DNA of 64,000 nt from Pseudomonadota bacterium (GTDB lineage: Bacteria; Pseudomonadota; Alphaproteobacteria; Rhizobiales; Beijerinckiaceae): positions 1 through 64,000 of the forward strand of contig JAJXWB010000013.1 of assembly GCA_021781815.1 (NCBI GenBank), written 5' to 3'. Below are positions 1 to 64,000 of this stretch, piece after piece. The notes below the pieces were generated by a model, which was given only the letters and a program-made list of their open reading frames with translations, was not told where the DNA came from and did no database searches. Position numbers and translations under genes: made by a program. Position 1 is the first letter of the stretch; each line of letters opens with the position of its first letter.

Positions 1-212
1 TCTGACCCCATCATGTGGCGGCCAATGCGCCGACCGCGAAGAGAAGCGAGTAGCCCACGGGAACGAGATCAACCGCCAGCAAGGAAAAAAGTAGGAGCAG
101 CTTGACTTCAGGTACCCCAATCAGAGAGGGTTCTTAATTTCATTTCGCCCCTTGCTTCGGCCTCGGGCGCTCGGTAGCAACCGCGGCGACAAGCTTTGAG
201 CAAGGATTCTGC

Positions 213-2222
213 ATGAACCGCGAACGCCTCGCGATCATGATGCTGGCCAGCGTCGTTGCAGGCGTCGCGCCAGCGCAAGCCGCCGAGGCTATCGCCGGCG
301 GGTCGCCGGCCCTCGCGTGGAACGGCTTCTATTTCGGCGGTCATATCGCCGCAGCCACCGGCGCTTCGCGCTGGCGCACGTTCGATGGCGCGCCGCCGGA
401 CGCCGGTGCGTCCAGCGTCCGCGCGCGCGACGGGCAGTTCGGACCGCTGGTCGGCGGCGTCCAGTTCGGCTTCAACCATATTTTCGCCGACCGATTTCTG
501 GTCGGCGTCGAAACCGACGCATCCTTTCCGGACGACATGCGATCCGGCCAGAACGTCTATTCTGCGTTCGCCGGGATCTACCGGCTCGAAGACAAGGTCG
601 AAGCTTTCGGCACGGCGCGCGCGCGCGTCGGCGTGGCGTCGGACGCCTGGCTCCTCTACGCGACCGGCGGGCTTGCGGTTTCGCGCGAGCGCCTCCAGCG
701 CGCGCAGCAGGTTCTCACGCCGTTCGGCGGCGTCGCCGGTCCAGGCGATATCGATACCTTCTGGCAATGGCGCTATGGCCTCGCCATCGGCGGCGGCGCC
801 GAAGTCCGGCTGTCGCCGGACTGGAGCGCGAAGCTCGAATATCTCTATCTGCAATTTCCGAACGGCGGCGCGTTCTTTCCGCTCGCCGCGCAGGGCTATG
901 CCTCCGATCTTCGCGCGCACATGGTGCGGCTCGGCCTGAATTACAGCTTCGGCGACAAGCCCGAGGATGGGCCGAAGGGGCTTCTCGGCGACATGGCCGA
1001 CTGGAGCATCCACGGCCAGTCCACGTTCGTCGCGCAGAACGCCTTTGCGTTTCCCGCGCTCTATTCCGGCGCGAACAGCCTCAATGACCACACCCAGCTT
1101 CGCGAGACGCTGAGCGCTACAGCCTTCGTCGGCGTGCGGCTGCCGACGGGCACGGAAGTCTACTACAACCCGGAGCCGTTCCAGGGGTTCGGCCTCAGCG
1201 TGACGCACGGTCTGGCGGCTTTTCCGAACAGCGAAGCGCAGAAAGCCGGCTTCGATTATCCGCACTTAAACAGCTCGCGGCTGTTCGTGCGCCACGTCTT
1301 CGGCCTCGGCGGCGAGCAGGAGCAGATCGAGGACGGGCCGAACCAGGTTGCAGGCAAGTACGACGTGTCACGTGTCACGGTGACGGCGGGCAAGATGTCC
1401 GTGACCGACCTGTTCGACGCCAACGCCTATTCGCACGATGGACGAACCGGCTTCATGAACTGGGCGCTGGTCGACGCCGGCGCGTTCGACTACGCCGCCG
1501 ACCAGAAGGGCTACACCTGGGGCGCGGTCGCCGAACTCAACCAGAGGCAATGGGCCGGGCGCGCCGGCTATTTCCTTGTGCCGACAGAGCCGAACGGGAA
1601 CATATACGACACGCGAATCGGACGCCGCGGTCAATATATCGGCGAACTGGAGACGCGCTATGCGCTGTTCGACCAGCCCGGCAGAATCAGGCTGACGGGA
1701 TGGTATACGCGCGCCATCGCCGGCAGCTTCGATGAGACCGTCTATAATCCGGTCTATGGCGGCGACATCACGCAGACGCGCCGTAACCGGCCGGAATGGG
1801 GCTATGTCGCCAATGTCGAGCAGGCCATGACCGACGATCTCGGCCTGTTCGGGCGATGGAGCTGGCGCTCCGGCACAACGGAAATCATCGCCTGGACCGA
1901 CATCGACCGCAGCCTGTCGTTCGGCGGGGTGCTGAAGGGGACCGCCTGGGGCCGGCCACAGGACAAGGTCGGCGTCGCCGCCGTCATCGACGCGCTGAGC
2001 GGCGCTTATCGACAGTTCCTCGCCTTCGGCGGCCTTGGCATCAACGTCGGCGATGGCGCGCTGAACTACCGGCGCGAGGTCGCATTCGAGACTTATTATT
2101 CGATCGCCCTGTCAAAGGCCGCGGCGCTGACCTTCGACTATCAGCGGTTCGTCAATCCCGGCTACAACGCCGACCGTGGCCCCGCCAATATCGGCAGCGT
2201 GCGCCTGCATATGGAGTTTTGA
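213..2222 (+). CDS. Two-domain outer-membrane protein: N-terminal Omp25/31-like beta-barrel followed by OprB-type carbohydrate porin domain
   Basis: 669 aa ORF; signal peptide ending APAQA; 'WNGFYFGGHIAA...LEYLYLQF...VRLGLNYSFGD' barrel, then 'WSIHGQSTFVAQ...' through 'VRLHMEF' C-terminus ending in Phe, typical of OprB porins. Confidence 0.8.
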   Translation: MNRERLAIMMLASVVAGVAPAQAAEAIAGGSPALAWNGFYFGGHIAAATGASRWRTFDGAPPDAGASSVRARDGQFGPLVGGVQFGFNHIFADRFLVGVETDASFPDDMRSGQNVYSAFAGIYRLEDKVEAFGTARARVGVASDAWLLYATGGLAVSRERLQRAQQVLTPFGGVAGPGDIDTFWQWRYGLAIGGGAEVRLSPDWSAKLEYLYLQFPNGGAFFPLAAQGYASDLRAHMVRLGLNYSFGDKPEDGPKGLLGDMADWSIHGQSTFVAQNAFAFPALYSGANSLNDHTQLRETLSATAFVGVRLPTGTEVYYNPEPFQGFGLSVTHGLAAFPNSEAQKAGFDYPHLNSSRLFVRHVFGLGGEQEQIEDGPNQVAGKYDVSRVTVTAGKMSVTDLFDANAYSHDGRTGFMNWALVDAGAFDYAADQKGYTWGAVAELNQRQWAGRAGYFLVPTEPNGNIYDTRIGRRGQYIGELETRYALFDQPGRIRLTGWYTRAIAGSFDETVYNPVYGGDITQTRRNRPEWGYVANVEQAMTDDLGLFGRWSWRSGTTEIIAWTDIDRSLSFGGVLKGTAWGRPQDKVGVAAVIDALSGAYRQFLAFGGLGINVGDGALNYRREVAFETYYSIALSKAAALTFDYQRFVNPGYNADRGPANIGSVRLHMEF

Positions 2223-2267
2223 AGGGTTGGGCGCCTCGCCCGCAACGACGGAAACACAAAAGGAGAA

Positions 2268-2294
2268 CCGCGCGCCAGACCCACTGGCGCGCGG
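2268..2294. terminator. Intergenic hairpin between convergent porin and acs (11-bp perfect stem, 5-nt loop)
   Basis: ccgcgcgccag-accca-ctggcgcgcgg; on the minus strand it is followed by a moderately T-rich tail (ttctccttttgtg). Confidence 0.55.
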
Positions 2295-2323
2295 CTGAAT
2301 GTCGTAGATCGCGCGCGGCCGAT

Positions 2324-4258
2324 CTAGCCGCCGCGATTGGCGATGAGATCCTCGACCACGGTTGGATCGGCGAGCGTCGAAGTGTCGCCGAGCGAGCCGA
2401 ATTCGTTCTCGGCGATCTTGCGCAGGATGCGGCGCATGATCTTGCCGGAACGGGTCTTCGGCAGGCCGGGCGCAAACTGGATCACGTCGGGCGAGGCAAT
2501 CGGACCGATCTCCTTGCGCACGTGCGCCACGAGTTCCTTTCGCAGCGCCTCCGTCGCCTCGACGCCGTCCATCAGCGTGACATAGGCGTAGATACCCTGG
2601 CCCTTGATGTCATGCGGGAAACCGACGACGGCGGCTTCCGAGACCGCGTCATGCGCGACGAGCGCGCTCTCGACCTCGGCGGTGCCCATGCGGTGGCCGG
2701 ACACGTTGATCACGTCGTCGACGCGGCCGGTGATCCAGTAATAGCCGTCCGCGTCGCGGCGGCATCCGTCGCCCGTGAAATACTTGCCGACATAAGCCGA
2801 GAAGTAGGTCTGCACGAAGCGCTCGTGATCGCCGTAGATGGTGCGCATCTGGCCGGGCCACGAATCGGCGATGACGAGATTGCCCTCGCAGGCGCCTTCC
2901 AGCACCGCGCCGGAGGCGTCGACGATCTCCGGCTTGACGCCGAAGAAGGGGCGCGTGGCGGAACCGGGCTTCAGCGCGGTGGCGCCGGGCAGCGGCGTGA
3001 TGAGAATGCCGCCGGTCTCGGTCTGCCACCATGTATCGACGATGGGGCAGCGATGCTCGCCGACGACGCGATGATACCATTCCCACGCCTCGGGATTGAT
3101 CGGTTCGCCGACAGACCCGAGCAGGCGCAGCGACTTGCGGCTCGTCTTCTTCACCGGCTCCTCGCCCGCGCCCATCAGCGAGCGGATCGCGGTCGGCGCG
3201 GTATAGAAGATATTGACCTTGTGCTTGTCGACCACCTCCCAGAAGCGGGAGATCGTCGGATAGTTCGGAATGCCTTCGAACATCAGCGTTGTCGCGCCAT
3301 TGGCCAGCGGGCCGTAGACGATGTAGCTGTGCCCCGTCACCCAGCCGACGTCGGCGGTGCACCAGTAGATGTCGCCGTCGTGGTAGTCGAAGACATACTG
3401 GTGCGTCATCGAGGCGTAGACGAGATAGCCGCCGGTCGTGTGGACCACGCCCTTCGGCGCGCCGGTCGAGCCGGACGTGTAGAGCATGAACAGCGGATCT
3501 TCCGCCTTCATTTCGGTCGGCGGACAATCGGGAGACGCACTGGCGACCTCGTCGCCGTACCACACGTCGCGGCCATCGACCCAGTCGATCTTGCCGCCGG
3601 TGCGCTTGACGACGATCGAGGTTGCAACGCACCCCGCCTTGCGGATCGCCTCGTCGGCGTTCACTTTGAGCGGCACCTTGCGACCGCCGCGCAGACCTTC
3701 GTCCGCCGTGATCAGCACCTTCGACTTGCAGCCCTCGATGCGCGCAGCCAAAGAATCCGGAGAGAAGCCGCCGAACACGATCGAATGCACCGCCCCGATG
3801 CGCGCGCAGGCGAGCATGGCGTAGGCCGCTTCCGGAATCATCGGCAGATAGATGGTGACCGTATCGCCCTTCTGGACGCCGCGACTCTTCAGCACGTTGG
3901 CGAGGCGGCTGACGCGGTCGTGCAACTGCTTGTAGGTGATATGTTCGGATTCGGCCGGGTTGTCGCCTTCCCAGATGATCGCGACCTGGTCGCCGCGGCT
4001 GGCGAGGTGACGGTCGATGCAGTTCATCGACACGTTGGTCGTGCCGTCCTCGAACCACTTGATCGAAATGTTGTGCGGGTCGTAGCTGGTGTTCTTCACC
4101 TTGGTGAAGGGCTTGATCCAGTCGATGCGCTTGCCGTGCTCGGCCCAGAAGCCGTTCGGATCGTCGACCGAGCGCCGGTACATTTCATTGTATTTCGCGT
4201 CGTCGACAAAGGCGCGCGCCTTCCATTCCCCGCTGACGGGATAAATTTTCTCGGACAT
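2324..4258 (-). CDS. acs: Acetyl-CoA synthetase
   Basis: [27 protein letters not shown]...; AMP-binding '[20 protein letters not shown]'; C-terminal '[17 protein letters not shown]'. Confidence 0.96.
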
Positions 4259-4542
4259 GTCGACCTCCCGGGCCAGGCGCGAAACGCGCACGGTCTTGCT
4301 CTTGCATCTGCGCCGATTATGCGCCATTGCCGCAGTGCGAAACAAGGCGGAAGGCGTCGAACTTTGGTCGGTTCGACCTTCGGCTAGGAGCGAGCCGGCA
4401 ATTATCGATCCGCAGGCCGCGATGGCTCCGCTGGAGGCCGAGGCCCGCCAGAAAGTCGAAAAACAGATCTCGCGCGTTCGGACGCCGCGGACGGCGGCCA
4501 GTTTCTACTGGCGGTTGCGTCGGTCCGGCGCGTGGTCGCCGC

Positions 4543-6888
4543 TCAGTCCATCGCCCGCGCCTGCTTCCCGTTCGCCAGCCGCCACACCACTTCCGGCGTG
4601 GCGGGCATGTTGACATGCGTGACGCCACAGGGTTTCAGCGCGTCGACCAGCGCATTCATGACCGCAGGCAGCGCGCCGGCGCAGCCGGCCTCCCCGCAGC
4701 CCTTGGCGCCAAGCGGATTGGTCGTGGCGATCGTCGGCCGATTGCGGATCACGAAGGGCGGCGCCTCGCTCGCACGCGGCAGGGCATAGTCGGTGAACGA
4801 GCCGGTGAGGATCTGGCCATCCCGATCGAAGACGACCCGCTCCATCAGCGCCTGCCCGACGCCCTGCATCACCCCGCCGTGCGCCTGCCCCGCGACAATC
4901 ATCGGATTGACCACCGTGCCGAAATCATTGGTCATCGTATACCGCACGACCGCGACGGTCCCGGTGTCGGGATCGACCTCGACTTCCGCGATATGACAGC
5001 CGTTCGGATAGGCCGAGGGCGACGCCTTGTGCACATGCACGGCGTTCAACGTGACCGGGCAGTCGGTCGGCAGGCCGGTCGCGACGCGCAGGCGCCGCGC
5101 CAGTTCGAGAACTCCGATCTGGCGGTCGGTGCCAGCCACGGAAAACACGCCGCGTGAAAATACGATATCGGAGACCGCCGCCTCCAGCAGATGCGAGGCG
5201 GCGAGTTTGCCGGCCTCGATCACCTTGTCGCCTGCTTCCACGATCGCCGCGCCAGACGCCATGATCGATTTGGATCCGCCTGTCCCGCCGCCAATCGTCA
5301 CGCGATCGCTGTCGCCCTGCACGACCCGGATGCGATCGAACGGAATGCCTAGCTTGTCGACCAGAACCTGCGCGAATGTCGTGGCGTGTCCCTGCCCGAA
5401 ATCGAGCGTGCCCGTCGTGATTGTAACGCCGCCGTCTTCATCGAAATCGATCTTGCCGAGTTCGTTCGTCGGCGGCGCAGTGATTTCAAGATATTGTCCG
5501 ATTCCGCGGCCACGCAATTTGCCGCGCGCCACGCTCTCCGCCTTGCGCTGCGCATAGCCGTTCCAGTCCGCCGCCTCGATCGCCTCGTCGAGCAGGCCGG
5601 TGAAATCTCCGCTGTCATAGATTGTGCCGATGCCGGTGGCGAAGGGGATCTGCTCCGGCCTAATATGGTTGCGGCGGCGCAGGTCGATCGGGTCGATCCC
5701 GCTGATGCGCGCCGCTTCCTCGACCATGCGCTCCATGATGTAATTGCCTTCGGGGCGGCCGGCGCCGCGATAGGCCCCGATCGGCGGCGTGTTGGTCAGC
5801 ATGCAGCGCATGTGCATTTCGATCAGCGGCGTGCGGTAGACGCTCTGCGCGTTGCGATGGATGTTGAGCGCGGCGATCATTGCGCCGAACGGCGTCACAT
5901 AGGCGCCGATATTGCCATAGCCGGACATGCGAAGCGCGAGAAACGTTCCATCCGCGGCCAGAGCAAGCTCCGCATCGATGTCATGGTCGCGGCCCTGATG
6001 ATCGGAAACAAAGGATTCCGTCCGTTGTTCGGACCATTTGACCGGGCGCTTCAGGTCGCGCGCTGCGTGAAGCAGCGCCATGTATTCCGGAAAGACCACG
6101 CCTTTCATGCCGAATGACCCGCCGACCTGGCCGGTGAGCACGCGCATCTTCTCCGGCGGCACGCCCATTGCGGCGGCAAGGTTGTTGCGCATGCCGAACA
6201 CGCCCTGCGATTGAATGTGCGCGGTGAAGCGCTCGCTGGCGGGATCGTATTCGAACAAGGCCGCGCGCGGCTCCATGGCGGCGACGACAACACGATTCGA
6301 CACGAGACGAAGTCTGGCGACATGAGCGGCGCGGGAAAAAGCGTCCGTCACCTTGTCGATGTCGCCAAAATGCGTGTGCAGCGGCAGATTGCCCGGAATA
6401 TCGTCGTAAATCTGTGGCGCTCCCGGCGCCGCCGCCGCGCGCGCGTCCGTGACGGCGGGCAGCGGTTCGATATTCGCCTCAACGGCTTCCGCCGCCTCGC
6501 GCGCGAGAATTTCGCTTTCGGCGACGACCAGCGCAATCGGATCGCCTACAAAGCGGACCTTGTCCTTCGCGAAGGTCGCGGTGGTCGCGCCGAGCATCGG
6601 CGAGCCGTCGATGCTCTTCAACGCAAACGGGCTCCTGGGGGCGACATAGGCGGCGAGATCAGCCGCCGTGTAAATGGCAAGGACGCCGGGCATGCCTTTC
6701 GCGGCCTCGATATTGACGCTGCGCAGGCGCCCATGGGCGTAGCGGCTGCGCACGACGGCGCCGAAAGCCTGGCCGTCGACGGCGATATCGTCGGAATAGC
6801 GGCCCCTGCCCTGGATCAGCGCCGCGTCCTCGCTGCGCCGGACCGGCTTGCCTATGGAGAAATCGGAAATATCTGTCGGTGCGCTCAT
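4543..6888 (-). CDS. Xanthine dehydrogenase family molybdopterin-binding subunit (form II CoxL-like / aldehyde oxidase type)
   Basis: 781 aa; 'GKPVRRSEDAALIQGRGRYSDDI', 'GGSFGMKG', and the 'AYRGAGRPEGNY' active-site motif typical of form II CoxL-like proteins. Confidence 0.88.
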   Translation of the reverse strand: MSAPTDISDFSIGKPVRRSEDAALIQGRGRYSDDIAVDGQAFGAVVRSRYAHGRLRSVNIEAAKGMPGVLAIYTAADLAAYVAPRSPFALKSIDGSPMLGATTATFAKDKVRFVGDPIALVVAESEILAREAAEAVEANIEPLPAVTDARAAAAPGAPQIYDDIPGNLPLHTHFGDIDKVTDAFSRAAHVARLRLVSNRVVVAAMEPRAALFEYDPASERFTAHIQSQGVFGMRNNLAAAMGVPPEKMRVLTGQVGGSFGMKGVVFPEYMALLHAARDLKRPVKWSEQRTESFVSDHQGRDHDIDAELALAADGTFLALRMSGYGNIGAYVTPFGAMIAALNIHRNAQSVYRTPLIEMHMRCMLTNTPPIGAYRGAGRPEGNYIMERMVEEAARISGIDPIDLRRRNHIRPEQIPFATGIGTIYDSGDFTGLLDEAIEAADWNGYAQRKAESVARGKLRGRGIGQYLEITAPPTNELGKIDFDEDGGVTITTGTLDFGQGHATTFAQVLVDKLGIPFDRIRVVQGDSDRVTIGGGTGGSKSIMASGAAIVEAGDKVIEAGKLAASHLLEAAVSDIVFSRGVFSVAGTDRQIGVLELARRLRVATGLPTDCPVTLNAVHVHKASPSAYPNGCHIAEVEVDPDTGTVAVVRYTMTNDFGTVVNPMIVAGQAHGGVMQGVGQALMERVVFDRDGQILTGSFTDYALPRASEAPPFVIRNRPTIATTNPLGAKGCGEAGCAGALPAVMNALVDALKPCGVTHVNMPATPEVVWRLANGKQARAMD

Positions 6889-6952
6889 CGCAAATCCTCT
6901 CGCGGCGCGGTCACGCGCCGGTTGGCTCGATCGTGGATGCGGTCGATCCTGC

Positions 6953-8284
6953 CTACAATGCCTTCAACGTCATGCGGCAGATGTCGAACATCTGATCGAT
7001 CTGGTCCGTCGTCATGACGAAAGGCGGGGCGACGATGCCCGTATCGCCGGTGGTCTTGATGTGCAGGCCGTTGTCGTAAAGGCGCTTCTGCAGAATGTGC
7101 CCTCGCTCGCCGGGGATCTGGGTCGGGGCGAGGTCGAGCCCGCCGGCCATGCCGTAACCGCGAATATCGGTCACGATCGGAATGTCCTTCAGCGAGAACA
7201 TGCCTTCGAGGAAATAGGCGGACATCTGGTTGGCGCGCTCAAACAGGCGCTCCTTCTCGTAGATGTCGATGGTCGCGATCGCCGCCGCGCAGGCGGCAGG
7301 ATGGGCCGACCACGTGTAGCCGTGGAAGAATTCGTTGGCGGCCTTCGGGTTTGGCGATTTTTCGACGATCGCGGCATAGATCGAATTGTCGACAGCGACC
7401 GCCGACATCGGTTGAACGCCGTTGGTGATGGCCTTGGCCATGGTCATCATGTCCGGCGTCACGCCGAAACTCTGCGACGCGAACGCGCGGCCCGTGCGGC
7501 CGAAACCCGTGATGACCTCGTCGAACACCAGCAGCACGCCATGCGCGCTGCAGATTTCGCGCAGGCGCTTGAGATAATTCTTCGGCGGCACGAGGATGCC
7601 GGTCGAACCGGCGATCGGCTCAACGATGCAGGCGGCGATGTTCTCGGCGCCATGCAGGTTGATCAGGCGCAACAGGTCGTCAGCGAGGTCGGCGCCGTGC
7701 TCCGGCTCGCCCTTGACGAACAGGTTCTCCTTCAGATGCGTATGGCGCATGTGAACCGTATTGGGCAGGCCCGGCCCGAAGGTGCGCCTGTTGTTGACAA
7801 GGCCCGACAGCGCCACGCCGCCGAAACCGACGCCGTGATAGGCGCGCTCGCGCGATACGAAGATCGTGCGTCCAGCCTGGCCACGCGCGCGATGATAGGC
7901 CATCGCGATCTTCATCGCGGTATCGACCGCCTCCGATCCGGAACTGGCGAAGAAGATCTTGTCGAGGCCATCGGGCGTCAGCCGCGCGACGCGCTCGGCC
8001 GCCTCAAAGGCTTTCGGGTGACTGCGCTGGAAGCTCGATACGAAATCGAGTTCGAGCAATTGTTTGTAGACGGCCTCGGCGATCTCCCGCCGGCCGTGGC
8101 CGATCGGCGAAGTGAACAGGCCCGAGGCGCCGTCGAGCACGGCGCGGCCATCCGGCGTGTAGTAATGAACGCCCTCGGCGCGCGCGAATATCTTCGGCTC
8201 GGCATGGAAATCGCGGTTGGGTGTGAACGGCAGCCAGTGATGTATGGCGCTGGCTGCGTTGGCGTGCGTCTCGGCGGCGGCCAT
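6953..8284 (-). CDS. Class III PLP-dependent aminotransferase (beta-alanine/omega-amino acid:pyruvate type)
   Basis: 443 aa; 'FASSGSEAVDTAMKIA', 'LLVFDEVITGFGRTG', 'FFHGYTWSAHPAACAAA'. Confidence 0.9.
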   Translation of the reverse strand: MAAAETHANAASAIHHWLPFTPNRDFHAEPKIFARAEGVHYYTPDGRAVLDGASGLFTSPIGHGRREIAEAVYKQLLELDFVSSFQRSHPKAFEAAERVARLTPDGLDKIFFASSGSEAVDTAMKIAMAYHRARGQAGRTIFVSRERAYHGVGFGGVALSGLVNNRRTFGPGLPNTVHMRHTHLKENLFVKGEPEHGADLADDLLRLINLHGAENIAACIVEPIAGSTGILVPPKNYLKRLREICSAHGVLLVFDEVITGFGRTGRAFASQSFGVTPDMMTMAKAITNGVQPMSAVAVDNSIYAAIVEKSPNPKAANEFFHGYTWSAHPAACAAAIATIDIYEKERLFERANQMSAYFLEGMFSLKDIPIVTDIRGYGMAGGLDLAPTQIPGERGHILQKRLYDNGLHIKTTGDTGIVAPPFVMTTDQIDQMFDICRMTLKAL

Positions 8285-8381
8285 CTGGCGCTCCCTGGTC
8301 CGGCAAAGCTATGGTCTGGCGCAACAGTGTGCCATCAGATCGCGGCGACACAACCCCCGCAGCGGGAATGGAATCTCGCAT

Positions 8382-9506
8382 ATGACGTTTATCGTCCTCA
8401 ATGTCGGCTCCTCCAGCTTGAAATTCGCCGTGTTCGAACAGTCCGGCGGAGCAATGCGCGAGATCGCGCGCGGTCAGGCGGCGCGGGCGAGCGCCCTTGA
8501 TCGGCCGGGCGCGCCGAGCGCGGCGGACCGGGCGCTCGTCGCCGGGATCCTCGACGATGTCGAGCGCGCGCATGGCCGGGTCGACGCGGTCGGCCATCGC
8601 GTCGTGCATGGCGGCCGTGCGTTTTTCGCACCCGTCCTGATCGATGATGCGACGCTGGCTGCAATCGAGGCGCTGGCGCCGCTCGCGCCGCTGCACCAGC
8701 CGCACAACACGATGGCGATTCGCGCCGTCGCCACGCTCAGGCCGGGCATGGCGCAGGTCGCCTGCTTCGATACGGCCTTCCACCGGACCCAGCCGGAAAT
8801 CCATCGCCGATTGCCGTTGCCCGAACGCTTTTTCGAGGCGGGCATCGAGCGGTACGGCTTCCACGGCCTGTCCTATTCGTGGCTGGCGCAGCAACTCGCG
8901 CGCCTGCGCGGCGCGCTGCCGAAACGCGTCCTCGCTTTCCACCTCGGCGCGGGCGCCAGCGCCTGCGCGATGCGCGACGGTCTTTCGGTGAATACGTCGA
9001 TGGGATTTTCGACGCTCGACGGGCTGATGATGGGCACGCGACCTGGCACGCTCGATCCCGGCGTGCTGCTGCACCTTCTGGAGCAGCATGTCGATCACGA
9101 TCAACTGGTCGACCTGCTCTACATGCGCTCGGGCCTGCGCGGCGTATCGGGATTGACCGCCGACATGAAGACGTTGCTCTCCTCGCCAGATCCCGCCTCC
9201 CGGCGCGCCGTCGACATGTTCTGCCATCATGCCGCTGCGATGGGGGCGGGACTGACCGCGGCGCTTGGCGGGCTCGACGCGATCGCCTTCACCGGCGGCA
9301 TCGGCGAACACTCTCCGGAGATCCGAGCCCGGATCGGCGCGACTCTCGGCTTTCTCGGCGCAGCCATCGATCCCGGCCGCAACGATTCTCGGGAGGCGCT
9401 GATTTCGCCGGACGGCGCGAAGGTCGAGTGCTGGGTTGTCGCGGCCAACGAAGAGCGCGTGGTCGCCGAGGCTTTGGCTGCGCTTACGAATCGTCCCTCG
9501 ACCTAG
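8382..9506 (+). CDS. ackA: Acetate kinase
   Basis: MTFIVLNVGSSSLKF; 'VGHRVVHGG', 'CFDTAFHRT', 'GFHGLSY', 'FTGGIGEHSPEIR'. Confidence 0.92.
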   Translation: MTFIVLNVGSSSLKFAVFEQSGGAMREIARGQAARASALDRPGAPSAADRALVAGILDDVERAHGRVDAVGHRVVHGGRAFFAPVLIDDATLAAIEALAPLAPLHQPHNTMAIRAVATLRPGMAQVACFDTAFHRTQPEIHRRLPLPERFFEAGIERYGFHGLSYSWLAQQLARLRGALPKRVLAFHLGAGASACAMRDGLSVNTSMGFSTLDGLMMGTRPGTLDPGVLLHLLEQHVDHDQLVDLLYMRSGLRGVSGLTADMKTLLSSPDPASRRAVDMFCHHAAAMGAGLTAALGGLDAIAFTGGIGEHSPEIRARIGATLGFLGAAIDPGRNDSREALISPDGAKVECWVVAANEERVVAEALAALTNRPST

Positions 9507-10359
9507 GCTTCAGCACGTCGGCGAGCCGCATTTGCGCAGAGCCCGGCTTCAGCGGCTTCTGCTGCGAGTCGTGTGGCGCCCAGCCTGTCAGCCACATCAA
9601 CTCGAAGGTTGCGCGCACGCGCCCGTCCAGGTCGCTATAGCGGTCCGCATAGATTTCGGCGGCGCGCATCAATGTCGCCCGGCGCAGCGGTTTTCGCCCG
9701 CGCGCCGCGAGGGAATTCGTCGCTCCCATCGCGCGCAGGTCGCTCATCAGACCGAACATCGAATCGTAGCGCACGACCAGCGGTTCGGAATCGACGACCG
9801 GCAAGGCGAACCCAGCGCGCTGCATGAGGGCGCCGAGCGCGCGCACATCGACGAACGGCGCGACGCGCGGGCTTGCGCCGCCTTCGAGGTCGGCTTCCGC
9901 CGCCGTGAAGCTCGCCCGCAGTTCGCCGAGGCTGCCGCCGCCGATCATGCAGGCGAGCAGCAGGCCGTCCGGGCGCAGCGCGCGCCTGATCTGCACGAGC
10001 GCGCCCGGCAGGTCGTTGACCCATTGGAGCGCGAGCGCCGAGACGACGAGGTCGAACGATTCGGGGCCGACTGGCAGCGCCTCCTCGTCGCCGACGATGA
10101 AATTCGGGCTCTCGCCGAAGGCGCGATGGCCTGCGAGCCGCACCACGCGCCGGCCCCGCCGCGCGATCGCCTGCGCAGCCAGCGGGGAGGGCGCGCCTAT
10201 GTCGAGCGCATCGGGAAAATCCCGCAACACGGACGACAGGCGCGCAGCCAGTTCGTCCGCCGCCGCACGCAACAGAAAATCCTCCGGCCCCTGCGCTTGC
10301 GCGCGCAGCAGGCGCCTCAGACGCAGGGAGCGGTCGAAGATGATCGGCGTTGCTGCCAT
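9484..10359 (-). CDS. Class I SAM-dependent methyltransferase, NDUFAF5/BioC-like
   Basis: 291 aa; 'IFDRSLRLRRLLRAQAQGPEDFLLRAAADELAARL' N-terminus and 'LVVSALALQWVNDLPGALVQIRRALRPDGLLLACMIGGGSL'. Confidence 0.8.
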   Translation of the reverse strand: MAATPIIFDRSLRLRRLLRAQAQGPEDFLLRAAADELAARLSSVLRDFPDALDIGAPSPLAAQAIARRGRRVVRLAGHRAFGESPNFIVGDEEALPVGPESFDLVVSALALQWVNDLPGALVQIRRALRPDGLLLACMIGGGSLGELRASFTAAEADLEGGASPRVAPFVDVRALGALMQRAGFALPVVDSEPLVVRYDSMFGLMSDLRAMGATNSLAARGRKPLRRATLMRAAEIYADRYSDLDGRVRATFELMWLTGWAPHDSQQKPLKPGSAQMRLADVLKPRSRDDS

Positions 10360-10557
10360 GGCCGAGGCTTATCGCGCCGGACGCGCGCGCGGTCAAAGGG
10401 CGCGTCCGGCGGCGCGATCGCTGTGGCGCCTGCGCGACAGTCGCCAAATCTTAAGCCTACCGTTTAACTGAACGTTCAAGATCGCTTAGACAAAGCAGGA
10501 GTGATGGATAAAATTCGGTTCATCGCAATCCTTTCCCGCAAAATGAGGATCAGCCGC

Positions 10558-11133
10558 ATGGACCGCCGCGCGCCCCGTACTTCGACAACCGCCGCGATCC
10601 GGCGGAACGGCGGCGCGGCCGCCCTGGCGCTCGCCGCCGGTCTGTTCGGCGCACTCGCTGCGCCGCCGCGCCCCGCTGCGGCGGCGCAGCGTCTGACGCC
10701 TTATGCCGGCGCCGCCGAACTGCGCCCCGGCACGATCGTCATCAGCGCCCGCCAGCGTGAACTCTACTACATCGTCGACAGCGCCAGGGCGATCCGCTAT
10801 CCGATCGCCGTGCCGAAAAGCGGCAAGGAATGGTCGGGCTACGCTACGATCAACGGCAAATACCGGAATCCCGACTGGGCGCCGCCGGCCGTCGTCAAGC
10901 ACGACCATCCCGAATTGCCCAACCTCATTCCCGGCGGATCGCCGCACAATCCCATGGGCATCGCCGCGCTGACCCTCGACCGCGACCAGATCGCCATTCA
11001 CGGCACCACGCAGACCATGCGCCGGTCCATCGGCACCGCCGCCTCCTATGGCTGCATCCGCATGTTCAACGAGGATGTCGCCGATCTTTACAGCCGCGTC
11101 AGCGTCGGAACTCCGGTCGTGATGGTCCGCTGA
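10558..11133 (+). CDS. L,D-transpeptidase (YkuD domain)
   Basis: Secreted protein with 'NPMGIAALTLDRDQIAIHGTTQ...SYGCIRMFNEDVADLYSRV' catalytic motif; start could be 10501 or 10558. Confidence 0.88.
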   Translation: MDRRAPRTSTTAAIRRNGGAAALALAAGLFGALAAPPRPAAAAQRLTPYAGAAELRPGTIVISARQRELYYIVDSARAIRYPIAVPKSGKEWSGYATINGKYRNPDWAPPAVVKHDHPELPNLIPGGSPHNPMGIAALTLDRDQIAIHGTTQTMRRSIGTAASYGCIRMFNEDVADLYSRVSVGTPVVMVR

Positions 11134-11162
11134 CCCGTCAGCGCTCGCATCCGAGCATCGAC

Positions 11163-11189
11163 AGGCCCGGAGACCTCCGGGCCTTTTTA
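11163..11189 (+). terminator. Rho-independent terminator downstream of L,D-transpeptidase
   Basis: aggcccgga-gacc-tccgggcct followed by ttttat. Confidence 0.85.
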
Positions 11190-11280
11190 TTGGCGCCGAT
11201 GCTTGCGATGCGCGCTTGACGCGCGGGCTTCGGCCGACAGATATCTCGGGCCCCGCCTGTGCGGGCGACCGGAGACGGAA

Positions 11281-12051
11281 ATGACGCTGCAGGTTCACCA
11301 GTTCATCTGTCTGTCCGACAATTTCGGCCTGCTGGCGCACGATCCGGCCTCGGGCGCCACCGCCACGATCGATGCGCCGGACGGCGCCGCCATTCTCGCC
11401 GCGCTCGCCGAAAGGGGCTGGACGCTCACGGACATTCTCCTCACGCACCACCATCCCGACCACACTCAGGGCGTTCCCGTGCTCAAGGCGCGCTTTCCGC
11501 AGGCGCGCGTCGTCGGCGCCAGGAGCGACGAAAGGCGGATAGCCAACCTCGAACTGAAGGTGGCGGGGAACGACGAGATCGCCGTCGGCGGCGCAAATGC
11601 GCGAATCATCGCGACGCCCGGCCATACGACCGGCCACATCGTTTATCATTTCAGCGACGATGACGTGCTGTTCGCCGGCGACACGCTGTTTTCGCTCGGC
11701 TGCGGGCGCGTGTTCGAAACGCCGATGAACGTCATGCATCATTCGCTGATGACGCTCGCGGCGCTGCCGGAGGAGACGCAGGTCTATTGCGGCCACGAAT
11801 ATACGCAAGCGAACGCCCGCTTCGCGTTGACCGTCGATCCCGACAACTCTCTGCTGAAGGCGCGGGCGGCGCGCGTCGATCAATTGCGCGGATCGGACAT
11901 GTTCACGCTGCCGACGACCATCGGCCTCGAACTCGCGACCAACCCGTTCCTGCGCGCCGAAGATCCGGGCGTGCAGGCCGCCATTGGCATGTCCGGCGCC
12001 GATCCGGTTCAGGTCTTCGCGGAGTTGCGGGAGCGCAAGAACAGATTCTGA
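11281..12051 (+). CDS. gloB: Hydroxyacylglutathione hydrolase (glyoxalase II)
   Basis: MTLQVHQFICLSDNFGLL; 'LTHHHPDHTQG', 'TPGHTTGHI', 'FAGDTLFSLGCGRVFE', 'YCGHEYTQANARF'. Confidence 0.94.
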   Translation: MTLQVHQFICLSDNFGLLAHDPASGATATIDAPDGAAILAALAERGWTLTDILLTHHHPDHTQGVPVLKARFPQARVVGARSDERRIANLELKVAGNDEIAVGGANARIIATPGHTTGHIVYHFSDDDVLFAGDTLFSLGCGRVFETPMNVMHHSLMTLAALPEETQVYCGHEYTQANARFALTVDPDNSLLKARAARVDQLRGSDMFTLPTTIGLELATNPFLRAEDPGVQAAIGMSGADPVQVFAELRERKNRF

Positions 12052-12078
12052 CGCTCTGGATTGCGGACCTTCGCCGCG

Positions 12079-12294
12079 TCAAAAATCGCAGGCGATGCCC
12101 TTGATCTCCCAATCGCCATAGCGCACGGGCTCGGGCCCGTCGCGTCCACCGATCTCTTGCGGACGCTCGATCTGCGCAGTCGCCGCGCGGCGCGCCTCGG
12201 CTTCCGCCAACGCGCGCTCGGCCTCCGGCGACAGTTTGCGCTTCGTCGCAATCAGGACCGTTGCTGTATCGTCGTGCGCGTCTTCTTCCGCCAT
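12079..12294 (-). CDS. DUF1674 / succinate dehydrogenase assembly factor 4 (SDHAF4) family protein
   Basis: 71 aa ending in the family signature 'EIGGRDGPEPVRYGDWEIKGIACDF'. Confidence 0.88.
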   Translation of the reverse strand: MAEEDAHDDTATVLIATKRKLSPEAERALAEAEARRAATAQIERPQEIGGRDGPEPVRYGDWEIKGIACDF

Positions 12295-12386
12295 TCTCTC
12301 GCCTTACCCGCTTGCGCTTATCACGCGCCGCTCCCCACATAGGACAAGGCGGGCGGAACCGCCAGCGGGGCGCGCAGGAGCGGGCG

Positions 12387-13415
12387 ATGAATTACATGCG
12401 GACGGCGGTGCTGTTGGCAGGCATGACCGCGCTGTTCCTGATCGTAGGTCTGGCGCTCGGCGGACGGACCGGCATGGGGCTCGCGCTGGTGTTCGCCATC
12501 GGCGCCAATGTCTTCGCCTACTGGAATTCGGATCGCATGGCGTTGGCGGCGGTCGACGCGCGCGAGGTCGACCGGGCGAGCGCGCCCGATCTCGTCGATG
12601 ACGTGGCCTGGCTGGCCGCGCGCGCTGGCCTGCCGACGCCGCGCGTCTGCCTGGTCGACAGTCCCCAGCCCAACGCCTTTGCGACGGGCCGCGACCCGGA
12701 GCATGCGGCAATCGCCGTCAACACCGGCCTCTCCGCGATTCTGACGCGCGAGGAACGGCTCGGCGTGCTCGCGCACGAACTTTCGCATGTGAAAAACCGC
12801 GATACGCTGACAATGACGATCGCCGCCACGCTTGCCGGCGCGATTTCCTCAATTGCCCAATGGGGATTTTTCTTCGGGGGCGACCGCCGCCGGAACGGGC
12901 CCGGCGTGCTTGCGTCGATCGCCCTCGCCATTCTCGCGCCGATGGCGGCGATGATCGTGCAGATGGCCGTCAGCCGGTCGCGCGAATACGAAGCCGATCG
13001 CAGCGGCGGCAGGCTCTGCGGCAATCCCCTGTGGCTGGCCTCCGCCCTGTCGAAGATCGCCGATGGCGCGGAATCGATTCGCGACGAGGCGGTCGAGGCG
13101 CATCCGTCGATGGCGCATCTTTTCATCGTCAATCCGCTCGCGGGTGGGCCGCGCGACAATCTGTTCTCGACCCATCCCGACACGCAGAACCGAATCGCGG
13201 CGTTGATGGAACTGGCGCGACAGATGGGCGTTTCCAGCGCAGACTTCGCTTCGCGGCCAAATGAGACCGGATCGCGCTGGACGCCGTTTCGCGACCCGCC
13301 CGCGGCGGCGAGCGGCTTTCTCGGCGGACGCGGGATCGCGCGGCCGCCACGCGACGATCCGTGGGACGCGGCCTCCAGCGGAAGCGATCGCCCGACCCCG
13401 TGGGGTCGCGGCTGA
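12387..13415 (+). CDS. htpX: Zinc metalloprotease HtpX
   Basis: MNYMRTAVLLAGMTALFLIVG; 'LAHELSHVKNRDTL' zincin motif; 'SREYEADRSGGRLCG'. Confidence 0.94.
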   Translation: MNYMRTAVLLAGMTALFLIVGLALGGRTGMGLALVFAIGANVFAYWNSDRMALAAVDAREVDRASAPDLVDDVAWLAARAGLPTPRVCLVDSPQPNAFATGRDPEHAAIAVNTGLSAILTREERLGVLAHELSHVKNRDTLTMTIAATLAGAISSIAQWGFFFGGDRRRNGPGVLASIALAILAPMAAMIVQMAVSRSREYEADRSGGRLCGNPLWLASALSKIADGAESIRDEAVEAHPSMAHLFIVNPLAGGPRDNLFSTHPDTQNRIAALMELARQMGVSSADFASRPNETGSRWTPFRDPPAAASGFLGGRGIARPPRDDPWDAASSGSDRPTPWGRG

Positions 13416-13483
13416 CCTTTCGACCGCGGTGACGTACAAAGGGATTCGTTCTTGTTCATCAACTCACCGAACGCAGGCAGGTC

Positions 13484-14881
13484 GTGAAGCGCGGCGCAGG
13501 ACAGACATCTTCGAGCCGCCCCGGCGCGGCCCGGCCGAGCGAGGCCGAACGCGAGGCGCGCATCGATGCGACGCCAGGGCTGCGCGCCCGCATCGCCGCC
13601 CATCAGGTGATCTCGGACGTGATCGCCGGCGGCCATGCGCTCGACGAACGTTTTTCGTCCAGCGCCGTACCAAACCGCACGCTCGGCCTCGATCCGCGCG
13701 ACCGGGCGCTGGTGCGTTCGATCGCCACGGTCGCCGTGCGCCGGCTTGGCGCGATCCGCCGCGCCATGGCGCGTTTGCTCGACCGCGGCTTGCCGCGCAA
13801 CGCCGGGCAGCTTGAGTGGATGATGATCGTCGGCCTGGCGCAGATTCTCTTTCTCGACACCCCGGACCACGCTGCGGTCAATCTCGCCGTGCGCGCCGCC
13901 AAGGAAGACGTGAAGACCGCAGGCTATTCGGGACTGCTCAACGCCGTGCTGCGCAATGCAATACGCGAACGCGAGGCATTGCTCGGCGATCTCGACCCGC
14001 TGACCGTCGAGGCGCCGGGCTGGCTTGCGCAACGCTGGCGCCGGAGCTGGGGTGAGGAACGCGCCCGCGCCATCGCCGCAGCGCATCTGATGGAGCCGAC
14101 GCTCGACATCAGCGTGATCGACGATGCGGAAGGCTGGGCGCGCCGCCTCGGCGGAACTGTCCTGCCGACCGGCTCGATCCGCATCGACGCCCACACGCCG
14201 GTGCCCGAACTCGACGGCTACGCTGAAGGTCGCTGGTGGGTGCAGGACGCCGGAGCCGCGCTTCCGGCGAAACTGCTGCGCTTTGGTCAGGGCGCGCGCG
14301 TGCTCGATCTCTGCGCCGCCCCCGGCGGCAAGACGGCGCAACTCGCAGCCGCCGGCGTCCAGGTCGTCGCGCTCGATCGCTCCGCGGAACGGCTGAAGCA
14401 ATTGTCGGCCAATCTCGCCCGCCTCGGCCTGCACGCAGACATCGTGGTAGCGGACGCCGCCTCATGGTCGGCCGAGCCGTTCGAGGCCGTCCTGGTCGAC
14501 CCGCCCTGTTCGGCGACCGGCACGATCCGTCGTCATCCCGACGTGCAATGGACCAAGAAGCCCGGCGACATCGACCAGCTCGCGGCATTGCAGAGCCGGA
14601 TCCTCGACCGCGCCGCGGCGCTGGTGCGGCCGGGCGGAGAAATCGTCTATTGCACATGCTCGATAGAGCCGGAAGAAGGCGAGTTCCAGATCGCCGCTTT
14701 GCTGCGCCGCAATCCTGATTTTCGCCGCGACCGCATTGAACCGGGCGAATGCGGTCTGCCGGCGGAATTCGTCTCGGCCGACGGGGAACTGCGTACTTTG
14801 CCGAGCTTCTGGCCAAACGAAAATCCGCGCTTCGCCGGAATAGACGGGTTTTTTGCCTCGCGCTTGCGCAAACAGGGTTAA
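13484..14881 (+). CDS. rsmB: 16S rRNA (cytosine-C5)-methyltransferase RsmB family
   Basis: NusB-like N-terminus; 'VLDLCAAPGGKTAQLA', 'VLVDPPCSATGTIRRHPD', 'IVYCTCSIEPEEGE'; GTG start. Confidence 0.92.
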   Translation: MKRGAGQTSSSRPGAARPSEAEREARIDATPGLRARIAAHQVISDVIAGGHALDERFSSSAVPNRTLGLDPRDRALVRSIATVAVRRLGAIRRAMARLLDRGLPRNAGQLEWMMIVGLAQILFLDTPDHAAVNLAVRAAKEDVKTAGYSGLLNAVLRNAIREREALLGDLDPLTVEAPGWLAQRWRRSWGEERARAIAAAHLMEPTLDISVIDDAEGWARRLGGTVLPTGSIRIDAHTPVPELDGYAEGRWWVQDAGAALPAKLLRFGQGARVLDLCAAPGGKTAQLAAAGVQVVALDRSAERLKQLSANLARLGLHADIVVADAASWSAEPFEAVLVDPPCSATGTIRRHPDVQWTKKPGDIDQLAALQSRILDRAAALVRPGGEIVYCTCSIEPEEGEFQIAALLRRNPDFRRDRIEPGECGLPAEFVSADGELRTLPSFWPNENPRFAGIDGFFASRLRKQG

Positions 14882-15006
14882 CAGAAGATAAACTCTTTAT
14901 TCTCAATAATTTCCTTCGCCGCCCGAACCTCGGGCGGCGTGTTGGACGGCGCGATTCCGCCGCGTGGGGGGATGGAAAGCTGGCGAAGGCCTCTCTGGCT
15001 GATCGC

Positions 15007-16671
15007 GTGAAGCTCGCTGCGCTGGCTGGAGCGCAACGACTGGCGCCGATAGCGCGCGCGACGCTTTCGCCGGCGCGCGCGTTCGGCCGTCTTCGCGCAC
15101 GCCCTCCCGAGCGGCTGCTGATCGCGCCGCAGGACATACGCACCGCCGATGCGACGCGAGCGGACGATATTTATGCCGGCTATTTCGCGTTCGGCGGGCG
15201 CATCGTGAACACGCAGGGCCGTTCGCCCTTCGACCTGCCGGCGCCGTCGCCGGACTGGCAGAGCGCGCTGAACGGGTTCGGCTGGCTGCGCCATATGCGC
15301 GCCGCCAACACGGCGCTCGCCCGCGCCAACGCCCGTGCGCTGGTCGAGGATTACCTCGCCGGACGCCGTCGCTTCGCCACGAACGCCGAACCCGACCCTG
15401 CGACGGCCGCACGCCGCATTCTGTCCTGGCTTAGCCAGTCGACCCTCCTGCTGGAGAACGCGGATTCGGATTTCTACAATCGCTTCCTGCGCGCGCTGTC
15501 GCGCGATGTCGTGCAATTGCAACAGGACTATGGCGCGACCAGCGGCTTGACCCGGTTGCAGGCGGCGGTGGCGCTCGCAGAATATGCGCTGTGCGCCGAC
15601 CTGCCGCCACGATACCAGGCGCGCACGACCGCACAGCTCGCCGCCGTCATCGACGAGCAGGTGCTCCCGGACGGCGGGCATATCGGGCGCAATCCGCAAA
15701 CGCTCGTCGAACTGCTGCTCGATTTCCTGCCTCTGCGGCAATCCTACGCCGCCCGCGCGCTCCCCCCGCCGCCGACGCTTCTCAACGCCATCGACCGCAT
15801 CATGCCGGCGCTGCGGCTGTTGCGGCATGGCGATGGATCGCTGGCGCTGTTCAATGGCATGGGCGTCACCGCGCCAGACCGCCTCGCGGTCGTGCTCGCA
15901 TACGACGACGCGCCCGGCCAGGCGCTGATGAGCGCGCCCTACGCCGGCTATCAGCGTCTGGAGGCAGGCGAGGCGGTCGCGATCGTCGATTGCGGGCCGC
16001 CGCCGCCCAGACCCTTTTCGCGCCATGCGCACGCCGGCTGCCTGTCGTTCGAATTCTCGTCCGGCTCCGACCGGATCGTCGTCAACTGCGGCGCGCCGGC
16101 GTTGACGGCCGCGCATGCGCAGGCCGCACGCCATACGGCGGCGCATTCGACTCTTGTCATCGACGATACCTCCTCCTGCCGCATTGCCGGGGAGGCCGGA
16201 ATCGAACGGGTGGTGGCCGGTCAGATCGTCGCCGGCACGAACCGGGTCGACGTCGCACGGCGCGACACGCCGGAGAGCACGCTGCTCGACATGTCGCACA
16301 ATGGCTATGCCCGGAATTTTGGGCTCATACACGCGCGGCGGCTGGCGCTCAGATCGGACGGCGCGCGACTCGACGGTGAAGATCGGCTGATCGACGCCGG
16401 CCAGCCTGCGCAGGACCAGCCGCGGGCCTTTGCGATCCGTTTCCACATCCATCCGTCCGTGACGATCACGAGTTCGGCCGACAACGTGGGCGTCGCTCTC
16501 GACCTGCCCGGCGGCGAGCGATGGATGTTCGAGGCGCGGGGCGCATCGATCGCGGTGGAGGAAAGCGTGTTCTTTGCAAGTCCCGACGGCGCGCGCGCCT
16601 GCCAGCAGATCGTGGCGCGCGGCGACGCCAAAATGGAGACCTGCGTGCAATGGTCATTTTCGTTGACCTGA
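15007..16671 (+). CDS. Heparinase II/III family protein
   Basis: Long ORF downstream of rsmB; 'YFAFGGRIVNTQGRSPFDLPAPS', 'QVLPDGGHIGRNPQTLVELLLDFLPLRQSY'; start uncertain (GTG 15007 proposed). Confidence 0.82.
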   Translation: MKLAALAGAQRLAPIARATLSPARAFGRLRARPPERLLIAPQDIRTADATRADDIYAGYFAFGGRIVNTQGRSPFDLPAPSPDWQSALNGFGWLRHMRAANTALARANARALVEDYLAGRRRFATNAEPDPATAARRILSWLSQSTLLLENADSDFYNRFLRALSRDVVQLQQDYGATSGLTRLQAAVALAEYALCADLPPRYQARTTAQLAAVIDEQVLPDGGHIGRNPQTLVELLLDFLPLRQSYAARALPPPPTLLNAIDRIMPALRLLRHGDGSLALFNGMGVTAPDRLAVVLAYDDAPGQALMSAPYAGYQRLEAGEAVAIVDCGPPPPRPFSRHAHAGCLSFEFSSGSDRIVVNCGAPALTAAHAQAARHTAAHSTLVIDDTSSCRIAGEAGIERVVAGQIVAGTNRVDVARRDTPESTLLDMSHNGYARNFGLIHARRLALRSDGARLDGEDRLIDAGQPAQDQPRAFAIRFHIHPSVTITSSADNVGVALDLPGGERWMFEARGASIAVEESVFFASPDGARACQQIVARGDAKMETCVQWSFSLT

Positions 16672-16672
16672 C

Positions 16673-16717
16673 CGCGCAAAATCCGGTTTCCACTTTGCCG
16701 GATCATGCTCTAGAAGA
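16673..16717. repeat. Candidate recurrent Rhizobiales intergenic element (rccggtttccacttt..ccggatcatgctctag)
   Basis: gcgcaaaatccggtttccactttgccggatcatgctctag; recognised from memory as recurrent in Rhizobiales genomes; single copy in this window. Confidence 0.35.
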
Positions 16718-16781
16718 ACTTCCATCCAGGCGCCTCGGCTGAAAAGCACAGCCTTCGGCAGGCGCGGAAAATTCAACCGGG

Positions 16782-18200
16782 ATGACGGAAATGACCGCAG
16801 GACCGCGCACGCTGTACGACAAAATCTGGGACGACCATGTCGTCGACATCCAGCCCGACGGCACGTGCCTGATCTATATCGACCGCCATCTCATCCACGA
16901 AGTGACGAGCCCGCAGGCGTTCGAAGGTCTGCGTATGGCCGGACGCAAGGTGCGCGCGCCCGCAAAGACGCTCGCCGTCGTCGATCACAATGTGCCGACG
17001 ACCGATCGCTCCAGGCCGATCGAGGATCCGGAATCCAGGGCGCAAGTCGAACAACTCGCAGCCAACGCGAAGGAGTTCGGCGTCGAATATTACGACGAGC
17101 ACGATCCACGGCAGGGCGTGGTCCACATCATCGGACCGGAACAGGGCTTCACCCTGCCTGGCGCGACGATCGTATGCGGGGACAGCCACACCTCGACGCA
17201 TGGCGCGTTCGGCGCGCTCGCACATGGCATCGGCACATCCGAAGTCGAACATGTTCTGGCGACGCAGACGCTGATCCAGAAGAAGGCGAAGAACATGCTG
17301 GTGCGCGTTGACGGCGCGCTGAAGGACGGCGTCGCGGCCAAGGACATCGTGCTCGCGATCATCGGCAAGATCGGCACGGCCGGCGGCACCGGGCACGTAA
17401 TCGAATATGCCGGCGAGGCCATTCGCGCGCTGTCGATGGAAGGCCGCATGACCATCTGCAACATGTCGATCGAGGGCGGCGCGCGCGCAGGCCTGATCGC
17501 GCCGGACGAAAAGACCTTCGCCTATCTGAAAGGCAGGCCAAAGGCGCCGAAGGGCGAGGCCTGGGATCAGGCGGTCGCCTATTGGTCGCAGCTCGGGTCG
17601 GACGAGGGCGCTCATTTCGACAGCGTCATCACGCTCGACGCCGGCGACCTTCCGCCGATCGTCACCTGGGGCACCAGCCCGCAGGACGTGATCGCCATCG
17701 ACGGGACCGTGCCGCGGGTGGAAGACGCCACAAGCGAGTCGCAACGCGCGTCGATCCAGCGCGCGCTCGACTACATGGGACTGAGCGGCGGCGAGAAGAT
17801 CGCCGACGTGCGCATCGACCGCGCCTTTATCGGCTCCTGCACCAACGGGCGCATCGAGGATCTGCGCGCGGCGGCTAAAATAGCGGAAGGCAAGAAGGTC
17901 GCCTCGCACGTCAGCGCGATGGTGGTGCCGGGATCTGGCCTCGTGAAGATGCAGGCGGAAGCCGAGGGCCTCGACAGGATCTTCAAGGCCGCCGGATTCG
18001 AATGGCGCGAACCGGGCTGCTCGATGTGTCTGGCGATGAACCCTGACAAGCTCGCCCCCGGCGAACGCTGCGCGTCCACCTCCAACCGCAATTTCGAGGG
18101 ACGCCAGGGATTCCGCGGCCGCACGCATCTGGTGTCGCCGGCCATGGCGGCGGCGGCGGCGATCGCCGGGCATTTTGTCGACGTGCGCAAGCTCGACTGA
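16782..18200 (+). CDS. leuC: 3-isopropylmalate dehydratase large subunit
   Basis: '[14 protein letters not shown]', '[33 protein letters not shown]', '[14 protein letters not shown]', '[12 protein letters not shown]'. Confidence 0.97.
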
Positions 18201-18354
18201 GCGCATTCGCCGATATCAAGGGACAAAGCCGCCGGAGCGGCTTTGTCGCGCCAAAGGGGCCGGCGTTTCTGTGGCGGGGAAATGACAGCCGCATCCAGAT
18301 CGGCGCGCCGGTTCCACGCTTTCAATTGCAGCGGCGCCTGTGCGATGCTGCGCC

Positions 18355-18780
18355 ATGTCCGACGCTTCAATCTGGGCGCACACACATGCGCCGTCGCTCG
18401 CCGACATCGAATTTCTGGCGCACGCAGCCTTTGGCGCGCTCCCCGCGCGCTTTCGCAACCTGTGCGATGGTCTCGTAATCCGCGTCGACGACTTCCCGGA
18501 CGACGACACGCTCGATGATATGCATTGCGAGTCCGACTACGACCTGCTCGGCCTGTTCCGCGGCCGCGGCCTCGCGCAGGGCGAGGCTTTCGCGCAGACC
18601 GGGCAGATGCCGAACATGGTCTGGCTCTATCGCCGTCCGATCCTCGATTACTGGGCGGATGGCGACGATACGCTCGACGCCGTCGTGCGCCACGTCCTGG
18701 TGCATGAAATAGGTCATCACTTCGGACTGAGCGACGCCGACATGGAGTCGATCGAACGCACGACGGATGAGACCCGCTGA
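18355..18780 (+). CDS. Metallopeptidase family protein (zincin_1-like)
   Basis: ~141 aa; 'HVLVHEIGHHFGLSDADMESIE' zinc motif. Confidence 0.82.
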   Translation: MSDASIWAHTHAPSLADIEFLAHAAFGALPARFRNLCDGLVIRVDDFPDDDTLDDMHCESDYDLLGLFRGRGLAQGEAFAQTGQMPNMVWLYRRPILDYWADGDDTLDAVVRHVLVHEIGHHFGLSDADMESIERTTDETR

Positions 18781-19619
18781 TGAGGGATGACACCTCCCGC
18801 ATACGCGCCGCCTTCGCAAGACGGATCACGAAAGCTGCGGGGGGCGAGAATCCGCGCATCGAATCCGCCTTCGCGCAAACGCCGCGTGAAGACTTCGCCG
18901 GCCCCGGTCCTTGGCTGATCGTCGAGGGTGGCCACTACGTGCAGACGCCGGACGACGATCCGGTCCATCTTTACCAGGACGTTCTCGTCGCCATCGACGC
19001 GGCGCGCGGCATCAATATCGGCGAGCCGGCGCTGCATGCCGCGTGCCTTGGCATGATCGCGCCACAGGCTGGCGAGACCGTCCTGCATGTCGGCGCCGGC
19101 GTCGGATATTACACGGCGATCCTGGCTCATCTGGTCGGACCGGGCGGCCGGGTGGTCGCCTATGAGATCGACGAAGCCATCGCCGCGCGCGCGCGTAAAA
19201 ATCTGGCCGGCTTCGGCAATGTCGTCGTCGAGACGCGCTCCGGCCTCGCGCGCGCGTTACCGGGAGCCGACATCGTCTATGTCAATGCTGCGGCGGTCGA
19301 GCCGCACCGCGGCTGGCTGGACGCGCTGCGCCCCGGCGGGCGCCTGATGTTTCCATTGCAGGCGCCAGGCCGCGGCGGCGCGATGTTGATGATCACGCGA
19401 CCACAGTCGGGCGATATCTGGCCGGCGAAGATGTTCGGGCCGGTATGGTTCGTGCAGATCGAGGGCGCGGCCAACGCGGCGGCGACGCGCCGGCTCGAGA
19501 CGGCCTTCGGCGACGATGGCTGGCGCGACGTGCAGTCGCTGCGCACGGGCGCGCCGGACGCCACATGCTGGCTCGCAGGCGAGGGATGGTGGCTGTCGAG
19601 GGCGGCAAGCGGCTGGTGA
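18780..19619 (+). CDS. Protein-L-isoaspartate O-methyltransferase-like protein
   Basis: 'QDVLVAIDAARGINIGEPALHAACLGMIAPQAGETVLHVGAGVGYYTAILAHLVGPGGRVVAYEID'; start overlaps preceding stop (TGATG). Confidence 0.78.
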   Translation: MRDDTSRIRAAFARRITKAAGGENPRIESAFAQTPREDFAGPGPWLIVEGGHYVQTPDDDPVHLYQDVLVAIDAARGINIGEPALHAACLGMIAPQAGETVLHVGAGVGYYTAILAHLVGPGGRVVAYEIDEAIAARARKNLAGFGNVVVETRSGLARALPGADIVYVNAAAVEPHRGWLDALRPGGRLMFPLQAPGRGGAMLMITRPQSGDIWPAKMFGPVWFVQIEGAANAAATRRLETAFGDDGWRDVQSLRTGAPDATCWLAGEGWWLSRAASGW

Positions 19620-20105
19620 TTATGGGCGCTTGCGCACGAGGTATTTGTGCGCGCCGTCAAGAACGAGTTCGCGTTTCTGGTTATGGATGGTCGCGCGCAT
19701 GACGATGACGCCGGTGGTGCGCTGCGACGCGAGTTCGACGATCTCCAGCGCCGGATAGAGTGTGTCCCCCTCGATCGCGCCGGCGAGAAACCGCGACGAC
19801 TGCTCGATGAAGGCGACGAGCGAGTCAGACACTTCATGCGGAAACGAGCCGGCGCCGGCGGCCGTGAAGCACATCACTTGCAACCCGTGCGCAAGAAGGC
19901 CATCGAGTTTTCGCGCGCGACAATATTCGATGTCGTAATGGATCGGGTGATTGTCGCCCGACACGATCTGGAAGGCCGCGAAATTGGCCGATGTCAACGT
20001 TCGGCTCGGCAGGACATACCGCTCGCCGATGCGGAAATCCTCGAACCACCGCTGGCGCGCGCAAAGGTGCTGCGCCGGGTCGAATGCCGCATCAATCCTG
20101 GTCAT
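19620..20105 (-). CDS. MaoC family dehydratase
   Basis: '[40 protein letters not shown]' hot-dog hydratase signature. Confidence 0.85.
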
Positions 20106-20236
20106 GTCGCGCTCTCCTTCTGTTGCAGGGTGGCTGGAGCGTCCGGCCGGGTCAACGCCGTCGCGCGCCTCGTTTGCGCGTCTCTCCCCCATTTGCTAAC
20201 ACCTGCGCAATCCGCGCAGTCCCGAGACACAGGCCC

Positions 20237-20839
20237 ATGGAAAAGTTCACCAAACTCACCGGCGTCGCCGCACCGCTCAAGATCGTGAACATCGACACCG
20301 ACATGATCATCCCCAAGCAATATCTGAAGACGATCGCGCGCACGGGGCTCGGCAAGGGACTGTTCTCGGAGATGCGCTACAACGAGGACGGTTCGGAAAA
20401 TCCGGATTTCGTCCTGAACAAGCCGGCGTATCGCAAGGCGCAGATCATCGTCGCGGAAGACAATTTCGGCTGCGGTTCATCGCGCGAACATGCGCCCTGG
20501 GCGCTGCTCGACTACGGCATCCGCTGCATCATCTCGACCAGCTTCGCCGACATCTTCTACAACAACTGCTTCAAGAACGGCATCCTGCCGATCACGGTGC
20601 CGAAGGACGACCTCGCCCGGCTGATGGACGACGCCGAGCGCGGATCGAATGCAACGCTGACGGTCGATCTCGAAGCTCAGGAAATTCGCGGACCGGACGG
20701 CGGCGTGGTGAAGTTCGACATCGATCCGTTCCGCAAGCATTGCCTCATCAACGGGCTGGACGACATCGGCCTGACGCTGGTCAAGGCCGACAAGATCGCG
20801 TCCTACGAAAAGAAGCTGGCGGGGCAGCCCTGGGCCTGA
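20237..20839 (+). CDS. leuD: 3-isopropylmalate dehydratase small subunit
   Basis: [33 protein letters not shown]; '[23 protein letters not shown]'. Confidence 0.97.
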
Positions 20840-20848
20840 CCGTTCGGC

Positions 20849-22114
20849 TCAGGCCGCTGGGGGAGCTGCAAGGCGCAACTTCCGCCCGTCATGGCCGGCG
20901 ACTTCTCCGGCGATCATCGCGCCGGGCGCGACGCCGGGTGTCGCGACGGGTGTGAAATCCGCCGCACGCCCGATTCCCCCGCGCTCGACCAGAACCGTGA
21001 TCCTGCGCCCGATCTGGCGGTCGAGATGGCGCGCCAGCGCCGCATCGCCAGCCTCGCGCATCCATTTGGCCCGCTCCGCACGAACCGGGGCCGGAACCTG
21101 CGGCATCCGCGCCGCCGGCGTGGCCTCGCGCGGCGAATAAGGGAAGACGTGCAGATTCGTCAGGCCGCAGTCGCTGATCAGGCGCAGCGTGTTGTCGGCC
21201 ATTGCGTCGGTTTCGGTCGGAAAGCCGGCGATCAGGTCGGCGCCGAAAACGATGTCCGGCCGCAGGTTCCGCACGACGTCGCAGAAGCGGATCGCATCGG
21301 CGCGCGAGTGCCGGCGCTTCATGCGCTTCAGGATCAGATCGTCGCCCGCCTGAAGCGACAGATGCAGATGCGGCGCCAGCCTTTCCTCCTCCGCCAGCGC
21401 GGCCAACAGGGATGCGTCGGCCTCGATGCAGTCGAGCGAGGACAGGCGCAGCCGCTTCAAGTCCGGTGTCGATCGCAAAATCCGCCGGACCAGTTCGCCG
21501 AGCCGCGGCGCGTCCGGCAGATCCGCGCCCCATGAGGTCAGATCGACGCCGGTGAGCACGATCTCGCTGTGTCCGCCATCGACGAGCCGCCGCGCCTGCG
21601 CCGCCACAACCTCGGCCGGCAGCGACCGCGAAGGGCCGCGCCCATACGGAATGACGCAGAACGTGCAGCGATGGTCGCACCCGTTCTGGATCGCCAGAAA
21701 CGCGCGCGTGTGACCGGCGATGCGGTCGACGGCGAGCGGCGTGGCCCGGCGCGCCTGCATGATGTCGTCAGCCGGCGCCTGCCCCTCGGCGAGCGCCCGC
21801 CACGCGCCGATCTCGGTCTTGCGCGCGTTTCCGAGCACATGCGCGACCTCCGGCATGGCGGCGAACGCGGCGCGCTCCGTTTCGGCGGCGCAGCCGGAGA
21901 CAATGATTTTCGTACCGGGTTTCTCGCGTGCGATGCGACGGATTGTCTGGCGCGCCTGGCGCACCGACTCGGCCGTCACGGCGCATGTGTTGACGACAAC
22001 CGCGCCATCGTGGCCCGTGGCCGCGGCGGCGGCGCGCATGGCTTCGGATTCGACCAGATTCAACCGGCAGCCGAACGAGACGACATCGATCTTTTCGCGC
22101 GCAACCGCGTTCAT
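20849..22114 (-). CDS. mtaB: tRNA t6A37 methylthiotransferase
   Basis: 'VVSFGCRLNLVESEAMR', 'VVVNTCAVT', radical-SAM 'IQNGCDHRCTFCVIPYGRGPSRS'. Confidence 0.94.
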   Translation of the reverse strand: MNAVAREKIDVVSFGCRLNLVESEAMRAAAAATGHDGAVVVNTCAVTAESVRQARQTIRRIAREKPGTKIIVSGCAAETERAAFAAMPEVAHVLGNARKTEIGAWRALAEGQAPADDIMQARRATPLAVDRIAGHTRAFLAIQNGCDHRCTFCVIPYGRGPSRSLPAEVVAAQARRLVDGGHSEIVLTGVDLTSWGADLPDAPRLGELVRRILRSTPDLKRLRLSSLDCIEADASLLAALAEEERLAPHLHLSLQAGDDLILKRMKRRHSRADAIRFCDVVRNLRPDIVFGADLIAGFPTETDAMADNTLRLISDCGLTNLHVFPYSPREATPAARMPQVPAPVRAERAKWMREAGDAALARHLDRQIGRRITVLVERGGIGRAADFTPVATPGVAPGAMIAGEVAGHDGRKLRLAAPPAA

Positions 22115-23007
22115 GTCTGCGCGGCCGCGAATATCGCGGGATCGAGCGTCGATTCGAATTCGAGTTCGACCGGACCTGTCATCAGAACGTGGTCGTCGCT
22201 TGCCCGCCAGACGATGCGCAGGTCGCCGCCCGGCAACGTCACGGTCGAGGCCCGGCCGGCGAGGCCACGTCGCGCCGCCGCCACAGCCGTCGCACAGGCC
22301 GCCGTGCCGCAGGCGCGCGTCGCGCCTGCGCCGCGTTCCCAGACACGCAGCAGGATTCTGTCCCGCGACAGCATCTGCGCAAATGACGCATTGACGCGAT
22401 CCGGAAACATCGGATGCATCTCTATGCGCGGACCGAGATGCGCGAGATCGACGCTCTGCGCATCCTCGACGAAGAAGACCGCGTGCGGATTGCCCATGCT
22501 GACTGCGGAAAAGCGATCCGGAGCGCCAGCGACGGGCGGCGACAGGGCGATATCGGCTGTCTCGTCCCCTACGCCCGCGAGCGGTATGTCGCGCCAGCCG
22601 AATTTTGGCGCGCCCATGTCGACCGTGAAAGATAGCGGCCCCTCGCGCGTCACATGCAAGATTCCGGCGTCGGATTCGAGCGTGACCTCGCCGACGCGCG
22701 TATCGCGCATCAACGCCCAGCCGACGCATCGCGTGCCGTTGCCGCATGCGCCAGACAGCGATCCGTCGACGTTGAATATCTTCATCGATGCGGCGGCGCC
22801 CGGCCCGGCCGGATCATGGAGGACCATCATCTGGTCGTAGCCGAGCCCCGGCGCGCGGCCGATTGCGCGCGCGTCGGCCGCCGTCACGCGCGCCTGCGCG
22901 CCGCGCAGATCGAGAACGAGGATTTCGTTGCCGAGCCCGTTCATCCGGAGAATGTCTCGTCCGGCGAGCGGATGGCGTGGAAAGCGGCTTGCGCGTACTT
23001 CGTTCAT
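22111..23007 (-). CDS. dapF: Diaminopimelate epimerase
   Basis: 'RMNGLGNEILVLDLRG', 'FNVDGSLSGACGNGTRCVGW', 'ERGAGATRACGTAACA'; ATGA overlap with mtaB. Confidence 0.95.
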   Translation of the reverse strand: MNEVRASRFPRHPLAGRDILRMNGLGNEILVLDLRGAQARVTAADARAIGRAPGLGYDQMMVLHDPAGPGAAASMKIFNVDGSLSGACGNGTRCVGWALMRDTRVGEVTLESDAGILHVTREGPLSFTVDMGAPKFGWRDIPLAGVGDETADIALSPPVAGAPDRFSAVSMGNPHAVFFVEDAQSVDLAHLGPRIEMHPMFPDRVNASFAQMLSRDRILLRVWERGAGATRACGTAACATAVAAARRGLAGRASTVTLPGGDLRIVWRASDDHVLMTGPVELEFESTLDPAIFAAAQT

Positions 23008-23107
23008 GTCCGGTTCTGGGTCCGAAAGCGAAAAAGCAGCGGCGCCCTGACGCGCTGCGCTGCAGCGGGATGCTATATATAGTCGCGGGACGAACGGAGC
23101 GAATCTT

Positions 23108-23743
23108 ATGCGGAAACCGACCGGCAGGCTGCTTGCGCTCATCGCTTTCGGGCTAATCTCCTGTGCATCGGTCGCACTGGCGCAGACGACGCCGGCGCCG
23201 GCCGCCGCCCCGGCGGCGCCGGCGTCCCCCTCGGCGCCCGCGCCCGTCTCCCCGCCTGCCCCGCAGCCAGACGAGTCCTCCGCGGCGCAAATCATCGAGG
23301 TGCAGTCAAGGCCCGCCGTCGTGGTGAAGGGCGCATCGAGCTGGGATGACGGCTACAAGGCGATCATGGCGGCGATCGCAAAGGCGCGCGCCGCCGCTCT
23401 CAAGGGCAATCTGAAAGAGAGCGGCCGCCCCGTCGCCGCCTTCGTCGACACCGACGACAATGGATTCAAGTTCGAGGCGATGGTTCCGATCGAGGCCGCG
23501 CCGGCTGGCGCCCTCGATCTCGGTGCGGACGCGAAGATCGGCGCGACGCCCGGCGGCAGGGCGATCAAGTTCCAGCATCGCGGCGCCTACGACGACGTCG
23601 ATTCGACCTACGAGGCGATCACCGCCTATCTCGACGAGAAGGGCTACGACGCACAGAACGTGTTCGTCGAGGAATATCTGAACGATCCGAAGGGATCGGA
23701 CGATACCGCGCTGGCGATGGACATTTACGTTTTCATCAAGTGA
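23108..23743 (+). CDS. Predicted secreted protein with Ala/Pro-rich linker and GyrI-like (effector-binding) domain
   Basis: Signal peptide MRKPTGRLLALIAFGLISCASVALA; P/A-rich stretch; C-terminal 'KFQHRGAYDDVDSTYEAITAYLDEKGYDAQNVFVEEYLNDPKGSD'. Confidence 0.65.
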   Translation: MRKPTGRLLALIAFGLISCASVALAQTTPAPAAAPAAPASPSAPAPVSPPAPQPDESSAAQIIEVQSRPAVVVKGASSWDDGYKAIMAAIAKARAAALKGNLKESGRPVAAFVDTDDNGFKFEAMVPIEAAPAGALDLGADAKIGATPGGRAIKFQHRGAYDDVDSTYEAITAYLDEKGYDAQNVFVEEYLNDPKGSDDTALAMDIYVFIK

Positions 23744-23785
23744 CCGGCGCGGGCGCGGCCCCGCGCCCGCCGCGCGCCGCGCGCC

Positions 23786-24769
23786 TCACGGCGCCTCGAA
23801 CACATCGCCCGGCCGGCTGGCGCGGAATCGCTCCTGCGCTATGCCGGCCCGCTCCAGCGCGATGGCGAGCCGCCGCGGCGGTTCGTCAATCGCCTCGTCG
23901 GTCAGGCGGAACGTGCCCCAGTGATGGCCGATTGCATGATCGGCGTCGATATCCTGAAAGATGCGAACGGCCTCCTCCGGATCGATATGCTGGTCGCGCA
24001 TGAACCAGCGCGGCTCATAGGCGCCGATCGGGATGATCGCGAGCCGCATGCTCCCGTGGCGCACGAACAGATCGCGGAACAGCGCGCCGTCGCCATAGCC
24101 GGTGTCGGCGATGTGATAGATTTTTCCCGCGGGCGTCTCGATCACGAAGGCGCACCACAGCGCCATGCGCCGGTCGCGGAGGCCACGCGCCGACCAGTGC
24201 TGCGCCGGCTCGAAATGCACACGCAATGGCCCGATCTCCGCGACTTCGCCCCAGTCGAAGGCGCGCGCGACAATGGCCTTGTCGATCTTGCGCAAGATCG
24301 TGTCATTGCCGAGCGGGGTCAGCGCCGGGCAGGGCCTGGCGCGCGCGAGTTTCGCCAGGGTGGCGGCGTCGAGATGGTCATAATGATTGTGTGACAGCAG
24401 GATGGCGTCGAGCGGCGGCAGGTCGTCGAGCGCGATCCCCGGCGGATTGACGCGCTTCGGCCCGGCGAACGACAGCGGACTCGCGCGCTCCGCCCAGACC
24501 GGATCGACCAGCAGATTGACGCCCTGCGTTTGGATCAGAAAGCTGGCGTGGCCGACGTGCGACACCCGCAGCGCGGCGCCCTCCACGCGCTGCGGCGGCC
24601 TGTCGGGCGGCCCTGCGGGAAACGACGTCGGCCAGGCCGCGCGATGATGGCGGCCAAACCGCCAGCGCAGGAGATCGTTCCGCGACTTGTCTCGCGTGCG
24701 GCCGGGCAGGAAGAACCGCTCGCCGTCGAAATGGTCGGAAATCGGGCCCGAATAATAGGGGTTGGGCAT
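23786..24769 (-). CDS. MBL-fold metallo-hydrolase (NAPE-PLD/UlaG-like)
   Basis: 'VGHASFLIQTQGVNLLVDPVW', 'LSHNHYDHLDAATLAKL', 'IADTGYGD', 'IGHHWGTFRLTDEAIDEP'. Confidence 0.88.
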   Translation of the reverse strand: MPNPYYSGPISDHFDGERFFLPGRTRDKSRNDLLRWRFGRHHRAAWPTSFPAGPPDRPPQRVEGAALRVSHVGHASFLIQTQGVNLLVDPVWAERASPLSFAGPKRVNPPGIALDDLPPLDAILLSHNHYDHLDAATLAKLARARPCPALTPLGNDTILRKIDKAIVARAFDWGEVAEIGPLRVHFEPAQHWSARGLRDRRMALWCAFVIETPAGKIYHIADTGYGDGALFRDLFVRHGSMRLAIIPIGAYEPRWFMRDQHIDPEEAVRIFQDIDADHAIGHHWGTFRLTDEAIDEPPRRLAIALERAGIAQERFRASRPGDVFEAP

Positions 24770-24787
24770 GTCAGCTCGTTTCCCGCC

Positions 24788-24877
24788 CTGTCATTCCCGA
24801 GGCCGCGCAGCGGTGATCGGGAATCCAGAGCAGCCTCGAAAGAGGAAACTGGATTCCCGCTTTCGAGGGAATGACAG
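24788..24877. repeat. Nested palindromic intergenic element (family A)
   Basis: Outer arms ctgtcattccc (24788-24798) / gggaatgacag (24867-24877); inner arms cgggaatccag (24818-24828) / ctggattcccg (24849-24859); innermost cctc-gaaa-gagg hairpin. Confidence 0.85.
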
Positions 24878-24906
24878 ACTCGCGTTCTCGCTCATGCTCC
24901 GGCCAG

Positions 24907-25530
24907 TCATCGCGCGGAGGCGTGATATTCCGGGTTCGGCCGCATGTCGACGGCCGAGGCCATGCGGTTGGTCATGTTGAAGAAACTCGCGACCGCGCCG
25001 ATGTCCCAGATGTCGCGGTCGCTGAATCCGGCGACGCGGAGCCTCTCCCGATCCGCTTCCTCGATCGCATGGGAGTCCTTCGTCATCTTCACGGCGAAAT
25101 CGAGCATGGCGCGCTGTTTCTCCGTGAGATCGGCGACGCGATAATTCATCACGATCTTCTCGCCGAGCGACGGGTCGCCGGAGAGCCGCCGCACCGCCTC
25201 GCCATGCGCGGTCAGGCAATAGAAGCACTTGTTCTCCGAGGAGACCACAACTGCGATCATCTCGCGTTCGAGCTTGGACAGGCCCGAGGCGCCGAGCATC
25301 AGATCGTTGTAGAAGGCCGAGAAGGCCTCAAGCTTGGCCATATCGAACGAATAGGCGAGCAGCACGTTGGGGGTGAAGCCGATCTTCTCGTCGCATTTGG
25401 CGAAATAGGCCGCGATCTCAGGCGTGCGCGGCGCAAACGGCAGATCGAGCGCGATGATCCCGTCCATGTCGCGTTTTTTGGCTGATTTCTTCGCCGGTTC
25501 CTTCTTCGCCGCCTTTGCTTTGGTGGTCAT
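24907..25530 (-). CDS. Carboxymuconolactone decarboxylase/AhpD-like peroxidase-related enzyme
   Basis: 'LSKLEREMIAVVVSSENKCFYCLTAHGEAVRRLSGD' CxxC..H motif; Lys/Ala-rich N-terminal extension. Confidence 0.85.
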   Translation of the reverse strand: MTTKAKAAKKEPAKKSAKKRDMDGIIALDLPFAPRTPEIAAYFAKCDEKIGFTPNVLLAYSFDMAKLEAFSAFYNDLMLGASGLSKLEREMIAVVVSSENKCFYCLTAHGEAVRRLSGDPSLGEKIVMNYRVADLTEKQRAMLDFAVKMTKDSHAIEEADRERLRVAGFSDRDIWDIGAVASFFNMTNRMASAVDMRPNPEYHASAR

Positions 25531-25539
25531 CCGTTCCTC

Positions 25540-25760
25540 CTAGTATTGTCTCTCGATCGATTGTTCGATCAGCGCGATGTCGGCGGCGGTGAGATCGAAC
25601 AGGGCGTAGACGATGCGGTCGATCTCGCGCGTCAGCTTGCGCTCAACGGCGCGGTTCTCGCCGAGAAACGCCCGCCATTCCGCCCGCTGCGCAATCCGGT
25701 CACGGATCGAGGCTATCTGCTTCGCCGCGCGTTTTGAAGCCGCCGCGCGAAAACTCGGTC
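25540..25760 (-). pseudogene. C-terminal remnant of an Eco57I-like / type IIG restriction-modification protein
   Basis: Minus-strand frame ending at 25540 reads ...SKRAAKQIASIRDRIAQRAEWRAFLGENRAVERKLTREIDRIVYALFDLTAADIALIEQSIERQY*; no N-terminal or methylase portion; abuts queD 3' end. Confidence 0.55.
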
Positions 25761-25763
25761 GCG

Positions 25764-26138
25764 TCAGCCTCGGCCATCCGGCCCGAAATAGACGCAGGTC
25801 GAGCTATCGCTGTCGCGCAGGACCGTGACGCGCGCAAGGCCCGCGCAGACCGGCTCGACCTTGCGCCAGATCCAGGCCGCGAGATTTTCCATCGTGCCCG
25901 GACCGAGATCGGGAACCTCGTTGAGGAAATGATGGTCGAGACCATCGCGCGCCTGCGCCAGCGTCCGGTCGAGCAGACCGAGGTCGATCACCATGCCGGA
26001 TTTCGGATCGGCCTCGCCCCGCACCGTGACTTCGGCGCGATAGGAATGACCATGGATGCGCCGGCTCGGCTCTGCGTCGACGACGCGCTGCAAGGTGTGG
26101 GCGGCATCGAAGCGGAATTGTTTCGAGAGTTCGTACAT
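25764..26138 (-). CDS. queD: 6-carboxy-5,6,7,8-tetrahydropterin synthase
   Basis: 'MYELSKQFRFDAAHTL...RIHGHSYRAEVTV...GMVIDLGLLD...LDHHFLNE'. Confidence 0.93.
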   Translation of the reverse strand: MYELSKQFRFDAAHTLQRVVDAEPSRRIHGHSYRAEVTVRGEADPKSGMVIDLGLLDRTLAQARDGLDHHFLNEVPDLGPGTMENLAAWIWRKVEPVCAGLARVTVLRDSDSSTCVYFGPDGRG

Positions 26139-26770
26139 CAGGGAATTCCAATGAACTTGTGGGTCTGCACGCTAAGACGCCAGCGCGGGTTGGCGAGGCA
26201 GGCGTCCACCGCCGCCGCCGTGTTGGCCACGTGCTCAGGACCGTCCATCGGCTGCAGCCAGAAATGGTCGAACGCGAGCGCGCCGAGCTCGGCGAGATTG
26301 AAACCGTCCTGCGGCCAGACGAGCTTCAGCTCCTGGCCCTGCGTCTGCACGAGCGGCGCGCCGGCCTTGGGGCTGACGCAGATCCAGTCGAGCCCCGCGG
26401 GCGCGGGGATCGTGCCGTTCGTTTCGGCAGCAATCTCGAAGCCGCGCGCACGAACGGCGGCGATCAGCGCCTCGTCCAGTTGCAGCAGGGGTTCGCCGCC
26501 GGTGAACACGACGTAGCGGCGATCCGTGGCGTCGCCCCATGTCGCGGCGATTGAACCGGCGAGCGCGGCGGCTGTCTCGAATTTCCCGCCGCCCGCGCCG
26601 TCCGTCCCGACGAAATCCGTATCGCAGAAACGGCAGACCGCTTCGCTGCGATCCTGCTCGCGACCCGACCACAGATTGCAGCCGGCGAAGCGGCAGAACA
26701 CGGCGGCGCGGCCGGCCTGCCCGCCCTCGCCCTGCAATGTCCGAAACAGCTCTTTGACCGCGTAGCTCAT
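26138..26770 (-). CDS. queE: 7-carboxy-7-deazaguanine synthase
   Basis: MSYAVKELFRTLQGEGGQAGRAAVFCRFAGCNLWSG...CRFCDTDFVGT; ATGA overlap with queD. Confidence 0.93.
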   Translation of the reverse strand: MSYAVKELFRTLQGEGGQAGRAAVFCRFAGCNLWSGREQDRSEAVCRFCDTDFVGTDGAGGGKFETAAALAGSIAATWGDATDRRYVVFTGGEPLLQLDEALIAAVRARGFEIAAETNGTIPAPAGLDWICVSPKAGAPLVQTQGQELKLVWPQDGFNLAELGALAFDHFWLQPMDGPEHVANTAAAVDACLANPRWRLSVQTHKFIGIP

Positions 26771-26803
26771 GAGGCGATGTTGCTTGCCCTGCTTTTCCCG
26801 AAC

Positions 26804-26894
26804 GTCATTCCCAAAGCTTCCAAAGAAAGCGAACGGGAAACGGGACCGACCGCCGATGCTTCGGGAACCGGAGTCCCCCTTGCGCGGGAATGAC
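26804..26894. repeat. Degenerate family A palindromic intergenic element
   Basis: Outer arms gtcattccc (26804-26812) / gggaatgac (26886-26894), same arms as the 24788 element. Confidence 0.65.
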
Positions 26895-26909
26895 AGCACA
26901 CAGGCCTGT

Positions 26910-28502
26910 TCAATGCCGGAAGTGGCGATGCCCCGTGAACACCATCGCAAGACCGGCTTCATCCGCCGCCGCGATCACATCGTTGTCGCGCATCGAGCCG
27001 CCCGGCTGAATGACAGCAGTCGCGCCGGCCTCTGCAGCCGCCAGCAGGCCGTCGGCGAACGGGAAGAAAGCGTCGGATGCGACGACCGCGCCCCTGGCGA
27101 GACTTTCCGGCAGGTCGGCGGCCTTCGAGGCCTCCTCGGCTTTCCAGGCGGCGATGCGCGAGGAATCGACGCGCGACATCTGACCCGCGCCGACGCCGAC
27201 GGTGGCTAGATCGCGCGCATAGACGATGGCGTTGGACTTCACATGCTTGGCGACGCGGAACGCGAATTTCAGATCGGCGAGTTCACGCGCATCCGGCGCG
27301 CGCTTCGTGACGATCTTCAGATCCATGTCGTCGACCACGGCGTTGTCGCGGCTCTGCACGAGAAAGCCTCCGGCCACGGTGCGAAAGTTGAGGCCTTTGG
27401 CACGCGGATCAGGAAGCCCGCCCGTCACCAGCAGCCGCAAGTTCTTCTTCGACGCGATCAGCGCGATCGCCTCGTCGTCGGCCTCCGGCGCGATGATGAC
27501 TTCGGTGAAGATTTTCACGATCTCGGCCGCGGCTGCCGCGTCGAGCCTGCGATTGAGCGCGATGATGCCGCCGAAGGCCGATACCGGATCGCAGCGCAAC
27601 GCTTTCTCGTAGGCGTCCTTGAGCGACGACCCTTCAGCGACGCCACAGGGATTGGCGTGCTTGATGATCGCCACCGCCGCCGCGCGCGACGCATCGAATT
27701 CGGAGACGAGTTCAAAGGCCGCGTCGGTGTCGTTGACGTTGTTGTAGGAGAGCGTTTTACCCTGCACCTGGCGTGCGGTGGAAACGCCGAACCGCTTTTC
27801 GCCGGTGACGTAGAATCCCGCGCTCTGGTGCGGATTTTCACCGTAACGCATGGCTTCCGCCAGCTTGCCGCCGAGCGCGCGATAGGCGGGCGTCGTCTCG
27901 CCGATGGCGGCGGCGAACCAGTTGGAGATGGCGGCGTCATAGGCCGCCGTGCGCGCATAGGCTTTTTGCGCAAGCCTGCGGCGTGTCTCGCGGCGCGTGT
28001 CTCCGGCGTGCGCGTCGAGTTCGGCAAGCACGGTCTGGTAGTCCTCGACATCGACGACGACAGCGACGTCGTCATGGTTCTTGGCGGCGGCGCGAATCAT
28101 CGCGGGACCGCCGATGTCGATGTTCTCGATGCAGTCCTCGTAGGCCGCGCCCCGCGCCACCGTCGCCTCGAATGGATAGAGGTTCACGACCAGCAGGTCG
28201 ATCTGCGGAATGTTGTGCGCGAGCATCGCCGCTTCATGTTCCGGATTCTCGCGGATCGCCAGCAGGCCGCCATGCACCTTGGGGTGCAGCGTCTTGACGC
28301 GGCCATCCATCATTTCAGGAAAGCCGGTGAGATCGGAAACATCGACGACGGCGAGACCCGCGTCGGCCAGCGCCTTGCGCGTGCCGCCAGTCGACACCAG
28401 CTCGACGCCACGCGCGGCCAGCGCCCGCGCGAAATCGATCAGGCCGGATTTGTCGGAAACGGAAATCAGCGCGCGCGACACGCGCCTCAGGTCGGACGCC
28501 AT
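26910..28502 (-). CDS. purH: Bifunctional AICAR formyltransferase/IMP cyclohydrolase
   Basis: '[19 protein letters not shown]...[12 protein letters not shown]...[21 protein letters not shown]', C-terminal '[14 protein letters not shown]'. Confidence 0.97.
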
Positions 28503-28542
28503 GAACGGCCTCGCTCGGCGCCAGCGCGTTGAATCGGCAGCA

Positions 28543-28569
28543 ACCGCCGGACGGCGTCTCTCCGGCGGT
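28543..28569 (-). terminator. Hairpin downstream of rplS (9-bp stem, weak tail)
   Basis: accgccgga ... tccggcggt between rplS and purH; no strong U-tract. Confidence 0.4.
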
Positions 28570-28613
28570 CTTGCATGAGCGCGGAACCTGCGGCCCCATC
28601 GCTCGGTATCGGA

Positions 28614-28994
28614 TTATTTCGCGGCCTTGGCCTGCTTGTCCGTGCGTTCGGCGATGCGCGCCGACTTGCCGCGACGATCGCGCAAATAATAGAGCTTGGC
28701 GCGACGCACCTTGCCGCGACGCACGACCTTGATCGAGTCGATCATCGGCGAATAGACCGGGAACACGCGCTCGACGCCTTCGCCGTAGGAGATCTTGCGA
28801 ACGGTGAAGCTCTCGTTGAGGCCGCCGCCGTTGCGCGCGATGCACACGCCTTCATAGGCCTGAATGCGCGAGCGCTCGCCTTCCTTGACCTTGTAGTTGA
28901 CGATCACGGTGTCGCCGGGCTGGAATTCCGGGATTTCGCGGGTGAGCTTGGCGGCCTGTTCGGCCTCGAGCTGGGCGATGAGGTTCATTGTCAA
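28614..28994 (-). CDS. rplS: 50S ribosomal protein L19
   Basis: [56 protein letters not shown] (start at 28988 or 28994). Confidence 0.97.
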
Positions 28995-29138
28995 AATCCT
29001 TGCCGGTTTCGCCCTTTGCGGGCGAGCGTTTCGGGAACGCTGTTTTGAGTTGTGGCGGGGCTATACAGGATGGCGGGCGATGTGTCGAGCCGCCGCCGGG
29101 CCGCTGACCGACAGAAACCGTATGCTGGCCCTCCCGGA

Positions 29139-29828
29139 TCAGGATCTGATGCGCAGGAGGTCCGGCCGTCGCTCCCGCGTGATCCGCTCCGCCTCCGCCC
29201 GCCGCCATTCCGCGATTTTCGCGTGGTCGCCGGACAGCAGCACGTCGGGAATGGCCCTGCCCTCGAACTCGCGGGGGCGGGTGTAGTGGGGATATTCCAG
29301 CAGGCCGTTCTCGAAGCTTTCGTCCTGTCCCGAAGCCTCCTTGCCCATCACGCCCGGCAGCAGGCGGATGCAGGCGTCGAGCAGCGTCAGCGCGGCGATC
29401 TCGCCGCCCGACAGCACGTAATCGCCGATCGACACCTCTTCGAGCTTTCGCGCCAGAATCACGCGCTCGTCCACGCCCTCGAACCTGCCGCAGACAATGA
29501 TTGCGCCGGGGCCGGCCGCCAGTTCCCTCACCCGCGCCTGCGTCAGCGGTTTTCCACGCGGGCTCATGAGCAGGCGCGGGCGGAAATCGCCGGGCGCCGC
29601 CGCTTCGTCGATCCCCGCCGCCAGAACGTCGGCGCGCAAGACCATGCCGGCGCCGCCGCCAGCCGGCGTGTCGTCGACGGCGCGATGCTTGCCGAGACCG
29701 TGATCACGGATGTTCCGGGCCTCGCAAGACCACAGGCCTCTCGCGAGGGCGTCGCCCGACAGCGACAGGCCGAGCGGGCCGGGGAACATTTCCGGAAACA
29801 GCGTGAGGATGGTGGCGCGAAATGTCAT
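29139..29828 (-). CDS. trmD: tRNA (guanine-N1)-methyltransferase
   Basis: '[26 protein letters not shown]', '[12 protein letters not shown]', '[14 protein letters not shown]'. Confidence 0.96.
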
Positions 29829-30340
29829 TCGATTTCGGCGGGCCGGACAATGGTGATCCGCCCGCCTGCGAAATCGATGCTCGGCGCGACCTCTTTGGTG
29901 AACGGAGCAAAAAACGTGTCGCCGGCGACGGGCGCGATTTCCAGAATGTCGCCTGCGCCATAATTCACCACGTTCTTCACCTGGCCGATATGTTCGCCCT
30001 CCGGCGAGACCGCGGCCAGTCCGACGAGATCGGCGATGTAGAATTCGTTCTCGTCCGGCGGCGGCAGTTTTTCGCGCGAGACAAAAAGCGCCAGGCCGGT
30101 CAGCGCCTGCGCAGCGTCGCGGTCGGCGACGCCTTTCACCTTCGCGACCAGCATATCATCCTTCAACGGGCGCAGGCGCTCGATCTCAAATTTTCGCGCG
30201 CCGGCCTCGTCACACAGCGGGCCGTAGTCGCCGATCGACAGGGGATCGGCGGTGTAGCTCTTGATGCGAATTTCGCCGCGCACGCCCTGCGCCGCGCCGA
30301 AGCGCGCGACGAGAACGAGACTTGCGGGCGGTTTGGACAT
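29825..30340 (-). CDS. rimM: Ribosome maturation factor RimM
   Basis: '[21 protein letters not shown]', '[14 protein letters not shown]'; 4-bp overlap with trmD. Confidence 0.93.
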
Positions 30341-30385
30341 GCTGCGATCTCTCGGACGCCATTCCCGCGCAAGCGGGACGTCGAT

Positions 30386-30462
30386 GCGTTATTGCGAGTC
30401 GAGCGAAGCAATCCATCGCCGAACGCCGGGGAATGGATTGCTTCGTCGCTACGCTGCCCGCA
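30386..30462. repeat. Family B palindromic intergenic element inside the rpsP-rimM gap
   Basis: cgaagcaatccat (30404-30416) / atggattgcttcg (30433-30445), a 13-bp perfect inverted repeat; partial family A arm (attcccgcgcaagcggga) lies just upstream at ~30361. Confidence 0.75.
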
Positions 30463-30474
30463 ACGACGGCTCGA

Positions 30475-30828
30475 TTACTCAGCGGCCGGGGCGGCGGCCT
30501 TGGCGGCGGCGGCGGCGAGACGCTCCTGCGCCTTCTTCTTCGGCTTGGCCTTTTCCGGGTTGCTGCGGGCTTCGCGCTTGCCGACGCCGACGCTTTCGAG
30601 CAGGCGGGCGACGCGATCGGTCGGCGTCGCGCCCTTGGCCAACCAGGCCTGCGCCTTCTCGGCGTCGAGCACGAGACGATCGGCGGCGTCCTTGGCCTTC
30701 AGCGGATCGAACGTGCCCAGACGCTCGATGAAGCGACCGTCGCGCGGGCTGCGCGAGTCAGCGACAACAACGCGATAGAACGGACGCTTCTTGGCGCCGG
30801 CGCGGGAGAGACGGATTTTCAGGGACAT
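30475..30828 (-). CDS. rpsP: 30S ribosomal protein S16
   Basis: [42 protein letters not shown]. Confidence 0.97.
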
Positions 30829-30897
30829 TGGTTTTCCTTTCTGTGATCAGGCAACAGCCGATCGGCGAGGGGCGAATGCCTGACGCCGATCGCCCGT

Positions 30898-32469
30898 TCA
30901 TTTCTTCTTTCCAAACTGGAACGGGTTGAATCCGCCGCCGCCGAGACCCGGCAGCTTCGGCAATCCTTGACCGGGGCCGCTCATGCCGGGCAACCCCGGC
31001 TTTGGCGCAAAGGCCCCCGCCGGCGGGGCGTCCGGCAATTTCGGCATGCCCGGCGGCAGCGCGCCGCCGCCCATCTGCCTCTGCAAGGCTTCGATCTGTT
31101 CAGGGCTAGGCTGCGGCATGCCGCCGCCGATGCCGAACATCTGCGCCATCTTGCCCATCGGGCCGCGCTTGGCGCCGCCCATCTGCTTCATCATGTCGGC
31201 CATGCCGCGATGCTGCTTCAGGAGCTTGTTAACCTGCTCGACATTCGTCCCGGCGCCCGCCGCGATGCGCTTCTTGCGCGAGGCCTTGAGGATGTCGGGA
31301 TTGCGCCGCTCCTGCGGAGTCATCGACAGGATGATCGCGCGCTGGCGCTTGAGGATGCGATCGTCGATATTGGCCGCCGCCATCTGCTCCTTCAGCTTGC
31401 CGACGCCCGGCAGCATGCCGAGAATGCCGCCGATGCCGCCGATCTTCTCGGCCTGCGCCAGTTGTTCGGCGAGATCCTCCAGATCGAACTTGCCCTTGCG
31501 CATCTTCTCGGCGATGCGCTGCGCCTTCTCGGCGTCGATGGTCTGGGCGGCCTTCTCGACCAGCGCGACGATGTCGCCCATGCCAAGAATGCGGTTGGCG
31601 ATGCGTTTTGGATCGAATTCATCCAGCGCATCCATCTTTTCGCCAGCGCCGATCAGCTTGATCGGCTTGCCGGTGACAGCGCGCATCGACAGCGCCGCGC
31701 CGCCGCGGCCGTCGCCGTCGACGCGCGTCAGCACGATGCCGGTGATGCCGACGCGATCGTCGAAACTTTTCGCAAGATTGACGGCGTCCTGCCCGGTCAG
31801 TGCGTCTGCGACGAGAAGGATTTCATGCGGTCGCGCGGCGGATTTGATTTCCGCCATTTCGATCATCAGCGGCTCGTCGATATGCGTGCGGCCGGCGGTG
31901 TCGAAGATCACGACATCGTAACCCTGCAACCGCCCCACTTCTTCCGCGCGTTTCGCAATCTGCACGGGCGTCTGTCCCGCGACGATCGGCAGCGTATCTA
32001 CATTGACCTGACGGCCGAGCACCGCGAGCTGCTCTTGCGCAGCGGGACGCTTGACGTCGAGCGAGGCCATGAGCACGCGCTTCCTGTAGCGTTCGGTCAG
32101 GCGCAGGCCGATTTTCGCGGTCGTGGTGGTTTTGCCTGCGCCCTGCAGGCCGACCATCATGATGGCGACCGGCGGCGCGGCGTTGAGGTCGATCGGCGCG
32201 GCGTCGGACCCCAGTGTCTCGACCAGAACGTCCGAGACGATCTTGACGACCATCTGGCCGGGCGTGACGGATTTGACGACATTGGCGCCGACGGCGCGCT
32301 CGCGCACCTTGTCCGTGAACGAACGCACGACATCGAGCGCCACGTCCGCTTCCAGCAGCGCGCGGCGCACTTCGCGCAGGGCGGTCGCGACATCTGCGTC
32401 GCTGAGCGCCCCGCGGCGCGTCAGCGTGTCGAATATGCCGGAGAGCTTGTCGCTGAGGCCTTCGAACAT
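30898..32469 (-). CDS. ffh: Signal recognition particle protein Ffh
   Basis: MFEGLSDKLSGIFDTL; 'GLQGAGKTTTTAKIG'; M-domain with 'MTPQERRNPDILKASRKKRIAAGAG'. Confidence 0.97.
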   Translation of the reverse strand: MFEGLSDKLSGIFDTLTRRGALSDADVATALREVRRALLEADVALDVVRSFTDKVRERAVGANVVKSVTPGQMVVKIVSDVLVETLGSDAAPIDLNAAPPVAIMMVGLQGAGKTTTTAKIGLRLTERYRKRVLMASLDVKRPAAQEQLAVLGRQVNVDTLPIVAGQTPVQIAKRAEEVGRLQGYDVVIFDTAGRTHIDEPLMIEMAEIKSAARPHEILLVADALTGQDAVNLAKSFDDRVGITGIVLTRVDGDGRGGAALSMRAVTGKPIKLIGAGEKMDALDEFDPKRIANRILGMGDIVALVEKAAQTIDAEKAQRIAEKMRKGKFDLEDLAEQLAQAEKIGGIGGILGMLPGVGKLKEQMAAANIDDRILKRQRAIILSMTPQERRNPDILKASRKKRIAAGAGTNVEQVNKLLKQHRGMADMMKQMGGAKRGPMGKMAQMFGIGGGMPQPSPEQIEALQRQMGGGALPPGMPKLPDAPPAGAFAPKPGLPGMSGPGQGLPKLPGLGGGGFNPFQFGKKK

Positions 32470-33085
32470 GATCCACTCCAGACCCGCCGGAAACTCCAAA
32501 GCAAAACGCGCCCGGGGGCGCTTCGCGCTGCCGGGCGTTGGCCTCCTGCCTCAAGGGCGGGTCGGCGTTCAGCAATGGTCACTCTGACGAGAGATGGGGG
32601 CTTGTAGGGCGCGGGTGGGGGGAAAGTCAATAACGGTCAGCCTGACGACCTGCGCCGCGCCAAACCGGCGGCGACGAGGCGCCGGCCCGGCGCGCGGCTT
32701 TTGACCGACCTTCTCTGCAGGGCGGCATCGCCAGCCAACCGCAAGACCAGATGAAGCGGAACCGGCGCAGCAGGCGCGGCAATCGTCTACGTAGCCATGA
32801 CCTTGTCTGCAAGCCAGGTCAGAGAACGTCATGACGCGCCTCGTGCGCCATTCCGGCTGTCTGCACGAGGACGAACACGCGGCGCCCACGCCATCGAGCC
32901 CCGCATGCAGAGCGTCATGCAACTGCAAATTTATACATTCTTCTATCATGCCAACGTGATAAATCTGCTTTGCGCCCTTTGGAATCCCGACGGATAAAAT
33001 CGATTCAATCGCTTTGTTGGGTTTCTCTGGATCAATACAAGCGCAAAGCAGCGCGATCTCGCTGGGCCGGGAGGAGGAAACGACA

Positions 33086-34300
33086 ATGATGGAACGACGC
33101 GCCGTCTTGAAAGGATCTGCATCGACCGTGCTCGCGCTGGCGGCGCCTGGTATGGCCTGGGCCGATGATACGACCGGCATTTCCGCGACCGAGATCAAGA
33201 TCGGATCGACGACGTCGCTGTCCGGCCCCGTGTCCGCGCTCGGCATTCAGGACCGTGCGCAGGAAGCCTTTTTCAGGATGGTCAATGAGAAGGGCGGCGT
33301 GGCCGGCCGACAAATCAAGTACATCTATTACGATGACGGCTTCGCCCCGCCGAAGACGGTCGAGCAGGTGCGCCGCCTGATCGAGAGCGACGAGGTCGCC
33401 TTCCTGTTCAACATGCTTGGCACGGCGCCGAATTCCGCGGTCGTCACTTACATTAATCAGAAGAAAGTGCCGCATCTCTTCTTGTCCGTGAACGGCGACA
33501 AATGGGGCGACTATCAGAAATATCCCTGGACCATGGGCTTCGCCCCCTCGGCGCGGATCGAATCCCAGATTTATGCCAAATACGCCCTGTCGCAGAACCC
33601 GAAGGCAAGGTTCGCGATTCTCTACCAGAACGACGATCTCGGCAAGGATTACGTCGCAGGCGTCCGCGATGTGCTCGGGGCGGACTTCGATGCGCGCGCC
33701 AAGGCGATCGCGCACGAGGTTTCGGACCCGACGATCGATTCCCAGATCGTATCGCTGAAGGCGAGCGGCGCCGACGTGCTCCTGTCCGGCACGACAGCCA
33801 AATTCGCGGCGCAGTCGATCCGCAAGGCCTTCGACATCCAGTGGAAGGCGATGCACTTCATCGCGTCGGGCGCAGCTTCGATCACCGGCGCGATCAATCC
33901 GGCCGGCACGGAGCGCTCTATCGGCGTGATCTCGTCGGCCTATGTGAAGGACGCGAGCGATCCGGAATGGGCCAACGACAAGGGCGTCGCGGAATACGTC
34001 GCCTTCATGCAGAAATACTTCCCCGAGGGAAATCCGAAGGACGCCTATTGCATCTACGCCTATACGGTCGCCCTCGTTTTGATGCAGGTCCTCAACCAGT
34101 GCGGCGGCAAGTTGACGCGCGAAAACATCATGAGGCAGGCCGAAAGTCTGAAGAATTTCGAGGTTCCGACGCTGCTGCCGGGCATAAAGGTCAACACCAG
34201 CCCGACCAACCATCATCCGCTCAGGCAGGTCCAGTTGCAGCGCTGGGAAGGCGCGGGATGGAAGCGCTTCGGCAATGTCATCGAGGGCGCGGCGCTGTAA
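33086..34300 (+). CDS. ABC transporter substrate-binding protein (branched-chain amino acid/amide type)
   Basis: RBS gggaggaggaaac; Tat/Sec-like leader 'MMERRAVLKGSASTVLALAAPGMAWA'; 'IKIGSTTSLSGPVSALGI'. Confidence 0.87.
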   Translation: MMERRAVLKGSASTVLALAAPGMAWADDTTGISATEIKIGSTTSLSGPVSALGIQDRAQEAFFRMVNEKGGVAGRQIKYIYYDDGFAPPKTVEQVRRLIESDEVAFLFNMLGTAPNSAVVTYINQKKVPHLFLSVNGDKWGDYQKYPWTMGFAPSARIESQIYAKYALSQNPKARFAILYQNDDLGKDYVAGVRDVLGADFDARAKAIAHEVSDPTIDSQIVSLKASGADVLLSGTTAKFAAQSIRKAFDIQWKAMHFIASGAASITGAINPAGTERSIGVISSAYVKDASDPEWANDKGVAEYVAFMQKYFPEGNPKDAYCIYAYTVALVLMQVLNQCGGKLTRENIMRQAESLKNFEVPTLLPGIKVNTSPTNHHPLRQVQLQRWEGAGWKRFGNVIEGAAL

Positions 34301-34468
34301 GGCGCGAGTTCCACATTTATCGCGAGGCCGACAAAAATCGCCGGGCGCCGGCTTAGTCTGACCGCGAAACAGTCCAGCGCCGCAGCGCTATTGCTGGACC
34401 GCCGTGTCGCTTCGCTCCTCGCAACGAGGGCGAAATTTCCAGTTCAATCACCAGCCGGAACCACACGC

Positions 34469-35680
34469 ATGCTCTATCCCGCCTCTCCGAAAGTCATCGA
34501 GCTCAAGCGGCGACTCGAAAATTTCATGGACAAGCACATCTATCCGAACGAAGCGACCTTCTACGCGCAGGCCGAGGAGCTCGGGCCCTGGAAGGTGTTC
34601 CCGATCGTCGAGGAACTGAAGCCGCTCGCCAGGGCGGAAGGGCTCTGGAATCTCTTCCTGCCGCACAGCGAGCGCGGCGCGGGCCTGACCAATCTGGAAT
34701 ATGCGCCGCTTTGCGAAATCATGGGCCGGTCGCATCTCGCGCCCGAAGTCTTCAACTGCTCGGCGCCCGATACAGGCAACATGGAGGTGCTGGAACGCTA
34801 TGGGACCGAGAAGGACAAGGATCTCTGGCTGAAACCGCTGCTCGCCGGCGAAATCCGCTCATGCTTCGCAATGACCGAGCCAGCGGTTGCCTCCTCCGAC
34901 GCCACCAACATCGAGAGTTCGATCGTTCGCGACGGTGATCATTACGTGATCAACGGACGAAAATGGTACACGACCAACGCCACCGACCCGCGCTGCAAGA
35001 TTTGCATCTTCATGGGCAAGAGCGATCCTGACAATCCCGATCGCCACAAGCAGCAATCGATGATCCTCGTGCCGATGGATACGCCGGGCGTGAAAGTGCT
35101 GCGACCACTGCCTGTCTTCGGATTCTACGGCGTCCCGGACCGCGCGTCGGAAGTCCTGTTCGAGAACGCGCGCGTTCCGGCAGCCAACATGCTTCTCGGC
35201 GAAGGACGCGGCTTTGAAATCGCGCAGGGAAGACTCGGTCCCGGCCGGATCCATCATTGCATGAGGTTGATCGGGCTCGCCGAGCGGACCCTCGAAAAAA
35301 TGTGCCGGCGCGCACGCGCGCGCGTCGCCTTCGGCAAGGCCGTATCCGAGCAGACCGTGACGCAGGAGCGTATCGCCGAAGCGCGCATCATGATCGAGCA
35401 GGCGCGCCTTCTGACGCTCAACGCCGCACTCGCCATGGATACTGTCGGCAACAAGGTGGCGCGCGCCGAGATCGCGATGATCAAGGTCGCGGTGCCCAAC
35501 ATGGCCTGCCAGATCATCGACTGGGCGATCCAGGCGCATGGCGGCGGCGGTACGTCGAACGACTTCGGACTGACGCAGGCTTACGCCACCGCGCGCCTGT
35601 TGCGGTTGGCCGACGGTCCCGACGAAGTCCACCGCAACCAGATCGCGCGGCTCGAATTGAAAAAATATTCGAACGCGTGA
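34469..35680 (+). CDS. Acyl-CoA dehydrogenase family protein (ACAD10/11-like)
   Basis: [28 protein letters not shown]; '[21 protein letters not shown]', '[11 protein letters not shown]'. Confidence 0.9.
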
Positions 35681-35878
35681 CAGCGCTTTTGAGGCTCTGG
35701 TTTTGGACCGTCGGGCCTTCTACATCCCACGGGCTGGACGGCTCGTGGGGCAATCCGCCAATCCGCGGTTCAATCGCCGCGGAAATCGATCCCGAGGGGA
35801 AAAATTCGAACCCGATTCGCAGCCTGTCGTAAAAGGCGCGCGGACGGACAGCGCCCGGCCGGCGGTCGCCGTTTTCAC

Positions 35879-36973
35879 TTAGCGACCGTCCACGGCTCCC
35901 GGCCCCAGCCCGTTCCACCTGGCCATCTCGCCCAAAGCCTCCGCCAGCCGGTCGCACTGCGCGTCCGTGCCGATGGTGATGCGCAGATAGTCCGAAATCC
36001 GCGGCTTGTTAAAATGCCGGACGATGATCGCCCTTTCCCGCAGGCCCTGGAACAGGTCGGCAGCCTTGTGCGTGGCATGGCGCGCGAAAACGAAATTGGC
36101 GCTCGACGGCAGCACGTCGAACCCAAGGCCGCGCAGCATCGTCGTCAACCGTTCGCGGCTGGCGATCACTTTCGCGCAGCTTTGCTCGAACCAGTCCTTG
36201 TCCTCATAGGCAGCCGCGGCGCCGGCCTGCGCCAGCCGGTCGAGCGGATAGGAATTGAAACTGTCCTTGACCCGCTCCAGCGCCTCGATCAGCGGACGCT
36301 GGCCAAAGGCGACGCCGACGCGCAGGCCCGCGAGTGAGCGCGACTTCGACAGTGTGTGCGTGACCAGCAGGTTGGGATAGCGATCGATCAAAGGAATCGC
36401 GCTTTCTCCGCCGAAATCGACATAGGCCTCGTCGATCACGACCGGGACGTCGGGCTGCGCTTGCAACAGCGTTTCGATTTCGGCGCGCGCCAGGCCAACG
36501 CCTGTCGGGGCGTTCGGGTTGGGCAGGATGATCCCGCCGCAGGACCGGCGATAATCGTCGAGGCGCACACGCATGTCCGCATCGAGCGGGATCTCGACGA
36601 AGTCGATGCCGTAAAGCCGGCAAAAGACCGGATAGAAGCTGTAGGTGATGTCCGGAAACAGAAGCGCTGCCCTATGCTTCAGCAGCGCCTGGAAGGTGAG
36701 CGCCAGCACTTCGTCCGAGCTGTTGCCGACAAAGATCTGGTCCGCGGAGAGTCCGTGATGGGTGGCGACCGTCTTGCGCAGCCCCAGCGACGTCGGGTCG
36801 GGATAAAGACGCAGTGTCTCGTTCGTCGCCGCGGCGATCGCTTCGAGCGCGCGCGGGCTCGGCCCATAGGGATTTTCGTTGGTGTTGAGTTTGACGATGT
36901 CGGCGATCGCCGGTTGCTCGCCTGCGACGTAGGGTTGCAGCGTATGCACCAGCGGACTCCAGAAGCGGCTCAT
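35879..36973 (-). CDS. hisC: Histidinol-phosphate aminotransferase
   Basis: '[21 protein letters not shown]', '[12 protein letters not shown]', '[16 protein letters not shown]'. Confidence 0.9.
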
Positions 36974-37178
36974 GTCACCCTGCGCTTGTCTGCGGAAAAG
37001 GCCGTTCTATCCGCTAATCGCCATCGTGGGAACGCGCCCGCGCCGCCGCTGGACCAGCGGCCGTGTCTTTTGGCTTGCCGCGAACTGCGCTAAGGGTCAT
37101 TTTTCAGGCGGATTCGCAGGAATCAATATCTTCAGGCGCTCCGCGCGGCGCGCGGGGAGGGCCAGAACGGTGCAGTCG

Positions 37179-38024
37179 ATGAATTTCGGGAAAGCGGCGA
37201 ATCGCGCGCTACGCGCACTCCGGCGAGGCGCGCCGACAGGCCTTGCGGCGGTCGCCCTGTGCGTTTCATCCGCGCAGGCTGAAAGTTTGCGGGCCACCTA
37301 CGCGCTCAGCATCATCGGCCTGCCGATTGGCACTGCCGACGCATCAGCCGCGCTGGAGCCGGATTCCTACAGGATCGAGATCGGCTTGCGCCTCACCGGG
37401 CTGGCCGCGCTCGTCTCCAAGGCCAAGGGCGCCGCGGCAGCCAACGGACAGATCGCCAATTCGACCGTCCTGCCGGCCGCCTACGCCAACACGACCGCCA
37501 ATGCGACGGAAACCCGCACGGTGCGCATGGGGCTCGCAGCCGGCACTGTGCGCGCGGTCGATATTTCACCGCCCTTCCTCGATATGGAGGGTCGCGTCCC
37601 CGTGACCGAGGCCCACAAGGCCCGAATTCTCGATCCGGTCAGCGCGCTGGTGATGACTGTACCGCCCGGCGAGCCGCTGGTCGGCCCGAGCGCCTGCGAC
37701 CACCGCACGCTGCCGGTCTACGACGGCCTCGTACGATTCAACGTCACGCTCGCTTATGTCGGCACGCGGCAGGTTCAGGCCAAGGGCTATTCAGGCCCGG
37801 TGACGGTCTGCTCGGCCCGTTACACACCGATCGCCGGGTACAAGCTCGACAGCCAGTCCACCAAATTCATGGCCGAGAATCGCAATATCGAGGCTTGGCT
37901 CGCGCCGGTCGAGCAGGCGCATGTCGTCGTGCCCTACTATATTTCGGTCGGCACCAAGGCCGGGACGATCGTGATCCAGGCGGTCGACTTCCAGCTCGTG
38001 CATGAACACGCGCAAAGTCAGTGA
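37179..38024 (+). CDS. DUF3108 domain-containing exported protein
   Basis: Signal peptide, 'LRATYALSIIGLPIGTADASAAL...YRIEIGLRLTGLAALVSKAKGAAAANG'. Confidence 0.75.
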   Translation: MNFGKAANRALRALRRGAPTGLAAVALCVSSAQAESLRATYALSIIGLPIGTADASAALEPDSYRIEIGLRLTGLAALVSKAKGAAAANGQIANSTVLPAAYANTTANATETRTVRMGLAAGTVRAVDISPPFLDMEGRVPVTEAHKARILDPVSALVMTVPPGEPLVGPSACDHRTLPVYDGLVRFNVTLAYVGTRQVQAKGYSGPVTVCSARYTPIAGYKLDSQSTKFMAENRNIEAWLAPVEQAHVVVPYYISVGTKAGTIVIQAVDFQLVHEHAQSQ

Positions 38025-38173
38025 TCCATTTCCGGCCAGCGGGCCGCTGAAAAGATTAACGCGCGATCCGCCGCCGCTTTGGTCTATTCCGTTTCTCGGC
38101 ATTCCGCTTGTGGCGCGACAATCCGGCGCCCCCATATGTTGCGGGAACAGGGCGTGAAAATCGTAATTTCAGT

Positions 38174-38418
38174 GATTCGTGCCCGCTCCGTTCCCGCTTC
38201 GGCCTGAAAGTTAACGGCGTGCCTCCCCGAGATTCCACGCGATCTTCGCTTGACAGACACGGCGATCGGAGTCTGCGGGCGAGTCGATCCGACGCGCCGG
38301 GATTCTCGTCGCGAGTCGAGCAGATTCACAATACTTGGGGTAACTCGGGCGCCGGCCATCGACATCTTGCGGTGAACAAAACAGGATTCAGCTTGAGTCA
38401 GCGATTCGGGCGTGATTC
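38174..38418. promoter_or_regulatory. Dense GANTC cluster (11 CcrM-type sites in 245 bp) upstream of helicase gene
   Basis: GANTC at 38174, 38231, 38269, 38281, 38301, 38313, 38323, 38385, 38395, 38403, 38414; a 12th at 38537 inside the helicase ORF. Confidence 0.9.
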
Positions 38419-38508
38419 GTTCCGCTCTCGTTCGAACACTGAATTTCTGCTGCGGCGCCTGCCCCAACCTGAAACAGGGCCCTACGCCATCGAGGCCGAC
38501 GCGACCAC

Positions 38509-41500
38509 ATGACCCTGTCGATCCCGCCCGCGTCGCGACTCGAACATCCGCCGCCAACGCGCGGGGTTTCCGCGGTTTTAGGGCCGACAAACACCGGCAA
38601 GACGCATTTCGCGATCGAGCGGATGCTCGCCCATCCGACCGGCATGATCGGCCTGCCGCTCCGGCTGCTCGCCCGCGAAATTTACCAGAAGCTCGTGGCC
38701 CGCGTCGGTTCGCAGGCGGTGGCGCTCATCACCGGCGAGGAGAAGATCAAGCCGCCGCGACCGCGATTCTGGGTCTCGACGGTCGAGGCGATGCCGCGCG
38801 ACGTCGCCGTCTCGTTCCTGGCGGTCGATGAAATCCAGCTCGGCGCCGATTTCGATCGCGGCCACGTCTTCACCGACCGCATTCTCAACCGGCGCGGCGT
38901 CGACGAGACGTTGCTGATCGGCGCGGCCACCATGGCGCCGCTGATCCGCGCAATGATGCCTGGCGTTCCCATCGTCGAGCGGCCGCGCCTGTCGAAACTT
39001 GGATTTGCCGGCGACCGCAAGATTTCGCGGCTGCCGCCGCGCAGCGCCATCGTCGCCTTTTCCGCGGACGAGGTCTACGCGATCGCCGAATGGATCCGGC
39101 GCCAGCGCGGCGGCGCGGCTGTGGTTCTCGGGGCGCTGTCGCCCCGCACCCGCAACGCGCAGATCGACATGTTCCAGAACGGCGACGTCGATTATGTCGT
39201 GGCGACGGACGCCATCGGCATGGGCCTCAATCTCGATGTCGACCACATCGCCTTCGCCTCCGACCGCAAGTTCGACGGGCGTCAGTTCCGCCGACTGACG
39301 CCGGCCGAATTCGGACAGATCGCAGGACGCGCCGGCCGGCATCTGCGCGACGGGACATTTGGCACGTCCGGCCGTTGCCCGCCCTTCGACGAGGATCTGA
39401 TCGAAGAGATCGAGGATCATCGCTTCGACCCGGTGAAACTGTTGCAATGGCGCAACGCCACGCCGGATTTCTCGTCGATCGAGTCGCTGATCGCGTCGCT
39501 GGAAATTGCGCCGGACGACCCGGCTCTGACGCGCGCGCCGATAGCGGAAGACCAGATGGTGCTTCAATTTCTCGCCCACGACGCGGACGTGCGCCGGCAG
39601 GCGGCGACGCCGGCTGACATCGGCCGTCTTTGGGAATGCTGCCAGATTCCCGACTATCGCAAGGCGTCGCCCACCGCGCACGCCGAACTGGCGCGAACGA
39701 TCTTCTCCTTTGTCGTGCGGCGCGGGCGCATTCCTGACGACTGGCTCGCGCGCAGGATCGCCGCTGTCGATCGGTCCGACGGCGATATTGACGCTTTGTC
39801 CCAGCGCATCGCGCAGGTGAGAACCTGGAGCTTCATCGCCAATCGCGGCGACTGGCTCGAAGATCCCGAGCATTGGCAGGGCGCGGCGCGTCGGGTAGAG
39901 GACAGTCTGTCCGATGCGCTGCATGAGAAGCTGGCGCAGCGTTTCGTCGACCGCCGCACGAGCCTCCTCATGCGGCGCCTCAGAGAGAACAAGATGTTGG
40001 ACGCCGAGATTACTTCCGATGGCGACGTGCTGGTCGAGGGCCAGCATGTGGGACAGCTCCGTGGTTTTCGTTTCACGGCCGACCCGAAGGCCGAGGGCGA
40101 AGCCGCCAGGACGCTCAATGCCGCCGCCCAGCAGGCGCTCGCCAGCGAGATCGACAGCCGCGCGACGCGCGTGCATGACGCGGTCGATACTGCCTTCGCG
40201 CTGTCCAACGACGGCGCTATCCGCTGGCTCGGCGAGCCGATCGCCAAGATCGTGGCGAGCGAGAAAATGTTGGAGCCGCGCGCCGTCCTGATCGCCGACG
40301 AGCAACTCGCGGGCGAATCGCTGGAGAAGGTGCAGCGGCGCGTCGATCTGTGGCTCGCCCAGCATGTGACGAAGCTGCTTGGCCCGCTGGCGCAGCTCGA
40401 AGCCGGAGAAGGGTTTGAAGGCATAGCGCGCGGCGTGGCGTTTCGAATCGCCGAGGAACTGGGCGTTGTCGAACGATCGCGGATCGCGGGCGATGTGAAG
40501 AGCCTGAGCCAGGAAGGACGCGCGAGCCTGCGCAAGGCGGGTATCCGCTTCGGCGCCTATCATCTCTATGCGCAGGCTCTCCTGAAACCTGCGCCGCGGG
40601 CGCTCGCCGCGCAATTATGGTCGCTGCGGCATGGCGGCGTCGAGGGTGCGAAGGGGCTGGAGGAAGTCGCGCATCTTGCATCGTCCGGGCGCACGTCATT
40701 CGCCGCCAATGCGGACATTCCCAAAGACCTTTACCGCGCCGCCGGCTTTCGCGTCTGCGGCGAACGCGCGGTGCGTGTCGACATTCTCGAACGGCTCGCC
40801 GATCTGATCCGCCCTGCGGTCGCCTACCGCCCCGGCGCGACAGCCGGCGATCCGCCGCCCGGCGCGGCCGACGGCCAGGGATTCGTGGTGACGGTTGGCA
40901 TGACCTCGCTCGCGGGCTGTTCGGGCGAGGCCTTCGCCTCGATCCTGAAGTCGCTTGGCTTCACGATGGAGACGCGGCCGGGCCCGGCGATCACCGTGCC
41001 CCTGATCCCGAAGGCGCCGACCGAGCCTTTGCAGGCGAAGCGGCCTGAAGATGCGGACGGCGAGAGCGAGTCGCACGATCCGCTGACCGAGGCGCCCGAA
41101 GGGGCAGCCGCGGATGAAAGCGCAGAGACGCCGGCTGAAGAAGCGCTGGCCGAAACGGTCGCGGAGTTCGAGCGGACGGCGCCTGAAGAGCCGCCGGTCG
41201 AACCCGTCGTCGATGCGCAGACGCCTGCGGAGAGCGACGCGCCCGCGGACGCGCTCGAACCGCCGGCGCCCGAAATCCTGCCCCCGGCGTCGGAGGACGC
41301 GCAGGCTCCCGAGCCCGCTGAACTGACGGACGAGGCGATACTCGCCGAATCGGCGCTACAGTCGGCGGTCGAAGAGGCGGCGACTGCGGAAAGCAGCGGG
41401 CCCGCCGACGGCGAGGCGACCGTGGACGCGACAGTCCCCGCGATGATCGAAGTCTGGAGTCCCGGCGGCCGCCCGCACCAACGCCGTGAGGGCGGCCCTC

Positions 41501-41808
41501 ATCGCAAGCGCGGGCAGGGCGGCGAGAAGCGCGCGCCGCGCGAATGGATCATTCCGCAGCGTCCGGAACGGCCGAAACCAGCGGAAGGCGGGGGCGAAAA
41601 ACGCGATGGCCGGCCGAAATCCGAGGGCAGGCCCCGCCATGACGGCAAGCCGCGGTTCGAAGGCGCGCGCGAAAAGCGGCCGTTCGGCAATCGCAACGAA
41701 CGGCCGTTCGCCACATCGGACAAGCGTGAACGCGAGCGCAAGCCCGATCCCGACTCTCCCTTCGCCAAGCTGCTGGCGCTCAAGGCGGAGCTGGAAAAGA
41801 AGAAATAA
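38509..41808 (+). CDS. SUV3-like DEAD/DExH RNA helicase with acidic E/P/A-rich linker and basic C-terminal tail
   Basis: 'AVLGPTNTGKTHFAIERML', 'FLAVDEIQLGADFDRGHVFTDRIL', 'VVATDAIGMGLNLDVDHIAFAS', 'QIAGRAGRH'; C-terminal 'DSPFAKLLALKAELEKKK'. Confidence 0.9.
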   Translation: MTLSIPPASRLEHPPPTRGVSAVLGPTNTGKTHFAIERMLAHPTGMIGLPLRLLAREIYQKLVARVGSQAVALITGEEKIKPPRPRFWVSTVEAMPRDVAVSFLAVDEIQLGADFDRGHVFTDRILNRRGVDETLLIGAATMAPLIRAMMPGVPIVERPRLSKLGFAGDRKISRLPPRSAIVAFSADEVYAIAEWIRRQRGGAAVVLGALSPRTRNAQIDMFQNGDVDYVVATDAIGMGLNLDVDHIAFASDRKFDGRQFRRLTPAEFGQIAGRAGRHLRDGTFGTSGRCPPFDEDLIEEIEDHRFDPVKLLQWRNATPDFSSIESLIASLEIAPDDPALTRAPIAEDQMVLQFLAHDADVRRQAATPADIGRLWECCQIPDYRKASPTAHAELARTIFSFVVRRGRIPDDWLARRIAAVDRSDGDIDALSQRIAQVRTWSFIANRGDWLEDPEHWQGAARRVEDSLSDALHEKLAQRFVDRRTSLLMRRLRENKMLDAEITSDGDVLVEGQHVGQLRGFRFTADPKAEGEAARTLNAAAQQALASEIDSRATRVHDAVDTAFALSNDGAIRWLGEPIAKIVASEKMLEPRAVLIADEQLAGESLEKVQRRVDLWLAQHVTKLLGPLAQLEAGEGFEGIARGVAFRIAEELGVVERSRIAGDVKSLSQEGRASLRKAGIRFGAYHLYAQALLKPAPRALAAQLWSLRHGGVEGAKGLEEVAHLASSGRTSFAANADIPKDLYRAAGFRVCGERAVRVDILERLADLIRPAVAYRPGATAGDPPPGAADGQGFVVTVGMTSLAGCSGEAFASILKSLGFTMETRPGPAITVPLIPKAPTEPLQAKRPEDADGESESHDPLTEAPEGAAADESAETPAEEALAETVAEFERTAPEEPPVEPVVDAQTPAESDAPADALEPPAPEILPPASEDAQAPEPAELTDEAILAESALQSAVEEAATAESSGPADGEATVDATVPAMIEVWSPGGRPHQRREGGPHRKRGQGGEKRAPREWIIPQRPERPKPAEGGGEKRDGRPKSEGRPRHDGKPRFEGAREKRPFGNRNERPFATSDKRERERKPDPDSPFAKLLALKAELEKKK

Positions 41809-42511
41809 GCGCAGGTTCCTCGCCGCTCCATCCGCAGGCCTCCAGCGCCGCCCGCATGTGATCGGGCGCCGGCGCCGTCGCTCTGGTCGGCGGGCCGTTC
41901 TTGGCCATCGGCACGGCGATTTCGTGCGCATGCAGATGCAACGGCTGGCCGCCGATCCGCCCCGCTCCATAGACGCAATCGCCGAGAATCGGGAACCCGG
42001 ACGCGGCGCAATGAACGCGCAATTGATGCGTGCGGCCGGTCAATGGCTCCAGAGCCAACCAGGCCAGAGGCTTGCCGCCCGCATCGGTCCCGCGCCCGCG
42101 CACACGCCATCTCGTCTGCGACGGCAGTCCGGCCGGGTCGGGCTTCATCCACCATCCGCGCGTGGCGTCGAGACGGCCGAGCGGCAGGTCGATCAGTCCG
42201 GACTCGTCCTGCGGACCGCCCTCGACCACAGCCCAGTAGGTCTTGTCGATCGCGCCGCGCTTGAACAGATGCATGAGCCGTTCGAGCGCCTTGCGGTGGC
42301 GGCCGAGCACGAGGCAGCCCGACGTGTCGCGGTCGAGCCTGTGCGCGAGCGCGGGCCGGCGCGGCAGACCAAAGCGCAGCGCATCGAACGAATCCTCCAG
42401 GTTTTCGCCGCCCTTGGGGCCGCGATGCACCGGCAGGCCCGCGGGCTTGTCGATGATCAGCATCATCGCGTCGCGATGCAGAAGGCGGGAAATGGTCTCT
42501 TCCGGCGTCAT
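41780..42511 (-). CDS. RluA family pseudouridine synthase
   Basis: 'MLIIDKPAGLPVHRGPKGG', 'LAHRLDRDTSGCLVLGR', 'LTGRTHQLRVHCAASGFPILGD'; 3' end overlaps helicase 3' end by 29 bp. Confidence 0.9.
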   Translation of the reverse strand: MTPEETISRLLHRDAMMLIIDKPAGLPVHRGPKGGENLEDSFDALRFGLPRRPALAHRLDRDTSGCLVLGRHRKALERLMHLFKRGAIDKTYWAVVEGGPQDESGLIDLPLGRLDATRGWWMKPDPAGLPSQTRWRVRGRGTDAGGKPLAWLALEPLTGRTHQLRVHCAASGFPILGDCVYGAGRIGGQPLHLHAHEIAVPMAKNGPPTRATAPAPDHMRAALEACGWSGEEPALISSFPAPP

Positions 42512-42553
42512 GAGCGAAAGGGTATCTGAAGCGCGCGCGCGCCGGTCAAGCGC

Positions 42554-43324
42554 GTGGACAGGGGAAGCGCCGAAATGGAAATCGACGCCGAGGCGAAGGC
42601 AATGGATGACCGCGCGGCGGAAGCGGCCGCGATCCTCGCCGCACGCGCGTTCGACGTGTGGCTCGCGCGCGGCGCCGTGCTCGCCATCGTCGCGCTGCAG
42701 ATCCTGCTCGTAAACGATCTGTCGCCGATCCCGCGCTGGATCCTGCCGACGCTGGAACTCGCGCTGCTCGCGCCATTGTCGATTGCGACCGCATGGTCGC
42801 TCGGCGCGACCAGGAAGGTGGCGACCGCAGACGACCCCAGCGACCTCTGGGATATGGCGACGCGCCACCGCAACGCGATCCGCGCGGCCTTCATGTGGCT
42901 CACCGGCCTCGTCAGCGTCGCCAATCTTCTCTCCCTCAACGGCCTGGTCGCCGCCATTCTCCGGGGCAACGCCGCCAACGGAAAGTCGCTCCTGCTCGAT
43001 GCCCTGAACATCTGGGGAACCAACCTAATTATCTTCGCGCTCTGGTACTGGCACATTGATCAGCGCATTCCGGTCGTCGGCGAGGATCCGCGGCCGGATT
43101 TCCTGTTCACGCAGCAGACCCTGCCGGCGAGCGCGGCCAGGCCGGCTTACAATCCAGGCTTCGTCGATTATCTGTTCCTTGCCTTCACCAACGCCACGGC
43201 GTTTTCTCCCTCCGACACATTTCCGCTCACGGCGCGCGCGAAACTGCTGATGATGCTACAGGCCTTGATATCCCTCGTGACGATAGCACTGGTGGCGGCG
43301 CGGGCGGTCGGCATTCTGGCTTGA
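42554..43324 (+). CDS. Multipass membrane protein with two-TM ion-channel-like C-terminus
   Basis: Hydrophobic segments; 'NPGFVDYLFLAFTNATAFSPSDTFPLTARAKLLMMLQALISLVTIALVAARAVGIL'; start 42554 or 42575. Confidence 0.6.
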   Translation: MDRGSAEMEIDAEAKAMDDRAAEAAAILAARAFDVWLARGAVLAIVALQILLVNDLSPIPRWILPTLELALLAPLSIATAWSLGATRKVATADDPSDLWDMATRHRNAIRAAFMWLTGLVSVANLLSLNGLVAAILRGNAANGKSLLLDALNIWGTNLIIFALWYWHIDQRIPVVGEDPRPDFLFTQQTLPASAARPAYNPGFVDYLFLAFTNATAFSPSDTFPLTARAKLLMMLQALISLVTIALVAARAVGILA

Positions 43325-43325
43325 A

Positions 43326-44495
43326 ATGAAAGACGCGATGAGCGGGCAGGACAGCGACACGAAAAAACCCGGCTTTCTCGGCCGCATGTTCCGCCGCGGG
43401 CCCGCGAGGGAGCCAGAGAACCAGCGCGCGGCCGGGGACCGCGAGCCTTCAGGCGCGCCCGATCGGGCGGCCGCCCCCGAGCCCGACCAATCGCAAGGTC
43501 TGATCGCCGGCGAGCCTGAAAGCGCACACTCCATAACGCCCGAGCCGGCGCCGGCGCAGGAAGCCAGAACCTCGTGGTGGCGGCGATTGAAAGCTGGCCT
43601 GTCGCGCTCGTCCTCGTCGATCGGCCAGGGCATCGCCGACGTCTTCACCAAGCGCAAGCTTGACGCCGCCGCGCTCGAGGATCTCGAAGACATTCTCGTG
43701 CGCGCCGATCTCGGGGTCGCAGCGTCGACGCGCATCGTCGAGGCGGTGGGACGCGGGCGTTATGACAAGGAAGTCTCGACCGAAGAAGTGAAGGCTGTTC
43801 TCGCGGCGGAAGTCGAGCGTTCGCTCGCCGCCGTCGCACGACCGCTCGTGATCGACGGCGCCAGCAAGCCTTTCGTCGTCCTGGTCGTCGGCGTCAACGG
43901 TTCGGGAAAGACGACGACGATCGCCAAGCTGACGCAGCGTCTGCGCGCCGAAGGCAGGTCGGTCGTGCTCGCGGCCGGCGACACGTTCCGCGCCGCCGCC
44001 ATCGAGCAATTGAAAGTCTGGGGCGACCGCCTAGGCGCCCCGGTCATTTCCGGCGTGCAAGGGGCCGATGCGGCGGGCCTCGCCTTCGACGCGCTGACGC
44101 AGGCGCGGGAAAAAGGCGTCGACGTCGTCTTGATGGATACGGCCGGGCGCCTGCAGAACCGCGCCGAGCTGATGGCCGAACTCGAAAAGATCGTGCGCGT
44201 CATGAAAAAGGTGGACGCAGGAGCGCCGCACGCCGTCCTGCTCGTGCTCGACGCCACCGTCGGCCAGAACGCTCTGAGCCAGGTCGAGATTTTCGGTCGC
44301 GTCGCCGGGGTCACCGGCCTCGTCATGACCAAGCTGGACGGCACTGCGCGTGGCGGTATTCTCGTGGCGATCGCCGATCGCTTCGGGCTGCCGATTCATT
44401 TCATCGGCGTTGGCGAAAGCGCCGACGACCTCGAGCCCTTCGAGGCGCGCGACTTCGCCCGCGCCATCGCCGGGCTGGACCAGGAAGCGACATGA
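43326..44495 (+). CDS. ftsY: Signal recognition particle receptor FtsY
   Basis: 'VLVVGVNGSGKTTTIAKLTQRL', 'LAAGDTFRAAAIEQL', 'VLMDTAGRLQNRAELMAEL', 'TKLDGTARGG'. Confidence 0.96.
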   Translation: MKDAMSGQDSDTKKPGFLGRMFRRGPAREPENQRAAGDREPSGAPDRAAAPEPDQSQGLIAGEPESAHSITPEPAPAQEARTSWWRRLKAGLSRSSSSIGQGIADVFTKRKLDAAALEDLEDILVRADLGVAASTRIVEAVGRGRYDKEVSTEEVKAVLAAEVERSLAAVARPLVIDGASKPFVVLVVGVNGSGKTTTIAKLTQRLRAEGRSVVLAAGDTFRAAAIEQLKVWGDRLGAPVISGVQGADAAGLAFDALTQAREKGVDVVLMDTAGRLQNRAELMAELEKIVRVMKKVDAGAPHAVLLVLDATVGQNALSQVEIFGRVAGVTGLVMTKLDGTARGGILVAIADRFGLPIHFIGVGESADDLEPFEARDFARAIAGLDQEAT

Positions 44496-45100
44496 ACATT
44501 CAGATCCCCGAAACGCCCGTCCGCGCGAAGCTCGCACCGAGCCTGAAGTTCGCGCTCGAGATGGGTCCGCTGGTCCTGTTCTTCGCGGCCTATTCGCGCT
44601 TCGGCATCTTCACTGGCACGGGCGTGCTCATGGCGACGACGGTCGTCGCGCTCGCGGTCACATACTGGCTGACACGGCATGTGCCCGTCATGCCGCTCGT
44701 GACGGCCGTGATGGTGCTGGTGTTCGGCGGTCTGACGCTCTTGCTGCACGACGACACGTTCGTGAAGATGAAGGCGACGATCGTCTATCTGCTCTTCGCA
44801 TCGGCCCTGCTCGGCGGCCTCCTGTTCGACAAGGCGCTGCTCTCGGTCGCGTTCGACAGCGTGATGCGGCTGACGGAGGAAGGCTGGCGCAAGTTGACGT
44901 GGCGCTGGGGGGTCTTCTTTCTGGCGATGGCGGGCGTCAACGAAGCCGTCTGGCGCTACACGTCGCTTGATTTCTGGGTGAAATTCAAGGTGTTCGGCTT
45001 TGTCCCGCTCACGATCCTGTTTGCGTTGTCGCAGACGCCGCTGATGCTGAAATACGAACTCAGGGGCGAGGACGCCGCAAAGGCGCCGGAGCATTTGTGA
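44492..45100 (+). CDS. yciB: Inner membrane-spanning protein YciB (septation protein A)
   Basis: 'LKFALEMGPLVLFFAAYSRFGIFTGTGVLM', 'WGVFFLAMAGVNEAVWR...WVKFKVFG'; 4-bp overlap with ftsY. Confidence 0.93.
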   Translation: MNIQIPETPVRAKLAPSLKFALEMGPLVLFFAAYSRFGIFTGTGVLMATTVVALAVTYWLTRHVPVMPLVTAVMVLVFGGLTLLLHDDTFVKMKATIVYLLFASALLGGLLFDKALLSVAFDSVMRLTEEGWRKLTWRWGVFFLAMAGVNEAVWRYTSLDFWVKFKVFGFVPLTILFALSQTPLMLKYELRGEDAAKAPEHL

Positions 45101-45196
45101 GCCGCCGGCTCCGGTCGGACCCGGGTCGAACCGCACGATCGCCGCTGCGCGCATAGCGACGCGAGGACGAGCATGTCTCGCGCCAACCGTCCTGCG

Positions 45197-46252
45197 CTAC
45201 GCCCATTCCGCCCAGCGTCCATGCCAGTCGACTTTCGCGAGCACGCGGCGTTCGCCGCCGGGCCAGAGGGTCAGACGCAATTCGCAACTCATGTGGTCCG
45301 GCGCGCTTTCCATCGCGAGCCACGCGAACGGCATGGCCTCGGTCGCCCGCCCGCCGATCTCCAGGATCGCCGCGCGCAAGCCCTCGCGCACCTGCGCCGG
45401 CAGGTATTGCGCGAACACGCTGTGGTAGACGACCCGGCAGACGCCGCTCTGCGCCGGCGCAGCCATGCGCGTCTTCAGCCAGGCGAGCGCGTCGCCTTGT
45501 TCGACCCGCAATCGGCTCGCCGCGACCAGGTCGAGCGCCGCCTCGATGCGTTTGAGGCGCTCGAATTGCTCGGGCCAGATGTAGGCGAGCATCCGTTCGC
45601 GATCTTCGGGCGCCCCCGCATCCACCGGCCTAAGGTCGACGGCCGCGCGCGAAGCGACGACAAGCGGCGTATCCAGCGCCGGAGGCGAGCCGCGCCAGGC
45701 GCTGGCGATGCGCACATGCGAGTCCGGCGGCCCCCACGTCCTGTCCGCGCCGAGATCGTAGACATAGCGATCGAACATCAGATTCAGTCCGGCGCTGGCG
45801 CCGAGTTCGTGCAAGGCGAGCGGCGCCCCGGTTCGTGCGGAGATATGCAGAAAGCCGCCGAGCAGGACAGCGGAGCGCACGACTTCGTTCGTCTGCGGCG
45901 GCGAATCGAGGAACGCCGTCATCGTGGCGTCGTGCGCGGCGATCGTCGCGCGGATCGCGCGCGTGAAGCCCGCGTCGTCATTGTTCGCGCGCGGCGGATA
46001 GAAAGAGGCCAGATGCGGCGCCGCGCCGGCGCGCACGAGTATGTTGAGCGCGGCGCAGCAGCGCAGCGGCATCAGATCCGGGAGAAGCGACTCGAGCGGC
46101 CAGCCCAGCGCGCGCCGTCCAAAGCCGGACTGCTGATCGAGCGCTGCGGGCAGGAGACGGCACAGGCGCGCCGTGAACGGCGCATCCATGGCGTCGCAAG
46201 CCGTCGCTTGCCGCTCGAACGAGGCGACGATTTCGGACGTGCTCCCGTTCAA
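45197..46252 (-). CDS. DUF2332 family protein
   Basis: 351 aa; 'LHELGASAGLNLMFDRYVYDLG', 'VYHSVFAQYLP'. Confidence 0.78.
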   Translation of the reverse strand: MNGSTSEIVASFERQATACDAMDAPFTARLCRLLPAALDQQSGFGRRALGWPLESLLPDLMPLRCCAALNILVRAGAAPHLASFYPPRANNDDAGFTRAIRATIAAHDATMTAFLDSPPQTNEVVRSAVLLGGFLHISARTGAPLALHELGASAGLNLMFDRYVYDLGADRTWGPPDSHVRIASAWRGSPPALDTPLVVASRAAVDLRPVDAGAPEDRERMLAYIWPEQFERLKRIEAALDLVAASRLRVEQGDALAWLKTRMAAPAQSGVCRVVYHSVFAQYLPAQVREGLRAAILEIGGRATEAMPFAWLAMESAPDHMSCELRLTLWPGGERRVLAKVDWHGRWAEWA

Positions 46253-46313
46253 GGCGCGCTTCCTGGATGACGGCTGCAGTAAAGTAGGAAACGCCGGTCT
46301 TGGCTATCGCAAA

Positions 46314-46472
46314 TTACGCGGCGTCCTCGCGTCCATCCACTGGCGCGCCGAGCTTTTCGAGCGCGCGCCGCAAATGGCGGTAGTCGATCAGAATAGCAGC
46401 AATCGCGCTGAACACGGCGATGGCGGCGAGCGCATAGGACAGCGCGATGAAGGTCGTATGGGTCGCGGTCAT
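46314..46472 (-). CDS. ccmD: Heme exporter protein CcmD
   Basis: 52 aa single-TM 'HTTFIALSYALAAIAVFSAIAAILIDYRHLRRALEKL'; ATGA overlap with ccmC. Confidence 0.85.
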   Translation of the reverse strand: MTATHTTFIALSYALAAIAVFSAIAAILIDYRHLRRALEKLGAPVDGREDAA

Positions 46473-47227
46473 CGGGCGGGCTCGAACGTGGCTGTGCGCG
46501 GCGCGTCGCCGGCGGCGACGGCCAGATGGGTCAGTCGATCCAGCCGACGACGCAGGATCTCGTTGCGGATCGACATCATGTGCAGGGTCACGAACAGACA
46601 GGTCGAGCCGACGGCCATGACCAGCAGCGGCCAGAGCATGGACGAATAGATCGCCGGACCAGTGGTCTTGAACACGGACGACGGCTGATGGAGCGTGTTC
46701 CACCAGTCGACCGAAAATTTGATTATGGGAATATTGACCAGACCGACCAGCGTCATGACCGCAGCCACCCTGGCGGCGCGCTGCGGCTCCTCGATCGTCC
46801 GCCAGAGCGCGATCAGCGCGAGATAGATGAGCAGCAGCACGAGCATCGAGGTCAGGCGCGCGTCCCACACCCAATAGGTTCCCCACATCGGCTTGCCCCA
46901 GAGCGATCCGGTGACGAGACATATGAAGGTGAACATGGCGCCGAGCGGCGCAGCGGATTTCTGGGCGGCGTCGGCGACCGGATGGCGCCATACCAGCGTC
47001 CCCAGCGCCGCCGAGGACATGACCATGTAGGCGAACATACCGAGCCAGGCGGCAGGCACATGGATGTACATGATCCTGACCGTCTCGCCCTGCTGGTAGT
47101 CGGCGGGGGCGACGAAGAACACGAGGTAGAGGCCGACCGCGAGCAGGACCGCCGACAGAACGCCGAAAATCGGGATAGCGCGCTTGACGAAGCGCAGCAC
47201 GAAGGACGGATTGGCGAAGCGCAGCAT
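46469..47227 (-). CDS. ccmC: Heme ABC transporter permease CcmC
   Basis: 'IMYIHVPAAWLGMFAYMVMS', 'GSLWGKPMWGTYWVWDARLTSMLVLLLIYL'. Confidence 0.96.
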   Translation of the reverse strand: MLRFANPSFVLRFVKRAIPIFGVLSAVLLAVGLYLVFFVAPADYQQGETVRIMYIHVPAAWLGMFAYMVMSSAALGTLVWRHPVADAAQKSAAPLGAMFTFICLVTGSLWGKPMWGTYWVWDARLTSMLVLLLIYLALIALWRTIEEPQRAARVAAVMTLVGLVNIPIIKFSVDWWNTLHQPSSVFKTTGPAIYSSMLWPLLVMAVGSTCLFVTLHMMSIRNEILRRRLDRLTHLAVAAGDAPRTATFEPAR

Positions 47228-47374
47228 GGCCTTCCTTTAGCCGAACCGCAACGCGGCGCGCGTCTCGCACGCACAGAAGCCGCCGCTTTTGCTGCGAGCC
47301 TGAAGGCTCGCGGTCCAGACTTCGGCTTGTTTAGGGCCGCAGCCGCCCGAAAGCAATTTGCGCCGCATTAACGA

Positions 47375-48049
47375 TTATTCACCCAGCCGCCGCAGCAGGG
47401 CCGCCGTTGCGAACGGACAGAGCGCCCCCGCGGCGAGCGTCAGCGCCGCCAGCACGGCAAGCGGCGCTGCGAACGGCACAGTTGCGCCCGGAGCGGCGGC
47501 ATTGGCCGCCGAGACGCCGAAAATCAGGGCCGGCACGCAGAGCGGCAGCACCAGTAGCGCCATCAGCAGGCCGCCGCGTCGCAGCGAAACGGTGGCCGCG
47601 GCGCCGACGCCGCCGACGAAGGTGAGCGCCGGCGTGCCGATGAACAGCGATACGCCGACGCCCAGCATGGATTCGGCGTCCTGCGCCATCAGCAGCCCCA
47701 GCAGCGGCGCCGCGACCACCAGCGGCAGACCGGTCGTCATCCAGTGCGCCAGGCATTTGACGAACACGACCGCCTCCAGCGGCGTGGCGCCGAGCTGGAG
47801 CTGATCGAGCGAGCCATCCTCGAAATCGGCCTGAAACAGCCGATCGAGGCCGAGCAGCATGGCCAGCAGCGCAGCGATCCACAGGATCGCCGGGCCGATG
47901 CGGCTGAGCAGGTTGAGATCGGGACCGATGGCGAACGGAACCATGGTGACGAGCACCAGCAGAAAGACGACGCCCATCGAGCCGCCGCCGCCGATGCGGC
48001 GCGCAATGGTGATTTCGCGTTTCGTGAGAGCGACCAGCGGGCCGTTCAC
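47375..48049 (-). CDS. ccmB: Heme exporter protein CcmB
   Basis: 'LTKREITIARRIGGGGSMGVVFLLVLVTMVPFAIGPD'; GTG start overlapping ccmA stop (GTGA). Confidence 0.93.
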   Translation of the reverse strand: MNGPLVALTKREITIARRIGGGGSMGVVFLLVLVTMVPFAIGPDLNLLSRIGPAILWIAALLAMLLGLDRLFQADFEDGSLDQLQLGATPLEAVVFVKCLAHWMTTGLPLVVAAPLLGLLMAQDAESMLGVGVSLFIGTPALTFVGGVGAAATVSLRRGGLLMALLVLPLCVPALIFGVSAANAAAPGATVPFAAPLAVLAALTLAAGALCPFATAALLRRLGE

Positions 48050-48654
48050 GCCGCAGCTCCCAGCCGCAGCTCCGCCGCGCCATCGAGGCCGAGAGGCGCA
48101 TGGGTCGCCGCCAGGATCAGGCCGCCGCCCGTCCGGTGTTCGGCCATCACGGCGGCGAGCGCTCCCTGCGCTCGCGCGTCGAGCGCGGTCGTCGGCTCGT
48201 CGAGCAGCCAAATTGGTCGGGGCGCGACGAGAAGTCGCGCCAGCGCCGCCCGTCGCTTCTGGCCCGCGGACAGGTAGCCTGCAGGAATGTCAATGACATG
48301 GGCGAGCCCGAAGGCCGCCAGCGCATCGGACGGGCTCCTGCCGGGATTGTCGCCCCGCTGCATGAACGCCGCCCAGAAACAAAGATTTTCCCGAACCGTC
48401 AGCGCCGGCTTCATGCCCTCGGCATGGCCGACGTAGTGCAGTGCGCCCGGGATATCCTCGTCTTCGCCATCCAGCGTCAGGCGGCCGCCGGCGAGCGGCA
48501 GCAGGCCGGCGATCGCCCTCAGCAGCGTGCTTTTTCCGGCGCCGTTCGGGCCTGCGACGACGAGCGCTCCTCCGTCGGCGACCGAGAAGTCGGCCGACTC
48601 GACAATCCGGCGCCCGCCGCGGTCGATGCACAGTTTCCGGGCTTCAAGGCGCAT
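48046..48654 (-). CDS. ccmA: Heme ABC exporter ATP-binding protein CcmA
   Basis: 'VAGPNGAGKSTLLRAIAGLLPLAGG', 'LSAGQKRRAALARLLVAPRPIWLLDEPTTALD'. Confidence 0.95.
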   Translation of the reverse strand: MRLEARKLCIDRGGRRIVESADFSVADGGALVVAGPNGAGKSTLLRAIAGLLPLAGGRLTLDGEDEDIPGALHYVGHAEGMKPALTVRENLCFWAAFMQRGDNPGRSPSDALAAFGLAHVIDIPAGYLSAGQKRRAALARLLVAPRPIWLLDEPTTALDARAQGALAAVMAEHRTGGGLILAATHAPLGLDGAAELRLGAAA

Positions 48655-48781
48655 GGCTTCAGGGGCTACCGATTGAAGGAGCGACGAAAATCGCCGCACG
48701 ACTATGGTTCGTGTAGCCGCCTTCGCAGAAATTATCTATAAGCGCGCATCCTTCCCCTTCTCGACGCCCAGGATGATCGCG

Positions 48782-51511
<2,730 letters not shown>

Positions 51512-51523
51512 GACGCACGGCTT

Positions 51524-51568
51524 CCCTCTCCCGCGAGGCGGGAGAGGGTGGGCCTCGCGAAGCGAGGC
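51524..51568. repeat. REP-like double hairpin 12 bp after acnA stop (family C)
   Basis: ccctctcccgc-gag-gcgggagaggg (51524-51548), then gcctcgc-gaa-gcgaggc (51552-51568), followed by tcgggtgaggg. Confidence 0.85.
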
Positions 51569-51738
51569 TCGGGTGAGGGCGCCACGATTGCGACGAGCAT
51601 TCGTGTTGCGGCCGACCCTCATCCTCGGACCGAAGTCGGCAACAGCCGTCTTCGTGTCGTCATGGTCCGCCTGACGCCTGCTTCCGTTTCACGGGCTAAG
51701 GACGCACTTGCCATACTCGGGCTTTCGCCTGACGATGC

Positions 51739-52104
51739 GTGATGCCTCCGCGCGACACGCACAACAAATTGCCGTTCGCCCGCAGACTTCGACGCGAAAT
51801 GACGGTCGCCGAGTCTATGCTGTGGCGCGCATTGCGAGACTCACGTCTCGGCGGACTGAAATTTCGTCGGCAAGTTCCGATCGGCCGCTATGTCGTCGAT
51901 TTCCTTAGCGTCGAAAGCCGTCTGATCGTTGAACTCGACGGGCCGCCGCACGACGATCCGATGCAACGGGCGCACGACGATGCCCGAGACCGTTGACTGC
52001 GCGAGCAGGGTTATCGCGTTCTACGTTTCTCGAACGATCTTGCGCTTGGCGGTATGGACCTGTTGTTGGCGAGAATAAGAATCGCGACCGGCTTGCGAGA
52101 GTGA
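51739..52104 (+). pseudogene. DUF559 (Vsr-like endonuclease fold) protein gene interrupted by in-frame TGA
   Basis: 51739-51996: 'RRLRREMTVAESMLWRALRDSRLGGLKFRRQVPIGRYVVDFLSVESRLIVELDGPPHDD...DDARDR*'; same frame continues after TGA 51994-51996 as 'LREQGYRVLRFSNDLALGGMDLLLARIRIATGLRE*' ending at 52104. Confidence 0.85.
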
Positions 52105-52112
52105 CGCGGACT

Positions 52113-52137
52113 CCCTCTCTCGTGAAACGGGAGAGGG
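52113..52137. repeat. Degenerate family C hairpin 3' of DUF559 pseudogene
   Basis: ccctctctcgt-gaa-acgggagaggg, one mismatch in an 11-bp stem. Confidence 0.7.
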
Positions 52138-52153
52138 GGGCTTCGCGCGGCAC

Positions 52154-52597
52154 TTACGGGTATAAATTCCGCACATCTTGTTCGCTGAGCGGCTTGCCTC
52201 TACTCAACATGCGACGGCAGATACCGGTCGCGACTACATAGATGCCCTGATGTTTTGTCGGATCGCCGATTAACAGTGGTAACTTGGCCAATAACATGTA
52301 TCCATCCGCACCGATTTCTTTTCCAACCTCTGCAAATTGGCGCAGCTTTGAAATTTGGACCGTCGCAGACTTCGGTAACCCGGGCCACTCTTGTTCGCGT
52401 GCGAGGTAGCGTCCTTGGTCGAAGGATTGGTATGCTGTGCGGGCACAGTCTGGCGATACCCTTCCTCGAATGGTTTGTGCGCAAAAGTCGAGGCCAAAGT
52501 GGAACATTGCGTTATCGGCTAGCCCCACTTGAAAGCCCAATGCCGTTGCCCGACGGAAAAAGTTGTCCGAGTCTTCCATGATGTCTTCCGCGCACAT
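52154..52597 (-). CDS. Hypothetical protein in low-GC island
   Basis: ORF 'MCAEDIMEDSDNFFRRATALGFQVGLADNAMFHFGLDFCAQ...PLSEQDVRNLYP'; visibly lower GC than flanks; no family recognised. Confidence 0.55.
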   Translation of the reverse strand: MCAEDIMEDSDNFFRRATALGFQVGLADNAMFHFGLDFCAQTIRGRVSPDCARTAYQSFDQGRYLAREQEWPGLPKSATVQISKLRQFAEVGKEIGADGYMLLAKLPLLIGDPTKHQGIYVVATGICRRMLSRGKPLSEQDVRNLYP

Positions 52598-52803
52598 TAC
52601 CTTAATATGTAACATTACCTTGTATAGAAGCGCCCGCGCGGACGGGAAGGGGTTACCATCAAATTTGTGGGACGACTGTTGTCAATGCATTGGGCGTTCA
52701 ACTGCGTCGTGCCACTTGCTCGAATTCCGCGCGCGTTGGAGCGCGACTCAGCTGGCCGGCGACGACAATTGTTTCTAGGCTAGTGCGCGTTCCGCAGCAG
52801 ACG

Positions 52804-52857
52804 CCCTCATCCGTCGCGCATTCGCGCGACACCTTCTCCCGCATTGGCGGGAGAAGG
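52804..52857. repeat. Family C REP-like double hairpin in opposite orientation to the 51524 copy
   Basis: ccctcatcc, gtcgcgc-attc-gcgcgac, then ccttctcccgc-attg-gcgggagaagg. Confidence 0.8.
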
Positions 52858-52865
52858 GCGCCACG

Positions 52866-53372
52866 TCACGGCTTGATGTACCGGAACCCCTGCTGCTCCA
52901 GCGCGGCGATCTCGCCGACCGCGGCGCGGATGACGTCCTCGCGCTTCACGCCGTAGAGGTCCCTGTCCGGATCGAGTCTTCGCACGATCAGGGTGTTGCG
53001 GCACACCTCGAATTTGACACCCTCGGCCTTGAGACGATCGATCGCCCGTTCGGCGGCGGCATTGCCTTTGGCCCACATCAGCAGGTCGACGCCGTCCCCT
53101 TGCAGCACGATCCTCAGATCGAGATTTTCAACGCCGACCGCCTCGACGTGGTTCTGCGCGACCTGCAGGAGGTGGCGAAAGCGGCCGTTGAACAGGCCGG
53201 CGGGCTGGTCGACGTGGTAGATCACGCGCTGCCTGCCGTACCCGTCGAAGGTCATGTCGCGCACCCAGGACGCCGTCGGACCTTTCGTGCGCCCGAAGGC
53301 GTAGGCGCCAATGGCGAGCGCGGCGACGCCGACGACGAGGGTCAAAGGAAGAGTGGCGCGCCTAAGATGCAT
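52866..53372 (-). CDS. Membrane-anchored/exported DsrE family protein
   Basis: N-terminal TM 'LPLTLVVGVAALAIGAYAFG'; 'RVIYHVDQPAGLFNGRFRHLLQVAQNHVEAVGVENLDLRIVLQGDGVDLL'. Confidence 0.72.
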   Translation of the reverse strand: MHLRRATLPLTLVVGVAALAIGAYAFGRTKGPTASWVRDMTFDGYGRQRVIYHVDQPAGLFNGRFRHLLQVAQNHVEAVGVENLDLRIVLQGDGVDLLMWAKGNAAAERAIDRLKAEGVKFEVCRNTLIVRRLDPDRDLYGVKREDVIRAAVGEIAALEQQGFRYIKP

Positions 53373-53514
53373 GGGAGCCTCGCTCCGGGCCGGCCCGCCC
53401 CGTTTCGGGACAACCCGCCGCCGGTCGCCTGCTTCGTCCAAGTTTCGCGCCGCGCTTGCCGGAACGGCGCCGGTTCTGTAGCAAACGCGCAAACAACGTA
53501 AATGAGAGCGCGCG

Positions 53515-54618
53515 ATGAACAGCTACAAGCTCCTGCTGCTGCCCGGCGACGGCATCGGCCCCGAAGTGATGGCCGAGGTCGAGAAGATGCTCGCGCGCCT
53601 GACAGAAATGGGCGTCGCCCGGTTCGAGACGGAGCGCGGCCTCGTCGGCGGCGCGGCCTATGACGCGCACGGCCAGGCGATTTCCGAGAGTGACATGGCG
53701 CTCGCGATGGCCGCAGACGCCGTGCTGTTCGGCGCGGTCGGCGGCCCGAAATGGGACGGCGTGCCCTACGAGGTCCGTCCGGAAGCGGGGCTGTTGCGCT
53801 TGCGGAAAGATCTTGCGCTGTTCGCCAATCTGCGTCCGGCGATCTGCTATCCGGCTCTCGCCGAGGCCTCCTCGCTCAAGCGCGAGATCGTCGAGGGCCT
53901 CGACATCATGATCGTGCGGGAGCTGACCGGCGGCGTCTATTTCGGCGAACCGAAGCAGATCATCGATCTCGGCAACGGCCAGAAGCGCGGCATCGACACG
54001 CAGGTCTACGACACCTACGAGATCGAGCGCATCGGCCGCGTCGCCTTCGAACTGGCTCGCAAGCGCCGCAACAAGGTGACGAGTTCCGAAAAGCGCAACG
54101 TCATGAAATCAGGCGTGCTCTGGCATGAGACGATCGTCGCCCTGCACAGGCGCGATTACGCGGACGTGACGCTCGAACACCAGCTTGCGGATTCACTGGC
54201 CATGCAGCTCGTGCGCTGGCCCAAGCAGTTCGATGTGATCGTCACCGACAATCTGTTCGGCGACATGCTCTCGGATATCGCAGCCATGCTGACGGGTTCG
54301 CTCGGCATGCTGCCGTCCGCCTCGCTCGGCGAGGTCGACAAGGCGACAGACAAGCGCCGCGCGCTCTATGAGCCGGTCCACGGCTCGGCGCCGGACATCG
54401 CCGGGAAGGGCATGGCCAATCCGATCGCCATGATCGGCTCGCTCGCCATGTGCCTGCGTTATTCATTCGGATTGGGAGATGCAGCCGATGCAGTCGACGC
54501 GGCGATCTCTGCTACGCTTGCAGCGGGCCTGCGCACGGCAGACATCAAGAGCGACGCGCGCGAGGCGATTTCGACATCGGCGATGGGCGACGCCATCATC
54601 GCGCGGCTGAAGGCCTAG
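53515..54618 (+). CDS. leuB: 3-isopropylmalate dehydrogenase
   Basis: '[21 protein letters not shown]', '[31 protein letters not shown]', '[24 protein letters not shown]'. Confidence 0.97.
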
Positions 54619-54684
54619 CCGCCAGCGTGAACCCGCCCCCGGCCCGAATTGCGGGCCTCGGGGGCGGCCCCGTCGCGCCGCCTG

Positions 54685-54978
54685 CTAGAACGGGTAGCGG
54701 TAGCTCGGATCCGGGCGCCAGAGCAGATCCGGCGAATAGGATTCGTAGGGCTGGAAATTGTAAATCGTGTTCTGCAGCACGCTCAGTCGGTCGCGGCTGC
54801 CGACGGGCACCATCGTTCCCGGATCGAGAAATGAGCGCGGCCGGACGACGATCACGCCGGCGCGGGCATGGTGGGCATGGTGGATGCGCTTGCGCGGCCG
54901 CGCGTCAGCGGAGGCAGCGAACGTAAGCGCCGCTGCGGCGCAGATCGCCGCTGATATCAGTCTGGTTGAAAGTTTCAT
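54685..54978 (-). CDS. Small secreted basic/His-rich hypothetical protein
   Basis: Signal peptide MKLSTRLISAAICAAAALTFAASADA then 'RPRKRIHHAHHARAGVIVVRPRSFLDPGT'. Confidence 0.6.
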   Translation of the reverse strand: MKLSTRLISAAICAAAALTFAASADARPRKRIHHAHHARAGVIVVRPRSFLDPGTMVPVGSRDRLSVLQNTIYNFQPYESYSPDLLWRPDPSYRYPF

Positions 54979-55107
54979 TCTGGCGCCTCGCAGCAAATCG
55001 ATGAAAGTAAGTCTACCGCGGATTTCACTTCGGCGCATCCCTGCCGTGGCGATTTTGAATAGGATATAGAGCGGCGGGATCGCGTCGCCAGCCGTTCGGA
55101 GACTACA

Positions 55108-55947
55108 TCAGCGGCGCATTGCCGCATGCGCGACCGGTTTGGGCCGCGTCGGCGCAGTTGCGGCGCGCGGGCGTGGGCGCGGGCCGCTGCAGGCTGCATC
55201 GCGGGCAAGCTCGCTGCGCGCGAAGTACCGCTGCAATTCCTCGTCGTCGCTGGCGGCGGCGAGGTCGAGCCCTCCGATCAGACACGCCATCTGCCGGCGC
55301 GTAAATGCTGTTCCGTCTGGCCCGCAGGCGGCGCCGAACACTTGCAGCAGCGGTTCGTCCGCTGCGAAGCGGAATACAGCGCAGCCCTCGCGCGCGGCGG
55401 CCTGGCCCGGCGCGGCGATTCGCGCCTCGGCCCATTCGGCCTGTCCGAACCGGGTCAGAATGGCCGTCGCCCGGCCGAGCCCGTCGAGCGCAAGTCCCGC
55501 GTCGGCCGCGCGGCGCGCGCTTTCGACAAACAGGGTCTGGTTCGGCGCGCCTTCGCCGCCGACGCGATGCACGACAACCCGCAGATAGGGCTCCGCGCCG
55601 GTGAACACGCCGAAGGTCAGAACATCCTCGCGACCGCCTCCGGTCGAATGGCGTCGCATGCCGTAACTCGCCGCGGCGTGTGCGAATTCCGGCGCAGCGA
55701 AAGAATAGACGGGCAAGGGTTTTGGCGTCTCGACCCAGATCGGCGCCGGGGCCGGGGCCGCAGTCGGGCGTTCGGCGGGCGGGGCGATTGCCAGCACGAG
55801 ATAGATGACGCCCAGCATTGCGCCAAGTCCGCTGAACAGCGCGACTTCAAGGCGATGCCTGCGGGCCGCGCGCCCGGCGGCGGCGGCGATCGTGCCTGCC
55901 AGCCGGGCGATTTCCGGCCCGCCCGGTTGAAGAGCGATCAGGGTCAT
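55108..55947 (-). CDS. Hypothetical single-TM protein
   Basis: 279 aa; TM 'VALFSGLGAMLGVIYLVLAIAP'; no family recognised. Confidence 0.6.
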   Translation of the reverse strand: MTLIALQPGGPEIARLAGTIAAAAGRAARRHRLEVALFSGLGAMLGVIYLVLAIAPPAERPTAAPAPAPIWVETPKPLPVYSFAAPEFAHAAASYGMRRHSTGGGREDVLTFGVFTGAEPYLRVVVHRVGGEGAPNQTLFVESARRAADAGLALDGLGRATAILTRFGQAEWAEARIAAPGQAAAREGCAVFRFAADEPLLQVFGAACGPDGTAFTRRQMACLIGGLDLAAASDDEELQRYFARSELARDAACSGPRPRPRAATAPTRPKPVAHAAMRR

Positions 55948-56183
55948 GGACGCAACTCCGCGGCGTTGTGCAGCCTTGTCGGGCGCCCCCAACCTGTCCG
56001 GATGCGTTGAGCGATCCGTTAACTTCGACGCCGCGATTGAAATCAGCGTGAACGAGCCGTTGGCGGAAAAGGTTAACGACGGCCTCGGCCGGCGCGCGCC
56101 AAGGGCGTCGCAAGGCTTGCCCCCGCGGGCGCCCCGGTGTAGGGAAGCCCGCATCGGAGCGCATCGCGCCCTGAGGATCGGCC

Positions 56184-56252
56184 ATGTTCGCAATTTCGAC
56201 CATCACGGCGGCGACGACGAAAACGACGGCGAAAGCGGTCGTTAAGGCCTAG
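56184..56252 (+). CDS. Candidate Thr-rich leader peptide upstream of asd
   Basis: MFAISTITAATTKTTAKAVVKA*; TGAGGA Shine-Dalgarno at 56172-56177; 6 Thr and 2 Ile of 22 residues. Confidence 0.55.
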   Translation: MFAISTITAATTKTTAKAVVKA

Positions 56253-56271
56253 TTCATCCTCGCTCCGGCAT

Positions 56272-56321
56272 TCCCCCGGACCACGGGGGAGGTCCCGCAA
56301 GACGCGCGGACATCCGGGGGA
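56272..56321 (+). promoter_or_regulatory. Candidate attenuator-like mutually exclusive hairpins between leader ORF and asd
   Basis: tcccccg (56272-56278) can pair with cggggga (56284-56290), or the extended tcccccgga (56272-56280) with tccggggga (56313-56321). Confidence 0.5.
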
Positions 56322-56346
56322 GCCTCTCAAGAACGGGATCAATGCA

Positions 56347-57396
56347 ATGGGCTATCAGGCCGACGGCTATAAGGTCGCAATTGTCGGGGCCACGGGCAAC
56401 GTGGGCCGCGAAATGCTCGATATTCTGGCCGAGCGCCAATTTCCGGTGTCGGAGGTCGCGCCGCTCGCCTCCTCGCGCTCCATCGGCACGGAAGTCTCCT
56501 TCGGCGACAAGGTGCTGAAGTGCAAGCACCTCGACACCTACGATTTTTCCGACGTCGACATCTGCCTGATGTCGGCCGGCGGGACCGTGTCGAAGGACTG
56601 GAGCCCGAAGATCGGCGCGCAGGGTTGCGTCGTCATCGATAATTCGTCGGCCTGGCGCTACGACATGGACGTGCCGCTGATCGTGCCCGAGGTGAACGCG
56701 GATGCGGTCCAGGGCTTCCGCAAGAAGAACATCATCGCCAATCCGAACTGCTCGACCGCGCAACTCGTCGTCGCGCTGAAGCCGCTGCACGACCGCTTCG
56801 GGATCAAGCGCGTCGTCGTCTCGACCTATCAATCCGTATCGGGCGCGGGCAAGGAGGCGATGGACGAATTATTTGCGCAGACACGGGCGATTTTCGTGTC
56901 CGACGCCGTCGAATCGAAGAAGTTTCCCAAGCGCATCGCCTTCAATCTCATTCCGCAGATCGACGTCTTCATGGAGGACGGCTTCACCAAGGAGGAATGG
57001 AAGATGATGGCGGAGACGAAGAAGATCCTCGATCCCAGGATCAAGCTCGTCGCCACCTGCGTGCGTGTGCCCGTGTTCATCAGCCATTCGGAATCGGTCA
57101 ATGTCGAATTCGAGAAGCCGGTCACTGCCGACGAGGCGCGTGGTATCCTGCGCGAGGCGCCGGGCGTGCTGGTGATCGACAAGCACGAGCCCGGCGGTTA
57201 CATCACGCCGCACGAGGCGGCCGGCGAAGACGCCACCTACGTCTCGCGCATCCGCGAGGATGCAACGGTCGAGAACGGCCTCGCGTTCTGGTGCGTCAGC
57301 GACAATCTGCGCAAGGGCGCGGCGCTCAACGCGGTGCAGATCGCCGAAACGCTCGCCAACCGCAAGCTGATCACGCCGAAAAAGAAGGCGGCGTGA
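56347..57396 (+). CDS. asd: Aspartate-semialdehyde dehydrogenase
   Basis: 'YKVAIVGATGNVGREMLDILAERQFPVSEVAPLASSRS', 'IIANPNCSTAQLVVALKPLHD', 'VVVSTYQSVSGAGKEAMDEL'. Confidence 0.97.
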   Translation: MGYQADGYKVAIVGATGNVGREMLDILAERQFPVSEVAPLASSRSIGTEVSFGDKVLKCKHLDTYDFSDVDICLMSAGGTVSKDWSPKIGAQGCVVIDNSSAWRYDMDVPLIVPEVNADAVQGFRKKNIIANPNCSTAQLVVALKPLHDRFGIKRVVVSTYQSVSGAGKEAMDELFAQTRAIFVSDAVESKKFPKRIAFNLIPQIDVFMEDGFTKEEWKMMAETKKILDPRIKLVATCVRVPVFISHSESVNVEFEKPVTADEARGILREAPGVLVIDKHEPGGYITPHEAAGEDATYVSRIREDATVENGLAFWCVSDNLRKGAALNAVQIAETLANRKLITPKKKAA

Positions 57397-57418
57397 GGCA
57401 AGGGGCGGACCGTCCGGG

Positions 57419-57985
57419 TCAGGAGAACCTCTTCACCCAGGCGACATATCGGTCCATCCAGCCCTGCACGAAGGCGCGGCTCATCGGGCCGATGTCGCCT
57501 TGCGCGTCGAACAATCCCTCCTTCATCTGGAGGAAGGCTTCCGGGCCCGGCATCGTCGGCATGTCCAGATAGGCGAGCACGTTGCGCAGGTTCTGTTGCG
57601 CCAGCGCCGTGCCGACCGCGCCGGGCGAGACGCCGATGACGCCCGCCGGCTTGCCGGCCCAGGCGTTCTGGCCGTAGGGCCGCGAGCCGTGGTCGATCGC
57701 ATTCTTGAGAACGCCGGGAATGGAGCGATTATATTCCGCGGTGACGAAGATCACGCCGTTCGCCGCAGCGATGTCGGCTTTCATCCGCATGACGGCCGGC
57801 GCCTGACGAGCGTCGTCGTCCTGATTGTAGAGCGGCAGGTCGCCGATTTCGACCTGATGCAAATCAAAATCCTTCGGCGCGCGCAACACAAGCGCGCGCG
57901 CCAGGGTCCGGTTGAACGACTCCCTGCGCAGACTGCCGACGACCACGGCGATTCGATAGCTGTCCAAACACGCCTCCTGTCTCAA
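57419..57985 (-). CDS. NADPH-dependent FMN reductase family protein
   Basis: 'IAVVVGSLRRESFNRTLARAL', 'VIFVTAEYNRSIPGVLKNAIDHGSRPYGQNAWAGKPAGVIGVSPGA'. Confidence 0.9.
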   Translation of the reverse strand: MRQEACLDSYRIAVVVGSLRRESFNRTLARALVLRAPKDFDLHQVEIGDLPLYNQDDDARQAPAVMRMKADIAAANGVIFVTAEYNRSIPGVLKNAIDHGSRPYGQNAWAGKPAGVIGVSPGAVGTALAQQNLRNVLAYLDMPTMPGPEAFLQMKEGLFDAQGDIGPMSRAFVQGWMDRYVAWVKRFS

Positions 57986-58182
57986 CGATCAAGCGCCGAA
58001 ATCAGATTTGGGACGGCGCAGCCCGGCTGACGGCGCGATGGTCGTCGCTGGCGCGACGCGACGACTCAGGCAGGCGCCTGATTGTGAAAGCAGATGTAGG
58101 GCGTTCGCCTGGCGCATCGAGGCCTGCGCGTCGCGCGCGCCCGCGCCGTCGTGCAAGCCGCGGCGGCGCCGAAACGCCGGGC

Positions 58183-58893
58183 TCAGAAACGCGGCGTGTC
58201 GAAAACTGCGCGCCACGCCTCTTCAGCCACCGGCTCGAACACGCCGCGCGTTTCGTCGAGCGCCAGCAGCCTGCCGTCAGCCACGCCGAAATAGGCGCCG
58301 TGAATGGAAAGCCGCCCCTTTTCCTCAAGCGTGCGAATGCAGGGGAAGCTCCGGAGGTTTTCGATGCTCTGGCGCACCGACTGGAAGGCGAGCTGCTCGA
58401 CGTAGGCGGCGTCGATCGCCCGCGGCGGCGCTCCCAGCCGCTGCGCCGCCGGCGCGATCAGCTTGATCCACTGGCCAATGAAATCGCCGGGCGACAACGG
58501 GCGGATATAGGGGTCGGCTTCGTTTTCGGCATAGGCCTTCACGCCGCCGCAGGACTCGTGGCCCATGACGATGATGTGCTCGACCCGCAGGCCCATCACG
58601 CCGAACTCGAGCGCGGCCGAGGTGGAGTGATAATCGTCGTTCGGCTTGTAGGGCGGCACAAGGGCCGCGACATTGCGCAGCACGAAGATTTCGCCGGGAC
58701 TCGCATCGAAGATGACTTCCGGGGCGACGCGCGAATCGGAACAGCCGATCAGCATCATCCGCGGCTTCTGGCCCGATTGCGCCAGCGTCTCGAACCGTCG
58801 CCGTTCGTTCGGGAACCGGCCCTCAAGAAACGCGCGATACCCCTCGACAAGCCGATCAGGCAGCGGCCCGCTGTTCGTGTCCATTGTACTCAT
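58183..58893 (-). CDS. Beta-class carbonic anhydrase
   Basis: 'MLIGCSDSRVAPEVIFDASPGEIFVLRNVAALVPPY', 'VMGHESCGGVKAY'. Confidence 0.95.
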   Translation of the reverse strand: MSTMDTNSGPLPDRLVEGYRAFLEGRFPNERRRFETLAQSGQKPRMMLIGCSDSRVAPEVIFDASPGEIFVLRNVAALVPPYKPNDDYHSTSAALEFGVMGLRVEHIIVMGHESCGGVKAYAENEADPYIRPLSPGDFIGQWIKLIAPAAQRLGAPPRAIDAAYVEQLAFQSVRQSIENLRSFPCIRTLEEKGRLSIHGAYFGVADGRLLALDETRGVFEPVAEEAWRAVFDTPRF

Positions 58894-58974
58894 ATGCTTG
58901 TTTTGCCGCGCCGCGCGATCAAAGCCAAGAGATTTCGTACTTGATGAACGTTTCGGGCGAGGCCGCTAATGAAA

Positions 58975-58999
58975 GAAGCCCGGCCAATGGCCGGGCTTC
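58975..58999 (-). terminator. Terminator-like hairpin downstream of Omp gene
   Basis: gaagcccggcc-aat-ggccgggcttc (11-bp perfect stem), minus-strand tail tttcatt. Confidence 0.7.
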
Positions 59000-59022
59000 G
59001 ACAAGCGCGTCTTGACGCGATC

Positions 59023-59670
59023 TCAGTACTTGGCGACGACCGGAGCCATCGGCGAGCTGAAGTGATAGGAGACGCCGAGGCGCACGGCGTTCTCGGTGCG
59101 GTGAGCGGTCGAGTAGCCGACCATGTGGTTGCCGAAGTCGCTGTAGCGATATTCGAGGCGGGCCGACCAGTTCGGCGCGAAGGCGTATTCCGCGCCGCCG
59201 CCGACCGTCCAGCCGAGGCGGGTCGTGTCGGAGTTGTTATAGAAATAGTTGCCGCCGTTGCCGCCGCCGGCGACAGCCAGACCGCCGGTCACGTAAAGCA
59301 GAGTGCGGTCGAAGCCGAGACCCAGACGGCCACGCAGCGAGGCGCGCAGCGCCGAATTATAGAGCGAGGTTCCCTCGACATCGCCTTCCACGCCGAACAC
59401 GGCCGGGCCGCTCTGATAGAGATAGCCGACATGGCCGCCGCCGACGAAGCCATTCTTGTTGACGCTCAGGGCGCCGAGGAACGGCGAATCGACGGAAACC
59501 TTGTCCCAGGCGTAGCCGGCCTGCACACCGGCGTAGAAGCCGGTCCAGGTGAAGATCGGCGCAGCGTAAACCGGCGCGGGAGCGACGCGGCGCGACGGCA
59601 GATCGGCCGCCATGACGGCGGTCGAGGAGGCGCCGAGCAGCAGTGCGGCGGCGAAAATCTTCGAATTCAT
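59023..59670 (-). CDS. Outer membrane beta-barrel protein (Omp25/31 type)
   Basis: Signal peptide; 'FTWTGFYAGVQAGYAWDKV...GFVGGGHVGYLYQSGPAVFGVEGDVEGT...LEYRYSDFG...VRLGVSYHF'. Confidence 0.9.
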   Translation of the reverse strand: MNSKIFAAALLLGASSTAVMAADLPSRRVAPAPVYAAPIFTWTGFYAGVQAGYAWDKVSVDSPFLGALSVNKNGFVGGGHVGYLYQSGPAVFGVEGDVEGTSLYNSALRASLRGRLGLGFDRTLLYVTGGLAVAGGGNGGNYFYNNSDTTRLGWTVGGGAEYAFAPNWSARLEYRYSDFGNHMVGYSTAHRTENAVRLGVSYHFSSPMAPVVAKY

Positions 59671-60020
59671 TGCAGTCTCCAGTTTGATCTCGGTGCGCAG
59701 GCGCGTTCGCGACTCAACGCAGATGAGCGACATGCGCTCGTGACGGGTATATGCGTTGCCGCACTGCGGTAGCGCAAGCGCCGAAACCCTGATTCCGTCG
59801 CCCCAAACCCATAAGATTCAGGCCTGTGGCTCATCCGCCACGTTGTATTTCCCGCACACGCCCGGAGAATTTGATAATGAGGCGGACAGGTCTGCGACAC
59901 GCCACGTTTCGGTCGCAATTGACGGGCTAGCGGCGGCGAAGTCGCCTCAATCAAAATGACCATAGCGTGACAGCGGCGTCGCAACTATTGTGCGCCGCGA
60001 CACTCGATCCGGAGCGCCTA

Positions 60021-60899
60021 ATGACCCTTCGCCCGCGCCGTTCCTGCCTCTATATGCCAGGCTCCAATGCCCGCGCGCTCGAAAAGGCGCGGACGCTGCC
60101 GGCCGACGCGCTGATTCTCGATCTTGAGGACGCCGTGGCGCCCGACGCCAAGGCGACAGCGCGCAATCAGGTGGCCGATGCGGTCAAGGCCGGGGGATTC
60201 GGCAAGCGTGAGATCGTCATCCGCGTCAATTCGCCGCAGACGCCCTGGGGGGCGGAAGACATGATAGCCGCGGCGCAGGCCGCCCCCGACGCGATCCTGG
60301 TGCCAAAAGTCTCCACCCCCGGCGATATCATGATGGCGGCCAAGGCCTTGCGCGACGCCGGCGCGCCCGAGAAGACCCGGCTGTGGGCGATGATGGAGAC
60401 GCCGCTCGCCATGCTCAACGCCGATTCGATCGCGCGCACGGCGGCCGATCCCGCGTCGCGGCTGTCGGTATTCGTCATGGGCACCAACGATCTGGCCAAG
60501 GAGACGCGGGCGCGGCTCACGCCCGGCCGACCGTCCATGCTCGCCTGGCTCTCGATCTGCGTCGCCGCCGCGCGGGCGCACAGAGTCGAGATCATCGACG
60601 GCGTTTACAACGACTTCTCGAACGAGGCGGGGTTGCGCGCGGAATGCGAGCAGGGCCGCGACTTCGGCATGGACGGAAAGACGTTGATCCACCCCAGCCA
60701 GGTAGGTCCATGCAACGAGATTTTCGCCCCGTCCGCAGACGAAGTCGAATGGGCGCGCAAGATCATCGCGGTCTTCAGCGAGCAGGCCAACGCCGGCAAG
60801 GGCGCGCTTCAGATCGAAGGCCGCATGGTCGAATTGCTGCACGTCGAAATGGCGCGGCGAACAGTGGCGATCGCTGAAGCCATCGCTGCGCTCGGCTGA
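60021..60899 (+). CDS. HpcH/HpaI aldolase / citrate lyase beta-like CoA ester lyase
   Basis: 'RRSCLYMPGSNARALEKARTLPADALILDLEDAVAPDAKATAR', 'FGMDGKTLIHPSQVGPCNEIFAPS'. Confidence 0.92.
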   Translation: MTLRPRRSCLYMPGSNARALEKARTLPADALILDLEDAVAPDAKATARNQVADAVKAGGFGKREIVIRVNSPQTPWGAEDMIAAAQAAPDAILVPKVSTPGDIMMAAKALRDAGAPEKTRLWAMMETPLAMLNADSIARTAADPASRLSVFVMGTNDLAKETRARLTPGRPSMLAWLSICVAAARAHRVEIIDGVYNDFSNEAGLRAECEQGRDFGMDGKTLIHPSQVGPCNEIFAPSADEVEWARKIIAVFSEQANAGKGALQIEGRMVELLHVEMARRTVAIAEAIAALG

Positions 60900-60967
60900 T
60901 CGCGCTGCGTTTCAAACGCGGCTGTTCCGCGCTATAAGCGGACGCCTTCACAAGACGGACTACGGCG

Positions 60968-62248
60968 ATGCAGCGCGAGGGAACATCCGACGATCGACGC
61001 GCCGCCTCGCGCCGTGATCCGCCGATCATCGAGGGCGAGGCGCAGGAGCTTGGACCGGCGCCAGCGGCTGATGGCGCGCCGGCGCCGGACGCCGACGAAC
61101 CGCAGCCAATTATCGACACGCCGCTTGAAGACGCGCCAATGCAGGATGCGATCGCCGCGCCGCCCCCGCGCCGCCGCCGGTCTGCCGGCCTCATTGCGTC
61201 GGTCGGCCTGATCCTGATTGTCGGCGCGGGCGCGGTCGCCTGGATCGCCGAGCCGGGCCATACGCCGTCCGACCTTCGCTCGAAGATCGCAGCCCTGCTG
61301 CCGGAGAGCGCGCAGCGCGGTCTCGGTTTTGCGCCGGAAGAAATTGCCGGCCCCAAAAAGGAGGCGACCGCCGCGCCCGCGGCGGAGGAGCGGACGACGC
61401 CAGCGGAGCGCCCGCCGGCGGAAGCGGCGACGCCCGCAACCGAGCCGGCGGCGACCGCGCCGACAGGCGCAGAGGCTGGTCGGGAGCGTCCGGCCACGGG
61501 GCCTGAATCCACGCCGGCCGCTGCTGCTTCGGCATCGGAACCCACGCCGGGCGCCGGCGCAATGGAAACAGCGCAGGGCGCGCCGGAGGCGGCCGCGCAG
61601 ACCGCGTCGCTCGCCGCACGGATCGATTCGCTCGCCGATCGGGTCGCCGCGCTCGAAGCGCGGCTCGATCAGCCCAAAACCGGCCAGCGCGCGCCGCAGG
61701 AGCGCGAAAACGCGCCCTCCGCAGACCTCGGCGCGGCCGCGGCGCGCGTCGTCGTCGCGCAGGCGCTCACGCAGGCGCTGTCGTCCGGCCGGGCTCTGGA
61801 CAGCGAAGTTTCGGCCTTGCGGGCGCTCGGCGTTTCGGACGACCGCCTGTCGGAATTCTCGCCATACTTGCAGGTGGCCGCGCCAGACGCCGCGCAATTC
61901 GCCGCGCAATGGACCAAGCTGCGGCGCAAGATCGTGAGCGCGGACGCCGCGCCGGCAGGCGCCGGCTGGACCGAACGGTTGCTCGACAAGGCCAGGGGAC
62001 TCGTGAAGATCGAGCCCGTGGGCGCCCAGTCCGGCTCGTCCGCCGCCGCAATCTATTCCCGCGTCGAGGCCGCGTTGCAGCGCGGCGATCTCGCAACCGC
62101 CGCACAGACAGCGGACACCCTGCCCGAAAGCGCGAAAGCGATCGTCGCCGACTGGCGCGCCGCCCTCATGCTGCGCGCCAAGGCGGACGCAGCGGCGCAG
62201 GATATCCTTTCGAATTCGATCGCCGCGTTCGCGCGGCCAAAATCATAA
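60968..62248 (+). CDS. Alphaproteobacterial Mic60/mitofilin-like inner membrane protein (COG4223 type)
   Basis: N-terminal acidic region, one TM 'SAGLIASVGLILIVGAGAVAWIAEP', A/P/E-rich linker, coiled coil and C-terminal 'VRSGSSAAAIYSRVEAALQRGDLATAAQTADTLPESAKAIVADWRAAL'-type segment. Confidence 0.75.
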   Translation: MQREGTSDDRRAASRRDPPIIEGEAQELGPAPAADGAPAPDADEPQPIIDTPLEDAPMQDAIAAPPPRRRRSAGLIASVGLILIVGAGAVAWIAEPGHTPSDLRSKIAALLPESAQRGLGFAPEEIAGPKKEATAAPAAEERTTPAERPPAEAATPATEPAATAPTGAEAGRERPATGPESTPAAAASASEPTPGAGAMETAQGAPEAAAQTASLAARIDSLADRVAALEARLDQPKTGQRAPQERENAPSADLGAAAARVVVAQALTQALSSGRALDSEVSALRALGVSDDRLSEFSPYLQVAAPDAAQFAAQWTKLRRKIVSADAAPAGAGWTERLLDKARGLVKIEPVGAQSGSSAAAIYSRVEAALQRGDLATAAQTADTLPESAKAIVADWRAALMLRAKADAAAQDILSNSIAAFARPKS

Positions 62249-62269
62249 TCAGCCGCGAGGCAGCGTTTC

Positions 62270-63784
62270 ATGTGGCGTCTCATCATATTCCTGGGTTTCC
62301 TCGCTGCGCTCGCGTTCGGTCTGGCCTGGCTCATCGACCGGCCGGGCGAAATTTCGATTGTCTGGCTCGACCATCGCATCGACACCTCGGTGCTCGTCGC
62401 GATTGCGCTCGTGCTCGTCGCCGCGGTCGCGCTCAGCATCCTCTGGAGCCTGCTGCGGCTCATCTTCCGCGCGCCGTCGATTTTCAATTATGCGCGCGCC
62501 ACGCGCCGCCGTCGCAAGGGGTATGAGGCGCTGACGCGCGGCATGGTGGCGGCGGGGGCCGGCGACGCGCGCGCCGCGCGTAAAGCTGCAGCCGATGTCG
62601 CGCGCCACATGCCGAACGAGCCGCTCGGCCTGCTCCTGCAGGCGCAGGTGGCCCAACTCGCCGGCGACCGGGCCGGCGCGGAAGCTGCGTTCGCCGGCAT
62701 GGCGAAGCGCGACGAGACGCGGCTGCTGGGCTTGCGCGGCCTCCATATCGAGGCGCAGCGGCGCGGCGATGCGGAGGCCGCGCATCAGTTTGCGAAGGAG
62801 GCCCATCGCGCCGCCGCCCTGCCCTGGGCCGGCGAGGCGCTTGTCAGCCATCACGCCGCGCATGCCGACTGGTCCGGCGCGCTCGCGACCGTCGAGGCCA
62901 ACGCCCGCGCCAGGACAATCGATTTCAAGACGGCGCAGCGGCATCGCGCCGTGCTGGAAACGGCGATCGCGCAGGAGAGCGAACTCGTCGATCCGGAGCG
63001 CGCCCTGCGCCTGGCGCAGCAGGCGGTCAAGCGCGCGCCGGACCTCACGCCTGCGGTAGCGCTCGCGGCGCGCCTGCTGACGCGTCGCGGCTCGTTGCGC
63101 GCGGCCTCGAAAATGGTCGAGCGCGCCTTCGCCGCCGCGCCGCATCCCGATCTTGCCGCCGCCTATCTCGACGTGCGGCCCGGCGATTCGAACGCAGACC
63201 GTCTTTTGCGCGCGAAAACGCTGGCGAAGCTGGCGCCGGAGCATCCGGAGAGCCGACTCATGCTGGCGCGCGCCGCTCTGGCCGTCCGCGATTTCCCCAC
63301 CGCCCGCGACGCGATCGCGCCTCTGATCGCCGGGAGCGCGCGCCCGACCGCGCGCGCATGCCTGTTGATGGCGGAGATCGAGGAAGCTGAAAACGGCGAG
63401 ACCGGGCTTGTGCGCGAATGGCTCGCGCGCGGCTCGCGCGCGCCGCGCGACGCCGCCTGGACCGCAGACGGAATAGTGTCGTCGCGCTGGGCGCCCGTCT
63501 CGCCCGTGACCGGCAAGCTCGATGCTTTCCGCTGGACGACACAGATGGAGCAGGCAGGCCTCGCGCCGCCGGAACCGATGCTGGCGCCGATCGCGCCGAG
63601 TGCGCCGGCCGAGCCCCCCGCGACGCCGGCCCCGGTTGAACCGCCAGCAATCGAAGTCGTCGCGCTGCCCGCCGCCCCGCAGTCCGCGCCAGCGCCGGCG
63701 CGGCCGGTCGTGTTCCCCCTTCCGACCCCGCCGGACGACCCCGGCCCGGAAATCGAGGCCGCGACCCACGGGCGTGCGTTCTGA
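62270..63784 (+). CDS. hemY: Heme biosynthesis protein HemY (TPR-containing)
   Basis: 'MWRLIIFLGFLAALAFGLAWLIDRPGEISIVWLDHRIDTSV', 'RRRKGYEALTRGMVAAGAGDARAARKAA'. Confidence 0.9.
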   Translation: MWRLIIFLGFLAALAFGLAWLIDRPGEISIVWLDHRIDTSVLVAIALVLVAAVALSILWSLLRLIFRAPSIFNYARATRRRRKGYEALTRGMVAAGAGDARAARKAAADVARHMPNEPLGLLLQAQVAQLAGDRAGAEAAFAGMAKRDETRLLGLRGLHIEAQRRGDAEAAHQFAKEAHRAAALPWAGEALVSHHAAHADWSGALATVEANARARTIDFKTAQRHRAVLETAIAQESELVDPERALRLAQQAVKRAPDLTPAVALAARLLTRRGSLRAASKMVERAFAAAPHPDLAAAYLDVRPGDSNADRLLRAKTLAKLAPEHPESRLMLARAALAVRDFPTARDAIAPLIAGSARPTARACLLMAEIEEAENGETGLVREWLARGSRAPRDAAWTADGIVSSRWAPVSPVTGKLDAFRWTTQMEQAGLAPPEPMLAPIAPSAPAEPPATPAPVEPPAIEVVALPAAPQSAPAPARPVVFPLPTPPDDPGPEIEAATHGRAF

Positions 63785-63863
63785 TCCGACCGCCCGCCTT
63801 GTCAAACGACGCCGGCGTCGATATGAGGATCGCGCTCGCGTGGACGCCCGGTCCACAGCAGTC

Positions 63864-63939
63864 GCCGCAATAGCTCAGCTGGTAGAGCACCTCATTCGTA
63901 ATGAGGGGGTCGGGGGTTCGAATCCCTCTTGCGGCACCA
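63864..63939 (+). tRNA. tRNA-Thr (anticodon CGU)
   Basis: gccgcaatagctcagctggtagagcacctcattcgtaatgagggggtcgggggttcgaatccctcttgcggcacca; acceptor GCCGCAA/TTGCGGC, anticodon stem CCTCA/TGAGG with loop TTCGTAA, T-arm GGTTCGAATCC, encoded CCA. Confidence 0.95.
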
Positions 63940-64000
63940 GTCCTTGGGTTGTCCGGTCCAGACACATCGCGGACGGAATGTACCTAAGACATATGCTACA

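What the first reader, a model, noticed from the sequence alone, without database searches (positions are those of the whole stretch)
38174..38418. Extreme GANTC cluster: 11 CcrM-type methylation sites in 245 bp, partly helically phased
GATTC/GAGTC starts at 38174, 38231, 38269, 38281, 38301, 38313, 38323, 38385, 38395, 38403 and 38414. Within two sub-clusters the spacings are about 10-20 bp (12, 20, 12, 10 and 10, 8, 11). A manual scan of acnA (2.7 kb) found only about 2 GANTC, so this block is enriched by more than an order of magnitude. It fills the intergenic region between the DUF3108 gene and the SUV3-like helicase, where no credible ORF was seen. In Alphaproteobacteria GANTC is the CcrM target, and methylated sites are read by GcrA. 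Possible roles: a methylation-gated promoter coupling the helicase to the cell cycle, a GcrA/CcrM titration site, or a replication/segregation-associated element. I saw no DnaA-box consensus and no parS-like palindrome.
Basis: partly seen in the sequence, partly recalled or inferred. Interest (0 to 1): 0.82.

Follow-up and report, generated by a model that had tools for sequence, protein, structure and literature searches.

The report
Ancient methylation-rich switch before helicase gene
The dense run of DNA-methylation sites is real: it belongs to an old 86-base control element that sits in front of a Suv3-like helicase gene in many alphaproteobacteria, and it looks like a place where cell-cycle methylation and DNA-damage control could meet.

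Summary
Eleven GANTC sites lie at exactly the stated positions. In a 780-kb sample of the same genome the next densest 245-bp stretch has 6. Poisson P for 11 or more is about 4e-10 at the intergenic rate. The cluster is built on two tandem copies of an 86-bp conserved element (38131-38214, degenerate; 38359-38443, canonical) plus a six-site block between them. A sequence profile finds the element in 232 of 298 Hyphomicrobiales genomes and in other alphaproteobacterial orders. Its best copy lay upstream of, and codirectional with, the Suv3-like helicase in 84 of 84 loci checked, even in 1.3-Mb AT-rich genomes. Its invariant centre is CGATTCG, a match to the GcrA/CcrM extended motif YGAKTCK. It is flanked by GTTC-N7-GTTC (the LexA box of this class) and an opposed, weaker GAAC-N7-GAn. 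The extra GANTC sites are lineage-specific. In one family (f20) they form an array phased at 10.5 bp while the spacers diverged; in this genome phasing is only nominal. Most likely this is a composite cis-regulatory region for the helicase, read by GcrA/CcrM and LexA. Both readers are inferred from motifs, not shown. It is not oriC.

The parts
38131..38214 (+). Copy A of the 86-bp element (degenerate; one GANTC, at 38174)
   Evidence: Profile R1 match 34.0 bits, E 7.7e-10
38359..38443 (+). Copy B, the canonical 86-bp element (four GANTC: 38385, 38395, 38403, 38414)
   Evidence: Profile R1 match 72.5 bits, E 7.4e-22; copies A and B are the only two matches in the genome
38402..38408 (+). CGATTCG, invariant centre of the element; matches GcrA/CcrM extended motif YGAKTCK
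   Evidence: Fits YGAKTCK at 98-100% per column in 104 units; motif described in PMC7987155
38419..38433 (+). GTTC-N7-GTTC, LexA-type box abutting the last GATTC
   Evidence: Half-sites 99-100% and 88-98% conserved per column with variable spacer; same box near lexA genes of relatives
38374..38388 (-). GAACAAA-N4-GATT, opposed and weaker LexA-like box; carries GANTC 38385
   Evidence: GAACRAA nearly invariant; GAAC-N7-GAAC in some upstream copies of relatives
38360..38369 (.). Degenerate palindrome CMANATNTWG at the left edge of the element
   Evidence: Logo positions -14 to -5
38231..38327 (+). Inter-copy block with six GANTC (38231, 38269, 38281, 38301, 38313, 38323)
   Evidence: one of the six (38269) intact in all four genus members, four more in at least one relative
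38250..38255 (+). TTGACA, -35-like word; TTGAC invariant in four genus members
   Evidence: Alignment A2; no matching -10 found
38509..41808 (+). Suv3-like helicase gene (DEXQc_Suv3, Helicase_C)
   Evidence: Pfam PF22527 E 5.7e-23, PF00271; downstream of the element in 84/84 loci
36972..38024 (+). DUF3108 gene upstream (start codon uncertain)
   Evidence: Pfam PF11306 E 4.7e-17

Best explanation
The cluster is the upstream control region of the Suv3-like helicase gene. Its heart is an old composite element, present twice here. SHOWN: conservation, position and orientation before the helicase, and motif content. INFERRED: CcrM methylates the sites late in the cell cycle; after the fork passes they are hemimethylated; GcrA reads the central CGATTCG (YGAKTCK) and helps RNA polymerase; LexA sits on GTTC-N7-GTTC, whose first half-site abuts the last GATTC, and represses or tunes the promoter until DNA damage. 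The helicase would then be made in step with replication and raised under DNA damage. The extra GANTC sites that pile up in some lineages would strengthen or sharpen the methylation-dependent step.
For: Profile R1 hits 232/298 order genomes, usually 1-3 copies and up to 6, and 30/296 genomes drawn from the class. The best element lies upstream of and codirectional with the helicase in 84/84 loci and in 16/18 loci of the class-wide set. It stays with the helicase when the upstream gene changes (DUF3108, or phbB and a hydrolase) and in 1.3-Mb AT-rich genomes. CGATTCG is nearly invariant. GTTC-N7-GTTC is conserved with a variable spacer, and lexA genes of relatives have the same box. CcrM-type methylase in 45/45 genomes, LexA in 21/22, GcrA in this genome. 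In four genus members 29 of 44 GA.TC columns are invariant against 120 of 408 others, and site 38385 is GATTC or GACTC but always GANTC.
Against: No transcript start, ChIP or methylation data. No consensus promoter found. Distance from element to helicase varies from 36 to 1163 bp, and up to four copies occur about 270 bp apart, which is odd for a simple operator. Some copies sit at other loci in two families. About a fifth of order genomes lack a match, including one with CcrM and LexA (G030). The first half of the left LexA-like box is weak in the canonical copy. Three of the four core GANTC are lost in the reduced genomes.
Confidence: 0.55

Rival explanations
1. LexA-type operator only: the element is a pair of opposed LexA boxes with degenerate repeats, and GANTC words are a by-product because GATTC resembles the half-site GTTC. 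Methylation plays no part.
For: PMC7987155 states that degenerate GTTC-N7-GTTC can overlap GANTC and explain its conservation. In the core, ATTC at 30 and 41 are 11 bp apart like LexA half-sites. Reduced genomes keep GTTC-N7-GTTC but only one core GANTC.
Against: The inter-copy sites (GAGTC, GATTC) and the 21-bp-spaced GACTC array of family f20 are not LexA-like. Site 38385 changes its middle base but stays GANTC. Central CGATTCG is fixed with flanks fitting YGAKTCK.
Confidence: 0.22
2. A DNA site for chromosome replication or its control (initiator titration, sequestration, origin-like) that lies beside the helicase gene.
For: Tandem units, dense methylation sites and, near the element in 139 loci, perfect DnaA boxes (8 in 53 kb against 0 in 495 kb of mostly coding flank) and TTAAC words (12.5-fold). 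Resembles the make-up of Caulobacter oriC (own knowledge).
Against: hemE, the known oriC neighbour, is 37 kb to about 2.3 Mb or more away, and coarse GC skew does not single out the element. No DnaA box at this locus. Strict tie to one gene in one orientation.
Confidence: 0.12
3. A non-coding RNA gene or a mobile repeat.
For: Several tandem copies in some genomes.
Against: No Rfam match above threshold; consensus fold -2.5 kcal/mol with no compensatory pair in 46 sequences; only two copies in this genome, both here; conservation limited to spaced words; fixed place before one gene.
Confidence: 0.06
4. Chance or compositional cluster.
For: None found.
Against: Poisson P 3.7e-10 and conservation across an order.
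Confidence: 0.01

Closest known systems
GcrA/CcrM-regulated promoters of Caulobacter and Brevundimonas (PMC7987155)
   Same: YGAKTCK site in the upstream region of a gene; CcrM and GcrA encoded in the genome
   Different: Part of an 86-bp composite element with LexA-type boxes, repeated in tandem, with up to 11-15 GANTC; binding and regulation not shown
Alphaproteobacterial SOS promoters with LexA box GTTC-N7-GTTC
   Same: Same spaced half-sites; precedent for overlap with GANTC (PMC7987155)
   Different: Target is a Suv3-like helicase, not found as an SOS gene in the papers searched here; two opposed boxes and an invariant central GATTC
E. coli oriC / SeqA GATC arrays
   Same: Many methylation sites in about 250 bp; helical phasing (in family f20)
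   Different: Different methylase, not at the origin, no SeqA relative tested; methylation timing unknown
MucR-shielded hypomethylated GANTC loci (PMC5172544)
   Same: GANTC in control regions of Caulobacter and S. meliloti genes
   Different: Those are shielded sites at MucR targets; the words cluster, helicase and LexA do not occur in that paper's main text; MucR binding not tested here

Membership tests
GcrA/CcrM-regulated promoter | CcrM and GcrA encoded in the genome | tested here: met
   RAMA methylase at C53 and GcrA at C40
GcrA/CcrM-regulated promoter | YGAKTCK site in the control region, conserved | tested here: met
   CGATTCG nearly invariant in 104 units; 5 of 11 sites here fit YGAKTCK
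GcrA/CcrM-regulated promoter | Site placed within a sigma-70 promoter | tested here: inconclusive
   No consensus promoter; only a TTGACA word without a -10 partner
GcrA/CcrM-regulated promoter | GcrA binding and methylation-dependent expression | not testable with these tools
   Needs ChIP, methylome and expression data
LexA/SOS operator | GTTC-N7-GTTC conserved upstream of the gene | tested here: met
   box kept in five AT-rich reduced genomes
LexA/SOS operator | LexA present and using this box | tested here: met
   LexA in 21/22 genomes; GTTC-N7-GTTC near lexA in all eight loci looked at
LexA/SOS operator | LexA binding and damage induction | not testable with these tools
   Needs ChIP or mitomycin C expression data
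Chromosomal origin (oriC) | Lies at the origin, beside hemE in this group | tested here: not met
   37 kb to about 2.3 Mb or more from hemE in complete relatives
Chromosomal origin (oriC) | DnaA boxes at the locus | tested here: not met
   None in this intergenic region, though present near the element in some relatives
SeqA-type phased methylation array | Sites on one helical face | tested here: inconclusive
   Nominal here (p 0.024; scan 0.10), strong in f20 (R 0.84-0.99)

The most novel reading that the evidence does not exclude
The region is a methylation sensor built from a helically phased GANTC array: a protein binds cooperatively along one DNA face of hemimethylated or methylated GANTC sites, as SeqA does on GATC, and this state, together with LexA on the abutting boxes, sets expression of an ancient helicase. 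It would be a cis-acting link between CcrM methylation and the SOS response.
Probability: 0.15. Interest if true: 0.85.

Novelty: new variant of a known kind. Interest (0 to 1): 0.62.

Why it matters
A non-coding element this well conserved across alphaproteobacterial orders, always before one gene, points to an old regulatory link that was not found in the papers searched. It joins the marks of two systems normally studied apart, CcrM/GcrA cell-cycle methylation and the SOS response, and gives a defined site to test whether methylation state gates a LexA-type promoter. The 10.5-bp-phased array of one family is a natural experiment for a GANTC reader that works by cooperative binding.

Tried and rejected
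Rfam search of the region: nothing above threshold. sigma-70 promoter and terminator scan: none. RNA structure: no covariation. oriC: hemE too far, GC skew from 20-kb samples too noisy to place the origin finely. Coding sequence: ORFs over the region (38108-38512 and others) were not tested for coding signals; the intergenic part differs by indels between genus members. CtrA: full TTAA-N7-TTAA is hardly enriched (1 near against 3 far), though TTAAC is; left open. My first scan with a mis-spaced pattern was discarded and redone. Literature searches found no description of this element, but the library lacks most subscription journals.

Full report
1. Observation. The window as a whole is depleted in GANTC (160 against 351 expected from shuffles), as is usual in CcrM genomes. 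The block is 18-fold enriched, while no other palindromic five-letter word of the same form reaches 3-fold. In 780 kb of the same genome the densest 245-bp stretch elsewhere holds 6 sites. At the intergenic rate P(>=11) is 3.7e-10. A whole-genome search for close triplets finds 30 forward places, 5 of them here. All 11 sites are GAKTC on the + strand; in the genome sample GAATC (700) and GATTC (676) are about equal.

2. What it is. Comparing the region upstream of the Suv3-like helicase (Pfam PF22527) across relatives showed a fixed core with GANTC spacings 10, 8, 11 from Beijerinckiaceae to Rhizobium and Hoeflea. Aligning 104 copies gave an 86-bp element: CMANATNTWG, then GAACRAA, GAnTC, GAGTC, AGC, GATTC, G, N5, GATTC, GTTC, N7, GTTC, N6, TTAA. 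Only spaced words are conserved; the letters between them vary.

3. Distribution. A sequence-only profile (R1) finds two copies in this genome, both here: A 38131-38214 (34 bits) and B 38359-38443 (72.5 bits). It finds the element in 232 of 298 genomes of the order and in 30 of 296 genomes drawn from the class. The best copy lies upstream of the helicase on the same strand in 84 of 84 loci and in 16 of 18 loci of the class-wide set within the 1.5 kb examined. Distance to the conserved start of the helicase is 36-1163 bp, median 170. Some genomes have up to four copies about 270 bp apart (Hoeflea L057). Genomes of 1.3 Mb and 35% G+C still keep one copy between DUF3108 and the helicase.

4. Which sites matter. 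The central CGATTCG is nearly invariant and fits YGAKTCK, the extended motif reported for GcrA-activated promoters in Caulobacter (PMC7987155; the same paper finds no such extension in Brevundimonas). GTTC-N7-GTTC next to the last GATTC is the LexA box of alphaproteobacteria (same paper), and the lexA loci of eight relatives contain it. The reduced genomes keep both but lose three of the four core GANTC. So the core function does not need the whole cluster; the extra sites are additions of certain lineages.

5. Are the extra sites selected? In four members of the genus 29 of 44 GA.TC columns are invariant against 120 of 408 other columns. Part of this is the core itself. Site 38385 is GATTC here and GACTC in the other three, that is, GANTC is kept while the middle base changes. 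In family f20 the upstream sites lie at about -205, -184, -163, -120, -89, -68, -47 and -26 with 10.5-bp phase (R 0.84-0.99; p <= 0.0007 in each of 10 genomes, which are related and so not independent) although the 210 bp upstream are on average 45% identical ungapped. In this genome phasing is weak.

6. Mechanism. CcrM-type methylase is present in 45 of 45 genomes tested, LexA in 21 of 22, GcrA here. The simplest reading is a composite control region: methylation state read through GcrA at the central site, LexA at the abutting box, acting on the helicase. Binding, promoter position and expression are not shown. The main rival is a LexA operator whose half-sites happen to spell GANTC, as PMC7987155 suggests for other SOS genes; the f20 array and site 38385 argue against that being all.

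7. Not the origin. hemE, which by published work recalled here marks oriC in Caulobacter and S. meliloti, is 37 kb to about 2.3 Mb or more from the element in complete relatives. Still, perfect DnaA boxes (8 in 53 kb against 0 in 495 kb) and TTAAC words are enriched around it (the flanks are mostly coding, so part of this is an intergenic effect), and a replication-control role is kept as a rival.

8. Novelty. Six literature searches found no account of this element or of a Suv3-like helicase under LexA or CcrM. The parts are known; the combination, its breadth and the phased array appear new. The literature library is incomplete.

Noticed in passing
L204:5352-5700, L205:3375-3716, L209, L210: Family f20 carries further copies of the element at a second locus; in L204 it lies beside genes that read by eye as MltA, Smr and RNase T2.
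   Followed up: partly
L207:4982-5065, L208:4781-4865, L211:5158-5240: Family f36 genomes have a second copy far from the helicase; in L207 near a likely PHA depolymerase gene (read by eye).
   Followed up: partly
L156, L150, L153, L160-L162 (centre of the phased array): The f20 GANTC array is roughly mirror-symmetric (GAGTC/GAATC left, GACTC right) around a TTAA-N7-TCAAC word that resembles a CtrA box.
   Followed up: no
L008 (upstream of copy A), L137-L140, L115: Perfect DnaA boxes (TTATCCACA) near the element in some relatives, none in this window.
   Followed up: partly
L002:64-102 (G000:C8), G000:C22:41562, C53:65, C59:151452: A repeat with three close GANTC occurs mostly at contig ends of this genome; probably a mobile repeat that broke the assembly.
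   Followed up: no
41780-42868, - strand: The gene after the helicase runs the other way and reads like an RluA-type pseudouridine synthase.
   Followed up: no
L180, L181, L183, L184 (-145 to -102): Family f36 has its own compact block GAATC-N5-GACTC-...-GATTCGACTC upstream of the element.
   Followed up: no
38360-38369: The left-edge palindrome CMANATNTWG resembles the core of NrdR boxes (from memory, untested).
   Followed up: no
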